Assembly (NCBI RefSeq): GCF_024178165.1
Contig: NZ_JAMZIE010000006.1
Span: 62,001-126,000 of the forward strand
Origin: Halohasta salina
Lineage (GTDB): Archaea; Halobacteriota; Halobacteria; Halobacteriales; Haloferacaceae
Direction: 5' to 3'
Length of the DNA: 64,000 nucleotides
Part shown: in pieces, positions 1-64,000 of the stretch
How the letters are laid out: each line of letters begins with the position of its first letter
Numbering within the stretch: the first letter of the stretch is position 1
Position numbers and translations under genes: made by a program
The notes under the pieces: generated by a model
Databases searched by the model: none
What the model saw: the letters and a program-made list of their open reading frames with translations, nothing else
Told to the model about the DNA's origin: nothing

Positions 1-1169
1 TCGAAGACCACAGTCAGCAGGATGACGAGAAAGACCGTCCCCGCGAGCACGCTCGCGCCTTCAGGGTTCGATGGGGGTTCGGGGGTCTGCAGCTGGATGG
101 CGAACAGCGTCGCAACGCTGGCGGGAATGATCCCGCGGGGGCCGACGAAGCTCATAAACAGTTTCTCGTTCCGCTTGAACCGCTCGCCGGTCGTCGACAC
201 GAACACGAGCAGCGGCCGCACGAACAGCGCGACCGCCGCGACAACCGCGAGCCCGCCGAGGCCGAGCGACAACAGCGTCTCGAACTCGATCAGCGCCGCC
301 AGTGCGATGAAGACGAACGACAGCACGATGATCGTCACGTCGCCTTTGAACTCCTCGATGGTCTCCTCGTAGGGCAGGTCGGCGTTGCCGAGGACGATCC
401 CGGCGGTCGCCACCGCGGCCACGCCGGATTCGGAGGCGAGCGTGTCCGCGAGGCTGAACGCGAGGATCGCTCCCGCCAGCGTCATCAGCCGGGCGTTCTG
501 TGGCGTCCAGCCGGTCGACAGCTCCGCGCGCACGAAGAGGAACCACAGGACGCCAGCCGTCACCAGCCCGAAGAAGACGCCGATGCTCAGTCGCTGGATG
601 AACTCGGTGAGATAGGACGCCGGCGTGGTTTCCTGTGCCGACAGGAGTTTGAAGATGACGACCGCGAGGATCGCCGCGGTCACGTCGTTGACGATCCCCT
701 CGGTTTCGAGGGCGGCAGCGACGCGATCCCTGACCGGGACCACCGCGAGGATCGGTGTGATCACCGTCGGACCGGTCGCGATCAGGAGCGCGCCGATCAG
801 TGCCGCGATCGCCCACTCCGTCCCGAGAAAGTAGCGGGCTGCGAGGGTCGTCCCGACGAAGGAGATCACGGCCCCGACCGTAATCAGCCGCAACGCCGCC
901 GAGGGGGCCTCCCGTAGTTTGTCGACCTTGAGGTGGAACGAACCCTCGAAGACGATGATCGCGACGCTGATGCCGACGATGGTCGTCAGCGACTCGCCGA
1001 AGACCTCGGTCGTGACAAGCGCCATCCCTTTGGGGCCGACGGCGACACCCGCGATGATCAGAAACAGCACGCTCGGCACACGGTACCGGTCGGCGAGCAC
1101 CTGTGCGGTCACACCGAGTGCGAGGATGATCGCAACGACGACGAGCGTATCGGGGCCTTGTCCAACCAC
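1..1169 (-). CDS. Na+/H+ antiporter (CPA family), 3' end outside window
   Basis: Polytopic cation:proton antiporter of the CPA1/NhaP type, expected to exchange Na+ for H+ across the cytoplasmic membrane. The minus-strand reading from 1169 gives about 389 residues of alternating hydrophobic helices. They include the family-typical stretches VPSVLFLIIAGVAVGPKG near the N terminus, ATGPTVITPIL and GIVNDVTAAI in the middle, and SFVGPRGIIPASVA near the window edge. The ATG in another frame upstream gives an arginine-rich nonsense protein. The GTG at 1169 is chosen because TTTATG at 1192-1197 lies about 26 bases upstream, the spacing of a leaderless haloarchaeal transcript. The C terminus runs off the left edge, so any TrkA-C tail cannot be judged. 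Divergent from the ABC exporter genes. Confidence 0.88.
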   Translation of the reverse strand, partial: MVGQGPDTLVVVAIILALGVTAQVLADRYRVPSVLFLIIAGVAVGPKGMALVTTEVFGESLTTIVGISVAIIVFEGSFHLKVDKLREAPSAALRLITVGAVISFVGTTLAARYFLGTEWAIAALIGALLIATGPTVITPILAVVPVRDRVAAALETEGIVNDVTAAILAVVIFKLLSAQETTPASYLTEFIQRLSIGVFFGLVTAGVLWFLFVRAELSTGWTPQNARLMTLAGAILAFSLADTLASESGVAAVATAGIVLGNADLPYEETIEEFKGDVTIIVLSFVFIALAALIEFETLLSLGLGGLAVVAAVALFVRPLLVFVSTTGERFKRNEKLFMSFVGPRGIIPASVATLFAIQLQTPEPPSNPEGASVLAGTVFLVILLTVVF

Positions 1170-1191
1170 ACACCTTGGTATTCAACCAGTT

Positions 1192-1197
1192 CATAAA
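1192..1197 (-). promoter_or_regulatory. TATA box of antiporter gene
   Basis: TTTATG on the minus strand, centred about 26 bases before the GTG at 1169. This supports a leaderless transcript and decides the start codon. Confidence 0.5.
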
Positions 1198-1271
1198 TGA
1201 GTGGCGAGAGTTGCGTCGGCCGGGGTCCAGCGATCTCGAACATACAAGGCACGTGCGGCCCTCGGTAGTGT

Positions 1272-2351
1272 ATGCCACCTCGGGACACCGACGAACCGGC
1301 CGATCGGTCACGCGACGGCCACCATCGACCGGGCGGTCAGACCGCCAGCCCGGCGGCGGTCGACGTCGAGGGCCTCGAACTCGTCTACGGCGACGGAACG
1401 ACCGCCGTCGACGGCGTCGAGTTGCGCGTTCCGAACGGCGAGTGTTTCGGGTTTCTGGGTCCGAACGGCGCGGGCAAAACGACGACGATCAAGGTGCTGG
1501 CGACGCTGCTGTCGCCGACCAGCGGCAGCGTTCGCGTCAACGGCTTCGATGTGACAACCGAATCGAGGGCTATCCGCGAGACCATCGGCTACATGGCCCA
1601 AGAGACGAGCATCGACCCGGAACTCACCGCCGCCGAAAACATCCGATTTGCCTGTGAGGCCTACGGCGTCCCGCGGGGCGAGCGCGACGAGCGTGTCGAC
1701 GAACTACTCGATCTGGTCGAACTCGGCGATGTCGCCGACAAGCGGGCCGAGGAGTTCTCCGGCGGGATGAAAAAGCGACTCGACGCGGCGACCGCCTTGG
1801 TCCATCGCCCGCCGCTGGTGTTCCTCGACGAACCGACTACGGGGCTCGATCCGAAGGCCCGAAACCGCCTGTGGGAGTACTTCCGGCAGATCAACGACCG
1901 CGGAACGACGATCTTCCTGACGACCCAGTATCTCGAAGAGGCCGACCAGCTCTGTGACCGGCTGGCGGTCATCCTCGATGGCCGGATCGTCGCCGACGGC
2001 AGTCCAAGCGATTTGAAGCGCCGCGTCGGCGGTGACGTCCTCGACATCGATATCGAGGGCGACGCCGCCGCCCGGAGCCGTGCCGCGACGATCGCTCGCG
2101 AGTTCGCGGCGTTCGATGCGGCGATGGTCGACGAGACCGATACGGGGATCACCGTCACCGCCGAGTCCGTCCGCCAACACGGGACGGATCTGCTGGTCGC
2201 CCTTCGCGATGGGGGGCTGACCGTCGTCGGCTTCAACATCCGTGCGCCGACGCTCGACGACGTGTTTCTCGCCATTACCGACGGGACCGCTACCGACGAC
2301 GGGACCGACGCAGATCGACCGGTTCCCCGTCCGGAGGGGGGTTCGCAATGA
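1272..2351 (+). CDS. ABC-2 type exporter, ATP-binding protein (DrrA/CcmA-like)
   Basis: Nucleotide-binding subunit that powers a two-component ABC-2 exporter at the cytoplasmic face of the membrane. 359 residues. Walker A GPNGAGKT at about 63-70, signature FSGGM at 162-166 and Walker B LVFLDEPT at about 182-189 are intact. A C-terminal extension after residue 240 resembles the DUF4162 tail of daunorubicin-resistance-type ATPases. The first 30 residues are a charged, non-conserved leader. CATACAAG at 1241-1248 lies about 28 bases before the ATG and may be the TATA box. It overlaps the downstream permease gene by 4 bases (ATGA), so the two are translationally coupled. The substrate (drug, lipid or polysaccharide) cannot be inferred. 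Confidence 0.92.
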   Translation: MPPRDTDEPADRSRDGHHRPGGQTASPAAVDVEGLELVYGDGTTAVDGVELRVPNGECFGFLGPNGAGKTTTIKVLATLLSPTSGSVRVNGFDVTTESRAIRETIGYMAQETSIDPELTAAENIRFACEAYGVPRGERDERVDELLDLVELGDVADKRAEEFSGGMKKRLDAATALVHRPPLVFLDEPTTGLDPKARNRLWEYFRQINDRGTTIFLTTQYLEEADQLCDRLAVILDGRIVADGSPSDLKRRVGGDVLDIDIEGDAAARSRAATIAREFAAFDAAMVDETDTGITVTAESVRQHGTDLLVALRDGGLTVVGFNIRAPTLDDVFLAITDGTATDDGTDADRPVPRPEGGSQ

Positions 2352-3232
2352 GCACCGACGTCGACGACGGCGGGGCGGCGGTCGATCGGCCCGTCCAACG
2401 CACCGCCAACAGCTTTCTCGGTGACGTCTGGGTGAACTTCAAACGCTGGAACCTCAAGGCGGTGCGGAACCCCTTCGTGCTCGTCGTCTCGCTGGTCCAG
2501 CCGATCATCTTTCTGGTCCTCTTTACCGAGGTGTTCGGCACCGTCGCGGGGTCGGCCGTCAATCGGGGGATTCCGGGCATCAACTACGAGACGTATCTCG
2601 TCCCGGCGATCGCGATTCAGGTTGCCCTCGCGGCAGCGATTACCTCGGGTGTCGGGCTGGTCAACGACATCGAGAACGGGATGTTCGAGAAAGTCCTCGT
2701 CACGCCGATGAACCGCACCGCGGTGTTCGTCGGCAAGACCGCCGCCGAGGTGTTCCGCATCGCCGTCCAGATCGCCATCATCCTCGGCCTCGGGGTCGTC
2801 CTCGGCGCCGAGGTCGTCACTGGGGTCGTGGGCGCAGTCGGCATCGTCGTCGTCGGCATCCTGTTTTCGCTGTGGTTCGTCGCCTTTTCGAACTCGCTGG
2901 CGGTCCTCACCCGCGATCAGGAGTCGACCATCATCGGCGCGAACCTGCTGCAGTTTCCCCTGCTGTTTTTGTCGAGTGCGTTCCTCCCGCTGTCGGCGCT
3001 GCCGGAGTGGATCCGGACGGTCGCCCGCCTGAACCCCGTCACCTACGGCGTCGACGCCGCCCGCTCGCTCATGATCGGGCAGGACGTGATGACCGTCATC
3101 GAGGTGTCGTGGTTCGGCGGCACCCTCGACGGCGTGGTGCCGGGGGTTGCCGTCCTCGTCGGGCTGGATCTGGCGCTGGGGGCCGTCGCGGTCTACTTGC
3201 TCTCGCGGGCGTCGAGTTCCGACGTGAAGTGA
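2348..3232 (+). CDS. ABC-2 type exporter, permease
   Basis: Membrane subunit partner of the preceding ATPase. 294 residues with a soluble acidic N terminus of about 45 residues, followed by six hydrophobic segments typical of the ABC2_membrane family (for example VSLVQPIIFLVLFTEVF at the first and LLQFPLLFLSSAFLPLSALPEW at the fifth). The family landmark LNPVTYGVDAAR precedes the last helix. The start ATG overlaps the stop of the ATPase gene (ATGA). Together they form a DrrAB-like exporter; the cargo is unknown. Confidence 0.92.
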   Translation: MSTDVDDGGAAVDRPVQRTANSFLGDVWVNFKRWNLKAVRNPFVLVVSLVQPIIFLVLFTEVFGTVAGSAVNRGIPGINYETYLVPAIAIQVALAAAITSGVGLVNDIENGMFEKVLVTPMNRTAVFVGKTAAEVFRIAVQIAIILGLGVVLGAEVVTGVVGAVGIVVVGILFSLWFVAFSNSLAVLTRDQESTIIGANLLQFPLLFLSSAFLPLSALPEWIRTVARLNPVTYGVDAARSLMIGQDVMTVIEVSWFGGTLDGVVPGVAVLVGLDLALGAVAVYLLSRASSSDVK

Positions 3233-3280
3233 CACCGTCTCGACGAGGAGTTTTCAGGCAGGCCACCAATAGGCATCCCA

Positions 3281-4678
3281 ATGGTAGATCTCTTCGTCTC
3301 GACGGGTCGACTCGGTGTAGCGCTTTTGCTCGTCGGTTTGAACGGCTTTTTCGTCGCCGCGGAGTTCGCCTACGTCCGGATCCGCGCGTCGACCGTCGAA
3401 ACGCTGGTCGAGGAGGGGAAACCCGGCGCGGACCTACTGGATGCGGCCCTCGATAACCTCGACGACTACCTCGCGGTTACCCAACTCGGCATCACGATCT
3501 CCTCGCTCGGACTGGGGTGGATCGGCGAGCCGGCGGTCGCAACGCTGATCGAGCCCGTCTTGGCGCCGTTCGTCGGCCCCGAGTTGATCCACCTCATCGC
3601 CTTCGGGCTCGGATTCAGCCTGATCACGTTCCTCCACGTCGTCTTCGGCGAACTCGCCCCGAAGACGATCGCCATCGCGCAGGCCGAGCGGGTCTCACTG
3701 CTGGTCGCCGCGCCGATGCAGTTCTTCTACTACGTGTTCCGGCCGGGCATCTACGTCTTCAACGGGACGGCCAACTACTTCACCCGGCTGATCGGCATCC
3801 CGCCGGCCTCCGAGACCGACGAGACGCTGACCGAAGAGGAGATCCTGACGGTCCTCTCCCGGTCGGGCACCGAGGGCCACATCGACAGCGAGGAGGTCGA
3901 GATGATCGAGCAGATCTTCGATCTCGACGACCTCTCTGTGAGGGAGGTCATGATCCCCCGCCCCGACGTGGCCAGCGTTCCGGCCGACGCCTCGCTGGCC
4001 GAGCTTCGGTCGACGGTCATCGCGGAGGGCCACACCCGGTATCCGGTCGTCGAGGCCGACGAACCCGATCAGGTCGTCGGCTTCGTCGACGTCAAGGACG
4101 TGCTTCGGGCCGAGGCGTTCGATCCCGAGCGCGCGGCGTCGATCACGGCGGGCGATCTCGCCCGCGAGATCCAGATCATCCCCGAGACCGGCCAACTCAC
4201 GGACCTGTTGGCGGGGTTCCAGCGTGAGCAACGACAGATGGCGGCCATCATCGACGAGTGGGGGGCGTTCGAGGGCATCGTCACGGTCGAGGACGTGATC
4301 GAGGTCGTCCTCGGGGATCTCCGGGACGATTTCGACACGCCCGGCGACGAGCCGTCGATCAGCCAGCGGGAGGACGGCAGCTATGTCGCCGACGGCGGAC
4401 TGACGATCTCGTCGGTCAACGAGACTCTCGGGACGAGCTTCGAGACCACGGAGTTCGGCACCATCGGCGGGCTCGTCCTCGACGAACTGGGCCGGGCTCC
4501 CGAGGTCGGCGATAGGGTCGACGCCGGCGGCTACCGGCTCGCCGTCGAAGCCGTCGACGGCACGCGGATCACCACCGTCGGGATCGACACGCTTGAGGGG
4601 TCGACCGCCGAGGCGGGCGGCGACACCGAGGACAAACCGGCTGACGCGGACGATGCTGCCGACGATGGAGCCGCTTAG
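3281..4678 (+). CDS. CNNM/CorC-HlyC family membrane protein (DUF21 + CBS)
   Basis: Protein of the UPF0053/CNNM group, linked in other organisms to Mg2+ or Co2+ transport or efflux. 465 residues. A DUF21 transmembrane domain occupies about 1-190, a CBS pair about 205-335 (VREVMIPRPDV and TRYPVVEADEPDQVVGFV are the recognisable CBS starts), and a CorC_HlyC domain about 345-430. A low-complexity acidic tail closes the protein. It stands alone, 48 bases after the exporter pair on the same strand. 'Hemolysin' in older annotation is a family name only and no toxin role is implied. Confidence 0.9.
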   Translation: MVDLFVSTGRLGVALLLVGLNGFFVAAEFAYVRIRASTVETLVEEGKPGADLLDAALDNLDDYLAVTQLGITISSLGLGWIGEPAVATLIEPVLAPFVGPELIHLIAFGLGFSLITFLHVVFGELAPKTIAIAQAERVSLLVAAPMQFFYYVFRPGIYVFNGTANYFTRLIGIPPASETDETLTEEEILTVLSRSGTEGHIDSEEVEMIEQIFDLDDLSVREVMIPRPDVASVPADASLAELRSTVIAEGHTRYPVVEADEPDQVVGFVDVKDVLRAEAFDPERAASITAGDLAREIQIIPETGQLTDLLAGFQREQRQMAAIIDEWGAFEGIVTVEDVIEVVLGDLRDDFDTPGDEPSISQREDGSYVADGGLTISSVNETLGTSFETTEFGTIGGLVLDELGRAPEVGDRVDAGGYRLAVEAVDGTRITTVGIDTLEGSTAEAGGDTEDKPADADDAADDGAA

Positions 4679-4734
4679 CGGCGGCGACGGTGGCCGACCA
4701 CAGAGGTAAACCGATGGTCGACCAACTGTGGGGT

Positions 4735-5592
4735 ATGTACGACCGGATTCTCGTCCCCGTCGACGGCAGCGACCCCGCAACTGTGGCGCTGGATCACGCG
4801 TTGGCTATCGCCGCCTCCCACGACGCGACCGTAGACGTACTCCACGTCGCGGATACGAACGTCCCCAGCCAGACCCGGATCGGAACCGACGTGATCGACG
4901 CGCTGGTCGAAGAGGGTGCCCAAATCGTTGCAGACGCACGCGAGCGGGGCGAGCCACTGGACGTCATCACACACGGCGAGGTGGTACAGGGCGAACCCAC
5001 GGAAGCCATCGTTGGCTACGCGGAGGACAACGACCACGATCTGATCGTCATGGGGAGCCGCGGCCAGCGGAACCTCAACGAGTACGTCCTCGGCAGCACC
5101 ACCGACCGGGTCGTCAACCGAACCGAGAGGCCGGTCCTCACGGTCCGGGATGTCGACGCCGCCACCGACTACCCCTACGAGACGATTCTGGTCCCGACCG
5201 ACGGCAGCCAGCAAGCGACCGAGGCCGTCGCGTTGGCCGGTGAGATCGCTGCCACCCACGGCGCGGTACTCCATCTGTTGGTGGTCATCAACGAGACCCC
5301 CATCGGGATCGACGCCGAATCGGCGGCCGCCGAGGTCGACGCCGGAGACAACCCGACCATTCAGTCGGCCCTCGACCACGTCGACGCCGACGTCGATGTC
5401 ACCACTGCGATCCGGTTCGGTTCGATCCGCGGCGAGATCACCGACTACGCGGGCGAGGTGGGCGCCGACTGCATCGTTATGGGCACCCACGGCCGACAGG
5501 GATTCGATCAGCGCCTACTGGGCAGCACGACCGAACGCGTCCTGCGGACGACGCCGATCCCCGTGTTGACGATCGGCGGAAAACGACAGTAA
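4735..5592 (+). CDS. Universal stress protein, two UspA domains
   Basis: Cytoplasmic ATP-binding stress protein made of two tandem UspA domains, about residues 1-140 and 145-285. Each ends with the nucleotide-binding pattern G-x2-G-x9-G-S/T (MGSRGQRN...LGSTT and MGTHGRQG...LGSTT). The second ATG (4735) is preferred over the one at 4690 because the UspA fold begins immediately with MYDRILVPVDGS. The extra 15 residues would be non-conserved. No partner gene is evident. The role in salt or energy stress is inferred from the family. Confidence 0.9.
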   Translation: MYDRILVPVDGSDPATVALDHALAIAASHDATVDVLHVADTNVPSQTRIGTDVIDALVEEGAQIVADARERGEPLDVITHGEVVQGEPTEAIVGYAEDNDHDLIVMGSRGQRNLNEYVLGSTTDRVVNRTERPVLTVRDVDAATDYPYETILVPTDGSQQATEAVALAGEIAATHGAVLHLLVVINETPIGIDAESAAAEVDAGDNPTIQSALDHVDADVDVTTAIRFGSIRGEITDYAGEVGADCIVMGTHGRQGFDQRLLGSTTERVLRTTPIPVLTIGGKRQ

Positions 5593-5642
5593 TCGGTCGC
5601 TATCGTACGGCAACCAGTTTCTACTCACACGGTAGCCAATTC

Positions 5643-6326
5643 TTACTCGTACTCCCAGAGCCGGTCGACCCGGTCTGCGACCGCGGGGTGGGCTGTTCGG
5701 AGCGCCTCCTGGTCGATTTCGCCGTTGACGTTGATCACGTGGACCTCGCCGCGGTCGCCGCCGTAGACGTCCTGAAAGTCGTAGACGACGCCGATACAGT
5801 CGACCTCGTCGGGCACGTCACCGCTCTCACGGAGGAACTGGATCTGTCGGTCGACGTTGTACTCGACGAGTCGGTTGATCGCCCCGGCGCGACCCACGTC
5901 ATCGGGCAGCAATTCCAGTGCGGGTGCCAATCGGGGTTTCAGGAGATCCAGACAGTGCGCGATCCCGGCCGGTTCGTCGAGCCCCGTCATCAGGTCGTCG
6001 TAGGTGGCGGTGACGGCCCCACAGCCGGTGTGGCCCATGACGATGGCCGTTTCCGTCCCCGTGTGAGCGATCGGATACAGCACGTCACCGGAGACCACAT
6101 CGCCGGCCGGCGTGCGCTGGACGACGCGGTTGCCGATGTTGCCGCAGGTAAAGAGGTGGCCCGGCTGGTCGTTGCCCCATGCGTGGTCCTGCAGCACCCG
6201 GGAGTCCGAACAGCAGACCGTCACCGCATCCGGATGCTGCGCGTCCTGTACGTCGTCGAACCGCGCCTCGAACTCCCGGCTATGGTCGGCGTTCCGAGCC
6301 AGGAGGTCGACGACCGTCTCATTCAT
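5643..6326 (-). CDS. Beta-class carbonic anhydrase
   Basis: Zinc enzyme that interconverts CO2 and bicarbonate. 227 residues. The beta-class ligands are visible: Cys39, with Asp41 and Arg43 of the C-x-D-x-R dyad motif, then His99 and Cys102 in HTGC. No signal peptide, so cytoplasmic. The start is supported by TTTATTGG at 6346-6353, about 24 bases upstream, indicating a leaderless transcript. It is convergent with the universal stress gene (about 50 bases apart). Confidence 0.93.
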   Translation of the reverse strand: MNETVVDLLARNADHSREFEARFDDVQDAQHPDAVTVCCSDSRVLQDHAWGNDQPGHLFTCGNIGNRVVQRTPAGDVVSGDVLYPIAHTGTETAIVMGHTGCGAVTATYDDLMTGLDEPAGIAHCLDLLKPRLAPALELLPDDVGRAGAINRLVEYNVDRQIQFLRESGDVPDEVDCIGVVYDFQDVYGGDRGEVHVINVNGEIDQEALRTAHPAVADRVDRLWEYE

Positions 6327-6345
6327 ACGTTCGCAACGAAGGGGT

Positions 6346-6353
6346 CCAATAAA
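6346..6353 (-). promoter_or_regulatory. TATA box of carbonic anhydrase gene
   Basis: TTTATTGG read on the minus strand, about 24 bases before the ATG at 6326; leaderless geometry. Confidence 0.5.
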
Positions 6354-6470
6354 TCAGTTCACTCTCGTCGCTGGGGTCGGCTTCGAACCGGTTGTGTACG
6401 GGTCGATCGCCGGCCTTCGGCGGCTCGACCGCCGGCGAGGGCGAGTTAGGCGTCGACTAACCGCGCTCTC

Positions 6471-7520
6471 TCACCGCTGGAGCCAGTCGAGCCACTCGCC
6501 GTGGCCGTGGAACCGGGCCAGCAACTCGCCGCTGTGGACGCCATCCTCGTATCGGTAGAGCGTGATCGTCGGCGAGGCGATCTCCATCGCCCACTCGCAG
6601 GACAGCCAGTAGAGATCGCGCTGGCGGCCGAGTTTCGAAACGAGATCGTACAGGTCGGCCCGCTGAGCGTCCGAAAGCTGGTAGAGCACGTAGCTGTTGT
6701 AGAGACAGACCGGCTGGTCGACCGGAACCCGGTCGACGACCTCGTCGAGGAGTGCACACACGTCGCCCTCGTAGATCGTCGGTGGCTCCTCGGCAGCGAT
6801 TTCGGCGGCGTGCCGGACGTTCGCCCGTCGTTCGTCGTGTTCGGGCCAGATCAACGCGTCGAGCCACTGCCTGTCGGCGTCGTCGGTCACGTCGAGGGGG
6901 TGGAGGTCGACGCCGCGCCGTGAGCCGACCGGCGGCATCGCCTCGGGGAGCGGTGGCTCGATCCGGCCCCGCAGTTCGCACTCGATTTCGACCGGAGACG
7001 CCGCGTCGCCGACCGCCCGGTCGTCGTAGCGGTAGCCGTACCGATCCCACAGGAGATTGAGCCCGGCGCTCGATCCGATCTCGATGAGACCGAGCGGCGC
7101 GCGGTCGACCGCCCGTGAGACGTACTCGAAGGCCGGGAGCAGGCAGGCGCTTCGACGGACCGTGTTGGTCTGGACCCGACGCGTCGACAGCAGGTCCCGA
7201 ATCTCGCGGTTGTGTGTTCGACAGAACGCTTTGAACGCCGCGAAGGTGGTGTCGTCGACCGGCTTCGTCTCCCCGTCGACGCTGGGGTAGAACGCCGCGA
7301 GGCGGTGGTTCGGATCGTCAAACAGGAGAGACTGCACCGCCGCCAATAGGGCCATCGGTGGCGGTTGTTCCTCGCGCGTCGCGGCGGCCAACTGGCGGAG
7401 TTCGGGGTCGTCGGCGATCGCCAGCGACAGGTGTTCGTACAGCGGCGAGGGGCTGCCGACACGTCCGCTACAGTCCTCTCGGGCGAACCGACGGAACTCG
7501 GCGGCGAGATCTTCCGTCAT
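6471..7520 (-). CDS. DUF2332 family protein
   Basis: 349-residue cytoplasmic protein of the DUF2332 family, whose function is unknown. The central stretch LGLIEIGSSAGLNLLWDRYGYRY matches the family core and recalls a Rossmann-type SAM-binding loop (E-I-G-S-S-A-G-L-N), so a methyltransferase-like fold is possible but unproven. The ATG at 7520 is preferred over the one 90 bases upstream because ATTAATAC at 7543-7550 lies 26 bases before it. It follows the helicase-nuclease pair on the same strand after a gap of 47 bases with its own promoter, so it is probably a separate unit. Confidence 0.8.
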   Translation of the reverse strand: MTEDLAAEFRRFAREDCSGRVGSPSPLYEHLSLAIADDPELRQLAAATREEQPPPMALLAAVQSLLFDDPNHRLAAFYPSVDGETKPVDDTTFAAFKAFCRTHNREIRDLLSTRRVQTNTVRRSACLLPAFEYVSRAVDRAPLGLIEIGSSAGLNLLWDRYGYRYDDRAVGDAASPVEIECELRGRIEPPLPEAMPPVGSRRGVDLHPLDVTDDADRQWLDALIWPEHDERRANVRHAAEIAAEEPPTIYEGDVCALLDEVVDRVPVDQPVCLYNSYVLYQLSDAQRADLYDLVSKLGRQRDLYWLSCEWAMEIASPTITLYRYEDGVHSGELLARFHGHGEWLDWLQR

Positions 7521-7542
7521 GCCCGTCGACCACACGGTCCGC

Positions 7543-7550
7543 GTATTAAT
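7543..7550 (-). promoter_or_regulatory. TATA box of DUF2332 gene
   Basis: ATTAATAC on the minus strand, about 26 bases from the ATG at 7520. It separates this gene from the upstream helicase operon. Confidence 0.5.
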
Positions 7551-7567
7551 GGCTCGGTGACAGGACG

Positions 7568-10500
7568 CTACTGACTGTCGGTATCGGCCGCGTGGTAATC
7601 GTCGACACACGGGCCTCCAACACTCGCGGCATAGGGACAGCCCTCACAGGTCTCGGGGTCGGGCCGGGCTTCGAGTCCCGACGCAGTCGTGAGCGGGACC
7701 GCCTCGCTGGCGGCGCCGACCACTCGGTCGACCCACTCGGTGTCGAGGTCGGCGGTGACGTCGACCGGCGAGACCACCGGCTCGGTGGTGGGGTCGAGAT
7801 AGCCGACCGTCGCCGTCTCGACATCGATCCCGAACTGGCGGTCCAGCAGCCACGCGTACACCGACAACTGCCGGACGTGTTCGGTAGCCGCACCGTCGGT
7901 CGGTCGGCGGCCGGTCTTCCAGTCGACGAGGTGCCACCCGCCGCCGACCCGGTACAGCAGGTCGACCGTCCCCGTAACGCGGAGTGATCGTCCCGCGGTC
8001 GACACGAGCGACGCGAGTTCGTACTCGGTGACGCAGTTGGCTCCCGTCGACTGACACTGCTCGCCGATCCGGGAGGCGTCGACGGCCGACCAAACCCGGC
8101 GTAGGGGCTCTCTAACGCCGGTAGCCTGTGCCTTCTCGTGGGACTCGGCGCGGTCGGAGCCCGCGAGGCGAAGTTCGAGCAGTCGGTGGACGACATCACC
8201 CCACTCGGCGGCCGAAAGCCCGCCCGGCGTGTGTGTGGGCCGGGTAGTGTCTGCGGCGGGGTGGGTCGGCTGCTCGGTCACGCCGCCGCGTTCGACGCCC
8301 TGTACGTGGCGGTACTGGAACCGCCGCGGGCAGTCGGCCAGATCGGCCAGCGAGGACGCCGAGACGACCGCGGGCCGGTACGGCGGGTACCCGGCCCCGT
8401 CGCTGCCCTCGCGTAGCCGCGCCAGTTCGTCGCCGAGGTCGACGCCGTCGGTCGACTCCGGCGACTTGGACGGGAGTTCGTCGACGCCGACAGACACCAG
8501 CCGTGAGATCGTGTTCCCGCTTTCGGCACGCCACGAGAACTCCCGGCTGAGCGTGTTGCCAGTGAGGGCGTCCCAGCCGGCTGAGGGTTCGAGCGTCTCG
8601 TTGAATCCCGCGAGCCACGTTGACCACCGGGCACCGTCGTAGTAGTCGCTGGTCTCGTCGAGCGAGCCGAGCCCGAGAAAGACGTGGTTTTCGGCCCGTG
8701 TAAAGGCGACGTAGGCCAGTCGCCAGAACTCCGCCTCGCGGGCTTCGAGGTGGGCGTTCAGCGGGTTGGGATACCGGAGTTCGCCGGTGTCGGTCCGGGC
8801 GTCCGACAGCCAGATCGGGCCGGTCGCCTCGGGATAGTCGGTCGTCTCGAAGTCGTCGTTGAACCACACCGGCTGCTCGCGGTCGGTGTCGGGCGTCGGG
8901 AACGCGACGCCCGCCGGGCTCGGCGGATCGCCGGGACGCGGCCGCAGGGCGAAGCCCTGTCGACGGCTCGCAAGCAGGCGGTCGTGTTGGAGCCGGGGAA
9001 ACGTCGACTGTTTCGGCAGGTCACAGAGGAAGACGATGGGGTACTCCTGTCCTTTGGCGCGGTGGACCGTCGTCAGCGTGACCGCATCGCCACGTTCGCC
9101 GTCGCTGACCTCGGCGGTCGGGAACTGCGGGTCCGAGCTGTCGGTTGTCGCCCGGAGCCGCCGGAGCCGCCGGAGGAACTCCCGGTAGGATAGCAGTTCG
9201 TCGACCTCCCAGTCGTCGACCACCTCGACGAACCGCCAGACGTTGCCGTACCGCCGGAGGCCGTCGCTGTCACTCAACAGCACCGCATCGAGCCCCGAGT
9301 GTTGAAGTAGCCGATGGATCAGTGCCGTCTTCGACCCCTCGCGCATCCACCGCAAGTCGTCGCGGAGCGACAGCAAGCGGGCGAGCCGCTGGCGGTCGTC
9401 GTCCGGAAGCGAGTCGGGCCAGTCGTCGACCAGCGCCTCGGCGTCGGCGTCGGCGGCCGCAAGGGCTCGAATCGTCACGTCGGAGACCGCGACCAGCGGC
9501 GACCGGAGCAGCCGGTAGAGGTCGGCCTCGGCGTAGGGGGTGGCGAGCCACGAGCAGACGTCGACCAGTAACTCGATCTCGGGTTGGGCGAACAGGTCGC
9601 CGGTCGCCGCCGCCTCCGCGGGGATGCCGTAGTCCTCGCGGAGCACGGCGGCGTACCGCTGGATGCTCCGCCCGGAGCGGAACAGCAGGGTGATATCGCC
9701 GGGGGTCGGCCGGCGGCGGCCGCCCTCCCCGTCGGGGACGGTCACCGGCGGCTCGCTGGTGGGGTCGGTGATCGCCGCGATCGTCCCGCCGATCCGGTCG
9801 GCCTCGGCGGCCGCCCAGTCGGCGGCGGCGATGTACTCGGTCAGGTCGTCATCGCTTGCGGCGTCGACGTCGAGCACGTGCAGGTGGGATTCGTCGTCGC
9901 TGTCGCCGTCGAGCTCCGTGTCGGCCGCCGAGTCGTCGTCCCACGGCGAGCCATGTGGTTCGACCGGGACGTACGAGGGCGCGTGGTCGCCGACGGCGCC
10001 GCGGCCCTCGTCCTCCAGCAGGCGCTGAAACACGTGGTTGGCGGCCGCGGCGATGTCGGGATGGTGGCGGAAGACGGTCGACAGCGCGTGGTACCGCACG
10101 TCGTCGACGCCGAGATGCGGAATCGGGGCCGGATCGGGGGCCGCGGCCTTGGTGGTCTCGATAATGTCGGCGAACAGCGCCGGATCGGCCGACCGCCACT
10201 CGTAGATCGCCTGCTTGCTGTCACCGATCAACAGCAGGTTCGTCGCGTCGCCGGATTCGTCGCCGCCCTCGGGGTCGACCAGCCGCCGAAGCACCGAACA
10301 CTGGACGGCGCTTGTGTCCTGAAACTCGTCGACGAAGACGTGGTCGAACCGCTCGCCCAGCGTCCGCCGAAACGGGTCGGTCGGCTCGCAGGCGTCGAGA
10401 TAGCAGTCGAGCAGGTGGGCCACGTCGACGAAGGTGAACTGGCCGGCCCGCCGGGTGCGCTCGTCGTAGGCCTCCTCGTAGGCGGCCAACAGCGTGGCGA

Positions 10501-11416
10501 AGGCGTCGATGGCCTCGGCGGTGGCGAAGTAGGTCTCTCGGACGTGATCCAGTAGCTGCTGGGCGTCGGCGTCGTCATCGTACTCCACGCTCGCATCCTC
10601 GTCGACGACCGCTCGTAGGAGGGCGGTGATCTCGTCGACCGTCTCGGGCGGCACCGAGTCGGGGCCCGCCTCGGGGGACCACCCCTCGAACCACCGCTCG
10701 CCGTCGCCGCCGTGGCCCACGGCGAGACTCTCCCGGAGGGAGTCGGCGGCCTCGGTCGGCGTGATCCCGAACTCCCGGCACTTCTGTTGGGCGGTCGACA
10801 ACATCCCGTCGACCGAATCAGGCGGATAGTCGCGCCAGTCCTCGCGTGGGTAGGCCTCCGAGAGCGTCCGGAACTCGCTGCGGTGCTCCTCGCGGAGGGT
10901 ATCGAACACCGACTCGCGGAGCTCCTCCAGTTCGAGCCGGTCGTCGACGTCGAAATCCGGCGGGACACCGACCTCGACGGCGATCTCCCGGAGGAGGTCG
11001 CCGAACACCGCATCCAGCGTCTCGATGGTACTGTCGGTTTCGAGCCACCGGAAGACCGCCCGTGGGAGTTCGCCGCCGTTGTCGGCGTGGTGGCGAAGCA
11101 CCTCCCCCAGCCGGGTTTTCAGTTCGGCGGCAGCATCCCGACCGAACGTGGTGACGAGCATCCCCGAAAGCGGGTTGGACGTCTCGCTGGCCTCTCGCAC
11201 GACCGCCTCGGCGACCGTCGTCACGAGCGCCGACGTCTTGCCGGTGCCCGCCGAGGCGTCGACGACCACCCGGCCGGTGCCGTCGAAGTAGCTCGCCAAC
11301 ACTGCCCGCTGGTCGTCGACCGGCGGGTAAGGTGGCTCGTCGCTGTCGCCGAACTGGAGCCGAAGATCGAGGTCGGTGCCGCCATCGCTGGCGGTCGACC
11401 GACCCTCTCGGCTCAT
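7568..11416 (-). CDS. AddA-like UvrD-family helicase with C-terminal Fe-S nuclease domain
   Basis: 1282-residue superfamily 1A helicase fused to a PD-(D/E)XK nuclease, the architecture of AddA in double-strand break end processing. Helicase motifs are intact: Walker A ASAGTGKT at 54-61, Walker B FVDEFQDTS, motif III LLIGDSKQAIYEWR, motif V TTVHRAKGQEYPIV and motif VI AFTRAENHVFLG. The C-terminal nuclease keeps its His (WGDVVHRLLE), Asp (GTVDLLYR) and D-x-K (LVDWKTG). It also has cysteines in the Fe-S arrangement: C in ADCPRRF, then C-x2-C-x8-C at the extreme C terminus. The ATG overlaps the stop of the AddB-like gene by 4 bases (ATGA), so the two subunits are coupled. Confidence 0.9.
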   Translation of the reverse strand: MSREGRSTASDGGTDLDLRLQFGDSDEPPYPPVDDQRAVLASYFDGTGRVVVDASAGTGKTSALVTTVAEAVVREASETSNPLSGMLVTTFGRDAAAELKTRLGEVLRHHADNGGELPRAVFRWLETDSTIETLDAVFGDLLREIAVEVGVPPDFDVDDRLELEELRESVFDTLREEHRSEFRTLSEAYPREDWRDYPPDSVDGMLSTAQQKCREFGITPTEAADSLRESLAVGHGGDGERWFEGWSPEAGPDSVPPETVDEITALLRAVVDEDASVEYDDDADAQQLLDHVRETYFATAEAIDAFATLLAAYEEAYDERTRRAGQFTFVDVAHLLDCYLDACEPTDPFRRTLGERFDHVFVDEFQDTSAVQCSVLRRLVDPEGGDESGDATNLLLIGDSKQAIYEWRSADPALFADIIETTKAAAPDPAPIPHLGVDDVRYHALSTVFRHHPDIAAAANHVFQRLLEDEGRGAVGDHAPSYVPVEPHGSPWDDDSAADTELDGDSDDESHLHVLDVDAASDDDLTEYIAAADWAAAEADRIGGTIAAITDPTSEPPVTVPDGEGGRRRPTPGDITLLFRSGRSIQRYAAVLREDYGIPAEAAATGDLFAQPEIELLVDVCSWLATPYAEADLYRLLRSPLVAVSDVTIRALAAADADAEALVDDWPDSLPDDDRQRLARLLSLRDDLRWMREGSKTALIHRLLQHSGLDAVLLSDSDGLRRYGNVWRFVEVVDDWEVDELLSYREFLRRLRRLRATTDSSDPQFPTAEVSDGERGDAVTLTTVHRAKGQEYPIVFLCDLPKQSTFPRLQHDRLLASRRQGFALRPRPGDPPSPAGVAFPTPDTDREQPVWFNDDFETTDYPEATGPIWLSDARTDTGELRYPNPLNAHLEAREAEFWRLAYVAFTRAENHVFLGLGSLDETSDYYDGARWSTWLAGFNETLEPSAGWDALTGNTLSREFSWRAESGNTISRLVSVGVDELPSKSPESTDGVDLGDELARLREGSDGAGYPPYRPAVVSASSLADLADCPRRFQYRHVQGVERGGVTEQPTHPAADTTRPTHTPGGLSAAEWGDVVHRLLELRLAGSDRAESHEKAQATGVREPLRRVWSAVDASRIGEQCQSTGANCVTEYELASLVSTAGRSLRVTGTVDLLYRVGGGWHLVDWKTGRRPTDGAATEHVRQLSVYAWLLDRQFGIDVETATVGYLDPTTEPVVSPVDVTADLDTEWVDRVVGAASEAVPLTTASGLEARPDPETCEGCPYAASVGGPCVDDYHAADTDSQ

Positions 11417-14400
11417 TGGCCACCCCGCTGGTGGGCCGCAGGCACGCCACAGAGCGCACGGTAGTCACAGCCCCGACAGCCGCCGTCGTCGACGAACGAC
11501 TCCGAGACACGGTAGGTGATCGGTTCGTCGACGGCAGCCATCGAGTCGAGCCGGCTTGCAGTCCGCTTGTGCCACGTCGTATACCGGTCCTGCCACGCCG
11601 CACGGCCGAGCCGCGAGAGGTTCGCGTCCTGTCGAATTCGGTCGGGAATCGGGTTCAGATCGTCGACGAAGAACCCCTGCCGGCCGACCGCCGAACTGGA
11701 GGGGTCACAGACGACCGTCCCACCGAACTCCGACGTTGTCTCGGCGCCGAGCAGAAGCCGGTGGTCGACGGTTCCCGTTTGGCTCGGCTCTAGGGACTCC
11801 CTAACCAGCCGTTCGGCGACTCCAGTACCCCCGGTGTACCAGACCGGGATGGTCATTTCGTACGTCGGGATGGTGTCGACCCGATGGCCGGGGACCCGAA
11901 CCTCGTGGCCGTCGATGTTCACCGTCGACGCCGGTTGCCAGCGCCACTCGCGGTCGACGCCGGCGGCCAGTTCCTGTTCGACGGCCCGATACTCCCCGAG
12001 CAGCGGCTGCATCAGGCTTCGGTCGAGGCCATCCCGCTCGATCCACGCGACCAACTGGTCGCGGAACGCCCCGATACTGTCGTACCCCCCGAGCGTCGCC
12101 TGCCGGTCGGCGAGTCGGTCGGTCGACGTGAGCAGCCGGCGCAGCCCCGCGGTAAACTCCGGAGAGGGGTATCGGCCACCGATCGGTGCGGGGAGATCGG
12201 TCGACCGATCACGCTCGGTGTCACCGCCGCGTACGTACCGGTGGAAGTAGTATTTGAGCTGGCAGTTGGCGTACAGATCGAGTTCGTGGAGCCGGATCGG
12301 CGACCCGGCGTGGTCGGCCAGCGATCGGTCACCGACCGCCGGGTCGTCGGGGTCGACCGTGGTCGACCACAGGTCCACGCCGCGGTACCGTTGCCGGCGT
12401 GGCTCGATCTCCCGTTCGTAGGCCTCGCCGTCGGCCCGCGACAACAGTTCGGCGATCGCTTCGGCGTCGGTCAGTCCGGCCGTCGAGCGACCGGTTTTCC
12501 CCGACTCGACGCCGTCGGGGAACGTCGCCGCCAGCAGTCGCAGCCGGTCCCGTGGGGTCGACGTTCGGCTGGCGGCTGTCGGATCGTCGCCGCTCGCCGT
12601 CGGGAGCCACTCGTCCATCCCGATCTGGTCGACCTCGGCGTCGTTGCCGGCGATGTAGGCGTCGACGAACCCCGACCACGCCACCGGTTCGCCCTCCGTG
12701 GTTCGGTACTGTCGGTAACAGCCGAGGCCCCCGCTGGCCGCGTCGACCGCCGCCCGAAACTCCTCGGCGTCGCCCGCGAACTGGCTATGGCCGGTCGGCG
12801 CGTGGAGGTAGGCTGCGGGCCCGCCGCTGGCCGCCGCGGCTGTCTCCCGCACTGCGGTATAAAAATCCTCGTGGAAGAAACTCGGCGGGCTCCGCTCGGC
12901 GGGGAACTCCCCGGCGGCCAATCCGATGACGAAGACGTAGTCGGCCTCCAGATAGTGTGCGTTGGCGGCGTTGACGATCCGCACCGCGTTGCCGTCGGCA
13001 TCCCGGGGCCAGTAGGAGGCCCCACCGCAGACGTTCCGCACCCCCTCGGCGGCCAGCCCCCATCCCGGCGCGCCGAGGTCGGTCTCGACCGCGCGGTCGA
13101 CGTAGCTCCCCGCCCGGTCGGCCTCGCCCCGGAGTCGGTCGACGACGCGGGCGTCGTGTTCGGTCCCGAGGGCGGTCCGCCGGGCGTCGATGCCGGGGCC
13201 GGTCGGCTGTCGAACACCGCGGCCGGCGTGGGCTGCGAGGTGGGCATCGAGCAGCGACTCGATCAGCGCGGCGACATCGGTCCCCGATTCGGGCGGCCCC
13301 TCGGCGGTGGCCTCGATCCAGTCGACGAACGCGACAAGCGCGGGCGACTCGTCGGGCGCTATCGCCGCCCGCCAGTCGGCGACCGGCTCCCCCTCGTCGT
13401 CGCTGACGGCTTCGAGTCGGCGCTCGATGTCGGCGACCGTCTCGCCGTCGACGGGCCACTCGTCCGGCTGGTCGGGCCACTCGCCCGGCTGGTCGGGCGG
13501 GCAGAACCCAAGCCGGAGCGGGTCGACGAGGTCGTCGGCCGTCACGGATTTGCCCTCGTCGGTGGCCGCCAGCAGGTCGAACACCGCCCGCAGATACCGG
13601 TAAGGAACCGTCTGCATCAGGGGTTTGCGGGCCTCGATGTAGGTCGGGATCCCGTGGCTCGTGAACACGTCGGCGATCCGGCTCCGGTAGGGAATCACGT
13701 CCTTGGCGGCGACGACGATTTCGCCGGGAGTCGTCGCTGCTTTCGATTCGTCTCCGCCGTCGACCATTCCCGTCAACTCCCGAATCCGTCCGGCGACGTG
13801 ATCGAGTTCCCGCCGGCCGTCGGGTGCTTCGACGAACTCGACGGTCGGCAGCGAGTCCGGTGGCTCGCCCGCCACAGTGGCCATCAGTCTCGCGGTGTGA
13901 GGTCGGTCGCCGGTGTCGCTTTCGTCCAGTTCGGGATCGAGACTCGTCGAGGCTAGTCGGTCGTAGAGCGTCGGTCCCGCACCCGCTTTGCTGCCGAACA
14001 CGTAGATATCGGGGCCCTCCTCGAGCGTAGCGAGCGCCTCGAACAGCCGGAGCGTCGGGTTGTCGAGCACCGAAACCGTATCGAGGGCGACCCACTCGAC
14101 GTCGGGGTAGCAGGCTGTCCACTCGGTGGCCAGTACCTCACGGGCCGCGGCCACGAGGTGGCTTCGGGAGAGGTACGTCGACTCGGGGAGGCTGTCGGTT
14201 CGCGCTTGGAGGGCGGTATGGAGTTGGTCGAACGCGGTGAGGGCCTGCCGGGAGCGCCTTCCGGCGTAGGGGTCGCTCGCGGCGAGTTCGTCGGCCACGC
14301 CGACGGCTGCCGCGTGATCACCGCCGGCGTCGGTCAGCCGGAAGTAGCGGTCGAGTTCGTGCCACAGCGTGTCCCGAAGCGCCGGTCGACCCGCCCAGTC

Positions 14401-14757
14401 GAACCTCGACAGGAGGTCGGCGACCGCATCCAGCGATCCGGAGTCGGGGGCGCTGGTAATGACGTCGACCACCAGCGCCTCGCCGAGCGGTTGGTCGATG
14501 ATCTCGACGCGCTCCGGCGTATCGCTTTGGCGGCGATGGTGCGATTCGAGGAGGGTCCGCGCCGTGTCTTCGATCGTCGAGATGCCGATCCCTGCGGTGG
14601 GGACCTCTCGCCGGGCGAGTTCGGCTTCGAGGTTGCCGCCGACGATGCCACCGGCGACCAGACAGTGCCCCGTCTGTGGGTCGGTGGGGCCGACATCGCG
14701 GTCGACTCGCCCGTCGAGAAACGACAGCAGTGAACCGTAGGAAACCGTAACAGACAC
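11413..14757 (-). CDS. AddB-like subunit (PD-(D/E)XK superfamily, catalytic residues apparently lost)
   Basis: 1114-residue first gene of the helicase-nuclease pair. It has the AddB/RexB layout: a degenerate N-terminal helicase-like half without a Walker A motif, a helicase-like middle (DYVFVIGLAAGEFPAE near residue 610) and a C-terminal nuclease-fold domain. The Fe-S cysteines of AddB nucleases are present: C in LYANCQLKYYFHRY, then C-x2-C-x5-C in CRGCDYRALC. The expected catalytic segment (Asp then D-x-K-T-G) reads VDTIPTYEMTIPVWYTGG, with no D-x-K. I infer a structural or DNA-binding role with nuclease activity left to AddA. The GTG start is used; CATAAATCG at 14785-14793 is a possible TATA box about 31 bases upstream. 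Confidence 0.82.
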   Translation of the reverse strand: MSVTVSYGSLLSFLDGRVDRDVGPTDPQTGHCLVAGGIVGGNLEAELARREVPTAGIGISTIEDTARTLLESHHRRQSDTPERVEIIDQPLGEALVVDVITSAPDSGSLDAVADLLSRFDWAGRPALRDTLWHELDRYFRLTDAGGDHAAAVGVADELAASDPYAGRRSRQALTAFDQLHTALQARTDSLPESTYLSRSHLVAAAREVLATEWTACYPDVEWVALDTVSVLDNPTLRLFEALATLEEGPDIYVFGSKAGAGPTLYDRLASTSLDPELDESDTGDRPHTARLMATVAGEPPDSLPTVEFVEAPDGRRELDHVAGRIRELTGMVDGGDESKAATTPGEIVVAAKDVIPYRSRIADVFTSHGIPTYIEARKPLMQTVPYRYLRAVFDLLAATDEGKSVTADDLVDPLRLGFCPPDQPGEWPDQPDEWPVDGETVADIERRLEAVSDDEGEPVADWRAAIAPDESPALVAFVDWIEATAEGPPESGTDVAALIESLLDAHLAAHAGRGVRQPTGPGIDARRTALGTEHDARVVDRLRGEADRAGSYVDRAVETDLGAPGWGLAAEGVRNVCGGASYWPRDADGNAVRIVNAANAHYLEADYVFVIGLAAGEFPAERSPPSFFHEDFYTAVRETAAAASGGPAAYLHAPTGHSQFAGDAEEFRAAVDAASGGLGCYRQYRTTEGEPVAWSGFVDAYIAGNDAEVDQIGMDEWLPTASGDDPTAASRTSTPRDRLRLLAATFPDGVESGKTGRSTAGLTDAEAIAELLSRADGEAYEREIEPRRQRYRGVDLWSTTVDPDDPAVGDRSLADHAGSPIRLHELDLYANCQLKYYFHRYVRGGDTERDRSTDLPAPIGGRYPSPEFTAGLRRLLTSTDRLADRQATLGGYDSIGAFRDQLVAWIERDGLDRSLMQPLLGEYRAVEQELAAGVDREWRWQPASTVNIDGHEVRVPGHRVDTIPTYEMTIPVWYTGGTGVAERLVRESLEPSQTGTVDHRLLLGAETTSEFGGTVVCDPSSSAVGRQGFFVDDLNPIPDRIRQDANLSRLGRAAWQDRYTTWHKRTASRLDSMAAVDEPITYRVSESFVDDGGCRGCDYRALCGVPAAHQRGGQ

Positions 14758-14815
14758 AATAGCCTACGTGACGGGCGGCGGCCCCATAAATCGTGTCGAC
14801 GGGGCGAGGAGTGGC

Positions 14816-15568
14816 CTAAATCAGTTCTCTGATGCGCTCGTAGTACTGGCCGAAGGCGGTGTCGGTCCGCGACCGCGGTCGGTCGAGGTCGACGTCGATA
14901 ATCTGTCGGATCGACCCGGGGTTCTTCCCCATCACGATGATCCGGTCGGCGAGTTTCACGGCCTCCTCGACGTCGTGGGTGACGAACAGCACGGTCTTGC
15001 CGGTCTCTTCCCAGATCTCCAGCAGTTCCCCCTGGAGCATCTCGCGGGTCTGGGCGTCGACTGCGCCGAAGGGTTCGTCCATCAGCAGCAGGGCGGGATC
15101 GATCGCCAGCGCGCGGGCCAGCGCGACCCGCTGTTTCATCCCGCCGGACAGCGCCTTGGGATAGCTGTCGGCGAACCCATCGAGCCCGACGAGATCGACG
15201 AGGTGGTCGACCCGCCGCTCGCGCTCGTCGGTCGGAACGTCGGTCTTTTTCAGGCCGAAGGCGACGTTCTCCCGGACGGTCTGCCACGGGAACAGGTGGT
15301 ACTCCTGAAAGACGATCCCCATGTTGGGCGTGGGTTCGGTGACGCGGCTCCCATCGAGGAGGACCTCGCCGGCGGTCGCGGGTTCGAGTCCGGCGAGGAT
15401 GCGGAACAGCGTCGTCTTCCCACAGCCCGAGGGGCCGACGATACAGACGAACTCGCCGGTGTCGACGCCGAAGTCGACGTCGTCGAGTGCTTGGACGGTC
15501 CCCTGTTCGCCGTCGTACTGCTTGCTCACGCCCTCGATGCGAACCATCGAGCCGTCGGCGTGGCTCAT
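14816..15568 (-). CDS. NitT/TauT-type ABC importer, ATP-binding protein
   Basis: ATPase subunit of an importer of the nitrate/sulfonate/taurine class. 250 residues from the chosen ATG. Walker A GPSGCGKTT, signature LSGGMKQRV, Walker B LLLMDEPFGAVD and the switch histidine in FVTHDVEEA are all present. The ATG at 15568 overlaps the permease stop as ATGA. The longer upstream reading adds an arginine-rich shadow of the permease and is rejected. Third gene of a binding protein-permease-ATPase operon. Confidence 0.93.
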   Translation of the reverse strand: MSHADGSMVRIEGVSKQYDGEQGTVQALDDVDFGVDTGEFVCIVGPSGCGKTTLFRILAGLEPATAGEVLLDGSRVTEPTPNMGIVFQEYHLFPWQTVRENVAFGLKKTDVPTDERERRVDHLVDLVGLDGFADSYPKALSGGMKQRVALARALAIDPALLLMDEPFGAVDAQTREMLQGELLEIWEETGKTVLFVTHDVEEAVKLADRIIVMGKNPGSIRQIIDVDLDRPRSRTDTAFGQYYERIRELI

Positions 15569-16371
15569 CGCCATGCTAACACCCGCCGTTGGGCCGCCCG
15601 GAACGCCGTATCGACCAGCAGGAACAGCAGGCTCAACACCAGTATGTAGGTGATCACGACGTCGACCTGCAAGTTGTTCGAGGCCCGCAGAATCCGGCGG
15701 CCGAGCCCCGGCACGCCGAAGATCTCGGAGGCGACCACCAGCATCCAACACCGACCGATGCCGGTCCGAACACCGGTCAAGATTTCGGGTGAGGCCGCCG
15801 GGATCACGACCGACTTCACGAGTTCGAGATCACCCTTCACGCCGAGGCTCCGGGCCACATCAAGCAGGTCCTCGGAGACCCCCTCGACGCCACCGTAGCT
15901 GGCATAGAAGTTGATCCAAAAAGCCCCAATAGCGATGATGAAGGCGGCGCCGGCGTTGTTGATCCCGAACCATGCGATGGCGAAGCCGATCAGTGCCAGC
16001 GGTGGGACTGGCCGAAGCGTGCGAACGACCGGCGCGGTGATGTCGTCGAGCAGTCGACTCCAGCCGAAGGCGACGCCGGCGACGATACCGAGCAGGGTCC
16101 CGATGATCGTCCCCGGAATCCAGTGTTGAATACTCTGGCCGAGGGCGGTCGTCATCTCGCCGCTGGCAGCCTCTGCGACGAACGTCTCGGCCACCGCCGC
16201 CGGCGAGGGGAGGACGAACGCCGGCTGGAACAGCGAGGCGACCCACCACAGTCCGACGAACCCGAGTAGGCCGCCGAAGCCGAGGACTGCGCGGTGGAGG
16301 TCGACGTCGAGCCCCGACCGCTCGGCGGTGCCGGGCGTGTGTGCGTGGTCGGCTTGGTGATCAGTTGCCAT
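15565..16371 (-). CDS. NitT/TauT-type ABC importer, permease
   Basis: 268-residue inner-membrane subunit of the SsuC/TauC type with about six transmembrane segments. The cytoplasmic EAA loop is visible as DVARSLGVKGDLELVKSV near residue 170. The start codon shares one base with the stop of the binding-protein gene (TAATG), and the stop overlaps the ATPase start (ATGA), so all three subunits are made together. Confidence 0.93.
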   Translation of the reverse strand: MATDHQADHAHTPGTAERSGLDVDLHRAVLGFGGLLGFVGLWWVASLFQPAFVLPSPAAVAETFVAEAASGEMTTALGQSIQHWIPGTIIGTLLGIVAGVAFGWSRLLDDITAPVVRTLRPVPPLALIGFAIAWFGINNAGAAFIIAIGAFWINFYASYGGVEGVSEDLLDVARSLGVKGDLELVKSVVIPAASPEILTGVRTGIGRCWMLVVASEIFGVPGLGRRILRASNNLQVDVVITYILVLSLLFLLVDTAFRAAQRRVLAWR

Positions 16372-17387
16372 TACAGGGAGTCGTAGATGCTCGTATCGAA
16401 GATCCCGTCAGTCGTCAACTGTTCGTCGGTCTGGCCGTTCGCAGCGGCGAACTCGGCGAAGATCTCGGTTCCCGACTCGATCTCCGCGGGATCGGTGACG
16501 AAGTTCGCCAGCGGCCCCGCCAGCGCCTGCTCGGCTTGCTCGGCTGGCATGCCGATCCCCTCTTCGACGATAGCGGCCGTCTCGGCGGGGTTCTCGGCGA
16601 TGAATTCGGTCGCCCGGACGTGCTGGCGGAGGAACTCGCTGCCGACCGCCGACTCCCGAACCTCGTCGGTCATCAGCGTCACCGCGGCGGGCTGGCCGGG
16701 CATGATCTCACTGGAGGTGCGGAACGTCTCGAAGCCGAGGTCCTCGTTGGCCACCCGCGTCGGCACGGGCTCCATGATCGAGGTGCCGTCGACCTCGCCG
16801 TTGGCGATCGCCTGAAAGACGGCGTTGGCCCCGTTGATCTCGGTGATCCCGACGTCGGCCTCGGGGTCGACGCCCTCCTCTTGGAGCCAGTAGCGCAGCA
16901 GGACGTCCGGTACCGACCCTTGCGGGAACGTCCCGAAGGTGAACTGCTCGCCGTTTTGCTCCTCCCAGACGCCGAAGGCGTCGCTGCCGTGTTCCTCCCA
17001 GAGCGTCCCCAACTCTTCGTCGGCGACGATCGCCATCGGCTCTTTGATGTTGGCGGCGGTGACCTTGGCCGGGATGCCGCGGTCGATGGCGATCATCGCC
17101 GGGACGACGCCGAACATCGCGATGTCGATGTCGCCGCTGGCCGAGGCTCCGACGATGTCCGGCCCGTTGGTGAACTCTTGGCTCTCGACGGTGGCGTCGA
17201 TCGATTCGAGGTAGCCCTCCGACTCCATCACGTAGTACTGGAGATCGGGGAAGATCGGCATATGCGCCACTGTGACATCGTCCCCGTCATCACCGCCGCC
17301 GAGACAGCCTGCAACACCGACTGCGGCCGTCGAACCGATGCCCGCGAGATACGACCGGCGAGACAGGCCGTGACTCCGTTCCGTCAT
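16371..17387 (-). CDS. NitT/TauT-type ABC importer, Tat lipoprotein substrate-binding protein
   Basis: 338-residue extracellular binding protein anchored as a lipoprotein. The N terminus carries a Tat signal (LSRRSYLAGIG), a short hydrophobic stretch and the lipobox GVAGC followed by a Gly/Asp-rich linker. The mature domain has the NMT1/SsuA-like pattern (SGDIDIAMFGVVPAMIAID, ANGEVDGTSIMEPVP). The substrate is unknown; sulfonates, nitrate or a pyrimidine precursor are all possible. An alternative ATG at 17414 adds nine residues. It lies about 31 bases from the TATA-like TTAGTATATT at 17441-17450 and would be nearly leaderless, so either start may be used. Confidence 0.9.
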   Translation of the reverse strand: MTERSHGLSRRSYLAGIGSTAAVGVAGCLGGGDDGDDVTVAHMPIFPDLQYYVMESEGYLESIDATVESQEFTNGPDIVGASASGDIDIAMFGVVPAMIAIDRGIPAKVTAANIKEPMAIVADEELGTLWEEHGSDAFGVWEEQNGEQFTFGTFPQGSVPDVLLRYWLQEEGVDPEADVGITEINGANAVFQAIANGEVDGTSIMEPVPTRVANEDLGFETFRTSSEIMPGQPAAVTLMTDEVRESAVGSEFLRQHVRATEFIAENPAETAAIVEEGIGMPAEQAEQALAGPLANFVTDPAEIESGTEIFAEFAAANGQTDEQLTTDGIFDTSIYDSL

Positions 17388-17440
17388 TACTCTCTTGTTG
17401 TCCTGCAGGTCCATCACCCGGCGGGTTTCGGTAAACGCCG

Positions 17441-17450
17441 AATATACTAA
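17441..17450 (-). promoter_or_regulatory. TATA box of NitT/TauT-type operon
   Basis: TTAGTATATT on the minus strand. Transcription would begin near 17418, just before the alternative ATG at 17414. Confidence 0.5.
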
Positions 17451-17585
17451 CGACAGCCGCGTTTGGCACGAACCGAACACTCAGCCGCTGTTACCCGGCG
17501 TGATTACCGAATACGTGCTTTCGACGAGTCATATATACCGGCAATAACTGGAGCTATTCAGCTCTGTGATACGTCGTCGACTGGT

Positions 17586-17682
17586 GAGGTGGTCACGACA
17601 TCGGCCCGCAAGCCGCCCGTGGTGGTCACGATGCCGGCCTCAGGCTGTCCGTGGCGGTTACGATGCTGGCCTCGGGCCGCCC
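17586..17682. repeat. Three imperfect 32-bp tandem repeats
   Basis: Consecutive copies at 17586-17618 (33 bp), 17619-17650 and 17651-17682, each starting GxGGxGGTxACGA and ending with a C-rich block (xCC). They fill the centre of a 422-base gap between the divergent importer operon and the desuccinylase-like gene. No convincing gene is in this gap. Apart from the repeats it holds only the two promoters. Confidence 0.7.
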
Positions 17683-17779
17683 GTGGTTCCCCTGCCATCC
17701 GAGGCGGCGGTGGAGTCGACCGATCGGGTGTCTGATACCGCTCCGGTCGGAGCCGGCTGTCGACGAGCGAACGGCCGGA

Positions 17780-17787
17780 TTTATTTT
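17780..17787 (+). promoter_or_regulatory. TATA box of desuccinylase-like gene
   Basis: TTTATTTT centred 26 bases before the ATG at 17810; leaderless geometry fixes the start codon. Confidence 0.55.
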
Positions 17788-17809
17788 TCCCGTCACCTGT
17801 AGTGACCGT

Positions 17810-18649
17810 ATGGAAATCATCGAACGTGGGGCTGCGGGGGCGGCCCGCGTCGCAGTCATCGGCGGCTTACACGGCGACGAGCCCGCCGGCGAGCGGATCG
17901 TCCGGCGACTCGCCGACCGGCTTCCCGACCCTGCGGAGACGACGGGCGAGGGGACCGTCCGGCTGATCGTCGCCAACGAACCGGCACTCGACGCCGGCGT
18001 CCGCTACACCGACACCGATCTGAACCGGGCGTTCCCCGGCGACGCCGACAGCGACGAGTACGAACGCGCACTCGCACCGGAGCTCATGGCCGCCGTCGAC
18101 GGCTTCGACGCCGTCCTCGCGATCCACACCTCACACAGCGCGCCGCCGCCGTTTGCGATCTACAGCGAGCTCACGCCGTCGGTCCGGCGGACGGTGACCG
18201 CACTGGGTGTCGACCACGTCCTCGACGCCGGGGGGCTCCGGTCGACGACGCTCGACTCGGTGGTCCCGCATACCGTCTCGGTCGAGGTCGGTCGGCAGGG
18301 CAGCGAAGCGGCCGTCGACTTCGGCCTCGAAGCCACCCGTTCGTTCCTCCGGGCTCACGGCGCACTGGCCGACGAGTCGCCGATCTATCAGTCGGTGACG
18401 GTCGTCGAGGGGCTCGAAGAGGTTCCCAAAGGCGGCGGTGAGCCGCAGGTCAACTTCGCCAACTTCGAGGAAATCCCCGAGGGCGCGGTCTTCGCCAGCG
18501 ACGACGTCTACACCCACCGCGTCGAGGAGGCCGGTATCGTGCCGGTTCTCGCCAGCGAACACGGCTACGAGGACATCTTCGGCCTCTACGGCCGGATCAC
18601 CGGTACCCTCGACCCACAGCCGAGCGAGGAACGCTCCCCCGAACTGTAG
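17810..18649 (+). CDS. Succinylglutamate desuccinylase/aspartoacylase family zinc hydrolase
   Basis: 279-residue member of the M14-like AstE/AspA family, zinc-dependent deacylases of N-acyl amino acids. The first zinc-binding motif is H-x2-E in GGLHGDEPAGE near residue 20, and the third ligand His lies in LAIHTSHSAPP near residue 107. NEPALDAGVRYTDTDLNRAFPG is the family's substrate-binding region (N-R-x-F-P-G). The ATG at 17810 begins directly at the conserved fold and has a well-placed TATA box. The upstream in-frame extension runs through the tandem repeats and is rejected. The exact substrate is not predictable. Confidence 0.88.
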   Translation: MEIIERGAAGAARVAVIGGLHGDEPAGERIVRRLADRLPDPAETTGEGTVRLIVANEPALDAGVRYTDTDLNRAFPGDADSDEYERALAPELMAAVDGFDAVLAIHTSHSAPPPFAIYSELTPSVRRTVTALGVDHVLDAGGLRSTTLDSVVPHTVSVEVGRQGSEAAVDFGLEATRSFLRAHGALADESPIYQSVTVVEGLEEVPKGGGEPQVNFANFEEIPEGAVFASDDVYTHRVEEAGIVPVLASEHGYEDIFGLYGRITGTLDPQPSEERSPEL

Positions 18650-18694
18650 GTCGGACGCATGCGGCGTGTCGACGATCCTCTCGGCACCTCCGGA

Positions 18695-19768
18695 CTACTC
18701 GGAGGCGGCGGCCTGCTGGTGGTGGTGCCGGCGGAGGACGCCGACCTTGTTGGCGACCGTCGCGGCGAGGGACTCGAAGGCCGCGGCGGCGTCGCCGCTC
18801 TCGCGGCGGACGACCGGCTCGCCGTCGTCGCCGCCGGCTCGCACGGCCGGATCCAGCGGGAGCGAGCCGAGATACGGCACCTCGACCGCCTCGGCCAGCG
18901 ACTGGCCGCCGTCGTCGCCGAAGATATCGTGGTGGCCGCCGCAGTCGGGGCAGACGAACGAACTCATGTTCTCGACGACGCCCAGTACGTTGGTCCCGTA
19001 CTCGGCGAACAGCTCGACGCCCCGGCGGGCGTCGTCGACCGCCACCGACTGGGGCGTGGTGACGACGACCGTTCCCGTGACCGGCAGGTTCTGGAGGACG
19101 GTCAATTGGACGTCCCCGGTCCCCGGCGGCAGGTCGACGATCAGGTAGTCGAGACCGCCCCACGAGACGTCGTCGAAGAGGTTCGTGAGCGTGTTCTGGG
19201 CGACTGGGCCGCGCCAGACGACCGGGTCGTCCTCTTCGATCATCAGCCCGACACTCATCAGCTTGAGGCCGTGGGCCGTCGGCGGTTCGATCCGATCCTC
19301 GCCGTCGACCGTCGTCACGTCGGGATCGGCCTCGGAACCGAGCATCCGCGGGACGTTCGGGCCGTAGACGTCGGCGTCGAAGATCCCCACCTCGGCCCCG
19401 CGCTCGGCGAGCCCCGCCGCGATGTTGACCGCGACGGTGCTTTTGCCGACGCCGCCTTTGCCGGAGGCGACCGCGATCACGTTCCGGACGCCCGGCAGGA
19501 CGGCCGTTTCGTTCTCGTCGACCAGCGGGACATTCGCCGAGAGTTCGGCGTCGAGCCCCGCCTCGGCGACCACCTCACGGATACGGTCGGCGATGGCCGC
19601 CTCGTCGGGCGCATGCGGTGCACCGAGGGCGAGTTCGATCCGGGCGGTGTCGTCCTCGATAGTGAAGTCGGTGACGACCCCCGCGGATACGATATCTGTG
19701 TCGAGCGCCGGGTCGTCGACGGCGCGCAGGCGATCACGAAGGTCGGTGTCTGAGATGTCAGTTGTCAT
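18695..19768 (-). CDS. Mrp/NBP35-type Fe-S carrier ATPase
   Basis: 357-residue P-loop NTPase that carries and delivers iron-sulfur clusters. An N-terminal MIP18/DUF59-like domain (about 5-80) precedes the deviant Walker A GKGGVGKST at 103-111. The ATPase landmarks DADVYGPNVPRM and DLPPGTGD follow, and the C-x2-C of FVCPDCGG near residue 270 binds the bridging cluster. It is the last gene of the molybdoenzyme operon. Its ATG overlaps the stop of the TorD gene (ATGA), which argues for a dedicated role in loading the Fe-S-rich reductase subunits. Confidence 0.9.
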   Translation of the reverse strand: MTTDISDTDLRDRLRAVDDPALDTDIVSAGVVTDFTIEDDTARIELALGAPHAPDEAAIADRIREVVAEAGLDAELSANVPLVDENETAVLPGVRNVIAVASGKGGVGKSTVAVNIAAGLAERGAEVGIFDADVYGPNVPRMLGSEADPDVTTVDGEDRIEPPTAHGLKLMSVGLMIEEDDPVVWRGPVAQNTLTNLFDDVSWGGLDYLIVDLPPGTGDVQLTVLQNLPVTGTVVVTTPQSVAVDDARRGVELFAEYGTNVLGVVENMSSFVCPDCGGHHDIFGDDGGQSLAEAVEVPYLGSLPLDPAVRAGGDDGEPVVRRESGDAAAAFESLAATVANKVGVLRRHHHQQAAASE

Positions 19769-20517
19769 TGGGTGTCGGTGTCGGGGTGTGGTTCGGCAGT
19801 CCCTGTGTCGGCTGCGACGCCCTCGCGGGCGTCCCATGCGGTGAACGTCCGGGCGATGCGTGCCACAGCGGCGAAGACGCCCTCGACGGTGTCCTCGCTT
19901 GCGACGGCCTCTTCGAAGGCATCGAGCCAGCCCAACCGGGCGAGTGTCGACGCTTGCAACTCGCGGACGCCAGCGAGTTCGTCGCTCGCGTCGTTTTCGT
20001 CGAGCAGCGCCGCCTCGCGCTCGCAGAGCGCCCGCATGAACTCGAAGCAGGCCGCGAGGTGGTCCGGAATGTCGTCGCCGCGTGTCGGCTCGAAGCCGGC
20101 GGCGTCGTATAGCCGGGCCATCGCGGCGGCCGGATCGCCCAGCAGTTCGCCCGACTCACCCGCCGTGTGGTACGGCGAATCCGACTCGAACTCCTCACTC
20201 GGATCGGTGGCGTGAGCCGACGCGAACGGCGGGATGTAGTGGTCTCCGGGGACGACGAACAGATTGTCGTACCCGATTTTGAGTGCCCGCTCGTCGGGGT
20301 TTTCGACCACGAGATCGTCGGTCTCGATAGCGATCGGCAGCACGGCGGCGAGGTCGACGAACGTTCGGTCGTCGAGCGCGGTCACGAGTCGGTCAATCTC
20401 GCCGTCGAAGGCCGCCGCCAGCAGCCCGTAGACGCGGGCTCGGGCCTGCGCCATCGCACGGGCGTTCGGATCGTCGGCGGGCGTGTCGTTGGCGTTGCGG
20501 GTAGGCATCGGGCTCAC
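19765..20517 (-). CDS. TorD/DmsD-like molybdoenzyme chaperone
   Basis: 250-residue all-helical protein of the TorD/DmsD family, cytoplasmic chaperones that bind the Tat signal of molybdopterin enzymes until cofactor insertion. The family hallmark E-x-P-x-D-H appears as FEPTRGDDIPDHLAACFEFM. The N-terminal helix carries QARARVYGLLAAAF. The GTG at 20517 overlaps the stop of the catalytic subunit gene (GTGA); an ATG at 20508 is an alternative three codons in. It sits between the catalytic subunit and Mrp, as expected for maturation genes. Confidence 0.87.
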   Translation of the reverse strand: MSPMPTRNANDTPADDPNARAMAQARARVYGLLAAAFDGEIDRLVTALDDRTFVDLAAVLPIAIETDDLVVENPDERALKIGYDNLFVVPGDHYIPPFASAHATDPSEEFESDSPYHTAGESGELLGDPAAAMARLYDAAGFEPTRGDDIPDHLAACFEFMRALCEREAALLDENDASDELAGVRELQASTLARLGWLDAFEEAVASEDTVEGVFAAVARIARTFTAWDAREGVAADTGTAEPHPDTDTQ

Positions 20518-23500
20518 CGGCGCTCCACCTCGACGAAGGCGTCGTACTGGGCGTTGCTGCCGCCAACGAGGTCCGAGAGGCCGGTGTCGCCGAGTTCACT
20601 GTCCAGCGGTTGGATGTGGTTGACCGCGAAGCCGGCGTCCCGACCCTTGGCGATCCCTGCGTCGTCGTGCATCGGCTGGTCGAACTTGTAGGGCGTGTGG
20701 CCATCTGCCTCGGCAGCCGCTTGCGTCCGGCCGTCGACGGTCTGGTCGGCCGCGCCGTCGCCGCTGCGGCCCCAGCCCCACGCCGCGCCGACGACGCCGG
20801 GGCGGATGCCGCCGGTGACTCTCGCCATCCCCTCGACGGTGCGTCGACCGGCGTCGATGGTGATCTCGTCGCCGCTCTCGATGCCGCGTTTCTCTGCGTC
20901 TTTGGGATTGATCCACAGCGGGTTTTCGGGCTGTGTTTCGCGGAGCCACGGGCTGTTCTGGGTGCGGTGCATCCCCTGGGTGCGGGGCTTCCAGTTGATG
21001 AGCCGCAGCGGTCGATTGGGCTCCTCGTCGCCGCCCACGGCGGCCTGGACGTCGCCGTTGTAGTGTTTCACGTCGTCGACCTTCGGTAGCGGGTCGAACC
21101 GCTCGCCGGTAAACGAGTGTTTGCCGGTCGCCACGGGGTCGCTGTAGAAGTTCACCCGTGCGCCGAGTTTGTAGCGCATGTGCTCGCCGTCGTAGGCGTT
21201 GGTGTCGGTGCGTCGACCGGCGTAATCGTAGTCGTGGCCCTGCTGGCGGAACGCGGCCTCGTAGTCCTCGACCGGTTCCTCGAAGCGGCCACCGCGGTTG
21301 AGGACCGTGACGACTTTCGCCCACTCCTCGTCGGTGACCGCCTGCTGCCAGCGGGCGAGGTCGAAGGCGTCGCCGAGGCCCTTCTCGTGGCTCTCGCGGA
21401 ACACGTCCTGTTCGGCGGCAGTGGCGTCGGCCACCGGCTCCCGCGAGTAGGCGATGTTGGCCGCCAGCTTGAGGTAAAAGTCCTCGGCCTGGTCGAGCGG
21501 CCACAGGTTGCCGTCGGCGTCGGGAATCGACGCCTCGCCGACGCCGGGGAGGTCCATCTCCTTCCAGATGTCGACGAGCACATCCTCGAAGGGCCGGGCG
21601 TCGGGGACGACCGAGATGGCGGGCTGGCTGATCTTCTCGTCGGCCAGCCGCTTGTTCGGGTAGGTGCCGAAGTTCTCCCAGCGTTCGAGGTAGGTCGGCT
21701 CGGGCAGGATGTAGTCGGCGTGTTTGCTGGTCTCGCCGATCACCGTATCCGAGGCGACCACCAGCGGGATGGTGTCGGTGTCCTGGAGGATCGCCGGGAT
21801 CTGATCGCCGCCGGCGACCGCCATCACGTGATTGTTCGAGTACGGCCGGATGAACAGCGCGTTAACACCGTAGGGGTACTCGTCGGCGGCGCTGCCGTAG
21901 ATCTCCTGGGTCTGCTGGGCCGGGGCGACGGGGAACCACGGCCGCTTGGCCGGGTAGCCGTCGTCGCGGTCGAACAGCGTGGTGTCCTCGTAGTTGACGC
22001 CCCCACGGGTCAGCGGGATCCCCCACGAGCCGTTGGCGTCGGGGACGTTCCCCAACTGGTAACGACCCGACATCGTGTCGTAACCCGCATATGGCGTGAT
22101 CTGGCCGCCTTTCCAGTCGTAGTTGCCGATGAGGTGCTGGAGGGTGGCGATGGCGCGGGTGTTGTAGAAGCCGTTGGTGTGTTTCGCCGGGCCGCGGTAC
22201 TGCATGATGGCGGCCTTCTTGCCGTGGCTGGTGAACTCGTCGGCGATCTCGGCGATCTGTTCGGTCGGGACATCCGCCATCTCGGCGTACTCTTCGAGGG
22301 TGTGTTCGAAGACACGGTCGCGGTACTGGCTCCAGACGCTCTCGACGCTCGTGCCGTTGACTGTCACGTCGACTTCCAGCACCGCGGTCTCGACCTCGCT
22401 GGCCGGGCGCGGGTCGCCCGACTCGGCGTCGACGACGACGTAGTCGTCGGCTGTCTCGGCGTCCGGTGCGACGAGGCCCAGGTCGGCGGCCGTCGCCTTC
22501 TGGCCCTCCGCCTCGTCGACGAGAACGAGATGGGTCGCGTCGCTCCAGGTGGGCTCGTTGTCGGCTCCGGCGGCCGCCTGCGAGGGGTTCTGCAGGTAGG
22601 TCAGATCGTGGCGGTCGTGGGCGATGATCCACCGGGCCATCCCGAGGGCGAGTGCGCCGTCGGCACCGGGATCGACCGGCACCCACGTGTCGGCCTTCTC
22701 GGCGGTCTTCGAGAGCCGCGGGTCGACCACGTCCATCCGCATCCCGTCCTGGATGGCGTTGGTCAGTTTCGGAGCGAGCCACGTCGGCCCTTTGTTGGCG
22801 ACCATCGGGTTCGTCCCCCACACGAGGACGTACTCGGCCTCGTCGATGTCGGGGTACTGTCGCTTCTTTTTGGCGTTGTACGACCGGACGTTCCCCATCA
22901 CGCTCGAAAAGCCACAGGTCCCGGCGTGGTGGAAGCTATTGATCGAGCCCAGCCCCTGCTTCCAGAGCCGCTTGCGGATGAAGTTCCGCCGGAAGCCGCC
23001 GACGTCGACGATCTGGTTGGCCTTCGGCCCCAGATCTGGGTGGTCGGTGTCGATGAGTTCGTCCTCCCACTTCGAATCGAACGCCGATTTCGCCATCGAG
23101 CCGTCCTGGACGGCTTCCCAGTCGCTCATGACCTCGCCTTTGGGAGCGTGGCCCCACATCTCGCGCAGACCGGGGTGGCCGAGGTCGTCGTCGCCGTCGA
23201 CGATCTCCTCGATGGCCTGGTCCCACGAGATAGTCTCCCACTCGCCCGACCCCCGCGGCCCGACGCGTTTCATCGGTTTGCGGACCCGGTAGCTGTCGAA
23301 GGCCGTCTGGATGCCCGCCTGCCCTTTTAGGCAGATGCGGCCGCCCGACAGCGACCAGCGGTCGGTGTCGACGTCGCCCGTGCCTTCGAGGTCGCCCATG
23401 GCGACGGCTTCGGGGTCGCTGTCGTAGGGCACCTGGCCGAACGGCTGGGTGGTGAGGAACGAGTAAGGGTTCCCCGCCAGTTTCCTGATCAGCGAGCTGT

Positions 23501-23771
23501 ACTCGCCGGTGCCGCTGCTGTCTGCGAGTCGCACCTTGACCGGGCAGAAGGTGTTACACTGCCCGCAGGTGGTGTGGATCACGTCGCTCGCGCCGTACTC
23601 GCCGTACTCGTCGCCGACGTAGTGGTGTTCGTCGTCCGTCCACAGGTCGCCCAGATCAGTGTCTACGGTCACACTGCTGAGACCTGCGATCGCGCCGATA
23701 CTCCCTGCAGCCTTGACGAAGTCGCGGCGCGAAACCGACGCGCCGTCGTCGCCTGTGTCGTCAGTACTCAT
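20514..23771 (-). CDS. Tat-exported molybdopterin oxidoreductase, catalytic subunit (TtrA/PsrA-like)
   Basis: 1085-residue catalytic subunit of a DMSO-reductase-family respiratory complex, exported by the Tat path (twin Arg at 15-16 in SRRDFVKAAG). A [4Fe-4S] site is formed by C69-x2-C72-x3-C76 and C147. The molybdenum ligand position reads HHAGTCGFSS, placing Cys286 at Mo. A Cys ligand groups it with polysulfide, thiosulfate, tetrathionate, selenate and arsenate reductases rather than the Ser-liganded DMSO/TMAO reductases. Its length is near that of tetrathionate-reductase-type TtrA subunits. Partners are an NrfD-type anchor and a four-cluster ferredoxin subunit. The physiological acceptor is not determined. 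Confidence 0.88.
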   Translation of the reverse strand: MSTDDTGDDGASVSRRDFVKAAGSIGAIAGLSSVTVDTDLGDLWTDDEHHYVGDEYGEYGASDVIHTTCGQCNTFCPVKVRLADSSGTGEYSSLIRKLAGNPYSFLTTQPFGQVPYDSDPEAVAMGDLEGTGDVDTDRWSLSGGRICLKGQAGIQTAFDSYRVRKPMKRVGPRGSGEWETISWDQAIEEIVDGDDDLGHPGLREMWGHAPKGEVMSDWEAVQDGSMAKSAFDSKWEDELIDTDHPDLGPKANQIVDVGGFRRNFIRKRLWKQGLGSINSFHHAGTCGFSSVMGNVRSYNAKKKRQYPDIDEAEYVLVWGTNPMVANKGPTWLAPKLTNAIQDGMRMDVVDPRLSKTAEKADTWVPVDPGADGALALGMARWIIAHDRHDLTYLQNPSQAAAGADNEPTWSDATHLVLVDEAEGQKATAADLGLVAPDAETADDYVVVDAESGDPRPASEVETAVLEVDVTVNGTSVESVWSQYRDRVFEHTLEEYAEMADVPTEQIAEIADEFTSHGKKAAIMQYRGPAKHTNGFYNTRAIATLQHLIGNYDWKGGQITPYAGYDTMSGRYQLGNVPDANGSWGIPLTRGGVNYEDTTLFDRDDGYPAKRPWFPVAPAQQTQEIYGSAADEYPYGVNALFIRPYSNNHVMAVAGGDQIPAILQDTDTIPLVVASDTVIGETSKHADYILPEPTYLERWENFGTYPNKRLADEKISQPAISVVPDARPFEDVLVDIWKEMDLPGVGEASIPDADGNLWPLDQAEDFYLKLAANIAYSREPVADATAAEQDVFRESHEKGLGDAFDLARWQQAVTDEEWAKVVTVLNRGGRFEEPVEDYEAAFRQQGHDYDYAGRRTDTNAYDGEHMRYKLGARVNFYSDPVATGKHSFTGERFDPLPKVDDVKHYNGDVQAAVGGDEEPNRPLRLINWKPRTQGMHRTQNSPWLRETQPENPLWINPKDAEKRGIESGDEITIDAGRRTVEGMARVTGGIRPGVVGAAWGWGRSGDGAADQTVDGRTQAAAEADGHTPYKFDQPMHDDAGIAKGRDAGFAVNHIQPLDSELGDTGLSDLVGGSNAQYDAFVEVERR

Positions 23772-25042
23772 TCGTGGTCACCGCCGAGCGGTGTCAGTGG
23801 CAGCGTTTCGGCTCCCAGCGTGTACAGCAGCAGTCCGACAGCCATGATGCCGATACTCGATCCCCACTCAACGAGCGTCGGGAAGTACGAGCCGTGGGGG
23901 AGCCCCTCCATCACCGGCAGGATCTGTGCCGGGATGACGATATTGAACCGCACCGCGATGATCCCGATGACGACGCTCAGTCCGGCCAGCACCATCACCG
24001 ACGGCGTGCGTCGCCACGACTTCTTGCTCAGCAACACCATCGGGAACACCCAGCTGAGGCCGACCATGAACCACCAGAACGACCACGACATCGGGCCGTA
24101 CATGATGACCTGCCAGGTCTCGATCTCGTGGGGGTGGAGGCTGGCGAGCGGAATGAACGCCTCGATGGCGGTCAGCGCGGCGTCGATGATGATGAAGCCG
24201 ATCAGCAGTTGGGCGAGTCGGTCGAGCAACTCCGGGTCGACCGAGTCGCCGTCGAACAGTTTGGTCCGGAGCACGTAGATCATCATTACCAGCGCGGTCC
24301 CGCTGAGTAGCGCCGAAATAACGAAGATCACCGGGAACAGTCCGCTGTTCCAGTAGGGCCGGGCCTTCGAGACGGCGAACAGCACGCCGGTGCCGCCGTG
24401 GACCGTGAAGATCGCCAGCGGAATCCCGAGAATCCCGGCCCGCTTGAGCCAGCGCCGGTCGAAGGCCTGCGACGCCTCGCCCGTGTCGTCGCGGCCCAGC
24501 GTCAGTACCGTGTAGAACCGCTCTCGAAGCCCCGAGGCCCGCTCGGCGACCCGCGCGAGGTCGATCCGCATCGAGAAGTACAGCTCCGTGACCAGGATGC
24601 CGATGTAGGCCACGTAGGCGTGGACCTCCCACGAGAGCGCCGAGGTGAGCTGTCGCCAAATAAATGGGAAGTACATTCGGTCCATCCGGCCGAGATCGAT
24701 CCAGACGAACAGCAGGGCGACGACCATACTGATGATCGCCGCGAACAGCGCATCGCGGTCGATCCGGTGCATCCCCTCGATCTCGAAGACGTTGGCCATC
24801 GTGCTCACGAGGAATGCCCCCGCCGAGAGGCCGACGAAGTAGATGTAGAAGGCGACCCACGACCCCCACGGCACGATGCTCGTGAGGTTGGTACTCGCCA
24901 TCCCCTCGGTGAGCCGGATGTAGGCCGCGACCGCACCGCCGGCCAGCAGGACGCCGATGAAGGCGTACCACGCGATCCGGAGCCGGTCGCTCTCGAAGCC
25001 GGGGTCGAACTCGAACTCGAAGCCTGATGATTCGGTTGCCAT
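23768..25042 (-). CDS. NrfD/PsrC-type quinol-oxidising membrane anchor
   Basis: 424-residue integral membrane subunit with about ten hydrophobic helices, including WGSWVAFYIYFVGLSAGAFLVS near the N terminus and HGGTGVLFAVSKARPYWNSGLFP in the middle, both typical of the NrfD/PsrC family. It should pass electrons from menaquinol to the Fe-S subunit. The stop overlaps the ATG of the catalytic subunit (ATGA) and the start lies 2 bases after the Fe-S gene, so subunit synthesis is coupled. Confidence 0.93.
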   Translation of the reverse strand: MATESSGFEFEFDPGFESDRLRIAWYAFIGVLLAGGAVAAYIRLTEGMASTNLTSIVPWGSWVAFYIYFVGLSAGAFLVSTMANVFEIEGMHRIDRDALFAAIISMVVALLFVWIDLGRMDRMYFPFIWRQLTSALSWEVHAYVAYIGILVTELYFSMRIDLARVAERASGLRERFYTVLTLGRDDTGEASQAFDRRWLKRAGILGIPLAIFTVHGGTGVLFAVSKARPYWNSGLFPVIFVISALLSGTALVMMIYVLRTKLFDGDSVDPELLDRLAQLLIGFIIIDAALTAIEAFIPLASLHPHEIETWQVIMYGPMSWSFWWFMVGLSWVFPMVLLSKKSWRRTPSVMVLAGLSVVIGIIAVRFNIVIPAQILPVMEGLPHGSYFPTLVEWGSSIGIMAVGLLLYTLGAETLPLTPLGGDHE

Positions 25043-25044
25043 GA

Positions 25045-26070
25045 TTATTTGAGGTAGTAGACGTTCGGGTCGGTCCCCTCGTCTTCTTTCAGTTGGAACG
25101 CCCGGCTTGAGTCGGCCATGGCGGCGACCTCACTGTCGGGATCGTCGAGGTCGCCCATGTTGCGGGCATCGCCGACACAGGTCTCCACACAGGCTGGCTC
25201 CTCGCCGCGTTCCAGCCGGTGGGTACAGAAGCTACACTTCCGGACGTTGCCGATGGGCGATTTGTTCTCCTCGCGTTTGCCGCGGTCGACACCGTACTCC
25301 GGACTGGTGATCTCGCCGGCCTCGTCGACTTCGTCGTCGTAGTTCTCGCCGAAGTCGAAGTAGCGTGCGCCGTACGGGCAGGCGATCATGCAGTACCGAC
25401 AGCCGATACAGCGGTCGTAGTCGATGTTGACCACGCCGTCGTCCATCTTGTAGGTCGCCGACACCGGACACACCTGCACGCAGGGCGGGTTCTCACACTG
25501 CATACAGGGTTTCGGGACGTTCGTCCGCGTGGTGTTGGGGAACTCGCCGTGTTCCTCCTCCATCACGACGTTGTACGAGACGCCGGGCGGCGTCCGGTTT
25601 TCGGCCTTGCAGGCGACAGTACAGGAGTCACAACCCACACACTTCTGGAGGTCGATCACCATCCCCCACTTCTCGTCGCCCGCGCCGATACCGCCCTCGC
25701 CGTCGCCGGTCCCGACGCTCTCGGCGGCTACCGTGTCCATCGAGCCGACCGTACACTGCATCGACTCGGCGGCTTCCGTCGAGACCGTCTGGTCGCCGGC
25801 GTCGACTGCGGGGTTCGGCGTCTCGCGGTAGTCGTCGCCGAACTCGGCAGCCGCGGCCGCGTCGTGTTTCGCCCAGTACTCGTCGCCCGAGAGGTCACCG
25901 CGTGCGACGCGCTTGGCGTCTTCGGCCATTTCGATTCCGAGGTCGGTGTCGGCGTCGACATCCGCCAGTTCCTCGCGTGGGTCGGTCGTCTCGGCGTCGA
26001 CCATCGCATCGAACTCGTCCCGACCGACGCTCGGGACGCCCGGAAGCGTCTCGCCGTCCGCGCTACTCAT
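25045..26070 (-). CDS. Four-cluster ferredoxin subunit of the molybdoenzyme complex
   Basis: 341-residue electron-transfer subunit (TtrB/PsrB/DmsB type). After an acidic, cysteine-poor extension of about 130 residues come four ferredoxin cysteine groups: CVGCDSCTVAC, CMQCENPPCVQVC, CIGCRYCMIAC, and the split group CSFC ... CVETC. No Tat signal is visible, so export with the catalytic subunit is inferred. First gene of the five-gene operon. The repeat array at 26165-26258 lies about 95-190 bases upstream. Confidence 0.93.
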   Translation of the reverse strand: MSSADGETLPGVPSVGRDEFDAMVDAETTDPREELADVDADTDLGIEMAEDAKRVARGDLSGDEYWAKHDAAAAAEFGDDYRETPNPAVDAGDQTVSTEAAESMQCTVGSMDTVAAESVGTGDGEGGIGAGDEKWGMVIDLQKCVGCDSCTVACKAENRTPPGVSYNVVMEEEHGEFPNTTRTNVPKPCMQCENPPCVQVCPVSATYKMDDGVVNIDYDRCIGCRYCMIACPYGARYFDFGENYDDEVDEAGEITSPEYGVDRGKREENKSPIGNVRKCSFCTHRLERGEEPACVETCVGDARNMGDLDDPDSEVAAMADSSRAFQLKEDEGTDPNVYYLK

Positions 26071-26164
26071 CGTTCCACCCCGTCGGTCGGCCCTTGAGGG
26101 GCCGGATCAGTCGATCGATCATACACGTAGACGTACGGCAACACCCGTGGTGAGCGTTGTACCG

Positions 26165-26258
26165 ATACTGTTTGCCCGGCCGAAACCCCCCATATCCGGG
26201 GTCCCAATACTGTTTGCCCCGCCGATATCCCCACTGTCAGGGGTATCAATACTGTTTG
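26165..26258. promoter_or_regulatory. Three ATACTGTTTG repeats at exact 42-bp spacing, with C4/G4 palindromes between
   Basis: Perfect 10-bp copies at 26165-26174, 26207-26216 and 26249-26258. Between them sit CCCC-N6-GGGG (26188-26201) and CCCC-N7-GGGG (26229-26243), also in 42-bp phase. The array occupies the 356-base gap between the molybdoenzyme operon and the divergent regulator gene. It is a good candidate activator array, as 42 bp equals four helical turns. Nothing else gene-like is seen in the gap. Confidence 0.7.
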
Positions 26259-26324
26259 GGTCGGGGGGTGGCTCCCCGATTTCGGGCGATGGAGTGATCG
26301 CGCTCGCCGCATGTCGACGACCAC

Positions 26325-26335
26325 GATTATTTATC
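26325..26335 (+). promoter_or_regulatory. TATA box of HTH-10 regulator gene
   Basis: GATTATTTATC on the plus strand. It predicts a start near 26358 and a leader of about 68 bases, consistent with the use of a Shine-Dalgarno site (GGGAGG at 26415-26420) before the GTG at 26427. Confidence 0.5.
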
Positions 26336-26426
26336 CGGTGAGACAGTCGACCCTCATTATGTACTGGTCGAATCGAGCGATAGGACGTCGTGCCGGCCGA
26401 CGGTCGCCGCGAGTGGGAGGCTCCAC

Positions 26427-28283
26427 GTGAACGGGATCCTGCTGGCTTCGGTCGTCCTCCGGCTGTTAGGCGCAGGCTACTCGCTGCTGTTGCTCTCGCG
26501 GAGCCGCGACCGACGGTTCGGCTTCCTGACGCTCATGCTGTCGTTCATGGCCCTGCGGCAGCTGTTGACGATGCGGACCGCCAGCGCCGGGATCGAGGAG
26601 CTGCCCGGGCTGATAGTAAGTGTGTTGACAATATTAACCGTCTACTACCTCTCGAAATACGTCGACGAGGAGGCGACGATCAAGCGGGAACTCCAGCGGG
26701 CCAACGACCGCCTCCGGGGGTTCCGGAAGGCGATCGAACACGCCGGCCACGCTATCTTCCTCACCGACCCCGACGGCACCATCGAGTACGCCAACCCGGC
26801 CGTCGAGTCGGTCACGGGCTACACACCCGCGGAGGTGATCGGCGAGAACCCGCGGCTCTGGCAGTCCGGCGAGCACGACGAGGCGTTTTACGAGGGGTTG
26901 TGGGACCAGATCACCTCCGGCTCGGTCTGGGACGGCGAGCTCACCAACCGCCGGAAGTCCGGCGAGCGCTGCTGGGTCGACACCACCATCGCCCCGATCA
27001 CCGACGGCGACGGCGCGGTCGAACGCTTTGTCGCCATCGAACGGAACATCACCGAGCGGAAAGAGCGGGAGCTTCGCATTGAGGAGCAAAACGAACGGCT
27101 GGAACTGCTCAACACCACAAACGAGATGCTTCGGGACGTCAACCGTGAACTCGTCGCGGCCTCGACACGCGAAGAGATCGAACACGCCGTCTGCGAGCAG
27201 TTCGCGGGCGTCGACCCCTTCGATGTCGCGTGGATCGGGAGCCGGGGCCTCGTCGACGGCACGGTCTCGCCGCGGTCGTGGGCCGGAACCGACGCGACCA
27301 CCCTCGAAGCCCACATCGAGGCGCTGTGTGACACCGCGCCGACACCGGTTGAGGAGGCCCTAGATAGCGGCCAACCGGTGTTTACGACCGTCGACCACGC
27401 CACCGATCAGGGGGCTGTCGAGACACGGGCCATCGTCGTCCCGCTGGCCTACCGCGGTGCCGAGTACGGCGTGCTCGTGATCGAGACGGCCGACGACGAC
27501 GCGGTCGACCTGCTCGACGCCGAGATATTCGCCGAACTCGGTCGGACCGTCGCCGACGCGATCAGCGCCGTAGAGAGCAAACGGACGCTGGCCTCCGACA
27601 GCGTGACCGAACTCGAATTCCAGCTGACGGGGATTGACGAGCCGCTGGCCGCCCTCGCGGCGCAGTTGGACTGCACCGTCGAGTTGGAACACATCGCTGC
27701 CGACGGTGACGGCCAGCACCGCCAGTACGTCGCGCTCACCGGCACGACACCCGAGGCGGTCGCGGAGTACGCGAGCGGGGCGGCCCACATCGACGCCGTC
27801 CAACACGTCTGTACGAACGACGACTGTCACCTCTTCCGGCTGGCAGCCGACGACTCGACCATCGTCGACACGCTGGCACAGTACGGTGCCGGCATCGAGT
27901 CGCTGTCGATCACCGGCGACAGCGGGCGGCTGGTCGCGCAGGTCGCCAGTTCGAACGACATTCGGAGCGTCGTCGACGCCCTGCAGTCGACCTACGACGG
28001 GCTGACGCTTCTCGCCCAGCGCGAACGCGAGCGGGACATCCAGACCGAGGCCGCCTTCCGGGCGCAGCTCGAATCGATGTTGACCGATCGCCAACGCGAG
28101 GCCGCTCGGACCGCCTACTTCGCCGGCTACTTCGAGTGGCCGCGGGACCACAGCGGCGAGCAGGTCGCCACGATGATGGATATCTCACAGACGACGTTCA
28201 CACAGCACCTGCGGGCGGCCGAACGGAAGCTGTTTGCGGCCCTGTTCGGCGACACGACGGTCGACCGACTGGAGCCGGTCTGA
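26427..28283 (+). CDS. Membrane PAS/GAF regulator with bacterio-opsin activator HTH-10 domain
   Basis: 618-residue one-component regulator. Three hydrophobic segments (about 1-75) anchor it to the membrane. A PAS domain follows (about 95-215, IFLTDPDGTIEYANPAVESVTGY), then a GAF-like domain (about 230-390), a Bat-associated domain, and the C-terminal HTH-10 (LTDRQREAARTAYFAGYFEWPR ... GEQVATMMDISQTTFTQHLRAAERKL). The GTG start is supported by GGGAGG seven bases upstream. It is divergent from the molybdoenzyme operon across the repeat array. By analogy with DmsR next to haloarchaeal dms operons, I infer that it activates that operon in response to redox or oxygen state. Confidence 0.88.
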   Translation: MNGILLASVVLRLLGAGYSLLLLSRSRDRRFGFLTLMLSFMALRQLLTMRTASAGIEELPGLIVSVLTILTVYYLSKYVDEEATIKRELQRANDRLRGFRKAIEHAGHAIFLTDPDGTIEYANPAVESVTGYTPAEVIGENPRLWQSGEHDEAFYEGLWDQITSGSVWDGELTNRRKSGERCWVDTTIAPITDGDGAVERFVAIERNITERKERELRIEEQNERLELLNTTNEMLRDVNRELVAASTREEIEHAVCEQFAGVDPFDVAWIGSRGLVDGTVSPRSWAGTDATTLEAHIEALCDTAPTPVEEALDSGQPVFTTVDHATDQGAVETRAIVVPLAYRGAEYGVLVIETADDDAVDLLDAEIFAELGRTVADAISAVESKRTLASDSVTELEFQLTGIDEPLAALAAQLDCTVELEHIAADGDGQHRQYVALTGTTPEAVAEYASGAAHIDAVQHVCTNDDCHLFRLAADDSTIVDTLAQYGAGIESLSITGDSGRLVAQVASSNDIRSVVDALQSTYDGLTLLAQRERERDIQTEAAFRAQLESMLTDRQREAARTAYFAGYFEWPRDHSGEQVATMMDISQTTFTQHLRAAERKLFAALFGDTTVDRLEPV

Positions 28284-28334
28284 AACCCGGGAGTACTACA
28301 GGCTGCGGTTGCCGGGCCGTCTCGCCGGGCGATC

Positions 28335-28733
28335 TCACTGGTCGGCCGATACCGGCTCGGCAGTGTCGTACCGCGTGCGGAACTCGTCGACGAGTTGGCC
28401 CATCTGGGCGTACCAGTCGTTGAGCATGCGCTGCATGTCGTCGGCGATCTCGTCGGGGTCCGTCGGCCGGAAGACGTGACAGTAGCCGCCCTGCTCGTAG
28501 TTGATCTGTTCTTTCCGGACGAGTCCGGCGTCGATCAGCCGCTGGACCGACCGGTAGGCCGTCGACCGCTCGCGGCCGACCCCCGCGGCGATCTCGTCTA
28601 CGGTCAGCGGCTCGGCGTGGTCTGTCAACAGGACGAACACCTCCCTGTCGAGCCCCGTGAGCCCGAACATACACTCCAACAGCCCCTCACAAACCATCTC
28701 TCGGCCCAGATACTCCCTGATTGCATCTACCAT
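28335..28733 (-). CDS. TrmB-like winged-helix regulator
   Basis: 132-residue DNA-binding protein. The winged helix at about 30-75 (LTVDEIAAGVGRERSTAYRSV followed by LIDAGLVRKEQ) is of the TrmB/MarR type common in haloarchaea. The C-terminal half is helical (DDMQRMLNDWYAQMGQLVDEF) and probably dimerises. A TATA-like ACTTATCC about 29 bases upstream of the ATG supports the start. No ligand-binding domain is present. It is divergent from the PadR gene. Confidence 0.85.
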   Translation of the reverse strand: MVDAIREYLGREMVCEGLLECMFGLTGLDREVFVLLTDHAEPLTVDEIAAGVGRERSTAYRSVQRLIDAGLVRKEQINYEQGGYCHVFRPTDPDEIADDMQRMLNDWYAQMGQLVDEFRTRYDTAEPVSADQ

Positions 28734-28890
28734 GGCAGACGTGTGACTACGGCCTCATCGTGGATAAGTTTGTGTGGTTTACCCAATACTCTTCAGTAGC
28801 GTTGGCCGTCACGCAATTGCAATCGTCAGGTCGCTCGGGTCGACTGTGTCCAAACAATCTAACTGGATGGATAACGTATCCTTGATTGGA

Positions 28891-29238
28891 ATGGTCCACA
28901 CGAAATCCTTCGAACTGACCGGCTTCCAGCGTGACCTCCTGTACGTCATCGCCGGCTCAGATCAGCCCTCCGGCCAGACGATCCAACAGCAACTCGAATC
29001 CCACATCGACAACGTCAATCACGGTCGACTGTACCCGAACCTCGACGCGTTGGTCGAACACGGACTCGTCGAGAAAGGTGCCAAAGACAGGCGCACCAAC
29101 TACTACGAGGTGACACCGAGCGGCGAACAGTTGCTTGCGCGCCGACGTAAATGGGAGAACAAGCAGTTCTCGTTCCCACACGATTCGGAGCACCGCGACG
29201 CGGATCTCGCGTCTCAGGCGAGTTCGTCGTCGAACTGA
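28891..29238 (+). CDS. PadR family transcriptional regulator
   Basis: 115-residue winged-helix protein from the chosen ATG. The PadR signature is clear: LTGFQRDLLYVIAG, then HGRLYPNLDALVEHGLVEKG and TNYYEVTPSGEQLL. The C-terminal tail is polar and Ser-rich. The ATG at 28867 would add eight residues and cannot be excluded. The start at 28774 would add a non-conserved stretch and is rejected. Targets are unknown. Confidence 0.83.
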   Translation: MVHTKSFELTGFQRDLLYVIAGSDQPSGQTIQQQLESHIDNVNHGRLYPNLDALVEHGLVEKGAKDRRTNYYEVTPSGEQLLARRRKWENKQFSFPHDSEHRDADLASQASSSSN

Positions 29239-29407
29239 TCTGCGAGCCGCCGAACGCGCCGCCGGGTTCATTTTTATCGTGCGTGTCCCCGTGAGACCCC
29301 TCTCGGACCCTGTTTTGCCCACCCGAGCGCCGATTCCGTGATCGGCACGCGCTGCCTGTCGACTACGACACCAACTGCTTAACCCGGTTCAACCGCTTTC
29401 TGCTGGT

Positions 29408-29860
29408 ATGACCCGTCGTTTCCTCCTCGACGTCATGTTGGGTACGCTCGCCACCTACCTGCGAATGTGTGGGTACGACACGCTGTACGCACAGGAGGAG
29501 GGGCTCGAAGCCGACGACGCGATTCGGCGGCGGGCAGCGTCGACCGATCGAACGCTACTCACTCGGGATCGAGAACTCGCCGCGCGGACCGACGACGCGA
29601 TCCTGCTTACGGCTCGGGACGTCGACGAGCAACTCACCGAACTGCACGCCCACGAGATCGAGATCGAACTGTCGACCCACCCCGAACGCTGTAGCGTCTG
29701 TAACGGCCGTGTCGAGCGCATCGATCCCGCCCAGCGCCCGGACCACGCTCCCGACTCGGTGAGCCAGATCTGGCAGTGTGAGGCGTGCGATCACCACTTC
29801 TGGAAGGGAAGCCACTGGGAGCGCGTCCGCGAGACGATCGCGACGATTCCCGTATCGTGA
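29408..29860 (+). CDS. Mut7-C RNase-fold protein with zinc ribbon
   Basis: 150-residue protein of the Mut7-C family, a PIN-like nuclease fold first described at the C terminus of the nematode Mut-7 exonuclease. The fold starts with FLLDVMLGTLATYLRMCGYDT and contains RTLLTRDRELA. Acidic residues of the PIN active site (D8, D36/D37, D54) are present. A zinc ribbon with C-x2-C ... C-x2-C (CSVC, CEAC) closes the protein. GCTTAACC about 30 bases upstream may be the TATA box. RNA substrate unknown. Confidence 0.87.
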   Translation: MTRRFLLDVMLGTLATYLRMCGYDTLYAQEEGLEADDAIRRRAASTDRTLLTRDRELAARTDDAILLTARDVDEQLTELHAHEIEIELSTHPERCSVCNGRVERIDPAQRPDHAPDSVSQIWQCEACDHHFWKGSHWERVRETIATIPVS

Positions 29861-29911
29861 CGGCCTCGGGAACGACGACGCGAACGACGCTGCCAGCGCG
29901 TCGTCGACCGG

Positions 29912-30244
29912 TCACGGCAACTGTACCGTCCCCTCGTAGTGGTGGGTGTCTTCGACGGTCGCGGCGTACGTGTATGCCGTCGGTGGTTCGATCCCCCACT
30001 GTTTCAGCCGCTCGTCGACGCCGTCGATAATCGTCGTCATGAACGATCCGCGGTCGCGGATCGCCGGCGGCGACTGCGTGTGGACGGTTGTGTACCGACA
30101 GATAGCAGTCGACTCGTCGTTCGGGACGATCTCGACCCGCAGGTCGGTTCTGAGTTTGCCGTGTACTCGTTGCGGCTCCCCGAGCAACAGACACTCTCCG
30201 AACTCGTCGATGGCATCCAGCACCTCGTCGGGGACATGGTTCAT
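29912..30244 (-). CDS. Conserved-looking haloarchaeal protein, function unknown
   Basis: 110-residue acidic soluble protein that I do not recognise. It has no membrane segment, no cysteine pair and no obvious motif. The composition (many Asp/Glu, few Lys) fits a real haloarchaeal gene. The overlapping plus-strand reading is basic and discarded. It is convergent with the Mut7-C gene (51 bases) and on the same strand as the HflX-like gene. Confidence 0.55.
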   Translation of the reverse strand: MNHVPDEVLDAIDEFGECLLLGEPQRVHGKLRTDLRVEIVPNDESTAICRYTTVHTQSPPAIRDRGSFMTTIIDGVDERLKQWGIEPPTAYTYAATVEDTHHYEGTVQLP

Positions 30245-30322
30245 CGGCTACCGATCAGTATGGGCTCCAGAAACACCAGTATTCGGTCTATAGGAGCGAT
30301 CCCGTAGGTTCGTCATCGACCG

Positions 30323-31468
30323 TCACTCGCCGCGGTCGCGGGCACGCGTATTCGTCTCGTCGTCGCTGTCGTGTGTATCGAGCCGTTTCAGTTCGCCGTC
30401 GACTGCGGTTACCCGACGGCCGATCTCCTCGGTCGCCGCCCGCGAGACTTCGAGACGCAGGTAAATGGCGTCGTCGTACTCGGTCGCGTGGACGACCGCA
30501 CGGTCGTGTAGCGCCGAGACGAGTGCCTGTGTATCGTCGCCGTAGGGCAGTCGAACCGCGCACGGAACACTCGGTAGGAGGTCTTCGAGTTCCGTCCGAG
30601 CCGCCGTGGCCGCTGGCCGTTCGAGCGACCGGTAGGGGACCTCGAAGCGCTGGGCGATCGATTCGACGAGGGCCTCGTGATCCTCGCCGACCCCGAGTAG
30701 ACACGTCGACCGCTCCAGTGCCGTCACCAGCCCTGGGAGGACTGTCTCAAGCCACTCCGGAAGCCCGTCGCTTGCCGGGATGCCAGGGGTGTCGATCACG
30801 GCGACGGTGTGTGGTCCAACAGTCGTCTGTGCGGTCGCTGGCCGCGCCGGACGTCCACCCTCGACGGTGGCTTCGTGGCCGGTAAGTTCGTTCCAGAGCG
30901 GTGTCGTGGGCGCGTCGACGGTTCCGAGCAGAACGACCACGGCGTCGACTGCTGTGTGGCCGGTTCGTACTCGCCGACGGGCGGTCGCCTGCTGCTGTTC
31001 GAGCCGATCTCGGTGGGTTTGGGTCCGCTCGTCGCAGTCAGCAACCCGCCCGCTCGTGCCGGATGGCCCTGCTGAGGCCGCATCTCGCTGGTCGTTCGCC
31101 GCGTGGCGCCGGGCGAGGCGGGCCGCTTGCAACGAGATCCGTGTCGCAGCCACCGGGTTCTCGTCGGCCAGTCGTTCCCAGACGACTCGACGCCTGTCCA
31201 CGACGGTGGTCGACTGGAGCCGTGCCTGCAGATCGACGAGTTGGCCGATATGTGGCTCGCCGTCGACGACAACGACGGGTGGTTGGTGGGCTTCGGCCAA
31301 CCGCTGTTCTATCCGAGCGACCGTTGCGGACGAGAGATAGTACTGCCCGTTTTCGGCCCGCTCGGTCACGAGCGTCGAGACCGGCTCGTAGCCTTCGGCG
31401 GCGACAAGCGTCGTCACCCCCGGCGTGAGTCGACCCGACTGGCTCACGATCAACGCTGGCTTGCTCAT
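30323..31468 (-). CDS. HflX-like protein with degenerate GTPase domain
   Basis: 381-residue homologue of HflX, the ribosome-associated GTPase. The N-terminal HflX domain is recognisable (GQYYLSSATVARIEQRL, VVVVDGEPHIGQLVDLQARL, VVDRRRVVWERLA, about 40-120), followed by the helical linker. In the G domain the P-loop at 182-189 reads GTVDAPTT, lacking the Gly-Lys-Ser/Thr that binds nucleotide. The G3-like DTPG at 226-229 survives. I infer a non-GTPase paralogue. The ATG at 31468 begins at the conserved N-domain; the upstream extension is basic and out of character. Confidence 0.8.
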   Translation of the reverse strand: MSKPALIVSQSGRLTPGVTTLVAAEGYEPVSTLVTERAENGQYYLSSATVARIEQRLAEAHQPPVVVVDGEPHIGQLVDLQARLQSTTVVDRRRVVWERLADENPVAATRISLQAARLARRHAANDQRDAASAGPSGTSGRVADCDERTQTHRDRLEQQQATARRRVRTGHTAVDAVVVLLGTVDAPTTPLWNELTGHEATVEGGRPARPATAQTTVGPHTVAVIDTPGIPASDGLPEWLETVLPGLVTALERSTCLLGVGEDHEALVESIAQRFEVPYRSLERPAATAARTELEDLLPSVPCAVRLPYGDDTQALVSALHDRAVVHATEYDDAIYLRLEVSRAATEEIGRRVTAVDGELKRLDTHDSDDETNTRARDRGE

Positions 31469-31638
31469 CCGGAATGCTCGGGTTATGCGAGGAGCGGACT
31501 TCGCTCTGTCGGCTACGGTGTTGGGATTCTGGTGGTGAACGACCCCTCTCGGCAGCGGTGGGACTGAGACAGATGTGGGAGAGTGGCCACGGGCAGCGAG
31601 TCGGCGAACGGGCCACGACAACGCCCCTACGGGTCGAC

Positions 31639-33033
31639 TCACGCATCGAGCGCAGCAGGGAGCGTGAGTGCGATACTGACGCCTTCGGCGGTGTTCTGCT
31701 CGATCTCCGTGCGACCGTTCGAGAGCTCCGCCAGCCAGTAGACGAGCCAGAGTCCGAGTCCCGAACTGTGATAGAGATCGTCCATCTCGTGGTCGCCCCG
31801 CAGTACGGCGGCCTCGAACCCGGCCAGCGGGTCACTGTTACTGTACACCTCCGTTTCTACCTCCCCGTCCGTCCGTGAGACAGTCACGGTAACGTGGGGA
31901 GTACTGCACGAACTGTAGCTGATCGCGTTGTCGAGCAGTTCCATGATGGCCGTGTCCACCTGCCGGATCGTCAGCACGGTACAGTCGGACGGGACGTCCG
32001 TACTGACGGTCGCCTGCGGATACGTCTCGCGGATACGGTCGACACACTCGTCGATCGTCGCACGAAGGTCGACGCGGGTTCGATCCGGGCCGTCGGTCAC
32101 CATCTCGGTGATTCGGCGTCCCTTGTCGGCACTTTCGAGCAGTTCGCTGGCCGTATTCCGAATCAGTCCCGTCCGGTCCGCGGAGTCCGGATGCTCCTCT
32201 TCGAGAAGCGCTGCGGCCCCGGTGATGAGGTTCATATCGTTGCGAAGGTTGTGCCGGAGGAGGTTATCGAGAACGAGGAGTTGCCGTTCACGTCGATTGC
32301 GTTCTGTCACGTCACGGCTGACACCGACGATCCTGACGACCTCGCCGTCTTTCACGATCGGTTGCCCGCGTACCCAGATTTGATTGTGGTAGTTCTGGTC
32401 GGGATCCACGCGGTATTCGATTTCGGTCGGATGGCCATCGGAGAGCCGCTCCATAGCCACTTCGACCCGTGGGCGATCCTCGGGGTGGATCCGGTCGAGA
32501 AACGTCAGCGGACGTTCGCGGAGCTGATCGACGGTCGAGCCGTAGTAGCGCTCGTACGCATCGTTGATGAATAGCAGTTCACTCCAGTCGCCGGCGAACA
32601 TCCAGATGACCTCGTCGGTCGTCTGTGCGATTTCCTGCAAGCGATCGGAGAGGTTGCTGTGTTTCGTCTCGGCTTCGATGCGTTTGGTGACGTCGACGGA
32701 ACTCACGAGATAGCCATCGAGATCGGACGTCGTCACATCGGAGAGTTGGCTCTCAAGCCAGATGTAGTCGCCTTCGGCCGTCCGATTCCGATAGACCGCC
32801 GTCGCTTCGGTTATTGAATCGTCGGCGAGAATCCTCGCGAAGGATCGTTCGACGGCTGGGCGATCTTCCGGATGGATGTACTCGAAGGCGCACTCGCCGA
32901 TGAGATCCGACCGATCGAACCCAAGGAGGCGTTGTGTCGTCGCGTTCGCGTAGATATACTCACCACGCGTATTCAGTAATACAACCTTGTTCTGGATATG
33001 ATCAAGGATGTCATTAGCGTGGTCATGGGGCAT
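31639..33033 (-). CDS. Two-PAS-domain sensor histidine kinase
   Basis: 464-residue cytoplasmic kinase. Two PAS domains (about 1-120 and 130-255) precede the dimerisation helix with the phospho-accepting His in LLRHNLRNDMNLI. The ATPase domain has N box ELLDNAISYSS and G box SGLGLWLVYWL. No transmembrane segment, so it senses an internal signal. The ATG at 33033 is chosen over 33111 because AATTATAT at 33061-33068 lies about 31 bases upstream; the longer reading would translate through this promoter. The nearest receiver gene is divergent at 33291. Confidence 0.88.
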   Translation of the reverse strand: MPHDHANDILDHIQNKVVLLNTRGEYIYANATTQRLLGFDRSDLIGECAFEYIHPEDRPAVERSFARILADDSITEATAVYRNRTAEGDYIWLESQLSDVTTSDLDGYLVSSVDVTKRIEAETKHSNLSDRLQEIAQTTDEVIWMFAGDWSELLFINDAYERYYGSTVDQLRERPLTFLDRIHPEDRPRVEVAMERLSDGHPTEIEYRVDPDQNYHNQIWVRGQPIVKDGEVVRIVGVSRDVTERNRRERQLLVLDNLLRHNLRNDMNLITGAAALLEEEHPDSADRTGLIRNTASELLESADKGRRITEMVTDGPDRTRVDLRATIDECVDRIRETYPQATVSTDVPSDCTVLTIRQVDTAIMELLDNAISYSSCSTPHVTVTVSRTDGEVETEVYSNSDPLAGFEAAVLRGDHEMDDLYHSSGLGLWLVYWLAELSNGRTEIEQNTAEGVSIALTLPAALDA

Positions 33034-33060
33034 ACCATCTAAGACGTATGTGATCAATAC

Positions 33061-33068
33061 ATATAATT
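33061..33068 (-). promoter_or_regulatory. TATA box of PAS histidine kinase gene
   Basis: AATTATAT on the minus strand, about 31 bases from the ATG at 33033, in a locally AT-rich stretch. It overrules the upstream ATG at 33111. Confidence 0.55.
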
Positions 33069-33290
33069 CGACCCGTCGCTCAGGCATATCAAAATAATAT
33101 CTACGTCTCATATTCCGGCCCGCATCGAGAGGAGGTTAGCGCCGTCCTTGGCCGGGGTGGCCGACGCTTGGGACCGTCGCCCAGCCGAACATAGGGGTCC
33201 TTATTCGGTTCCGGGCCGACGGTGTCGACGTATGCATACTGCCATCCCGGCGAGGAGTCGACGCCCGCCTGTCGGTGAGGGAGCTTCGAG

Positions 33291-33701
33291 ATGACCGCGC
33301 TCCGAGTCCTGTTGGTCGAGGATAGCGAGTTCATGTCGAATCGGGTCAGCGAGACGCTCGAGACCACCCACGAGATGCGCCTGACGGCTGTCGGGACCGC
33401 AGCCGCGGCCAGAGAACGACTCGACGCCGACGACTACGACTGCGTCGTGACGAACTACGAACTCCCCGACGAGACCGGCATCGAGTTGGCGGCGTCACTC
33501 AACGCCTCCGGCACCGATCCGGTCGTCCCGGTGATACTACTGACCGGCAAGAAACTCGAACCGATCGCCCGGGGTGCAATACGGAAGGGTGTGACCGAGT
33601 TCGTCTACAAGGGCGATCACGCCGCCGGCGAGATGGACGTCCTCGAAAACCGCATTCGACTCACCGTACGGGCCTACGGCGATCGAGAGCGGGTCGCCTG
33701 A
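33291..33701 (+). CDS. Atypical response-regulator receiver domain (phosphoacceptor Asp replaced by Asn)
   Basis: 136-residue single-domain receiver of CheY type. The acidic pair E10-D11, the conserved Thr (T85 in LLTG) and Lys (K107 in VYKGD) are present. The phosphorylation site is Asn: CVVTNYELPDETG, N55. Such a protein cannot take a phosphoryl group at the usual place without a change at this residue, and may be phosphorylation-independent. GGGAG shortly before the ATG is a plausible ribosome site. It is divergent from the PAS kinase and could be its partner. Confidence 0.85.
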   Translation: MTALRVLLVEDSEFMSNRVSETLETTHEMRLTAVGTAAAARERLDADDYDCVVTNYELPDETGIELAASLNASGTDPVVPVILLTGKKLEPIARGAIRKGVTEFVYKGDHAAGEMDVLENRIRLTVRAYGDRERVA

Positions 33702-34042
33702 TCGCTCTCGGCCGGTCATACCGACGAGGTCGGCCGAAAACCCGTTTCCCATCGAACCTGTGGGTCGACTGATCCCGACGCCTCCCTCGATACCGACTGC
33801 TCGCGAGTACGTCCGGTCGGGCTGCTGTGTTTGGTCAGACCGATCTCGACGAAGGCGACAGTGCCGGTCGATCTAGTATTACACGCGTGCGTTTTCGGGC
33901 CTGTACTCGACCACCGTGGCTTCATCATCTCGGTTGCAGTAGACGCCGATAACGCACCACCGTTCGGAGGGCGACTGCTGTCTCACTGGCGATGAGACGA
34001 TTGCCGAACGGACACAAACGGGCCGTAAGCCGCAAGATAGTA
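33702..34042. other. Gap without convincing gene, downstream of tRNA-Glu
   Basis: Between the receiver gene and the 3' end of tRNA-Glu I see no complete gene. A minus-strand open frame ending near 33879 (C terminus DEATVVEYRPENARV) has haloarchaeal-looking residues only in its last 25 codons, because upstream it runs through the tRNA. It may be a gene remnant. Confidence 0.4.
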
Positions 34043-34117
34043 TGCTCCGACGGGGATTTGAACCCCGGTCATTACCGTGAGAGGGTAATATGATTGGCCG
34101 GACTACACCATCAGAGC
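34043..34117 (-). tRNA. tRNA-Glu (CTC)
   Basis: 75 bases on the minus strand including discriminator A at 34043. The acceptor stem GCTCTGA pairs with TCGGAGC (one G-U pair). The D-arm contains GGTGTAGTCCGGCC. The anticodon loop CTCTCAC gives anticodon CTC at 34079-34081, reading Glu GAG. The T-arm is CGGGG-TTCAAAT-CCCCG. No intron and no encoded CCA. A 7-bp inverted repeat (TGCGTTC-GTCT-GAACGCA, 34124-34141) lies just upstream of the 5' end. Confidence 0.95.
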
Positions 34118-34463
34118 GTGTTGTGCGTTCGTCTGAACGCATCCAAGCGTAGCCCGCTGGTGAACAAAACAGTTGCGCTTTCGCCGCCCCGTGTGGCGGA
34201 CTGTCGACCCACAGCACCACACGATTCCCCGTGGATGCCTCGCGGGAGTGTCGACGACAGCGCCGTGTCGCGACACCCACGAGCCCGCACTCGAAGTGCT
34301 CACAGCCCCCTTTCGAGCACTGTCTGCAGACACAAACCCGGAACAAACACCGATCGCTGTCTGTTCTCGAAATCAGTGGCAAATACTACCCGACGTGAGC
34401 TATTGAATAGAAAAATCCTTCAATGCGCGCAACTGTGGCTAGACAATCACAGGTGTCGACGAA
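34118..34463. other. Gap between tRNA-Glu and nadA
   Basis: About 345 bases with no gene. It holds the inverted repeat at 34124-34141 and an AT-rich stretch around 34400-34425 that probably contains the nad operon promoter. No TATA box at leaderless distance from the nadA ATG is evident. Confidence 0.4.
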
Positions 34464-35597
34464 ATGGCAAACATGGAAACGGCGACGTTCGAGACCGAAC
34501 TGAGCCTGTTCAAATACGATAATCTGGAACAGCTACCGGCCAGCTATCGGGGGGTGACGGAGGCCGAACGAACCCCGCGGATCGAAGCCGCCCTCGACGA
34601 GTTGGGTGACGACGTGGTAATCCTCGGCCACAACTACCAGCGCCGCGAGATCGTCGAACACGCCGACTTCATCGGTGACTCGTATGCGCTGAGCAAGCAC
34701 GCCGCCGAGGCCGACGCCGAGTACGTCGTCTTCGGCGGGGTGACGTTCATGGCCGAGTCCGCCGACATCATCACCGACGACGACCAGACGGTAATCCTCC
34801 CCTGCATGGAGGCCTCCTGTCCGATGGCGGGGATGGCCGAGGCCCTCCAGGTCGACGCAGCGTGGGAGCAGATCACGGCGGCCGACCCCGACAGCGAGAT
34901 CATCCCGATCACCTACATGAACTCGTATGCCGACCTGAAGGCGTTCTGTGCCGAACAGGGCGGCCTGGTCTGTACCTCCTCGAACGCCCACAAGGCCTTT
35001 GAGTGGGCCTTCGAGCGTGGCGACAAGGTGCTCTTTCTCCCCGACAAACACCTCGGCGAGAATACCGCCCATCGGCTCGGCATGGAGGATTCCATCGCCG
35101 AGTGGAACCCGTGGGACCCCGAGGCCAAGGACGCCGACGAACTCGAAGAAAGCGAAATCGTCCTCTGGGACGGCTACTGTCAGGTCCACGAGCGATTCAC
35201 CGCCGACCACGTCGCCGAGGTCCGCGAGCAACACCCCGAGGCAAACGTGGTCGTCCACCCCGAGTGCCGCCGGGAAGTCGTCGAGGCCGCCGACGTGGTC
35301 GGCTCCACCGCGACGATCACCGAGGTCGTCGAAGAGGCTGACCCCGGCGAGACGTGGGCCATCGGGACCGAAATCCACCTCGCCAAACACCTCGACCGGT
35401 GGCACGACGAGGTTAACGTCGTCCCGCTGTGCGGCGACGCGTGCATGGACTGTGATGCGATGCGACAGATCGACCCCAACTATCTGACGTGGGTGCTCGA
35501 AGAACTCGCCGCGGGCCGTGAACACAACGTGATCGAGGTCGACCCCGAGGAGAAGGAACTCGCCGGCGTCGCCCTCGACAGAATGTTGGAGCTATAG
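34464..35597 (+). CDS. nadA: Quinolinate synthase A
   Basis: Condenses iminoaspartate with dihydroxyacetone phosphate to quinolinate in de novo NAD synthesis; requires a [4Fe-4S] cluster. 377 residues. Family landmarks: GHNYQRREIVEHADFIGDS, and the cluster cysteines in LPCMEASCPMAG (C114 or C119), VVHPECRREV and CGDACMDCDAM. First gene of nadABC; the next ATG begins directly after its stop codon. The N terminus up to about residue 40 is less conserved. Confidence 0.96.
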   Translation: MANMETATFETELSLFKYDNLEQLPASYRGVTEAERTPRIEAALDELGDDVVILGHNYQRREIVEHADFIGDSYALSKHAAEADAEYVVFGGVTFMAESADIITDDDQTVILPCMEASCPMAGMAEALQVDAAWEQITAADPDSEIIPITYMNSYADLKAFCAEQGGLVCTSSNAHKAFEWAFERGDKVLFLPDKHLGENTAHRLGMEDSIAEWNPWDPEAKDADELEESEIVLWDGYCQVHERFTADHVAEVREQHPEANVVVHPECRREVVEAADVVGSTATITEVVEEADPGETWAIGTEIHLAKHLDRWHDEVNVVPLCGDACMDCDAMRQIDPNYLTWVLEELAAGREHNVIEVDPEEKELAGVALDRMLEL

Positions 35598-37139
35598 ATG
35601 TCTGGTGAGTCGACTCCCGACGACGCCGACCCGCGCACAGCCGACGTGCTCGTCGTCGGTTCGGGGATCGCGGGCTGTGCGGCAGCGCTGTCGGCCGCAC
35701 GCGAAGGCGAGGAGGTCCTGCTGGTCACTAAAGCCAGCGAGCCGGACGACGCCTCTTCCGATTGGGCTCAAGGCGGCATCGCGACCACTCGCGGTGATCC
35801 GGAGTCACTTAAAAACGACATCATGGAGGCCAACGCGAACACCGCCGACCCCGAGGCCGTCGACGTGCTGGTCGAGAACGCCGCCCCCGCAGTCCGCGAT
35901 GTGCTCCTCGAAACCCTCGATGTCGACTTCGACACGCTCGGAGCCGACTACGACTTCGCCCAAGAGGCCGCCCACTCCGAGGAGCGCATCCTCCACGTCG
36001 ACGCCTCGACGGGCCAGCACATCCTGCGGCCGTTCCTTGCACATCTCAGCGAGGTCGACAACGTCGAGATCCTCGAAGACACGACCGCCCTCGAACTGAT
36101 CCGCCACGAGGGGCGGGTCCACGGCGCGCTGCTCGATACCGAACCCGACGGCGAACCCGTTTTTGCGGGTACGACGGTCCTCGCCACCGGCGGGATCGGC
36201 GACTGCTTCGCGCAGTCGACCAACCCCGCCGGGTCGACCGGCGACGGGATCGCCATGGCGTTCCTCGCCGGGGCCGCGGTCGACGACATGGAGTACGTGC
36301 AGTTCCATCCGACCGCCGCCGCGGTCGAGGATCCGTTCCTGCTGAGCGAAGCCGTCCGCGGCGAGGGCGCAGTACTCCGAAACGCCGACGGCCGGCGGTT
36401 CATGCCCGACTACCACGACGATGCCGAACTCGCACCCCGCGATGTGGTCGCCCGCGCAGTGCAAGATGAGATCGACACCACCGGCTCGGTCACCCTCGAC
36501 GTCTCGCCACTCGACGACCCGTTCGACGAGGCGTTTCCGAACCTCGCGTCGACCTGCGAGGATCGCGGGGTCGACTGGCAGGACGGGATTCCGGTCGCGC
36601 CCTGTGAGCACTTCCTCTGTGGCGGCATCGCCGTCGACGGCCACGGCCGAGCCACCCTCGACCGGCTCTACGCCGTCGGCGAGTGTGCCCGGACTGGGGT
36701 CCACGGAGCCAACCGACTGGCCTCGACCAGCCTTCTCGAAGGCCTCGTCTGGGGGCTTCGGGCCGGTGAGGACGCCGCCGGCTTCGATGCCGCGCCCATC
36801 GAGGTTCAGCGACTGCGGAACAGCGACCCCGCCCTCCCTGACCGGTTCGCCGCCGAGAAGTTCCACCGCCTGCGGTCGATCACGACCGAGGAACTCGGCT
36901 TGCGGCGAACAACCGACGGGATCGTTACTGCCAGCGGGGTGCTCCGTCGACTCAAAGGAGAGGTCGACGCTTACACGCGCACGCGGACCTCACGGAGCCT
37001 CTACGAACTCCGCAACGCGACGGTCGTCGCCATCCTGATCGCCAACGCCGCCGCGGACAACGACGAGAGCGTCGGCTGCCACTACCTCGCCGAAAGCGAC
37101 GCCGAGCAGCCCGCCACCGTCGGGACGGAGCCCGAATGA
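35598..37139 (+). CDS. nadB: L-aspartate oxidase
   Basis: FAD enzyme that oxidises L-aspartate to iminoaspartate, the substrate of NadA. 513 residues. The dinucleotide-binding loop VVGSGIAGCAAALSA is near the N terminus. SSDWAQGGIA is the conserved flavin/substrate loop. ATGGIGDCFAQSTNPAGSTGDGIAMA and YAVGECARTGVHGANRLASTSL match the succinate dehydrogenase/NadB family. It sits between nadA and nadC, adjoining nadA without spacer and overlapping nadC by 4 bases. Confidence 0.96.
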   Translation: MSGESTPDDADPRTADVLVVGSGIAGCAAALSAAREGEEVLLVTKASEPDDASSDWAQGGIATTRGDPESLKNDIMEANANTADPEAVDVLVENAAPAVRDVLLETLDVDFDTLGADYDFAQEAAHSEERILHVDASTGQHILRPFLAHLSEVDNVEILEDTTALELIRHEGRVHGALLDTEPDGEPVFAGTTVLATGGIGDCFAQSTNPAGSTGDGIAMAFLAGAAVDDMEYVQFHPTAAAVEDPFLLSEAVRGEGAVLRNADGRRFMPDYHDDAELAPRDVVARAVQDEIDTTGSVTLDVSPLDDPFDEAFPNLASTCEDRGVDWQDGIPVAPCEHFLCGGIAVDGHGRATLDRLYAVGECARTGVHGANRLASTSLLEGLVWGLRAGEDAAGFDAAPIEVQRLRNSDPALPDRFAAEKFHRLRSITTEELGLRRTTDGIVTASGVLRRLKGEVDAYTRTRTSRSLYELRNATVVAILIANAAADNDESVGCHYLAESDAEQPATVGTEPE

Positions 37140-37972
37140 TGCTCACCGGCGAGCAGATCGACCGCTGGCTCCGCGAGGACATCGGCCACCACGACGTGAC
37201 GAACAACGTGCCCGGCGAGACGACCGGTCGACTCGTCGCCAAAGAGGCCGGGACGGCTGCGGGAATCGAGGCCGCAGCGGCGGTCTTCGAGCATCTCGGT
37301 GTCGACGCCGAGATCGCAGTCACAGACGGCAAGTCGGTCGGCGCTGGCGAGGCCGTCCTCAGGACGACCGGTCCGGCCCGCGAAACGCTCCGCGCCGAGC
37401 GTGTCGCGGTCAACCTCGCCGGCCACGCCTCCGGGATTGCGACGAAGACACGGCGGGCCGTCGACTGCGCCCAGGCGGTCGACGACTCGGTCCGGATCGC
37501 AGGCACGCGCAAGACGACACCCGGGCTTCGAGGGATCGAAAAGCGCGCGATCGTCGCCGGCGGCGGCGATAGCCACCGGCTGGATCTCTCACACATGGTG
37601 CTGATCAAGGACAACCACATCGCCGAACTCGGTCTCGAATCCGCCGTCGAGCAGTTCCGCGAGCGGGTTTCGTTCGCCACGAAGATCGAGGTCGAGGCCG
37701 AATCCGAGGCGGAGGCCCGGCGGGCGATCGCGGCCGGCGCGGACATCGTCCTGCTCGACAACTTCGCGCCGGCGGGGCTCCGCGAGACAGTCGACGCCCT
37801 CGCCGATCCGATCGCTGCCGCCGACCGCGAGGTACTCCTCGAAGCCAGCGGCGGGATCGCTCTCGATTCGGTCGCCGACTACGCCGTAACCGGCGTCGAC
37901 ATCGTCTCGATGGGCTCGCTGACCCACTCCGCCGAGAGCCTCGACTACTCGTTTCGCACTGGCAGCGAGTAA
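37136..37972 (+). CDS. nadC: Nicotinate-nucleotide diphosphorylase (carboxylating)
   Basis: Converts quinolinate and PRPP to nicotinate mononucleotide, the third step of de novo NAD synthesis. 278 residues, the usual length. The active-site segments are present: RKTTPGLRGIEKRAIVAGGG, HRLDLSHMVLIKDNH, and the phosphate-binding end ASGGIALDSVADYAVTGVDIVSMG. The ATG overlaps the nadB stop (ATGA). Confidence 0.97.
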   Translation: MMLTGEQIDRWLREDIGHHDVTNNVPGETTGRLVAKEAGTAAGIEAAAAVFEHLGVDAEIAVTDGKSVGAGEAVLRTTGPARETLRAERVAVNLAGHASGIATKTRRAVDCAQAVDDSVRIAGTRKTTPGLRGIEKRAIVAGGGDSHRLDLSHMVLIKDNHIAELGLESAVEQFRERVSFATKIEVEAESEAEARRAIAAGADIVLLDNFAPAGLRETVDALADPIAAADREVLLEASGGIALDSVADYAVTGVDIVSMGSLTHSAESLDYSFRTGSE

Positions 37973-38006
37973 CAGCCTCTACCGGGGGTGTCGCGCGCGA
38001 ACCCCG

Positions 38007-38741
38007 TTAGATCATCTCGTCGACGTCGTCGTAGCGGGTGACGTCGACGCCATCCTCGGTGACGACCGCGACGTTGATCCCGTTGCCGGAGGCGAGGTCA
38101 CGCTCGATGGCTGTCTTGATCGCGTTGCCTGCGATGGTTTCGGCCTCCTCGATGGACAGCCCCTCCTCGTACTGCTGTTCGAGCACGCCGAGGGCGAACT
38201 GGCTACCGGAGCCCGTGACGGTGTAATCCTCCTCGGTGGTGCCGCCCAGCGCGTCGATGGAGTAGATGTGGGGTCCCTCCTCGTCGACGCCGCCCAGGAT
38301 CGGGCTGACGATCAAGAAGGCACCAGAGCGGAGGAAGTTGCCCGTCAGCGTCGACAGCGCCTGCATGCTCATGTCCTCGCCGCGGCGGGCCTCGTACAGT
38401 CGGACCTCCGCTTTCAGCGAGGAGATGAGGTTCTGGGCCGCCGACACCGAGCCCGCGATTGTGAGCGCGCCCGTGGGGTGGATCTCCTCGACCTTCTGGA
38501 CGTCCTTGCTGGAGACCATGTAGCCCATGCTCGCGCGCATGTCGGTCGCCAAGACGACGCCGTCTTCCGTCTTGAGGCCGACGGTTGTCGTCCCCGTCTT
38601 CATCGTCGCGTCCTCGGCGTCACCCGCGCTGTGCTGGCCCTGTTGACCGGAGAAATCGCCGATCTCCGGCCCGAAAACGTCTGCGTTGTTGCCTTCGAGC
38701 TGACCCAACTCGCCGGGAGAACCGCCTGTCGGAGTTCGCAT
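38007..38741 (-). CDS. psmB: Proteasome beta subunit
   Basis: Proteolytic subunit of the archaeal 20S proteasome. 244 residues including a 50-residue propeptide removed at Gly50|Thr51. The mature chain starts TTTVGLKTED, and its catalytic Thr1, Asp17 (TDM) and Lys33 (VQK) fall at the canonical spacing. The Ser-Gly-Ser segment GSGSQFALGVLE is the conserved Asp/Ser region. The long propeptide is usual for haloarchaeal beta subunits. TTTATC at 38766-38771 lies 27 bases from the ATG. Confidence 0.96.
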   Translation of the reverse strand: MRTPTGGSPGELGQLEGNNADVFGPEIGDFSGQQGQHSAGDAEDATMKTGTTTVGLKTEDGVVLATDMRASMGYMVSSKDVQKVEEIHPTGALTIAGSVSAAQNLISSLKAEVRLYEARRGEDMSMQALSTLTGNFLRSGAFLIVSPILGGVDEEGPHIYSIDALGGTTEEDYTVTGSGSQFALGVLEQQYEEGLSIEEAETIAGNAIKTAIERDLASGNGINVAVVTEDGVDVTRYDDVDEMI

Positions 38742-38765
38742 TGTCTCCCGTTACGCTGGAGCGGT

Positions 38766-38771
38766 GATAAA
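38766..38771 (-). promoter_or_regulatory. TATA box of psmB
   Basis: TTTATC on the minus strand, about 27 bases before the ATG at 38741; leaderless geometry. Confidence 0.55.
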
Positions 38772-38845
38772 TGCAACCCTTCGGCAACCCTCGCCGGAAT
38801 CCCCTCCGGGAAACTATCAATACAGTCACCAATCACAGTGGTCGC

Positions 38846-39367
38846 ATGCGGAAGACCAACGTGTCGACGCTGGCGTGGACGAGACAGGACTTGGGTGGTA
38901 TGGATATCCGGCGCAAGCAGCTGGGCGAGGCCGTCGACGCCGAGGAACTCGGCTGTAGCCTCTACGAACTCCCTACCGGCGAGCGCGCGTGGCCCTACCA
39001 CTACCACACCGCCAACGAGGAGGCGCTGTTCGTGCTGGCCGGCTCCGGAACGCTCCGGGCAGACGGCGAGATGCACGAGCTACGAGAGGGCGACTACGTC
39101 ACGTTTCCGGCCGACGAGTCGGGAGCCCACCGCGTGATCAACGATTCCGAGGGGGCGCTCCGCTATCTCGTCGTCTCGACGATGATCGAGCCCGACGTGA
39201 CGGTCTACCCGGACTCCGAGAAGTTCGGCGTCTACGTCGGCTCGCCGCCCGGCGGCCGCGAGGTGCGCAGTCTGGAGGGCTACTACAGACAGGACGACGC
39301 GGTCGACTACTGGGTCGACGAGACCACCTCGACCGACGGGAGTGCCGGCGCGGGCGGTCAAGATTAA
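38846..39367 (+). CDS. Single-domain cupin protein
   Basis: 173-residue cupin. The metal-binding motif 1 (YHYHTANEEALFVLAGSG) and motif 2 (GDYVTFPADESGAHRV) give the H-x-H-x(4)-E ... H ligand set around residues 52-105. It may be a metal-dependent isomerase, a dioxygenase or a ligand-binding protein; the family does not decide. The ATG at 38846 is preferred over 38771 because the earlier one lies inside the psmB promoter. It ends 25 bases before the MBF1-like gene. Confidence 0.85.
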   Translation: MRKTNVSTLAWTRQDLGGMDIRRKQLGEAVDAEELGCSLYELPTGERAWPYHYHTANEEALFVLAGSGTLRADGEMHELREGDYVTFPADESGAHRVINDSEGALRYLVVSTMIEPDVTVYPDSEKFGVYVGSPPGGREVRSLEGYYRQDDAVDYWVDETTSTDGSAGAGGQD

Positions 39368-39370
39368 ACA
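39362..39370 (+). promoter_or_regulatory. TATA box of MBF1-like gene, overlapping cupin 3' end
   Basis: GATTAAACA centred 27 bases before the ATG at 39393. The promoter overlaps the last codons of the cupin gene. Confidence 0.5.
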
Positions 39371-39392
39371 CCCCACGGTCCAAGCTAGCGGT

Positions 39393-39938
39393 ATGGCGAA
39401 ATACTCGACCGGGGGCGGCGGCGGGAGCGACGACGGCGACGCCTGCGAACTCTGTGGGGCCGCAAGCAGCCGGCTCAGCAAGGCCAACGTGGCCGGCGCG
39501 GAACTGCTCGTCTGTCCGGACTGCTCGCCGCACGACGACAGCCGGCGCGAGTCGGGACGGCAGGGGAGTTCGAGCGGCAGCGACAGCAGCAGTAGCGGCA
39601 GTAGCAGCAGCGAGAGCCCTGCCGACCGAAAGAAACGGGCGGCGCAAAAACAGGCCGAGATCTACGACGCCCAGAAGGGCGATTCCTCCCACTGGGAACA
39701 GGAGGGCACGAACTACGAGCGCGACCGGCTGCCGTACCTCGTCACCGACTACGACGAGCGCGTCGAGACTGCCCGACAGGACGCCGGACTGACGGTCGAC
39801 GAACTGGCCGAGGCCCTCGATGTCGACGCCGAGACGTATCTCGCAGTCGAACAGGGCCGGGCCGCCCGCGCTGGCGTCGGCGGCTCGGTCGTCCGCGAGA
39901 TCGAGTCCGAACTGGGGATCGAACTGGTCGACGAGTGA
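39393..39938 (+). CDS. Multiprotein bridging factor 1 (MBF1)-like protein
   Basis: 181-residue archaeal MBF1 homologue. An N-terminal zinc ribbon (CELC ... CPDC, about residues 17-45) is followed by a Ser/Gly-rich linker, a conserved basic block (DRKKRAAQKQ) and a C-terminal Cro-type helix-turn-helix (RQDAGLTVDELAEALDVDAETY). In archaea MBF1 associates with ribosomes or transcription rather than acting as a classical coactivator. The start is fixed by the leaderless TATA box. Confidence 0.88.
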   Translation: MAKYSTGGGGGSDDGDACELCGAASSRLSKANVAGAELLVCPDCSPHDDSRRESGRQGSSSGSDSSSSGSSSSESPADRKKRAAQKQAEIYDAQKGDSSHWEQEGTNYERDRLPYLVTDYDERVETARQDAGLTVDELAEALDVDAETYLAVEQGRAARAGVGGSVVREIESELGIELVDE

Positions 39939-39984
39939 GCCCGACTCGGCAGCTACAAGGCTGCCGCGTGCCGAGGAGCGGTCG

Positions 39985-40962
39985 ATGATCGGCAAGCTCG
40001 ATCCGGAGACGCTGCGGACGATCGTCGACCGGACCGGCGCGTCGAACCCGGCGCTTGTGACCGGCGCGGCATACGGCGAGGACGCCGCGGCGATCGACCT
40101 CGGCGAGGAGACGCTGGTCGTGAGTTCCGATCCGATCTCGCTGGCCGCCGAGGCCGCCGGCACCCTCGGGGTCAACGTCGCCTGCAACGACATCGCCGCC
40201 GCGGGCGCGGACCCGGAGTTCCTGACGAACGTCGTCTTTCTCCCCGACGAGGATCCCGAGACCGTCGCCACGCTCACAGACCAGCTCGACACCGCCGCGG
40301 ACGAGCTCGGGGTGACGATCGTCGGCGGCCACACCGAGTACGTCCCGGCGCTCTCCCGGCCGCTGCTCAGCCTGACGGCCTTCGGTCGCACCGACCGCCA
40401 CGTCCCGACCGGCGGTGCGGAACCGGGCGACAAACTCCTCCTCACGAAGGGAGCGGCGATCGAGGCCACCGGCATCATCGCCACGGATTTCGCCGAGGAT
40501 CTCCGCGCCGCCAGCGTCGACGACGCCACCATCGAGCGGGCCGCCGGCTTCTTCGATGAGATCAGCATCCTCGAGGATTCGCGGGCGATCCGCGAGATCG
40601 CCACCGGGATGCACGACCCGACCGAGGGCGGCGTCGTCACCGGATTGGTCGAACTGGCCGCGGCCGCCGGCGTCGACGCCGTCGTCGACCGCGCGGCGGT
40701 GCCGGTTCGCTCCGAGACTGCCGCCGTCTGCGAGGCGATGGGGGTCGACCCACTGCGCGTGTTCGGCTCGGGAGCGCTGCTCGCGGCGGTCCCCGCGGGC
40801 GAGGCCGAAGCGGCCCGCTCGCGGCTGGCCGATAGAGGGATCGAGGGCGCCGTCATCGGCGAACTCACCGCCCCCGCCGACCCTCAGCAGGGGGCGCTGG
40901 TCCTCGACGGCGAGCGGATCGTCGACGGCGGGCGCGACGAGCTGTATCCCTTCTGGGAATGA
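39985..40962 (+). CDS. AIR synthase-related protein (HypE/ThiL-like fold)
   Basis: 325-residue ATP-dependent enzyme of the PurM/HypE/SelD/ThiL superfamily. AIRS domain: YGEDAAAIDLGEETLVVSSDPIS and GVNVACNDIAAAGADPEFL (about 27-85). AIRS_C domain after residue 150: MHDPTEGGVVTGLVELA. The closest pattern is HypE, but the C terminus ends LYPFWE and lacks the terminal cysteine that carries thiocarboxamide in hydrogenase maturation. No hyp genes are nearby. A true HypE role is therefore unlikely; the substrate is unknown. GGAG ten bases before the ATG supports the start. Confidence 0.82.
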   Translation: MIGKLDPETLRTIVDRTGASNPALVTGAAYGEDAAAIDLGEETLVVSSDPISLAAEAAGTLGVNVACNDIAAAGADPEFLTNVVFLPDEDPETVATLTDQLDTAADELGVTIVGGHTEYVPALSRPLLSLTAFGRTDRHVPTGGAEPGDKLLLTKGAAIEATGIIATDFAEDLRAASVDDATIERAAGFFDEISILEDSRAIREIATGMHDPTEGGVVTGLVELAAAAGVDAVVDRAAVPVRSETAAVCEAMGVDPLRVFGSGALLAAVPAGEAEAARSRLADRGIEGAVIGELTAPADPQQGALVLDGERIVDGGRDELYPFWE

Positions 40963-41033
40963 CACTCACCGCATTCGTGGTTCGGGGGCCTGACTATCCG
41001 GAGATTTAGGGCACCTGTGGTGGTGTTCGGTGT

Positions 41034-41414
41034 GTGGCCCTCCAGTACACCGACCGGGATGTCGGCCATCTGCTCGGCGCATGGTTCGTGCTCGTCGGCC
41101 TGCTGGCCGTCTCGACGGCGCGGCCGAGCTACAGTCCGATCCTCGCAGCGGGCGTCGACTCGGCACTCTTTATTGGATTGCTCGCTCTCGTCGTCGGCGG
41201 TGCCGCCAGCAGCCGGTACTGTGATCTCGTCCTCGGCGTCCCGATGAGCGTCTGCGGCGGGCTGGTCGTCTGGTCGACCTGCCGGCGGCTCCTCGACGGT
41301 GCGGTTCCGGTGACCGAACGCAGCCTCCTCCTCGCCGCCGGCCTCGTCGTCCTCGGGAGCCTGTTCGTCCGCGAAGGGGTGTTGATCGCCCGGGGTCGAC
41401 GCCACTGCGGCTGA
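41034..41414 (+). CDS. Small membrane protein, unknown function
   Basis: 126 residues from a GTG start, with four hydrophobic segments at about 12-28, 43-60, 65-80 and 98-115. I do not recognise a family. A TATA-like GATTTAGG at 41002-41009 about 30 bases upstream supports the GTG. The long minus-strand reading across the same bases is basic and rejected. Located between the AIR-synthase-like gene and a TauE/SafE exporter. Confidence 0.6.
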   Translation: MALQYTDRDVGHLLGAWFVLVGLLAVSTARPSYSPILAAGVDSALFIGLLALVVGGAASSRYCDLVLGVPMSVCGGLVVWSTCRRLLDGAVPVTERSLLLAAGLVVLGSLFVREGVLIARGRRHCG

Positions 41415-41490
41415 TCGCCCGCGGTCGACGCCGACAGCGTGGGAGTGCTGTCTCCCGCGATGTGCAGCCTCCACGCACGACGGAGCGCCC

Positions 41491-41497
41491 TTTATAA
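41491..41497 (+). promoter_or_regulatory. TATA box of TauE/SafE gene
   Basis: TTTATAA, a near-consensus haloarchaeal TATA box, about 36 bases before the ATG at 41530. It predicts a short leader of about nine bases. Confidence 0.55.
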
Positions 41498-41529
41498 GCG
41501 GTCTCCGATGTTATTGAGGCAGAGTATCG

Positions 41530-42309
41530 ATGACCGTCCTCCTGTCAGTCGAGTTTCTCGGACTGTTCGCCCTGATCGTCGTCGTCTCCGGGGCGGTCAA
41601 CGGGCTCTCTGGGTTCGGGTTCGCGGTCGTCGGCACGATGGCGCTGGCGACGGTCGTCGACCCGGCGATGGCGGTCGTATTGATGATCATCCCGATGGTG
41701 GCTGCGAACGCCATGCTCGTGGGCGAACTGTCGGCCGACGAACTGCGTACCTGCGGACGACGGTTCGGTCCGCTGGTGGCCTCGGCGCTCGTCGGCACCG
41801 TCGTCGGGATGATCGTCCTCGACGCGCTGCCGGATCGGCCGCTCCGGATCGGCCTCGGACTAATCACGTTGGGGTTCGTGGCGAGCCAACAGCGGGCGGT
41901 GCTGCTACCGCATATCGGAACTGGCGGGTCGACGCTCGACGGTCGACCGGCGCAGATCGCCGTCGGCTCGGTTTCGGGGGTCCTGTTCGGCGCGACAAAC
42001 GTCGGGGTCCAGCTCGTCGCCTATCTGCGGAGCCGAGACCTCTCCCACGGCCTCTTCGTCGGCGTCGTGGCGCTGGTGTTTCTCGGGATCAACGTGCTCC
42101 GCGTGGGGGCGGCGGGGGTCTTGGACCTCTACCCCTCGCTGACAGTGGTGGGGATCTCGGTGCTGGCGTCGGTCCCGGCAGTCGGCGGGGTCGCCATCGG
42201 GAGCCGCCTTCGGAGTCGGGTGACCACGCCCGTCCGCCGCCGTGTCGTCCTCGGGCTGCTGACGGTGATCGGCCTGCGACTCGTCCTCGGCGGCCTCGGG
42301 ATCGCCTGA
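41530..42309 (+). CDS. TauE/SafE family membrane transporter
   Basis: 259-residue polytopic protein with seven or eight hydrophobic helices in the two-repeat pattern of the TauE/SafE family, linked to efflux of sulfite, sulfoacetate or other organosulfur anions. SGAVNGLSGFGFAVVG in the first helix and SGVLFGATNVGVQLVAY at the start of the second repeat are family-typical. It stands alone with its own promoter, so the substrate cannot be deduced from neighbours. Confidence 0.88.
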   Translation: MTVLLSVEFLGLFALIVVVSGAVNGLSGFGFAVVGTMALATVVDPAMAVVLMIIPMVAANAMLVGELSADELRTCGRRFGPLVASALVGTVVGMIVLDALPDRPLRIGLGLITLGFVASQQRAVLLPHIGTGGSTLDGRPAQIAVGSVSGVLFGATNVGVQLVAYLRSRDLSHGLFVGVVALVFLGINVLRVGAAGVLDLYPSLTVVGISVLASVPAVGGVAIGSRLRSRVTTPVRRRVVLGLLTVIGLRLVLGGLGIA

Positions 42310-42350
42310 CTCGTCGACACCGATTTCACTGCGCCGCACATTCGGTCGGT

Positions 42351-42872
42351 ATGGATACCGACTACGAGGCGGTCGTCTACGATCTCGACGGGACGCTGGT
42401 CCACCTCGCCGTCGACTGGGCGGTCGTCGCCACCGACGTCATCGAAGTCTACGACGAGGCAGGTGTCGACGCTCGCGGCGCGGACCTCTGGGGCCTCATG
42501 GAACGGGCCGACGATCACGGGATCGCCAGCGAGGTCGAGGCGGCGATCAGCGAGCACGAACACGCCGGTGCACACGATTCGCGCCGCCTCCCGCTGGCCG
42601 ACGAACTGCTCGACCGGTCGGTGCCGGTCGGGGTCTGCTCGCTCAACTGCGAACGCGCCTGCCGGATCGCCCTCGATAGCCACGATCTGGCGGCCGCCAT
42701 CGAGGCAGTCGTCGGCCGGGACTCGGTCGACACCCACAAACCGGACCCCGAACCCCTGCTGGCAACGGTCTCCCAACTCGGTGTCGAGCCCAGCGAGGCG
42801 GTCTTCGTCGGCGACTCGCCGCGCGACGGCACGACCGCCGAGCGTGCGGGCGTCGACTTCAGACGCGTCTGA
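42351..42872 (+). CDS. HAD superfamily phosphatase
   Basis: 173-residue HAD hydrolase. Motif I is YDLDGTLVH near residue 10 (nucleophile and acid Asp), motif II Ser is in VGVCSLN, motif III Lys in THKPDPEPLL and motif IV in VFVGDSPRDG. A small helical cap lies between motifs I and II, as in phosphoglycolate-phosphatase-like members. The ATG at 42351 starts right at the fold; the long open frame upstream in the same phase is an arginine-rich shadow of the TauE gene. Confidence 0.88.
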   Translation: MDTDYEAVVYDLDGTLVHLAVDWAVVATDVIEVYDEAGVDARGADLWGLMERADDHGIASEVEAAISEHEHAGAHDSRRLPLADELLDRSVPVGVCSLNCERACRIALDSHDLAAAIEAVVGRDSVDTHKPDPEPLLATVSQLGVEPSEAVFVGDSPRDGTTAERAGVDFRRV

Positions 42873-42955
42873 GACACGGATCGGAACGGTCCGACGGCAG
42901 CATCGCTTGATGAGTAGGCGTCGACTACCGGGAGCCGAATCGGCGTAGGGACCGG

Positions 42956-43225
42956 CTACTCGGACTGCGTCGACGGTTCGTCGGTCTCCTCGTCGTCGCG
43001 TTTGTACTTGGCATACGCAAAGACCGAGACGGCGGTCAGAAACCAGATCGGCGCGCCGACGCGGACCGCGAAGCTCACGCGTGCGCCCCACGTCGGCAAC
43101 TCGACCAACACCGACAGGACGGCGACGATCGGCGCACCGACGAGGATGGTGACGACGAAGGTGACCTGCATCACCCAGCCGAAGTCGACGCCCTCCGGGT
43201 CGGTCGTGTCGACGAGATCTGCCAC
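42956..43225 (-). CDS. Small two-helix membrane protein (possibly DUF5822)
   Basis: 89-residue acidic protein with hydrophobic segments at about 17-42 and 51-71 and a charged C-terminal tail. The opening TTDPEGVDFGWVMQVTF resembles what I recall of a haloarchaeal-only family (DUF5822), but this is from memory and uncertain. Function unknown. Divergent from panB. Confidence 0.68.
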   Translation of the reverse strand: MADLVDTTDPEGVDFGWVMQVTFVVTILVGAPIVAVLSVLVELPTWGARVSFAVRVGAPIWFLTAVSVFAYAKYKRDDEETDEPSTQSE

Positions 43226-43275
43226 AGGCGGACCTCACGCTACGACTACTATTGTGTGGCGGTTCGGTATCGAAC

Positions 43276-43283
43276 TATTTTAT
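43276..43283 (+). promoter_or_regulatory. TATA box of panB
   Basis: TATTTTAT centred 28 bases before the ATG at 43308; leaderless geometry decides the start over an in-frame codon 306 bases upstream. Confidence 0.6.
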
Positions 43284-43307
43284 CGACCCCGAACCATACG
43301 ACCGGCT

Positions 43308-44123
43308 ATGACTACGACCCGTGGGCTCCGCGATTTGGATCGGCCGATCACGATGCTGACGGCCTACGACGCGCTGACCGCCCGCATCGTCGACGACGCC
43401 GGGATCGACGTGATTCTGGTCGGCGACAGCATGGGCAACGCGGTGTTGGGCTACGAGGACACCCTCCCGGTCACCATCGAGGAGGCCACCAGCCACACCG
43501 CGGCGGTCGTCCGCGGGGCCGAGGAGGCACTGGTCGTCGCCGACATGCCGTTTCTCTCCGTGGGCGTCGACGACAGCGAGACGGTCCGGAACGCCGGCCG
43601 GATGCTCAAGGAGGCCGGCGCGGACGCGGTCAAACTCGAAAGCGGTCCCCACACGGTCGACCTCACCGAACGACTCACACAGCTCGGCATCCCCGTCATG
43701 GCCCATCTCGGCCTCACCCCCCAGCACGTCAACCAACTCGGCGGCTACACCCGACAGGGAACGACGACCGAGGCCGCCGAAGAAATCCTCTCGCTCGCGC
43801 GCGATCACGAGGAGGCCGGCGCGTTCGCGCTCGTGCTCGAACACGTTCCGGCGAACGTCGCCGCCGAGATCACTGCAGCCCTCGACATCCCCACCATCGG
43901 GATCGGCGCGGGCCCCGACTGTGACGGGCAGGTACTCGTCGGCACCGACGTCATGGGGTTCGGCGAGGAACTGCCGCCGTTCGCCGAGCAGTTCGGCGAC
44001 GTGGCCGGCGAGATGCGCGCGGCCGTCGACGCCTACCGGGAGGCCGTCGAAGACGGGGAGTTCCCGGCGGCCGAACACAGCCACATCGAAGAAGGCGTCG
44101 ACGACCTCGACCCTACCGAGTAA
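43308..44123 (+). CDS. panB: 3-methyl-2-oxobutanoate hydroxymethyltransferase
   Basis: Ketopantoate hydroxymethyltransferase, first committed step towards pantothenate and coenzyme A. 271 residues, close to the usual 265-280. Family landmarks: ITMLTAYDALTARIVDDAGIDVILVGDSMGN at the N terminus, VVADMPFLSVG, VKLESG, PVMAHLGLTPQHVN, and IPTIGIGAGPDCDGQVLV. The 3' end overlaps the convergent hydrolase gene by 11 bases. Confidence 0.95.
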   Translation: MTTTRGLRDLDRPITMLTAYDALTARIVDDAGIDVILVGDSMGNAVLGYEDTLPVTIEEATSHTAAVVRGAEEALVVADMPFLSVGVDDSETVRNAGRMLKEAGADAVKLESGPHTVDLTERLTQLGIPVMAHLGLTPQHVNQLGGYTRQGTTTEAAEEILSLARDHEEAGAFALVLEHVPANVAAEITAALDIPTIGIGAGPDCDGQVLVGTDVMGFGEELPPFAEQFGDVAGEMRAAVDAYREAVEDGEFPAAEHSHIEEGVDDLDPTE

Positions 44124-44892
44124 TCCGGTCGAGCACCACCGATAGTGCCGCAGTAAACGCCTGTGGCTGTTCGAGCATGGCGAGGTGGGCCGCTGCCTGA
44201 ATCCGGAGCAGCGAGCAGTCCGGCAGTTCCTCGGCGAGGTGCTGGTGGTACCGCAGCGGCGTCAGTTGGTCGTACTCACCGACGATGGCCGCCGCCGGGC
44301 ACGCTATGCCGCCGAGTCTACCGATCACGTTGAACCGATCGGCCGTCCGGAAATCCCGGCGGGTCACCGCCTGCCCGGTCTCTCGTAGCCGACTGATCGA
44401 CGCCTCCCGGAGGTCGGGATCCGGATCGTGAAACAGCCGGTCGGGCCCGTGGAGGAACTCGATCGCGCGCTCGAAGTCGTCGTCGAGCCACGCCAAGAGG
44501 TCCGCCAACACCGGCAACCGGGGGCCAGTGCCGGTCAACACGAGTCCGTCGACCGCGAGGTCGCCTTCGAGCGCCAGCCACAGTGCGACTGCCCCGCCCA
44601 GCGAGTGGCCGACCAGCACCGAGCAGCCGGTCTCGCCGACGACCGCCGCGGCGTCGTCGGCGTAGGCCGACAGCGTCTCGTACCCGGGCTCGGCGTCGAC
44701 GTCCTCGCTTTTGCCGTGGCCGCTGAGGTCGACCGCTGCCACCGGGGTCGTGGTCGCCAGCCGAAACTGGCCGTCCCAGATGGCATGCGACGTGCCGCTA
44801 CCGTGGAGACAACAGATCCCCGGCCCGGCGTCTGCGCTCCGGTCGGCGTACCGGTAGGCCGTCGACCGACCATGGTGACGAACCGTTTCCAT
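44113..44892 (-). CDS. Alpha/beta hydrolase
   Basis: 259-residue alpha/beta-fold hydrolase. The oxyanion-hole segment is CCLHGSGTSHAIW, the nucleophile elbow VGHSLGG contains the catalytic Ser, the acid lies near VGEYDQLTP and the catalytic His in AAAHLAMLEQP. No signal peptide. TTTATG-like GATTTATG at 44916-44923 lies 27 bases before the ATG at 44892, so the 53-residue upstream extension is rejected. Substrate unknown (esterase or lactonase types are possible). Confidence 0.88.
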   Translation of the reverse strand: METVRHHGRSTAYRYADRSADAGPGICCLHGSGTSHAIWDGQFRLATTTPVAAVDLSGHGKSEDVDAEPGYETLSAYADDAAAVVGETGCSVLVGHSLGGAVALWLALEGDLAVDGLVLTGTGPRLPVLADLLAWLDDDFERAIEFLHGPDRLFHDPDPDLREASISRLRETGQAVTRRDFRTADRFNVIGRLGGIACPAAAIVGEYDQLTPLRYHQHLAEELPDCSLLRIQAAAHLAMLEQPQAFTAALSVVLDRITR

Positions 44893-45100
44893 ACCTCCTG
44901 TCGGGGCGAGGCCGGCATAAATCGCCGGACCGTTCGGCTCGCCGATACGACGACGGCCGGGCCGACGAACGTCCTCACGACCGGAGCGACGCTGCCCGCA
45001 GCCGCCGGGTCGACGACACTCTCGGCACTCTCGACGTGTGGACCGCAATACAACTGAATATCTCCACCCCGACGCCGTACAGCGGTTACTTGGAGAAAGG

Positions 45101-45108
45101 TTTATATA
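45101..45108 (+). promoter_or_regulatory. TATA box of hsp20-cdc48 operon
   Basis: TTTATATA, an almost perfect archaeal TATA box, predicts initiation near 45131, five or six bases before the ATG at 45137. Confidence 0.7.
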
Positions 45109-45117
45109 GTTGTATAG

Positions 45118-45132
45118 CTAACTACGAGTTAG
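45118..45132. promoter_or_regulatory. Palindromic operator CTAAC-N5-GTTAG at the hsp20 start site
   Basis: The sequence CTAAC-TACGA-GTTAG is a perfect inverted repeat covering the predicted transcription start. As I recall, CTAAC-N5-GTTAG is the motif reported for the Archaeoglobus heat shock regulator HSR1, whose operon encodes Hsp20 and a Cdc48-type ATPase, the same two genes that follow here. The position over the start site suggests repression by blocking initiation. Confidence 0.7.
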
Positions 45133-45136
45133 TAAC

Positions 45137-45385
45137 ATGACCCAATCACAGACAGCCGGTCGTGACGGCCGCTTCGTGCGACGCTACGAGTACGACGATC
45201 ACTGGCTGCTCGCGGCCGACCTTCCGGTCGACGACGAGCAGGTAGAGGTGGACGTCGTCGGCTCGACGGCGATCGTCGTCATCGACCACGGCGACCGTCT
45301 GAGCGAGGCGGAGTTCGAACTGCCGGCTGCCGACCCAGACGTTACGGTGCAGAACGGCGTACTCACGATCACGGTGGACCAATGA
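45137..45385 (+). CDS. Small Hsp20/alpha-crystallin-like protein
   Basis: 82-residue minimal alpha-crystallin-domain protein ([26 protein letters not shown], and the end [10 protein letters not shown], which matches the last strands of Hsp20). It lacks the long N- and C-terminal arms of oligomeric small heat shock proteins. It overlaps cdc48 by 4 bases (ATGA), so the two are co-translated and probably act together in protein quality control. Confidence 0.85.
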
Positions 45386-47652
45386 AACTCACAGTCAAAC
45401 CGCTCAAACAGAAGGACGCCGGCCGACGCCTCGCGGCAGTCGACCGGGTTGCGGCCGACGAACTCAACCTCAGCGGCGGCGATTTCGTCCGGCTCGACAG
45501 CGACGAGGGCACGGCTATCGCCCGCGTCTGGCCCGGCTACCCCGAAGACGACGGCACCGGAATCGTCCGGATCGACGGCCGGCTCCGACAGGAGGCCGGC
45601 GTCGGCATCGACGACACCGTCACCATCGAGAAGGCCGAAGTCAAGCCGGCAGACTCGATCACGATTGCGCTGCCCCAGCGGCTCGGTATCCGTGGCAACA
45701 TCGACTCGCTGATCCGCCGCGAACTCGGTGGCCAACCTGTCACCGCGGGCCAGAACGTCCAGCTTCCGCTGGGCTTCGGCTTCATGGGCGGCCAATCGCA
45801 GGCCGTCCCGCTGAAGATCGCCTCGACGTCCCCGTCGGGGACGGTCGTTGTCACCGACTCGACGCAGGTCGACATCTCGGAGAAACCCGCCGAGCAGATC
45901 CAGGAGGCCCCCACCGGGGCGGCTCCCGGCGGCGCGGCTGGCGCACCCGACATCACCTACGAGGACATCGGCGGGCTCGACGACGAGCTCGAACAGGTCC
46001 GGGAGATGATCGAACTCCCGATGCGGCACCCCGAGCTGTTCAAGCGGCTCGGCATCGAGCCGCCGAAGGTCGTCCTGCTCCACGGCCCGCCGGGGACCGG
46101 CAAGACGCTGATCGCCAAGGCGGTGGCCAACGAGATCGACGCCTCGTTCCACACCGTCTCGGGGCCGGAGATCATGTCGAAGTACTACGGAGAAAGCGAA
46201 GAACAGCTCCGTGACGTCTTCGAGGAGGCCTCCGAGGAGTCGCCCGCGATCATCTTCATGGACGAGCTCGACTCCATCGCGCCCAAACGCGAGGAGGCCG
46301 GCGGCGATGTCGAACGCCGCGTCGTCGCTCAGCTCCTCTCGCTGATGGACGGGCTCGAAGAGCGCGGCGAAGTCGTCGTGATCGGCGCGACCAACCGCGT
46401 CGACGCCATCGACCCCGCGCTGCGCCGCGGTGGCCGATTCGATCGGGAGATCGAGATCGGCGTCCCCGACCGGGACGGCCGCAAGGAGATCCTGCAGGTC
46501 CACACCCGCAACATGCCGCTGGCCGAGGGGATCGACCTCGACGTCTACGCCGAGAACACCCACGGTTTCGTCGGTGCGGACCTCGAAAGCCTCGCCAAGG
46601 AGGCCGCGATGCACGCCCTGCGGCGGATCCGCCCGCGGCTCGACCTCGAAAGCGACGAGATCGACGCCGACATCCTCGAATCGATCGAGGTCCTCGAAAG
46701 CGATCTCAAAGCAGCCCTGAAAGGGATCGAACCCTCGGCGCTGCGTGAGGTCTTCGTCGAAGTGCCCGACGTGACGTGGGAGGATGTCGGTGGACTCGAA
46801 GACACCAAAGAGCGACTCCGCGAGACGATCCAGTGGCCGCTCGAATACCCCGAGGTGTTCGAGGAACTCGACATGGCCGCCGCGAAAGGTGTCATGCTGT
46901 ACGGGCCGCCGGGGACCGGCAAGACGCTGCTCGCCAAGGCGGTCGCCAACGAGGCCGAGTCGAACTTCATCTCGATCAAGGGCCCCGAACTGCTCAACAA
47001 GTTCGTCGGCGAGTCCGAGAAGGGCGTCCGCGAAGTGTTCAGCAAGGCCCGTGAGAACGCTCCGACGGTCGTGTTCTTCGACGAGATCGACTCGATCGCC
47101 GCCGAGCGCGGCTCCCAGAGCACCGACTCGGGTGTCGGCGAACGGATGGTCAGCCAGCTGCTGACCGAACTCGACGGGCTCGAATCGCTCGAAGACGTCG
47201 TGGTGATCGCCACCTCGAACCGGCCGGATCTGATCGACTCGGCGCTGCTGCGGCCCGGTCGACTGGATCGCCACGTCCACGTCCCCGTGCCCGACGAGGA
47301 GGCCCGCCGGAAGATCTTCGAGGTCCACACCGACGAGAAACCGCTGGCCGACGACGTCGACCTCGACGCGCTGGCCCGCAAGACCGAGGGGTACGTCGGC
47401 GCGGACATCGAGGCCGTCTGCCGTGAGGCGTCGATGGCCGCCAGCCGGGAGTTCATCGGCAGCGTCGACCACGAGGAAGTCGCCGAATCGGTCGGCAACG
47501 TCCGGGTGACGATGGCCCACTTCGAGGACGCCCTCGACGAGGTCACCGCGAGCGTGACTCCTGAGACCCGCGAGCGCTACGAGGAGATCGAACGCGAGTT
47601 CGGCAAAAGCGAGGTCGACACCGAGACCGGCCCCGGCAGCGCGTTCCAGTAG
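45382..47652 (+). CDS. CDC48/p97-type AAA+ unfoldase
   Basis: 756-residue double-ring AAA+ ATPase that unfolds proteins, in archaea for the proteasome. The N-terminal double-psi barrel and 4-alpha-beta domains cover about 1-190. The D1 AAA domain has Walker [13 protein letters not shown] and Walker [10 protein letters not shown] near 225-310. D2 has Walker [13 protein letters not shown], Walker [10 protein letters not shown] and the arginine-finger region [16 protein letters not shown] near 500-640. It ends with an acidic tail without an obvious HbYX motif. Start fixed by overlap with hsp20. Haloarchaeal literature uses the name cdcH/cdc48. Confidence 0.95.
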
Positions 47653-47662
47653 CCGGCTTGGC

Positions 47663-47905
47663 CTACTCGGTCCACCGGATCTCGTATTCGAGTTCGTACC
47701 GCTGTTCGCTGGTCTCCGAATCGGTGAGGCGTTCGAGTTCGGTCTCGAACGTCGCCGTCTCGGGGATCGACACCTCGTGATCGGTTTCTTCGCTCGTCAG
47801 GTGGACGCTCCCGGCCTCGATCTCCTCGGCGGCCGCGACGAGCGCCTCGGCGATTTCGCCTCGCTGGTGGTCGGTTTCGGTTTTGAAGAGTTCTTCTTCG
47901 GGCAT
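47663..47905 (-). CDS. Amphi-Trp domain protein
   Basis: 80-residue protein consisting of one amphi-Trp-type domain: an N-terminal helix (RGEIAEALVAAAEEIEAG) followed by four strands ending YELEYEIRWTE with the terminal Trp. Function unknown. TTATACT at 47931-47937 lies 29 bases before the ATG and fixes the start against a much longer basic extension. A paralogue lies at 56859-57098. Convergent with cdc48. Confidence 0.82.
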   Translation of the reverse strand: MPEEELFKTETDHQRGEIAEALVAAAEEIEAGSVHLTSEETDHEVSIPETATFETELERLTDSETSEQRYELEYEIRWTE

Positions 47906-48397
47906 CACACCACGGTTGGCTCCCGAGTGAAGTATAACATATTCCGCCCGCGAGAACCTGTCAGTTGCCGTAACTCGGCTACGCTCGACCGGGGGTAGCG
48001 GGCGGCAACCCGTCCGAACGGTGTCATATGCAGCCCCTCCTTGATAGAGTGTACCTTCATCCGACCAATCATCGTCGGATAAACCGATGGACAGAACCGT
48101 GGTAAACGGTCGACGGGTTTTATATTGTGAGCCATTGACGTACGGAGTACCCCTACCCGCGTGTCCGAGAATGGACACATCCCTCCGGCCAGTGTCGGTC
48201 CAAACGGTCGACGGCTGGCTCAGTTGTCACCCACAACTCGTGGCTATGTCAGTCGAGTACTAGTCGATGGTCTCGACGGATCGTCGGTCGGGGATGTAGA
48301 CGGTGTGTCGGTTCCAGAGGCGCTCACGCCGGGTCGGGAATTCGTCTGCGGGAGTCGACGCCGGAACGAGTGTGAGCGTACTCCGGACGGTGGTCCC
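47906..48397. other. 492-base gap with a plus-strand promoter and two short hairpins
   Basis: No convincing protein gene. TTTTATATT at about 48117-48125 is a strong TATA-like element on the plus strand predicting a start near 48150. It is followed by two perfect 6-bp stems: GTGTCC-GAGAAT-GGACAC (48161-48178) and AGTTGT-CACCC-ACAACT (48222-48238). A small RNA is possible. Confidence 0.35.
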
Positions 48398-48820
48398 TCA
48401 CGGGATCGGCTCCCCCTGTTCGGACCACGCGACAACTGGCTCGTCGTCGACCGTCGGCTGTGCACCCCGTGTTTCGAACTCAACCTCCACAACGGCGGGG
48501 AGGTCGACGGGGTTACGCACCGTCCACCACGCAAGCCCTTTGTAGCCGCCGGCTTCGAACGTGGTGTCGTCCATGAGCGGCAGCGACGCACCGTCTATTG
48601 AGACGGTCCACGAGAGACGCTCGTCGGCGTCAAGGCCGGCATGAAACAGTTGCAAGCCGCGAGCAGAATCGATCGGCGGCAGCCGATCCGGGGTACCCAT
48701 CGCAAGGGTCACCCAGAAGAACAGTGTCGTCGCTCGCGGAACCGCCAGCCGATGGCGACCCCCGTCGACTGGTAGTTTCAGCTCGACAGCCGGATGATCG
48801 ATAGCATCGACGCGGCTCAT
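48398..48820 (-). CDS. Haloarchaeal protein of unknown function
   Basis: 140-residue acidic soluble protein, beta-strand-rich, with tryptophans in its second half (GLAWWTVRNPVDLPAVVEVEFE). No motif I recognise. The minus-strand composition is typical for the genome while the opposite frame is not. It follows the zinc-finger gene by 52 bases on the same strand and may share its transcript. Confidence 0.6.
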   Translation of the reverse strand: MSRVDAIDHPAVELKLPVDGGRHRLAVPRATTLFFWVTLAMGTPDRLPPIDSARGLQLFHAGLDADERLSWTVSIDGASLPLMDDTTFEAGGYKGLAWWTVRNPVDLPAVVEVEFETRGAQPTVDDEPVVAWSEQGEPIP

Positions 48821-48872
48821 ACGAGCTGTCGCGCCCAGCGGTCCGAACCCAGTCCCGTCTGCTCGGAGTCGA

Positions 48873-49082
48873 TCACGAATCCGTCGCCGTCTCCCTGATC
48901 TCCGCCTCGTAGTTCCACCCGAGGTCCTGATGGACCTCGTCTCTCGATCCGGAGATATGGCCTTGGACGCTACGCACGGTGTCCGACTCGAACTCGTGAC
49001 AGATCGGACAGGAGTACTGTCCCGAGCTAATGGTCGTATCCGAGATGATTCCGACGTCGAATGACGGCTTGTCCGAACTCAT
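48873..49082 (-). CDS. Small C2H2-type zinc-finger protein
   Basis: 69-residue protein with one zinc-finger-like module: C-x2-C in YSCPICHEF, then His in SVQGHISGS and His in DEVHQDL. The spacing C-x2-C-x14-H-x8-H is longer in the last interval than in a eukaryotic finger. Flanking regions are acidic. Such short CPxC proteins are common in haloarchaea and are probably DNA-, RNA- or protein-binding; the target is unknown. Three 13-bp tandem repeats lie upstream. Confidence 0.72.
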   Translation of the reverse strand: MSSDKPSFDVGIISDTTISSGQYSCPICHEFESDTVRSVQGHISGSRDEVHQDLGWNYEAEIRETATDS

Positions 49083-49141
49083 ACGAACGGTAATCGGTCC
49101 GATACGAACAAAAATCCCGTTGCCGTTTCCGAGATCCAGCC

Positions 49142-49180
49142 TAGATTCCGTTCCTAGAGTGCGTTCCTAGATTCCGTTCC
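49142..49180. repeat. Three tandem 13-bp repeats rich in the rare tetramer CTAG
   Basis: TAGATTCCGTTCC (49142-49154), TAGAGTGCGTTCC (49155-49167) and TAGATTCCGTTCC (49168-49180). Each unit is preceded by C, giving three CTAG sites in about 30 bases. The repeats sit between the MFS gene's 3' end and the zinc-finger gene's promoter region. Confidence 0.75.
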
Positions 49181-49210
49181 GAGACGTACCCACGGTTGTC
49201 ATTTTCCGAC

Positions 49211-50368
49211 TCACGTCGGCAGTCGACCGGCGCGTTCGAGGGCTCCGAGGCCGGCGACCGTTGCCAAGAGGCCGACTGCGGCGACGGTGAAGACGAAGTC
49301 GTAGCTGTAGCCGCGTTCGATCAGCGCGCCGAGCAGCGAGGAGCCACCCGACTGGGAGACCATCCACGCGGTACTGAAGACGGCGTAGGCGCTCCCTCTG
49401 GCGGAGTCCGGCAGTGCACTCAGGATGTATGTGTCGGTCGCGGGGAACAGCGCGTGGATGACGAAGCCGATCAGCGCCGAGACGACGGCGAGTGCGAGGG
49501 GTCCGTCGACGGCGACCACCAGCAGCAGGCAGCCGGCGAAGGAGGCGACGATTCCCAACAACAGCGGCACCGACGGGAGGTCGTCGGCCAGCTCGCCGGC
49601 GACGAAGAACGCGGGGATCCCCGCGGCGAAGACGATCGTCAGCATCGTCGAGGCGGCGTTCGGCGAGAGCCCGCGGGCCTGCATATACAGCTCGTAGAAG
49701 TTGAAGACGCCCTGCCAGACGAAGACGGCGACGCCGGCCAGCGCGAGCGCCGACAGGATGATCCGCCACTCCGAGCGCGCGCCGGCGACGAGCGAGCGGT
49801 CGGCCGCTCCCGCATCGGGCATCTCGGTCCGGCGGGCGACGATCACGGTGGCGACGGTCACGACGGCCGTGCCGACGGCGATCGTCCACAGCGCGAGCCG
49901 CCAGTCGACCCACAGCGAGACGGCGACAAGCGGTGCGGCCGCGACAGCCGCCACCTGATTGGCCGCGCCGTGGATCCCCATCACGCGGCCGACGCGCTCG
50001 GGGAACAGCTCGCTCAAAAGCGGGTTCGCCGCGACGAAGTAGACGCCGGAGGCAGTCCCCATAAAGAACGCGCCGAGCATCAGCTGTCGGACCGTTACCG
50101 CCGCGCCCGCGGCGGCCGCCGAAAGCGTGAGCAGAACGCCTGAAACGATCACGAGATAGTGCCGTGGAAGCCGTGTGAGCAGCCAGCCTGCCGGCAACCG
50201 CAGGGAGGCGCTGCCGACCCACGCCAACGTCACGATCAGACCGGCGGTCGCCTCGCCGATGGGAAACTCCGTGATGAACACATCGAGCAGCGGCGCGAAG
50301 ACGATCCTCGCGAGGTTGAGGAAGAAGACGAGCCCACACAACGAGCCAAACAGTCGGCGTCGACTCAC
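49211..50368 (-). CDS. Major facilitator superfamily transporter
   Basis: 385-residue membrane protein with about 11-12 hydrophobic helices in the MFS pattern. The motif-A-like loop after helix 2 reads GWLLTRLPRHYLV, and VIVARRTEMPDAG begins the central cytoplasmic loop. The second half includes GSSLLGALIERGYSYDFVF near helix 11. No partner genes; substrate not predictable. Divergent from the gene at 50527. Confidence 0.88.
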   Translation of the reverse strand: MSRRRLFGSLCGLVFFLNLARIVFAPLLDVFITEFPIGEATAGLIVTLAWVGSASLRLPAGWLLTRLPRHYLVIVSGVLLTLSAAAAGAAVTVRQLMLGAFFMGTASGVYFVAANPLLSELFPERVGRVMGIHGAANQVAAVAAAPLVAVSLWVDWRLALWTIAVGTAVVTVATVIVARRTEMPDAGAADRSLVAGARSEWRIILSALALAGVAVFVWQGVFNFYELYMQARGLSPNAASTMLTIVFAAGIPAFFVAGELADDLPSVPLLLGIVASFAGCLLLVVAVDGPLALAVVSALIGFVIHALFPATDTYILSALPDSARGSAYAVFSTAWMVSQSGGSSLLGALIERGYSYDFVFTVAAVGLLATVAGLGALERAGRLPT

Positions 50369-50490
50369 AGCGACGGTTCGGGGCAGAGGGTTTCAAGCGT
50401 TCCGGACTCCCGATCTGTCGGCACCTTGGAGCGTCCGGACTCGACACCGACGGTGCGAACCGCGGGCGGGGCACTTCGGCAGGGACGAAA

Positions 50491-50523
50491 CACCGCCCCT
50501 TTGGGGAGGCGGTGGCTACCGCC
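50491..50523 (+). promoter_or_regulatory. Two mutually exclusive hairpins before the start codon
   Basis: Stem 1 pairs CACCGCC (50491-50497) with GGCGGTG (50508-50514). Stem 2 pairs GGCGGT (50508-50513) with ACCGCC (50518-50523). They share GGCGGT, and stem 1 also covers a GGGGAGG ribosome-site-like run (50503-50509) shortly before the ATG at 50527. Confidence 0.45.
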
Positions 50524-50526
50524 GGT

Positions 50527-50922
50527 ATGACCCGATTCGATGCCGACACGCCGACCGAACGGCGGCAGCTGTTCGCCGAAGCGATCGACGCTCACCGGGA
50601 GCGCGGTAGCGAGTTCATAACAATCGAGCCCGACGAGTTGCCGCCGGGATCGGACGAGGAACTTCTGCCGTGGGTCCAGTTCAGCGACACTACGATCTCG
50701 ATGGACTGCACCGACGCCGAGTTGGATCGGTTGAAGGGACTGCTCGACGAGTATCCCGAGTTCCGTGCCGAGAGCCTCGAGAGCCCCGAAGAAGCCGAGG
50801 GAACCCACGCCCGGATTACCGCCCGGTCGGATCCCGATCGGCTGGCGACGTTCGTCGACGAGGCGTTCCAGACGGTCTACGGCTACGCCGTCGACTACAC
50901 GGCGTGGATCGTCGCCATCTGA
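50527..50922 (+). CDS. Haloarchaeal protein of unknown function
   Basis: 131-residue acidic soluble protein that I cannot assign. Two halves resemble each other in style (a strand-helix-strand with TTISMDCTDAELDRLKGLL, and ARITARSDPDRLATFVDEAF), suggesting a ferredoxin-like or ACT-like fold, which is only an inference. It ends directly at the stop of the convergent alpha/beta hydrolase (no spacer). The ATG at 50527 is preferred over an upstream in-frame codon at 50512 that lies inside the hairpins. Confidence 0.68.
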   Translation: MTRFDADTPTERRQLFAEAIDAHRERGSEFITIEPDELPPGSDEELLPWVQFSDTTISMDCTDAELDRLKGLLDEYPEFRAESLESPEEAEGTHARITARSDPDRLATFVDEAFQTVYGYAVDYTAWIVAI

Positions 50923-51714
50923 TCAGGCGAGTACCCGCTGGCGCATGAACTCCCGGAGTGCGTCGGTGTAGGCCGTCGGACGGTGGAGGGTACAGACGTG
51001 GCCCGCGTCGTCGATCACTTCGATTGACCCCTGCGGGGCCGCCGCCGCATGCTCGTCTTCGCCGCGGCGCATCACGTAATCCCGTTCGCCGTTGAGAATC
51101 AGGGTCGGGCCGGGGTACGCCGCCAGTGCGTCACGGAAATCCCGCCCCGCGAGCTGGGGGCCAGCCGTGCCGAACGTTCTCGGATAGAACCCGGCCTCGG
51201 TGATCTCGGTGGCCTGCGCCGTCGACAGGGGGCGCTCGCGGACCCATTTCGCGGCCCGATCCTCAACGAATCGTTCGATCCGGTCGCTCCGTGTCGCAAG
51301 GCGGGCGATCCCACCCGCTGCTCGGGTCAGTAGCTCCATCCCGTCGACCGGGTTCGCGCTGCTGCCCGAGAGCACGAGGCCGTCGATTCGGTCGGGGTGG
51401 CGATTGGCGTACTCGGTGGCAACGTAGCCGCCCAGCGAGAGGCCGACCAGTAGGCACTCCTCGGTGGCGTAGTCCTTGATGACCGACTCGACGAGGTCGA
51501 CGGCCCGCTCGAACTCGAACGACTGGGCCGCACGGCTGCCGTGGCCGGGGAGGTCCGGCGCGATGATTCGGCGATCCGATGCGAGGGCGTCCCGTTGGGG
51601 GGCCCACATACTGCGGGTGAAAACCGCCCCGTGGACGAAGACGACCGATGGGGCGTCGTCGGGGCCGTGGATGTCGACGCCGTCGGCCTGTGCTGTCGAG
51701 TCGTTCCGTTGCAT
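50923..51714 (-). CDS. Alpha/beta hydrolase
   Basis: 263-residue alpha/beta hydrolase. Oxyanion segment VFVHGAVFTRSMW, nucleophile elbow VGLSLGG with catalytic Ser, acid near LNGERDYVM and catalytic His in DDAGHVCTLHRP. A helical cap lies at about 125-195. The ATG at 51714 is chosen; a GTG two codons upstream is possible. A GCATACTAA element about 31 bases upstream may be the TATA box. Substrate unknown. Confidence 0.88.
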   Translation of the reverse strand: MQRNDSTAQADGVDIHGPDDAPSVVFVHGAVFTRSMWAPQRDALASDRRIIAPDLPGHGSRAAQSFEFERAVDLVESVIKDYATEECLLVGLSLGGYVATEYANRHPDRIDGLVLSGSSANPVDGMELLTRAAGGIARLATRSDRIERFVEDRAAKWVRERPLSTAQATEITEAGFYPRTFGTAGPQLAGRDFRDALAAYPGPTLILNGERDYVMRRGEDEHAAAAPQGSIEVIDDAGHVCTLHRPTAYTDALREFMRQRVLA

Positions 51715-51839
51715 CGTCACTGAGGTACCACGGGGATTTCCTTAGTATGCCGTGTGAAACGGGGGTTTTCGAGACTTTCACGCCGAGTCATCAGTACCGA
51801 ACCAGCAGGGTTCTTGTCGATCAGCACCCGACCCATCGT

Positions 51840-52604
51840 ATGGATCTACCACCAATCGGGCTGGGCACCATGGGCATCGAGCGGGCGTCGACGATCACCA
51901 CGGCGCTCGACGTGGGCTACCGACATCTCGATACCGCACAGATATACGACAACGAGGCCGTCGTCGGCGACGGACTCGCCGCCAGCGACGTCGACCGCGA
52001 GTCGGTGACGGTGGCGACGAAGGTCTGGGCCGACAGCCTCCGCGCCGACGCTGTCCACCGAACGACGGCCGAAAGCTGTGACCGACTCGGCGTCGACCAT
52101 CTCGACCTGCTGTACGTCCATCGCCCGATCGAGAGCTACGATCCGAGCGAGACGCTGGTGGCATTCGCCGACCTGCACGCCGAGGGGACGATCGGTGCGG
52201 TCGGCCTGAGCAATTTCACCGTCGACCAACTCAACGAGGCCAGAGCCGAACTCTCGGTGCCTGTCGCCGCCCATCAGGTCGAGTTCCATCCACTGTTCTG
52301 GTCGACCGATCTGCTCGCCGACGCGCAGGAACACGACTATCAACTGGTCGCCTACTCGCCGCTGGCAGGCGGACAAGTCCGCGAGATCGACACGATCGTC
52401 GACATCGCCGCGGACCACGACACGACACCCGAGGCCGTCTCGATCGCGTGGGTCCTCTCGAAACCGAACGTGGTGACGATCCCCAAGGCCAGCAGCCGCC
52501 GCCATCTCGAAGCCAATCTCGACGCCCAACAGGTACACCTCACCGACGCGGAGTGTCGACGGATCGACGAGATCGACCGAACGCTCGAACTGTACCCCGA
52601 ATAG
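51840..52604 (+). CDS. Aldo/keto reductase
   Basis: 254-residue NAD(P)H-dependent oxidoreductase of the AKR fold. The catalytic tetrad is visible: Asp and Tyr in HLDTAQIYDNE, Lys in VATKVW, His in LDLLYVHRP. The cofactor-binding end IPKASSRRHLEANL is intact. Similar proteins reduce 2,5-diketogluconate or methylglyoxal; the substrate here is not decided. The ATG at 51840 begins directly at the fold. Confidence 0.9.
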   Translation: MDLPPIGLGTMGIERASTITTALDVGYRHLDTAQIYDNEAVVGDGLAASDVDRESVTVATKVWADSLRADAVHRTTAESCDRLGVDHLDLLYVHRPIESYDPSETLVAFADLHAEGTIGAVGLSNFTVDQLNEARAELSVPVAAHQVEFHPLFWSTDLLADAQEHDYQLVAYSPLAGGQVREIDTIVDIAADHDTTPEAVSIAWVLSKPNVVTIPKASSRRHLEANLDAQQVHLTDAECRRIDEIDRTLELYPE

Positions 52605-52608
52605 GGCT

Positions 52609-54243
52609 CTACTCGGACCGTTCCCGGAGTTCGCGCCGCTGGATCTTGCCCGTCGTGGTCGTCGGCAGCGTGTCGACGAACTCGATCTCGCGGGGGTACT
52701 CGTAGGCGGCGAGCTGTTCGCGGACGAGCGTTTGCAACTCCTCGCGGAGCGCCGCCGACCCCGCTTCGGTGGGCTGGACGAACGCCTTGATCGCCTCGCC
52801 GCGGGTCTCGTCGGGGACCCCCACCACACCGGCCTGTTCGACGGTCGGATGCTCCAGCAGCACGCTCTCGACTTCCATCGGCCCGACACGGTAACCGCTG
52901 GTGAGGATCACGTCGTCGGCCCGCGAGACGAACCAGCAGTAGCCCTCGGCGTCACGCTCGACGATGTCGCCGGTCAGAAACCAGCCGTCGACCTCCTTTT
53001 CAGCGGTCTGCTCCGGTAGGTGCCAGTACTCGTCGAAGAACACGCGTCGGTCGTCGGGCTTGACTGCGAGTTCGCCAGCCTCGCCGCGCGGGAGTGGCTC
53101 GTCGGGGTCGGGATCGTCGGGGTCGACCACCCGAACCTCGTAGCCCGGCAGCGGCCGGCCCATGCTTTCGGGTTGGGCCTCGAACCACGTCGCACTGTTG
53201 CCGACGACGAGGTTGAGTTCCGTCTGCCCGTAGAACTCGTTGACAGGCACGTCGTCGAAGCTCTCGGCGGCCCACTCGAGGATTTCAGGTGTGAGGGGTT
53301 CGCCCGCCGCAGCGAGGGCCTCAAGCGAGAGGTCGTAGCGGTCGGCTGGATCGTCGACGTCCATCAGCATCCGGAGCGCGGTCGGCGGCATAAAGGAGTG
53401 TGTCACGTCGTGGCGCGCCAGAAACTCGAAGACGGCTTCGGGATCGAACCCCTCGCGCGGCCACGCGACGACCGTCGCGCCGTAGTGGAGCCCGGCACAC
53501 AGCGTCCCGCCGAGGGCCGCCCCCCACGCCCAGTCGGCAGGCGTCCACAGCGTCGACCCCGCCACCCCTTGATCGAAGTAGTTGTAGGCCGCGGCTGCCC
53601 GACCGAGCCACAGCGCGTGGGAGTGGAGCACCCCCTTCGGCGGGCCGGTCGACCCGCTGGTGTACATGATCGCCGAGGGGGTCTCCGGCGTCGACTCGTA
53701 GCTGTTGATTCCGGGTTCGTGATCGTCCACGAGATCCTCGAACGCGTGAGCATCTTCCGTCGCTGATTCGCCGAGTTCGATCACGTGGTTGAGAGCCGGA
53801 CACGACTCACGGACCGCCTCGACCGTCTCGCGGACACCGGGGTCGACCACGACTGCCTTTGCCCCGCTGTCTTCGAGCCGGTATTCGAGGGCTTCCGGCC
53901 CGAAGAGGACGGTAAGCGGGACGGAAATCGCGCCGAGTTTCCAGTTGGCGAGGTGTGTGATCGGGTTCGCAGGCTTCTGCGGCACCACGACCGCCACGCG
54001 GTCGCCCGGCTCGATGCCGAGAGCATCGAGTGCGGCAGCGAGTCGGTCCGACTGCTCGTCGAGGTCGCCGTAGCTGTGGGTCGACACCGAGCCATCCGGC
54101 TCCTCATAGATGAGCGCGGACCGGTCAGGGTCGTGCTCTCGTAAAAAATCGTCTGCGGGGTTGTACGCCTCGGGGAGCTCCCACGCGAACTGCTGGCGAG
54201 CCGCCTCGAGGGAATCGTAGGCGGGCATGATCTGCCACGTCAT
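52609..54243 (-). CDS. AMP-forming acyl-CoA synthetase
   Basis: 544-residue member of the ANL superfamily that activates a carboxylic acid via acyl-AMP to its CoA thioester. The AMP-binding motif is IMYTSGSTGPPKGVLHSH near residue 195. Further landmarks are NEFYGQTELN, GWFLTGDIVERDAEGY and the C-terminal catalytic Lys in TTTTGKIQRRELRE. The length and the YNPADDFL opening resemble medium-chain or acetyl/propionyl-CoA-synthetase-like haloarchaeal enzymes. The chain-length preference is unknown. Confidence 0.92.
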   Translation of the reverse strand: MTWQIMPAYDSLEAARQQFAWELPEAYNPADDFLREHDPDRSALIYEEPDGSVSTHSYGDLDEQSDRLAAALDALGIEPGDRVAVVVPQKPANPITHLANWKLGAISVPLTVLFGPEALEYRLEDSGAKAVVVDPGVRETVEAVRESCPALNHVIELGESATEDAHAFEDLVDDHEPGINSYESTPETPSAIMYTSGSTGPPKGVLHSHALWLGRAAAAYNYFDQGVAGSTLWTPADWAWGAALGGTLCAGLHYGATVVAWPREGFDPEAVFEFLARHDVTHSFMPPTALRMLMDVDDPADRYDLSLEALAAAGEPLTPEILEWAAESFDDVPVNEFYGQTELNLVVGNSATWFEAQPESMGRPLPGYEVRVVDPDDPDPDEPLPRGEAGELAVKPDDRRVFFDEYWHLPEQTAEKEVDGWFLTGDIVERDAEGYCWFVSRADDVILTSGYRVGPMEVESVLLEHPTVEQAGVVGVPDETRGEAIKAFVQPTEAGSAALREELQTLVREQLAAYEYPREIEFVDTLPTTTTGKIQRRELRERSE

Positions 54244-54304
54244 AGCTGTGCTCTCGGGCCGTCGACCTTGCGCCTTACGGCAGTAGCCAGTGACTACTTA
54301 GATA

Positions 54305-55033
54305 TCATTCCGGGCGGTCGAGCGCGACCGGCACCGACCGCCTGGCCACATCGGCGGCGAACGCCTCGTCGTCGGCCGCCAAGAGGTCGAAGGTGTCGTA
54401 GTGGATCGGTACCACCAGATCGGGATCCATCCGCTCGGCGAGCTCGGCCGCCGCGTGGCGGTCCATCACGACGCTGCCGCCGATGTTGGCCAACAACAGC
54501 GAGACTTCCAGTTCGGCGAGGCCGTCGAGGGCGTCGGTATCACCGGGCCAGAAGACGGTCGTGCCGTCGATAGCAAGCCGGAAGCCACAGCCCTCGCCCT
54601 CGGGATGGGGGACGGTCCCGTCGGCGTCCGCACAGGGGCCATCGGGTCGGTTGTACGCCGGCACCGTCCAGACGTCGACCGTCGTCGGTCCGCCATCGGA
54701 TTCGAGGTCGACCGTCAGGTAGTCGTCGTCGCTACAGCGGAGGACCTCGTAGGGGAGTTCCTCAACCGGCCGTACCTCGCGGTCGATCCGCTCGGCGTCG
54801 ACGCCCTCGAAGACGACGACCGTCGCGTCTTGGCGGGCGACCCGTTCGATCCCATCCGAATCGTAGTGGTCGCCGTGGGTGACGACGACGAGGTGGCCGT
54901 CCTTCGGGTGCTGGCCGTCGAGCACCCCGTACCGGCCGGGGTCGGTGTAGACGACGGTGCCGGCGGTCGATTCCAGCCGCGCGGTGGCGTAGCCGAGCCA
55001 GTCGACGGTGAGATTCCGGTGGCGAACGGTCAT
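54305..55033 (-). CDS. Metallo-beta-lactamase-fold metal-dependent hydrolase (UPF0173-like)
   Basis: 242-residue MBL-fold protein. The metal motif THGDHYDSDG (His53, Asp55, His56, Asp58) departs slightly from the classical H-x-H-x-D-H. Further ligands are likely His in TVPHPEGEG, Asp in FWPGDTDAL and His in VVPIHYDTFD. The start at 55033 is taken because the sequence upstream is basic and overlaps the end of the ligase gene. Substrate unknown. Confidence 0.87.
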   Translation of the reverse strand: MTVRHRNLTVDWLGYATARLESTAGTVVYTDPGRYGVLDGQHPKDGHLVVVTHGDHYDSDGIERVARQDATVVVFEGVDAERIDREVRPVEELPYEVLRCSDDDYLTVDLESDGGPTTVDVWTVPAYNRPDGPCADADGTVPHPEGEGCGFRLAIDGTTVFWPGDTDALDGLAELEVSLLLANIGGSVVMDRHAAAELAERMDPDLVVPIHYDTFDLLAADDEAFAADVARRSVPVALDRPE

Positions 55034-55067
55034 GGCTGGGCTACCCCGGCGAGCGGTTTGTAGCTGG

Positions 55068-56747
55068 CTATTGGCTCTCGGCGAGCCGCTCGATCCGGTC
55101 GACCGTCTCGCAATCGGCGGGCGATTTGTCCGGCCGGACCGCGACGAACCGGGGGAACCGCAGCGCGTAGCCCGACGAGTAGGTCGGCGACGGCTGGATT
55201 TCCTCATACCCGACCTCGAAGACGACAGACGGCTGGATGTCGACCGTCTGGCCCGACTCCGCAGTGATATGCGGTTCCAGCAGCTCGGTCAACTCGGCCA
55301 GTTTCTCGTCGGTGATCCCCGTGGCGACCTTGCCGATCGTCCGGTAGCCATTGGTCTCGGGCTCGCGGACCGACAGCAGGAACGTTCCCAGAAAACTCGC
55401 CCGTCGACCTTCGCCCCACTCCCCGCCCGTGACGACGAGGTCGACCGTCTCCACGTCGGGTTTGCGCTTGAGCCAGTTTTGCCCCCGGTCGCCCGGCGAG
55501 TAGGTGGATTGGGGATTTTTCAGCATGATTCCCTCGTGGCCCGCTTCCAGCGCCTCGGCCTCGAAGGCGGCGAGTTCGTCGGGGTCGTCGGACAGCAGGA
55601 GGTCGGCGACAGCCTCGTCGTCAGTAACTAGTGCTTCGAGCCGCCGGTGGCGGTCGACGAGCGGCCGTTCGAGGAGGCCCTCGCTCCCGGCGCGGAGACA
55701 GTCGAAGGCGTGGAGTCGGAGCGTGACCTCCTCGACCATTCGGTCGACGTCGTGTTTGCGGCGGAACCGCCGGAGAACGTGCTGGAAGGGGAGCGGATCG
55801 CCCGCGTCGTCGACGGCGACGACCTCGCCATCGAGGATACAGGGCTCGGTTACCGACTGCCTCACGACGTCGACGATGTCGGGCAGCGCCGCAGTCACGT
55901 CGTCCATGTTGCGGGAGTAGATCGACACCTCGCCGAGCCCACCGTCTTCGCCCGCTTCGACGTGGATCTGGACGCGCGCGCCGTCGAACTTGACCTCCGC
56001 GGCGGCCTCCTCCCAGCTATCGAGGGCTTCGGCGGCGGTGCCGGCTTGGGCGAGCATCGACTGGACCGGTCGACCGATGTCGAGTTCGAGGCCGTCGAGG
56101 CCCGCTTGGCCCTCCTCGCGGGCGACCGCGGCCACTTCGCCGTAGTCGTTCGTGACTTGGAGGGCGCGGGCCACGGCTTCGGGCAGCTGATCGAAGGCTT
56201 CGCAGATGGCGTCCCGAACGGTCCCCTCGCCGACGCCGATTCGCATCTCGCCGAGGACGAGCCGGGCGAGATAGCGGGCTTCGAGCCGCGAGCACTGGCG
56301 AAAGAGACCAAAGAGGATGTCGACCTTCCGGTCCTGGCTCCCCGACCCGTCGGCCGCAGCGAGCGCCCGGAGATCGGTGTCGACGTCGTCGACGGTCAGC
56401 CCACTGATCGAGCCGCCGCCGAAGGCTGCCAACCCCTGTTGGTCGCCGAACTCGTAGCTTGCGGCGACCGCGCCGATCTCCCCTCGGTCGGCCAGCCGGG
56501 CCTCGATGTCGTCGGCCGAGACGTTCGGCCCTGCCGCGCGGGCGATGGCCGTATAACAAAGCGAGGGGCCGATATCGAGCGTGCGGGACGACCACGCGGG
56601 GAAGACCCGCCCTTGGACGAACCGGGCGACGACCGGCAGTTCGGCGTCAGCAGTCTCGAAGAGGGCCGCGACCCGCTCGATCGTCTCGATATCCCCCGAC
56701 TCGGCTTCGATCCCGTCGACCCGTTCGGCGAACGCCTCGAACTCCAT
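55068..56747 (-). CDS. lig: ATP-dependent DNA ligase
   Basis: 559-residue archaeal replicative DNA ligase. The N-terminal DNA-binding domain is about 1-215. The adenylation domain carries the nucleotidyl Lys253 in KFDGARVQIH, with motifs ILDGEVVAVD, FDCLRAG, HEGIMLKNPQS and the closing motif NWLKRKPDVETVDLVVTGG. A C-terminal OB fold ends in SSGYALRFPRFVAVR. Length is usual for archaea. It joins nicks in Okazaki fragments and repair patches. Confidence 0.96.
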   Translation of the reverse strand: MEFEAFAERVDGIEAESGDIETIERVAALFETADAELPVVARFVQGRVFPAWSSRTLDIGPSLCYTAIARAAGPNVSADDIEARLADRGEIGAVAASYEFGDQQGLAAFGGGSISGLTVDDVDTDLRALAAADGSGSQDRKVDILFGLFRQCSRLEARYLARLVLGEMRIGVGEGTVRDAICEAFDQLPEAVARALQVTNDYGEVAAVAREEGQAGLDGLELDIGRPVQSMLAQAGTAAEALDSWEEAAAEVKFDGARVQIHVEAGEDGGLGEVSIYSRNMDDVTAALPDIVDVVRQSVTEPCILDGEVVAVDDAGDPLPFQHVLRRFRRKHDVDRMVEEVTLRLHAFDCLRAGSEGLLERPLVDRHRRLEALVTDDEAVADLLLSDDPDELAAFEAEALEAGHEGIMLKNPQSTYSPGDRGQNWLKRKPDVETVDLVVTGGEWGEGRRASFLGTFLLSVREPETNGYRTIGKVATGITDEKLAELTELLEPHITAESGQTVDIQPSVVFEVGYEEIQPSPTYSSGYALRFPRFVAVRPDKSPADCETVDRIERLAESQ

Positions 56748-56827
56748 TGGCCGCGATAGCCCGCCGTGGCTTCTAAAGCCGACGATCCGTTCGCTGGCGG
56801 CGATTCGTTCACGCCAACCACGAACTG

Positions 56828-56835
56828 GATTTATG
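56828..56835 (+). promoter_or_regulatory. TATA box of amphi-Trp gene
   Basis: GATTTATG centred 27 bases before the ATG at 56859; leaderless geometry. Confidence 0.5.
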
Positions 56836-56858
56836 GGCGATGTTTCCGAGTGTCACGT

Positions 56859-57098
56859 ATGGTCGAGAAGACCGTCCACGACAGCGAACTCGACAGGGCC
56901 AGCGTCGCCGAGAGCCTGCGCTCGCTCGCCGACGAGTTCGAAGCCGGCGAGGACGTTCACGTACGGGTCGGCAATAAGTCGGTTCGGCTCCAGCCGCCCG
57001 AGACCGTCAGCTACGAGGTCAGCGTTCACGAGACGAACTCCCTGCTCCGGAGCAGCCGGGAGACGATCTCGGTCACCCTCGATTGGAAGCGCCGCTGA
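56859..57098 (+). CDS. Amphi-Trp domain protein
   Basis: 79-residue single-domain protein: N-terminal helix SVAESLRSLADEFEAGEDVHV followed by strands ending ETISVTLDWKRR with the characteristic C-terminal Trp. It is a paralogue of the protein at 47663-47905, sharing length and fold order. Divergent from the ligase gene and 52 bases before the glutamate-cysteine-ligase-like gene on the same strand. Function unknown. Confidence 0.8.
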   Translation: MVEKTVHDSELDRASVAESLRSLADEFEAGEDVHVRVGNKSVRLQPPETVSYEVSVHETNSLLRSSRETISVTLDWKRR

Positions 57099-57150
57099 TC
57101 GGTCGAGCTAGGTGGCTTCAAGGCCCTCGAAACGAGAGTTGGGCCAACCG

Positions 57151-58680
57151 ATGACCCACTCCGAGTTGGCAACCGCCGTCAGGGACGTCCTCGCGGTCGA
57201 CACCGAGGCGTACGCGACCGAGGCGGCAGCCGACGCCGACTTCGTGCTGTCCGAGTTGGACGCGGGAACGTTCGACAACCACCAGTCGATCCTCGGGCTC
57301 GAATACGAGTTCTACGGCGTCTCCGAGGACCGCTGGCAGACCGGCCGCGAAAACGACTTCGCACTGGCACGGGTGCCGCGCCGGCTGCTGGAGCTGATCG
57401 GCTTCGAGAAGGAACTCGGCTTGCATAACGCCGAGATGACCGCCAGCCCCCAGCCGTTCAACAGCCACGGCATCGACGCCATCGAGGCCGAGGTCCGCAG
57501 TCGGTTGGAGGCCGCCCTCGACTGCAGCCGCGCTGAGGGACTGCGGTTGGTCAGCGATGGCCTCTGGACGATCCCGCCGACCGGCGAGACCGCCCGCGGC
57601 TATCTCACCGACAGCGTCGACGACGACGGCGTCCGGATCGCCACCAACATGACCGACGCCGTCCGCTACCACGCGATGGCCAACAGCGGCAGCGGCCGGT
57701 TCCGCGTCGAGGCGCCGGGGGTCGACCTCGACGCCCGAACCGTGATGCCCGAGAGCCTCATCACCTCCATTCAGCCGCATTATCAGGTCCAGCAGGCGAT
57801 GGATCTCCCGCGGTATTTCACCTACGCGGTCCGGCTCGCCGGCCCCCTGCTCGCACTCGGCGTCAACGCCCCCTTCTTCCCGCCGGACTGCTACGAGGAG
57901 GGGATCGACCCCGAGTGGCTCCTTGCGAACGCGTGGCAAGAAAACCGGATCGCCGTCTTCGAATCCGTCCTCAACAGCGCCACCGAGACCGACAAGGTCC
58001 GGTTCCCGGCGGACCTCGACAGCGTCGAGGCCGCAGTCGACCGCGTGGTCGGCGACGAGACGATGGTCCCGATGCCGGTCGACCGGGAGGGGGAGTTCCA
58101 CGACAACTTTGCGACCTTGCGCCGGAAACACGGCACCTACTGGCGGTGGGTCCGGCCGGTGTTCGACGGTCCCACGCGGTCGCAGGCCAACGCCCGCATC
58201 GAATTCCGCCCCCTGCCGGCCCAGCCCACGGTCAGGGATTCGATGGCACTGACGGTCGCCTTCGCGGGGGCGATGGAGGGACTCACCCGGACCGAACACC
58301 CGGTTGCGGACCTGCCGTGGGAGGTCGCCCGCGACAACTTCTATGCGGCGATGCGGGACGGCCTCGACGCCGACATCACGTGGCTCACCGCCGACGGCGC
58401 CGAAACGACCGACCTCGATCTGGCGTTGACCGACCTGCTGGAACACGCCGCCGAAGGACTCCGGGTGGTCGGCCTCGATCGGGAGGGCGTCGACCGCTAC
58501 CTCCAGCCGCTGCAGTGGCGGATCGAAAACGGCACCACCCCCGCGAGCTGGAAACGCCGGCAGGTCCGCCGCCGACTCGACGAGGGCGACCCGTTGGCCG
58601 AAGCGATCCAGTCGACCCAGCGTCAGTATATCCGCAAGCAGGCCGAGACACTGATCGGCGGCGAGTTCAGCGACTGGTAG
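57151..58680 (+). CDS. Glutamate-cysteine ligase family 2-like protein
   Basis: 509-residue protein with the start signature of GCS2 enzymes (ILGLEYEFYGV) and further family-like segments (MTASPQPFNSHG, RIEFRPLPAQPTVRDSMAL). GCS2 proteins ligate glutamate to cysteine or act on related carboxylates. Haloarchaea make gamma-glutamylcysteine as their thiol, but this protein is much longer than the usual enzyme of about 360 residues, so it may be a distinct haloarchaeal subfamily. ATG at 57151 chosen over one at 57112, as the first 13 residues are non-conserved and basic. Confidence 0.72.
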   Translation: MTHSELATAVRDVLAVDTEAYATEAAADADFVLSELDAGTFDNHQSILGLEYEFYGVSEDRWQTGRENDFALARVPRRLLELIGFEKELGLHNAEMTASPQPFNSHGIDAIEAEVRSRLEAALDCSRAEGLRLVSDGLWTIPPTGETARGYLTDSVDDDGVRIATNMTDAVRYHAMANSGSGRFRVEAPGVDLDARTVMPESLITSIQPHYQVQQAMDLPRYFTYAVRLAGPLLALGVNAPFFPPDCYEEGIDPEWLLANAWQENRIAVFESVLNSATETDKVRFPADLDSVEAAVDRVVGDETMVPMPVDREGEFHDNFATLRRKHGTYWRWVRPVFDGPTRSQANARIEFRPLPAQPTVRDSMALTVAFAGAMEGLTRTEHPVADLPWEVARDNFYAAMRDGLDADITWLTADGAETTDLDLALTDLLEHAAEGLRVVGLDREGVDRYLQPLQWRIENGTTPASWKRRQVRRRLDEGDPLAEAIQSTQRQYIRKQAETLIGGEFSDW

Positions 58681-58682
58681 CA

Positions 58683-58722
58683 GCCGCCGGGACGGACGTG
58701 CCGGCGGCGCCGGATTTCCTTT
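58683..58722 (+). terminator. Hairpin with pyrimidine-rich tail after the GCS2-like gene
   Basis: GCCGCCGG (58683-58690) pairs perfectly with CCGGCGGC (58701-58708) and is followed by a T-rich stretch (TTTCCTTTG) ending near 58723. It lies just after the stop codon at 58680. Confidence 0.45.
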
Positions 58723-58756
58723 GTTCAACATAGACATACCAACAAAACAAAATAGA

Positions 58757-58762
58757 TTTATA
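58757..58762 (+). promoter_or_regulatory. TATA box of permuted binding-protein gene
   Basis: TTTATA, 29 bases before the ATG at 58789, preceded by an AT-rich tract of A and C. Confidence 0.6.
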
Positions 58763-58769
58763 CCCGCAA

Positions 58770-58783
58770 GTGTGGTATCACAC
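58770..58783. promoter_or_regulatory. Short inverted repeat at the predicted start of transcription
   Basis: GTGTG-GTAT-CACAC, a perfect 5-bp inverted repeat between the TATA box and the ATG at 58789; a candidate operator. Confidence 0.35.
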
Positions 58784-58788
58784 ATCAC

Positions 58789-60123
58789 ATGTATCGTGAC
58801 ATACATAGACGTGATGTGGTGAGAGGACTCGGCATCGCCGGCGTGGCAGGGCTAGCCGGCTGTGCCGGCAACGAATCGCCCGAGGATACGGGCGACGGCT
58901 CGGACGACGGCGGGGCCGGCGGCGTCCCGGACGCGGTGATGATCGTCGGCTTCCCGGAGTCGGGCGTCCAGTTGTTCCGCGACTACTACTCGGAGTTCGC
59001 CAGCGATGCGTCCGATCTCGATATTATCGTTCCCGACGGGCTGATGGACGCCGATCTGCCCGGCGAGGTCGACAACGACATGAACAACGTCATCGGGACT
59101 CAGCCCTCGGCGGGCGGTCCGGGTGCGGAGTTTTTCACCAGCGAGTATCAGGCCGCCTACGACGAGGAGCCCGGCGTCTTCACCGCGCAGGCCTACGACG
59201 CGATGGCGATCAACGTGCTGGCGGCGGTCGCTGCCGGCGAGAACTCCGGCAGCGCGATCCGCGACCGGATCCGGACGGTCGCCAACCCCGGCGGCGAGGA
59301 GTTCGGCCCCGAGACGCTGGTCGACGCCGTCGAGACCGTCGCCGCCGGCGATCCGGTCCACTACGTGGGAGCCTCCTCGAGCGCCAATTTCGATGTCAAC
59401 GGTGACATCGTCACCGCGGCCTACGACATCCGCGACTTCCAGGACGGCGCGCTGGAGACGATCGACACCGTCGAGTTCGGCACCGGACTCTCCGAGGAGG
59501 ACGAAAACGCGACTGCGGCCGATCCGGTCGGCGTCGACTCCTTCGAGGCGATGGTCGGCGTGCTGATGCCCGAAACCGGTGATCTCGGCCCGCTCGGCGG
59601 GCCGATCCGCGACGGCGCACTGCTGGCGGCCGACCAGATCAACGCCGCCGACATCAACGTTACCGTCGACACGCAGGTCGAGGACACCCAGACCAACCCA
59701 CAGGCGGGGATTTCGGGAGCCAACGCACTGGTCAACGCCGGCTACGGCGCGGTCGTCGGCCCGGCGTCGTCCAACGTCAACCTGCAGGTGGCCGATCAGG
59801 TGTTGATTCCGAGCGGCGTCGTCGGCATCTCGCCGTCGTCGACCGATCCGGACGTGACCGATCTCGACGACGATGGCTACATCTTCCGGACCTGTCCTTC
59901 GGACGTCTTGCAGGGGCCGGCGCTGGCGGAACTCGCCCGCGGCGAGTACGTCGAGGCCGAGAGCTCGGGGACGCTCTACCTCAACGACGCCTACGGACAG
60001 GCGCTCGAAGAACAGTACGCTACCAACTTCGAGGACAACGGCGGCTCGATCGGCCAGCGCGTCTCCTTCGAGCCCGAACAGGCCTCCTACTCCAGCCAGT
60101 GGAGCACCGTCCTGAACCAGTAG
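58789..60123 (+). CDS. Liv-type ABC substrate-binding lipoprotein, apparently circularly permuted
   Basis: 444-residue secreted lipoprotein of the branched-chain amino acid binding family. A Tat-like signal (HRRDVVRGLG) and lipobox GLAGC (Cys25) are followed by an Asp/Gly-rich linker. Residues 46-235 then carry what is normally the second half (AVMIVGFPESGVQLFRDYY, LPGEVDNDMNNVIGT, GVFTAQAYDAMAINVL, VANPGGEEFGPE). Residues 250-444 carry what is normally the first half (VGVLMPETGDLGPLG, VEDTQTNPQAGISGANALV, YIFRTCPSDVLQGP, LYLNDAYGQ), ending SYSSQWSTVLNQ. Joining the end to residue 46 restores the usual order. The frame is intact with its own promoter. It is convergent with livFGMH, its likely permease. 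Confidence 0.85.
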   Translation: MYRDIHRRDVVRGLGIAGVAGLAGCAGNESPEDTGDGSDDGGAGGVPDAVMIVGFPESGVQLFRDYYSEFASDASDLDIIVPDGLMDADLPGEVDNDMNNVIGTQPSAGGPGAEFFTSEYQAAYDEEPGVFTAQAYDAMAINVLAAVAAGENSGSAIRDRIRTVANPGGEEFGPETLVDAVETVAAGDPVHYVGASSSANFDVNGDIVTAAYDIRDFQDGALETIDTVEFGTGLSEEDENATAADPVGVDSFEAMVGVLMPETGDLGPLGGPIRDGALLAADQINAADINVTVDTQVEDTQTNPQAGISGANALVNAGYGAVVGPASSNVNLQVADQVLIPSGVVGISPSSTDPDVTDLDDDGYIFRTCPSDVLQGPALAELARGEYVEAESSGTLYLNDAYGQALEEQYATNFEDNGGSIGQRVSFEPEQASYSSQWSTVLNQ

Positions 60124-60229
60124 CGTAGCGTCGTCGCTGTTATTTCCGACCGGAACTGCCCGGCGGTCGACCCTCGGTGATCGGGGACGCCGTGATCCGA
60201 GTTCCACCCGCTGTCGCGGCTGTCACCCG

Positions 60230-60412
60230 CTATGGCTCCAGCGGCGACCGGCGGGAGGGACTCGCCGTCATGAACTCCGGGCCGAAGACGCGCCGGCAGA
60301 CCTGACGCAGCAAGAGCCCGGTGACCGCCCCGAACGCCAGGATCGTGACGGTCGACTGGAGTTTCAGGAGGAGTTGCTGTTCGGCCGTCATGCTAGCGAT
60401 TTCGGTGACCAT
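60230..60412 (-). CDS. Small membrane protein, uncertain
   Basis: 60 residues with one clear hydrophobic helix (TVTILAFGAVTGLLLRQVC) flanked by polar ends. It lies between the binding-protein gene and livF on the livF strand, 68 bases downstream of the livF stop. No family recognised. It may be a real accessory peptide of the transporter or a chance frame. Confidence 0.4.
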   Translation of the reverse strand: MVTEIASMTAEQQLLLKLQSTVTILAFGAVTGLLLRQVCRRVFGPEFMTASPSRRSPLEP

Positions 60413-60480
60413 GTGTGTTGTGAACGCTCCCCACGGCTAAAACAGTCGGGGCCGTCGTCCGGCGACGACCTCGCGGGCAG

Positions 60481-61275
60481 TTAGCCGCCGAGGAAGTCCT
60501 GCCGGACCTGCTCGTCGCCCAGCAGCGTCTCCCCGCGGTCGGTGTAGCGGTTCTCGCCGTCGACCAGCACGTACCCCCGGTCACACCGCCGGAGGGCCTC
60601 CTTGGCGTTCTGTTCGACCATCAGGATCGCCGTCCCCGACTCGTTGATCCGGTCGATGCGGTCGAACATGTCGTCGACGAGGTCGGGAGCTAACCCCGCC
60701 GAGGGTTCGTCGAGCAACAGCAGGTCGGGGTCGAGCATCAGCGTCCGACCCATGGCGACCATCTGCCGCTGGCCGCCCGAGAGGTTCCCGGCCTTCTGGT
60801 CGCGGCGCTCCCGGAGGATCGGGAACCGGTCGTAGACGGCTTCGAGCCGGTCTTGGGGGACCGAATCGAGGATGTAGGCCCCCATTTCGAGGTTCTCTTC
60901 GACGCTGAGCCCCGGAAACACGTTGTCGGTCTGGGGGACGAAGCCGATCCCCTCGTGGATGATCTCCTCGGGCGGGGTGGCTTCGATGGCCTCGCCGTCG
61001 AACTCGATGGTGCCGTCCATGTAGGTCGTCAGCCCGAAGACCGTCTTCATTACCGTCGACTTCCCCGCGCCGTTGGGGCCGACGATGGTAACGTACTCGC
61101 CGTCGGCCACGTCGAGGTCGACGTCGGTGAGGATCTGGAGGTCGCCGTAGCCAGCATCGAGCCCGCGGATGCGAAGCATCGCCTCGTCGTCGAGGGTGTG
61201 GTCGGTGCGGGCGGTCGCCCCCGCTGACTCGTTAGGATCCGCGTCGGTGCCGACATCCGCCGAGTCGCCGTTCAT
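60481..61275 (-). CDS. livF: Branched-chain amino acid ABC importer, ATPase LivF
   Basis: 264-residue ATPase. Walker A VGPNGAGKST, signature NLSGGQRQMVAMGR, Walker B LLLLDEPSAGLAP and a Q-loop in VPQTDNVFPGLSVEENLEMGAY typical of LivF. A 35-residue acidic N-terminal extension precedes the domain. The ATG overlaps the livG stop (ATGA). Last recognised gene of livHMGF; substrates are presumed branched-chain or other hydrophobic amino acids. Confidence 0.93.
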   Translation of the reverse strand: MNGDSADVGTDADPNESAGATARTDHTLDDEAMLRIRGLDAGYGDLQILTDVDLDVADGEYVTIVGPNGAGKSTVMKTVFGLTTYMDGTIEFDGEAIEATPPEEIIHEGIGFVPQTDNVFPGLSVEENLEMGAYILDSVPQDRLEAVYDRFPILRERRDQKAGNLSGGQRQMVAMGRTLMLDPDLLLLDEPSAGLAPDLVDDMFDRIDRINESGTAILMVEQNAKEALRRCDRGYVLVDGENRYTDRGETLLGDEQVRQDFLGG

Positions 61276-62117
61276 AGGTCATCCCCCAGATAGGCCTCGA
61301 TAACGCGGTCGTTGGTTCTGATCTCTTCGGCCCCGCCTTCGGCGAGGACCTGTCCCTGATGCATGACGATGATGTGTTCGCAGTGGTGCATGATCACGTC
61401 CATGTCGTGTTCGACCAGCAGGAAGGTGTACCCCTCTGCCCGGAGGTCGTCGACCCGATCTAACAGTTTCTCTTCGAGGGTTGGGTTGACGCCGGCCAGC
61501 GGCTCGTCGAGCAACACCACCTCGGGGTCGGTCATCAGCGCGCGGGCCATCTCCAAGAGCTTCCGCTGGCCGCCCGAGAGGCTCCCCGCGTACTCGGTCG
61601 CGAGGTGGTCGATCTCGAAGAACTCCAAGGTCTCCCACGCCCGTTCGCGGAGCTGTTCTTCTTGGTCGACCACACCCCCACGGAGCCCCGGCAGCACCGA
61701 TCGGAGCGCCGACTCCCCCTGTTGGTTTTTCGGGGCCAACATGAGGTTCTCCAGGACCGTCATCTCCGGCAGCTCACGGGCGATCTGGAACGTTCGGACC
61801 AGCCCGCGCTGGGCGATCTCGTAGGGCGCGAGCCCCGTGATCGCCTCGCCGTTGAGGTAGACGTCCCCCGCGGTCGGCTCGTGGACGCCCGTGATGCAGT
61901 TGAACGTCGTCGACTTCCCCGCGCCGTTGGGGCCGATCAGTCCCGTCAGGCTCCCGGATTCGACCTCGAAGGAGACGCCGTCGACGGCCGTGATGCCGCC
62001 GAACTCCTTGCGGAGCCCGTCGACCCGCAGCGGGAGCCCCGACGGCGTCCGCTGGGCGGCCTGTTCGACCGGCGAATCCGCTGCCTCGGGGTCCGTATCG
62101 GCCGCTGGCTCACTCAT
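61272..62117 (-). CDS. livG: Branched-chain amino acid ABC importer, ATPase LivG
   Basis: 281-residue ATPase. Walker A IGPNGAGKST, the LivG-typical RGLVRTFQIARELPEMTVLENLMLAP, signature SLSGGQRKLLEMAR, Walker B VVLLDEPLAGVNP and switch His in LLVEHDMDVIM. The ATG at 62117 gives an 8-base overlap with the livM end. The in-frame extension further upstream reads through livM and is rejected. Confidence 0.94.
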   Translation of the reverse strand: MSEPAADTDPEAADSPVEQAAQRTPSGLPLRVDGLRKEFGGITAVDGVSFEVESGSLTGLIGPNGAGKSTTFNCITGVHEPTAGDVYLNGEAITGLAPYEIAQRGLVRTFQIARELPEMTVLENLMLAPKNQQGESALRSVLPGLRGGVVDQEEQLRERAWETLEFFEIDHLATEYAGSLSGGQRKLLEMARALMTDPEVVLLDEPLAGVNPTLEEKLLDRVDDLRAEGYTFLLVEHDMDVIMHHCEHIIVMHQGQVLAEGGAEEIRTNDRVIEAYLGDDL

Positions 62118-63438
62118 CGCGCTCACCTCCCTCGCGGCGCGTGAGGTCGACGGCCGCGGCGGTCTCGATCCGGTCGCCGAGCAGCCCGTCGGGTCGACGA
62201 TGCATGATGAAGATGAGAACCAACCCCAGCAAGACGAACTGGAGTGGCGCGATGTTGTCGGTGGCGTACGCCAGCAGCCCGACCGGATCGGCTGCCGCGA
62301 CCGCGTCGCCGAACGTCGGTGGCGTCGGCGCGTCGATGGTATCTCGGAGCACTGCTCCCACACGGCGGGGGCCCTCGAACAACACCGCCGCGAAGACGAT
62401 GCCGCCGAGGACGCTGCCGGTGTTCGACCCCGAGCCGCCGATGATGACCGCGACGAAGATGTAGAAGGTGAGGATCGGCTCGAACTGCGGCGACGGCGAG
62501 ACGTTGCCCTGGCTGCCGAACCAGAGAATGCCCGCCAGCCCCATCAGCGCACAGCCGATCATGAACACCTTGATCTTGATGAGGTCGACGTTCTTGCCGA
62601 GCGAGTCGGCGACGAGTTCGTCCTCGCGGATCGCCTTCAGCGTCCGGCCGAACGGCGACCGCCCGAGCCGTTCGAGCAGCACGTAGAAGGCGACGACGAA
62701 CACCGCCAACACGAGGATATACCCCCAGCCGATGAGGATGTTGTTCGAGATGCCGAGGCCGCCCTCTCCGAGGGTGCCGAAGACGGCCGCCCCGAGGGCG
62801 GTCGGATCGCCCGCCCGCCCGTCGACGAGGAACAGTCCCCGGACCGGGTTCTGGGGCATCCCCATCCCCCGGCCGCCGCCGGTGCCGACGCCCAGCGTCT
62901 CGCGGAGCGCGGTATCGAACGTGCTCGACTGGAGGGTCAGCCGGATGATCTCGGAGAGGCCGAGGGTGACGATGGCGAAGTAGTCCGCCCGGAGCCGGAG
63001 CGCCGGCAGCGCTGCGATCAGCCCGAACAGCGACGCCATCGCCATGCCGGCAACGATGCCGACCGGCAGCGGGAGGCCGAATCCCGGCGGGCCGAAGGCC
63101 GGATCCGGCGATCGGACGACGATCCCCATGGTGTAGACGCCGATTGCCATGAACCCCGCGACGCCGATATTAAAGAGGCCGGTGTACCCCCAGTGGAGGT
63201 TGAGCGCGAGCGTCGACAGCGCGTACACCAATCCGAGGAACGTCAGCGTCCGTAGCAGCCCGACGACGCTGTTGAGGCCGTCGGTGAACGTCAGCAGCGT
63301 CGCCCCGAGGTAGATCAGGCCGAGCGTGAGGACGACCAGCCCGAGATCGCTCCGCTTGGCGGCCGCGAGGACCGCCGCCAGCGCACTGTCGGGCTCCCGG
63401 TCGACCATCGTATCGTCCGGCGCGGTGGCGTCGCTCAT
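62110..63438 (-). CDS. livM: Branched-chain amino acid ABC importer, permease LivM
   Basis: 442-residue permease with about ten transmembrane helices. The LivM landmarks LNLHWGYTGLFNIGVAGFMAIG, LRADYFAIVTLGLSEIIRL and the EAA-like loop FGRTLKAIREDELVADSLGKNV are present, as is the closing GGSGSNTGSVLGG. The loop between about 200 and 265 is longer than in bacteria, a usual haloarchaeal feature. The ATG overlaps the livH stop (ATGA). Confidence 0.94.
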   Translation of the reverse strand: MSDATAPDDTMVDREPDSALAAVLAAAKRSDLGLVVLTLGLIYLGATLLTFTDGLNSVVGLLRTLTFLGLVYALSTLALNLHWGYTGLFNIGVAGFMAIGVYTMGIVVRSPDPAFGPPGFGLPLPVGIVAGMAMASLFGLIAALPALRLRADYFAIVTLGLSEIIRLTLQSSTFDTALRETLGVGTGGGRGMGMPQNPVRGLFLVDGRAGDPTALGAAVFGTLGEGGLGISNNILIGWGYILVLAVFVVAFYVLLERLGRSPFGRTLKAIREDELVADSLGKNVDLIKIKVFMIGCALMGLAGILWFGSQGNVSPSPQFEPILTFYIFVAVIIGGSGSNTGSVLGGIVFAAVLFEGPRRVGAVLRDTIDAPTPPTFGDAVAAADPVGLLAYATDNIAPLQFVLLGLVLIFIMHRRPDGLLGDRIETAAAVDLTRREGGERDE

Positions 63439-64000
63439 GCGGTCGACACCCCGCCGAACAGCCCCTCAGGGCGAAGCAAGAGAACGAGAATCATCACTGC
63501 GAAGGCCGCCGCGGCGTTGAAATCCGAGGAGATCCAGACCGTCGACGTCGTAAAGACCAGTCCGATGACGAGCCCGCCGGCGATCGCGCCGTAGATCGAG
63601 CCGATGCCGCCGAGGATGACCGCCGCGAAGATGAGCAACAGGAGGCTCCAGCCGAAGTCGAACTGGATCGTCCCCCGCAACAGGACATAGAGGTAGCCCG
63701 ACGCTCCCGCGAGGCCGCCGCCGAGGATCCACGTCGCCGCGACGACGCGCTCGGCGGGGATACCAGTGATCAGCGCCAGATCCTTGTTGTCGGCCATCGC
63801 CCGCATCGCCGTCCCGAGTTTGGTCCGCTGGAGGGTGTAGTGCATCGCCACCATGAGCCCGATGGCGGCGACCGCGATCGTCAACTGGTGGGCGGTCACC
63901 GAGACCCCCAGCGGGGTCGCGAGAGTGTCGCCGTCGACGCTGGCGGTGATCCCCCGGCGGTCGGCCCCATAGGCGAACTGGATGAGGTACCGCACGACCA
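63435..64000 (-). CDS. livH: Branched-chain amino acid ABC importer, permease LivH (5' end outside window)
   Basis: C-terminal 188 residues or so of LivH. Landmarks: QRTKLGTAMRAMADNKDLALITGIPAERV (the EAA loop), GGLAGASGYLYVL and ILGGIGSIYGAIAGGLVIGL. The reading frame stays open to the right edge, so the start codon and first helices are not in the window. The GTG at 63995 is internal. Confidence 0.92.
   Translation of the reverse strand, partial: VVRYLIQFAYGADRRGITASVDGDTLATPLGVSVTAHQLTIAVAAIGLMVAMHYTLQRTKLGTAMRAMADNKDLALITGIPAERVVAATWILGGGLAGASGYLYVLLRGTIQFDFGWSLLLLIFAAVILGGIGSIYGAIAGGLVIGLVFTTSTVWISSDFNAAAAFAVMILVLLLRPEGLFGGVSTA

Follow-up and report, generated by a model that had tools for sequence, protein, structure and literature searches.

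Helically phased promoter boxes conserved between a haloarchaeal molybdoenzyme operon and a divergent HTH-10 regulator gene

The window (that is, the whole 64-kb stretch of DNA analysed here) carries a molybdoenzyme operon on the minus strand and, reading away from it on the plus strand, the gene of an HTH-10 regulator:

19765–20517, minus strand: TorD/NarJ-type chaperone (Nitrate_red_del), by domain matches
20514–23771, minus strand: molybdopterin catalytic subunit, TtrA/PhsA-like by domain and model matches
23768–25042, minus strand: NrfD/PsrC-like membrane subunit, by domain matches
25045–26070, minus strand: opening gene of the operon, an Fe-S subunit carrying a Ferredoxin_N domain, by domain matches
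26427–28283, plus strand: regulator with hydrophobic N-terminal helices followed by PAS, GAF, BAT and HTH_10, by Pfam and a structure model

Judged by sequence similarity, the catalytic subunit is TtrA/PsrA-like: its nearest NCBIfam model is TtrA (NF011567; 414.8 bits, which is far below the curated cut-off of 1750), and among solved structures only the thiosulfate reductase 2vpw (E 1.3e-27) and ArrA are related to it at E 1e-20 or better. The protein starts with SRRDFVK, which we take to be a Tat-like motif. A haloarchaeal Ttr branch, with one member induced on thiosulfate, is described in the accessible text of a previous study (PMC5437934). Nearly full-length relatives of the Fe-S subunit (51–55% identity) are also found in halophilic Bacillota (Virgibacillus and Lentibacillus; loci L188–L190 and L209), where neither the regulator nor the promoter box described below was found; a transfer between domains of life is possible.

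The regulator matches HTH_10 (4.6e-20), BAT (5.7e-42), PAS_9 (2.9e-22) and GAF_2 (5.7e-9) in Pfam, and the order of helices and strands in its predicted structure agrees with these domains (mean pLDDT 74.8, pTM 0.38; a model of moderate confidence that places three helices in residues 1–105). Given that a hydrophobic stretch of 19 residues occurs within the first 110 residues in 32 of the 34 regulators scanned (of 48), and elsewhere in none, the regulator is likely to be anchored in the membrane; the regulators of L143 and L141 fall below the threshold for such a stretch. On the regulator tree, the protein of the window lies nearest Halorientalis-type sequences of another family (L133, 76% identity), a placement that suggests horizontal spread of the module.

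An earlier note on this DNA had reported, between the operon and the divergent regulator gene, three perfect copies of ATACTGTTTG at exactly 42 bp, and both the copies (at 26165, 26207 and 26249; spacing 42 and 42 bp) and their position between the Fe-S and HTH_10/BAT genes are borne out by the coordinates. No further copy occurs in the 64-kb window at up to one mismatch, the expectation there being 0.29 with one mismatch allowed, and 0 of 100 shuffles reach three. The whole genome (3.04 Mb) holds six exact copies versus three of the reversed control pattern; the three copies outside the array all sit within open reading frames, on which ground a wider regulon in the same genome was rejected. 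The functional unit is longer than ATACTGTTTG, namely a 16-bp box on the minus strand that reads CCAAACAGTATTGGTA towards the operon and forms an imperfect dyad with a CCAA-N6-TTGG skeleton (that is, CCAA and TTGG arms). The intergenic region and its margins are thus laid out as follows:

26063–26122, minus strand: operon leader mini-ORF MIDRLIRPLKGRPTGWNDE, 19 codons, its last 8 nt shared with the start of the Fe-S gene
26123–26159, minus strand: operon core promoter, conserved and without a TATA box (46 distinct loci)
26160–26175, minus strand: proximal box GCAAACAGTATCGGTA, whose end lies 37 nt upstream of the mini-ORF ATG
26202–26217, minus strand: middle box GCAAACAGTATTGGGA, 42 bp away from both the proximal and the distal box
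26244–26259, minus strand: distal box CCAAACAGTATTGATA, 1 mismatch to the consensus
26159–26242, no strand assigned: two 42-bp tandem units of box plus spacer (26159–26200 and 26201–26242), 79% identical
26327–26334, plus strand: TATA-like TTATTTAT, 25–32 nt before the ATG of the regulator mini-ORF
26359–26430, plus strand: regulator leader mini-ORF, 23 codons, its last 4 nt shared with the start (GTG) of the regulator gene

Within its own genome, the 16-mer has nine matches at up to three mismatches, which equals the nine of the reversed control, so sequence alone is insufficient and the case is carried by position and comparison. The boxes of the window are three of the four best 16-mers in that genome (1, 2 and 2 mismatches, compared with 2 in the fourth). 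A two-mismatch site at C23:97108 was rejected as a promoter site, as it overlaps the start codon of an ORF that, from its sequence, we take to be CheW-like. Among the 170 genomes of the family, 20 encode an ortholog of the Fe-S subunit, and CCAAACAGTATTGGTA or a close variant stands upstream of it in all 20; with up to one mismatch tolerated, 19 of these 20 genomes contain the 16-mer, as do 5 of the 150 remaining ones, and its reversed control occurs in 3 of the 170. Elsewhere in the family, the lone matches in G006, G007 and G051 and the C37 match of G052 lie inside ORFs, and the G029 match appears to be a lone intergenic site.

Comparison of orthologous intergenic regions extends this pattern well beyond the family. 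An order-level search was positive in 38 of 392 genomes, 29 of them outside the family, and yielded 49 operon loci including the window; with six haloarchaeal loci from named genomes, the set comprises 55 loci (53 distinct). A box ending 36–38 nt before an ATG is present in 51 of the 53 distinct upstream regions, at exactly 37 nt in 46; the two loci without a box (L160 and L187) also have no adjacent match to the regulator. The earlier matrix, trained on family loci, had found the box in 47 of the 49 loci of the order, and four held-out loci (L162, L169, L178 and L180) all fit every prediction; among the six added loci, two did not score with it, namely L187, which has no regulator, and L201, whose motif has drifted. 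Drift of the box is greatest in a separately branching clade of regulators (L150–L154, L156, L157 and L159), in which the distal copy of L159 reads CCAATACCTATTGG, and the relaxed motif rule was devised once the drifted loci (L151–L154, L156, L157 and L159) had been seen.

The gaps between neighbouring boxes fall into two narrow classes, namely 42 bp (8 gaps at 7 loci) and 51, 52 or 53 bp (3, 23 and 16 gaps, respectively), with no gap of 43–50 bp among the distinct loci. Most relatives carry two boxes five turns apart, and the three-box 42/42 array is confined to the window (1 of 55 loci); this array may be either a tighter switch or a recent duplication, and its third box may be a recent, even dispensable, gain by duplication. 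Two boxes are not strictly needed, given the single box of L126. L201 has one box by the relaxed rule, together with a half-site TATTGG 52 nt upstream that was spotted by eye.

A search that is blind to the spacing (two cores 35–65 bp apart, 392 genomes) was positive in 12 genomes and recovered the same distances (42 bp twice, 51 bp twice, 52 bp seven times and 53 bp once), with 0 matches for the reversed control. The pairs lie at the molybdoenzyme operon in nine genomes and at a duplicated promoter in three (G050, G054 and G113); dispersal away from promoters, which the earlier note had named as evidence against a regulatory role, was thus not seen across the 392 genomes. It is very improbable that the array is a product of chance or a neutral 42-bp tandem duplication: the units at 26159–26242 are indeed a tandem duplication at 79% identity, but box pairs four or five turns apart, with diverged spacers, recur throughout the order, and the reversed control of the spacing-blind search is empty.

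At 10.5 bp per turn, a spacing of 42 bp corresponds to 4.00 helical turns and one of 51–53 bp to 4.86–5.05 turns. On the tree of 48 regulators, the 42-bp state (the window; L136; L137; L151–L154) needs at least four changes, as forced by the starred branches and with a bootstrap range of 4–4; few independent events underlie the two spacing classes, the changes may have run in either direction, and reversals may be among the four. Between clades, spacer identity is 0.29–0.43 versus 0.23–0.33 for shuffled sequence (42 two-box loci at 51–53 bp), and that of the boxes is 0.59–0.83; spacers are thus near the shuffled level and boxes conserved, indicating that the length of the spacer is kept and its sequence is not. 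The whole-turn distances and their repeated change on the tree favour the suggestion of the earlier note that the sites are phased on one face of the DNA, as is established for paired regulator sites in bacterial systems (PMC7408454, accessible text). The spacing rule, four turns or five with at least four changes on the tree, amounts to a natural experiment.

The C4/G4 palindromes that had been placed in the same phase fared less well. The tandem units do contain such elements, and their GGGG runs are 42 bp apart; however, the CCCC runs are 41 bp apart, and the window has only two CCCC...GGGG elements (approximately 26188–26201 and 26229–26243). As they are not kept across clades, the elements do not belong to the general module and were ruled out as an operator.

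The regulator gene is adjacent and divergent at 48 of the 49 operon loci of the order, the exception being L160. Homologs of the regulator with at least 48% identity are encoded by every one of the 20 family genomes that have the operon and by only one (G071) of the 150 without it, where the gene carries an in-frame stop. At that locus (L161), the stop is a TAG and the operon has no match; at L122 (G052), a split interrupts the reading frame of the regulator near residue 98–136. We regard the arrangement as a real and conserved regulatory module, comparable to the Bat/DmsR activator system, to which its regulator protein belongs as judged by sequence. Sites upstream of both genes had been proposed: the operon side of this claim stands, with its fixed 36–38 nt to the leader ATG, but the boxes lie 103–281 bp from the regulator start without any fixed distance, and autoregulation as the main role was set aside.

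Another protein, such as a different HTH-10 paralog or a variant of TBP or TFB, is unlikely to be the one that binds the boxes. Such a binder would account for G054, which retains a box pair without the regulator, and candidates would not be scarce, given the many regulator-like paralogs in genomes of the family (tens of first-look candidates in most). On the other side, the operon has the regulator beside it in 48 of the 49 loci, L160 and L187 show neither an adjacent regulator match nor boxes, and the loci of paralogs at 38–39% identity (L086–L090) have no box at the strict score. The box pair of G054 belongs to a duplicated promoter that is present at L116, L121, L122 and L131, where it precedes a short Ferredoxin_N ORF, an Oxidored_molyb ORF and a MobA-like ORF (G050, G113 and G052; decayed in G054). 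We rejected this promoter as a second independent target, as the short ORF resembles the N terminus of the Fe-S subunit, which marks it as a duplicate. In G054, the duplicated promoter is kept and neither operon nor regulator has a match at the thresholds used, which fits a relic; the pair is also expected from a different binding protein and counts against exclusive recognition by this regulator.

Downstream of the proximal box, the core promoter is conserved. In the 46 distinct loci whose ATG lies at 37 nt, the consensus from −35 to −24 approximates ACGCTCTCCACC, with C(−32) invariant and T(−31) near-invariant, and the dinucleotide directly before the operon-side ATG is GT (G(−2) invariant, T(−1) near-invariant). 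No TATA box was found over these 46 loci; the accessible text of PMC4983044 gives TTWT as the TATA motif of haloarchaea. The ATG opens a mini-ORF of 13–25 codons that runs into the start of the Fe-S gene. For 47 of the 51 distinct loci this overlap measures 4 nt; in the other 4, the window among them, it is 8 or 11 nt. The distances between ATG and Fe-S start take 13 values (2 modulo 3 in 47 of 51, 1 in four and 0 in none); that is, the frame is kept while length and peptide vary (L112–L180), and no conservation of the peptide between clades was found. In 37 of 47 loci, the regulator side has its own TATA-like element together with a leader frame whose overlap is 4 nt; this count omits L160 and L122 (the regulator frame of L122 being broken). 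The comparison exposes a conserved, unannotated mini-ORF leader, and in the window both divergent transcripts have such an unannotated leader frame.

In Haloferax volcanii, leaderless transcripts make up 72% of the total (PMC4983044), and all nine overlapping gene pairs tested in Haloferax were strictly coupled in translation (PMC6728339), as far as the accessible parts of these studies go. By analogy, the transcripts here are probably leaderless, with ribosomes passing to the downstream gene by termination–reinitiation at the mini-ORF. The former study lists 16 leader ORFs of 15–31 amino acids, at least two of them before HTH-10 regulators (PMC4983044). ATGA overlaps are common to the coupled pairs of H. 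volcanii, in the accessible text (PMC6728339), and to the loci described here; unlike in those gene pairs, the upstream frame here is a leader of only 13–25 codons whose sequence is not conserved.

Taken together, we consider it quite likely, on the strength of the comparative patterns, that the boxes are operators of the divergent HTH-10 regulator, which would bind them cooperatively on one face of the DNA and activate an operon that is then translated through reinitiation at its leader. Each 16-bp box would take one unit of the regulator, probably a dimer. As the boxes are an integral number of turns apart (4 × 10.5 = 42; 5 × 10.5 = 52.5), bound units would share one face of the DNA and could touch, and as the proximal box adjoins the TATA-less core at a fixed distance, the protein bound there may recruit or stabilise TBP/TFB. 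The bound regulator would thereby switch on the Fe-S/NrfD/molybdopterin operon in response to a signal (presumably redox state or an electron acceptor) sensed by its membrane, PAS and GAF part. The ATG that follows the box by 37 nt would be the probable start of the transcript, with translation of the Fe-S gene then relying on termination–reinitiation from the mini-ORF.

Operators in phased pairs are used by repressors, too. The accessible text of PMC7408454 names lambda, lac and AraC, and the linkage and spacing data would also be compatible with a divergent regulator that represses the operon from these boxes or alternates between repression and activation. We consider this improbable, given that the proximal box lies upstream of, and not over, the TATA-less core promoter, and that the characterised relatives Bat and DmsR activate (PMC1447603, accessible text); the preference for activation draws on this analogy and on the TATA-less core. 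Starting from activation by the HTH-10 regulator, a wider generalisation can be envisioned, although we hold it to be doubtful: the module might exemplify a TATA-less class of archaeal promoters in which a membrane-anchored one-component activator needs operators that all face the membrane, so that their spacing would evolve by whole turns (42 to approximately 52 bp), together with a leaderless mini-ORF hand-over of ribosomes to the first gene on both transcripts.

Nearest in logic are the Bat–bop and DmsR–dms systems of Halobacterium, whose regulators are both activators with a Bat-like HTH, according to the accessible text of PMC1447603. As in Bat/bop, the regulator combines PAS, GAF and a Bat-like HTH, and an upstream site adjoins a poor-TATA core promoter, the TATA box of bop deviating from the consensus (PMC1447603). 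As in the Bat and DmsR systems, the regulator stands beside its presumed target operon (48 of 49 loci here). Unlike Bat/bop, for which one site is described, the promoters here have two or three phased boxes and serve a different enzyme, and both the hydrophobic N-terminal helices and the mini-ORF leader set them apart. The reverse strand of the box, ACCAATACTGTTTG, may share an ACC...TTnG skeleton with the bop UAS, a possible likeness at the level of the skeleton only. DmsR/dms likewise pairs positive control through a Bat-like HTH with a molybdoenzyme operon (PMC1447603), although its enzyme is NarG-like and that of the window TtrA/PhsA-like, and DmsR, unlike the regulator here, is said to be without PAS and GAF in the accessible text of PMC11218638. 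The NarO system of Haloferax also has a repeated motif at promoters of anaerobic respiration and Bat-like regulators, but its denitrification motif CGAAYATDKTYG differs in sequence from the box, and no phased pair is described in the accessible text (PMC11218638). Comparison by eye with the box sequences did not find CGAAYATDKTYG in the promoter boxes. In a literature search that covered few subscription papers, neither the motifs, as exact strings, nor a description of paired, phased HTH-10 sites was found.

HTH-10 regulators are abundant in haloarchaea and few of their sites are known; one of them now gains a concrete candidate site, and the fixed geometry of that site to a TATA-less core makes an archaeal activator mechanism testable. 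Elsewhere in the window (7568–14757, minus strand), an ORF for a UvrD-helicase/PD-(D/E)XK nuclease (1282 amino acids) adjoins a 1114-amino-acid ORF without a Pfam match, a pair that we take to resemble the AddAB/RecBCD arrangement.

Follow-up and report, generated by a model that had tools for sequence, protein, structure and literature searches.

A circularly permuted Liv-type binding protein beside livFGMH in haloarchaea, with evidence for recurrent permutation at one loop

The window (the whole 64,000-nt stretch of DNA analysed) carries an open reading frame on the forward strand that runs from an ATG at 58789 to a stop codon at 60121-60123 and encodes a protein of 444 aa. The parts of this protein follow the order signal-B-linker-A, whereas other Liv-type binding proteins are built as signal-A-B, A and B being the canonical first and second halves. 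The features of the locus are:

58757 to 58762, plus strand: TATA-box-like TTTATA, 27-32 nt upstream of the ATG (from sequence)
58789 to 58863, plus strand: twin-arginine-type lipoprotein signal (RRDVVRG ... LAGC, Cys25), from sequence; the signals of orthologues match
58864 to 58926, plus strand: low-complexity Asp/Gly/Ser tether from the putatively lipid-anchored Cys to segment B (pLDDT below 50 up to residue 43)
58927 to 59484, plus strand: segment B, residues 47-232, the canonical Liv second half (homology)
59485 to 59544, plus strand: new acidic linker, residues 233-252, bridging the former C and N termini; clade-specific and predicted to be ordered
59545 to 60123, plus strand: segment A, residues 253-444 and stop, the canonical Liv first half, ending at the A/B junction (homology)
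60481 to 61275, minus strand: livF ATPase (Pfam ABC_tran), convergent with the binding-protein gene, as in most genomes examined
61275 to 62105, minus strand: livG ATPase (extent from tblastn, start codon approximate)
62110 to 63438, minus strand: livM permease (Pfam BPD_transp_2)
63435 to 64000, minus strand: livH permease (Pfam BPD_transp_2), continuing beyond the window

The TTTATA element is presumably an archaeal promoter, going by the general consensus; it remains putative, and the transcript is probably leaderless. The lipoprotein signal reads RRDVVRGLGIAGVAGLAGC. A tail-to-tail arrangement of the binding-protein gene and livF-livG-livM-livH is shared by most genomes examined, be the gene permuted, ordinary or from an archaeal outgroup. 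In the window genome the adjacent LivHMGF has no other binding protein alongside it, so its receptor is most likely the permuted protein. The same genome has one other Liv set, of ordinary order, on a separate contig. The neighbours beyond livH gave no clue to the substrate, and the DNA repeats around the gene showed no plausible recombination footprint.

The exchange of the two halves is apparent from several alignments. Pfam Peripla_BP_6 (positions 4-185) maps to residues 256-440, and residues 11-172 of PDB 4n0q, from the N-terminal part of a Liv protein, align to residues 254-416; residues 264-312 of PDB 4gnr align to 113-163. With canonical relatives (L025, L026-L033), tblastn yields A and B as two separate pieces in the reverse of their order in the 444-aa protein, A coming before B. 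The protein ends after STVLNQ and its segment B starts at PDAVMIVGF, and these points lie on either side of the canonical A/B junction. In the canonical genes measured, 3 residues separate the helix core from the "PD" at this junction; the permuted proteins stop 1-4 residues past that core. A comprises the first five N-lobe strands and then the opening two beta-alpha units of the C-lobe, with the remainder of both lobes in B; we take this assignment from the known Liv fold and the strand order from the predicted model. A preliminary description of this DNA had placed a C-lobe ahead of an N-lobe after the signal. The swapped order is borne out by the Pfam, PDB Liv and tblastn alignments of the halves; what has changed places, however, are the second and first halves of the protein rather than whole lobes, as the cut falls inside the C-lobe. 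The terminal SSQWSTVLNQ, which had been read as the point after which the C-lobe normally begins, does mark the canonical A/B junction, but this junction is not a lobe boundary. Both halves are homologous to the Type I (cluster B) family PF13458, and the linear A-then-B order is absent. Judging from these alignments, the 444-aa protein is a permuted derivative of the Type I (cluster B) Liv family and not a standard member.

At least 21 Halorubrum contigs show the B-linker-A order as a single tblastn alignment, with 71-81% identity. In the family, a single alignment through B-linker-A is obtained from 110 of 171 genomes, to which one interrupted copy is to be added, and across the order Halobacteriales approximately 160 of 392 sampled genomes have a permuted copy (best E below 1e-95). 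The best ordinary-order match lies near 1e-74 and all matches listed below the cut are permuted; the weakest of the 160 or so genomes were counted by E value, with matches listed down to about 1e-108. Most other Halobacteriales genomes show the ordinary order. Haloarchaeal Liv proteins had been said to run N-lobe then C-lobe, and this is true of the genomes keeping the ordinary order but not of the permuted ones; homologues sharing the permuted order, for which the preliminary description advised a search, were found in Halorubrum and in the wider family and order. The description had missed the wide distribution of this order in Halobacteriales and its apparently multiple origins. Outside Halobacteriales, within the phylum, only the ordinary order occurs among the matches listed. 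No further permuted relatives were found in the viral contigs searched, and plasmid matches consisted of two pieces over about 1.1 kb, fitting the ordinary order and adding no permuted case.

Some genomes depart from the one-gene pattern. Permuted and ordinary relatives coexist at different loci in G082, G189, G118 and G202 (L150, L151, L152 and L159), some of the ordinary ones having liv genes of their own. In G100 two permuted copies lie about 11 kb apart (L081:3369-16038), one of which has an open frame that continues into unrelated sequence instead of stopping at the usual place. At L160:7155-8551 (G120:C2), a locus of the window's clade, about 1.4 kb of sequence with an ORF for a 388-aa transposase-like protein interrupts the gene.

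To count the origins, rooted trees of A, B and LivHMGF combined were built for 81 loci and, more carefully and with bootstraps, for 45; all trees other than the 45-locus one rest on fast searches. In both, the permuted genes fall into three clades; in the 45-locus tree at least four changes of order are needed, three of them forced by starred branches, and 0% of the bootstrap trees have a single change. Clade I is large and spans many families. Clade II, which includes the window's gene, consists of Halorubrum and relatives together with G210, G231 and G300, and is sister, with 99/100 support, to ordinary genes of the genera g14, g16, g24, g25, g65 and part of g21. Clade III (g46 and g89) groups with the ordinary L098 and L124. 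Linkers are conserved within clades and differ between them, reading roughly FEGxNPxGxGPxADSxPGGxGR in clade I, roughly EEDxNATAxDPVGVDxFxA in clade II, and IPQPEPxGSGS or similar in clade III. With A+B (p 0.013), with A alone (0.0016) and with LivHMGF (5e-56), AU tests on groups defined after the tree had been seen reject placing all permuted genes in one clade; B alone is compatible with one origin (p 0.086 across all permuted genes, 0.22 for the main and window clades). Among fixed site differences, those joining clade II to its ordinary sisters outnumber those joining it to clade I, at 19:1 in A and 7:2 in B. The permuted loci are polyphyletic. At least three origins of the permutation are strongly but not conclusively supported, because the B half taken alone does not reject one origin. 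Our preferred reading, to which we would give a probability of roughly 0.75, is that of a working permuted Liv-type lipoprotein for LivHMGF that arose at least three times in place, at the same loop, likely by duplication.

The main rival to this reading is a single origin, either one ancient permutation followed by reversions to the ordinary order, or half-wise gene conversion between permuted and ordinary copies residing together, followed by differential loss. Its best argument is the site of the cut, as all three permuted clades are cut in the same loop, within about 3 residues, and three independent cuts so close together would need a strong structural or mechanistic reason, which counts against multiple origins. 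The behaviour of the B half in the AU test and the four genomes holding both forms at different loci point in the same direction. However, by a hand count on the rooted tree, this explanation requires some six reversions as opposed to three to four gains. The A half and the transporter reject one clade, and even in the B half the site patterns side with the ordinary sisters. The linkers show no clear motif common to the clades, and the A/B spacing of ordinary genes equals that of the archaeal outgroups. In sum, we consider a single origin, in its two forms together, unlikely.

If the permutation arose repeatedly in place, the most likely route would be tandem duplication and fusion of the ordinary gene, after which the outer parts would have been trimmed to leave signal-B-linker-A; duplication with loss of the outer parts is also what the preliminary description proposed. 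A model of permutation by duplication is available (PMC3320104). No fused A-B-A-B dimer was found. The gene at L129:5396-6739 (G414:C7:20395-21738) encodes a protein (P0002) arranged as signal-A'-B-linker-A'', with A' starting from about residue 290, A'' extending to about residue 302, and a linker of clade I type. By its sequence, this is a second, different permutation that took place inside clade I and kept the clade I linker; L129 comes from one draft genome, and no second case of the arrangement was seen in 392 genomes. At L108:5021-7609 (G251) and L112:3709-6461 (G303), two permuted binding-protein genes lie in tandem beside a single livFGMH set. Each copy pairs with its counterpart in the tree; thus, this duplication predates the species split. 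L129 and the tandem copies fit permutation by duplication.

The same protein could have been reached by fission and fusion, two separately encoded halves being joined up again in reverse order, or by segment A moving directly, without duplication, a rather improbable course that concerns the mechanism only and overlaps with the explanation preferred here. The product would be identical, and three new junctions are required under any route because the signal peptide stays in front. Nevertheless, the loci examined contain no separate A-only or B-only gene, the A'-B-linker-A'' order of L129 is natural from a duplicated array and hard to obtain from fission, and the tandem permuted copies at L108 and L112 likewise speak for duplication.

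Both halves are under purifying selection: the median Nei-Gojobori dN/dS is 0.22 in B and 0.23 in A, compared with 0.30 in the signal/tether and likewise in the linker. An AlphaFold model computed from an alignment of 33 rows (19 partial) comprising orthologues and canonical half-sequences has a pLDDT of 79 and a pTM of 0.78, with values of 83-86 in the linker block; a model from the 21 close Halorubrum orthologues alone (pLDDT 31) was discarded. The cut sits between helix 435-441 and strand 49-53 of the model. The best Foldseek matches are Leu/Ile/Val-binding proteins over about 198 columns, the span expected as a sequential alignment can follow only one half of a permuted protein; it is from the predicted model and these matches that the bilobed alpha/beta fold is predicted. 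An assembly join or a decaying pseudogene, suggested by the odd order alone, is a negligible prospect when independent assemblies of many species, several of them single-contig, share the intact order, when selection is purifying and when signal and stop are clean. The earlier view of a real permutation rather than decay is thus upheld by orthologues in many independent assemblies, by dN/dS and by the predicted fold.

As to the working of the protein, the chain would be exported by the Tat pathway and lipid-anchored, and would close on its ligand as other binding proteins do and dock on LivHM. The common cut and that of L129 both fall in helix-to-strand loops, given the strand order of the model. 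In this fold such loops lie away from the ligand cleft, and it is the strand ends that hold the ligand. The cleft would therefore be kept, and tolerance of both cuts would be explained. The lipid anchor, in turn, would shift from the first N-lobe strand to a middle strand of the C-lobe. An anchor on the C-lobe instead of the N-lobe would be the common consequence of the shared cut, and we hypothesize that it has an adaptive role. At least three independent permutations at one loop and one elsewhere would make this a recurrent and probably selected change, perhaps for the anchor move; we hold this to be somewhat more probable than its contrary.

Natural circular permutations are mostly known as distant protein pairs, which makes it difficult to reconstruct how they came about. 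The haloarchaeal orthologues occupy one locus in hundreds of genomes whether they are permuted or not; the permuted ones have clade-specific linkers, and one of them is a secondary permutant. With such a locus one can ask directly how permutations originate, what makes the same cut recur, and whether docking on the importer changes once the anchor has moved. On the practical side, annotation that depends on order can miss half of a permuted protein.

The closest known relatives are the canonical Liv/Leu-binding proteins (Type I cluster B; PF13458; PDB 4n0q, 1usg, 3td9), which are homologous in both halves, likewise paired with LivHMGF, and of the same fold as that predicted here. The permuted protein differs from them by its swapped halves, an extra linker, new termini inside the C-lobe and a moved anchor. 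Permuted haloarchaeal Liv proteins are not reported in the open-access literature that we searched, subscription journals being mostly outside the scope of the search. TpMglB-2 (Tp0684) of Treponema pallidum, assigned to "Type Ic / cluster Bc", is a natural permuted Type I lipoprotein of an ABC importer, for which an adaptation to membrane tethering has been suggested (PMC4990184). Both proteins are circular permutations relative to Type I. In TpMglB-2 the first three N-lobe strands have moved to the C terminus, whereas about 190 residues (five N-lobe strands and two C-lobe units) have moved in the haloarchaeal protein; the former belongs to the MglB (glucose/galactose) family, while the latter best matches Leu/Ile/Val-binding proteins. 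The passages of PMC4990184 consulted report no repeated origin of the permutation. An unrelated family, the C5 DNA methyltransferases, has been proposed to have undergone several permutations, each affecting the same region, and permutation by duplication has been put forward there (PMC5944983), as we propose here for one loop. In the haloarchaea, by contrast, a single syntenic locus holds both the ordinary and the permuted forms, which allows the events to be placed on a tree. A natural permuted binding protein is thus already known; what is unusual in the present case is recurrence at one site.
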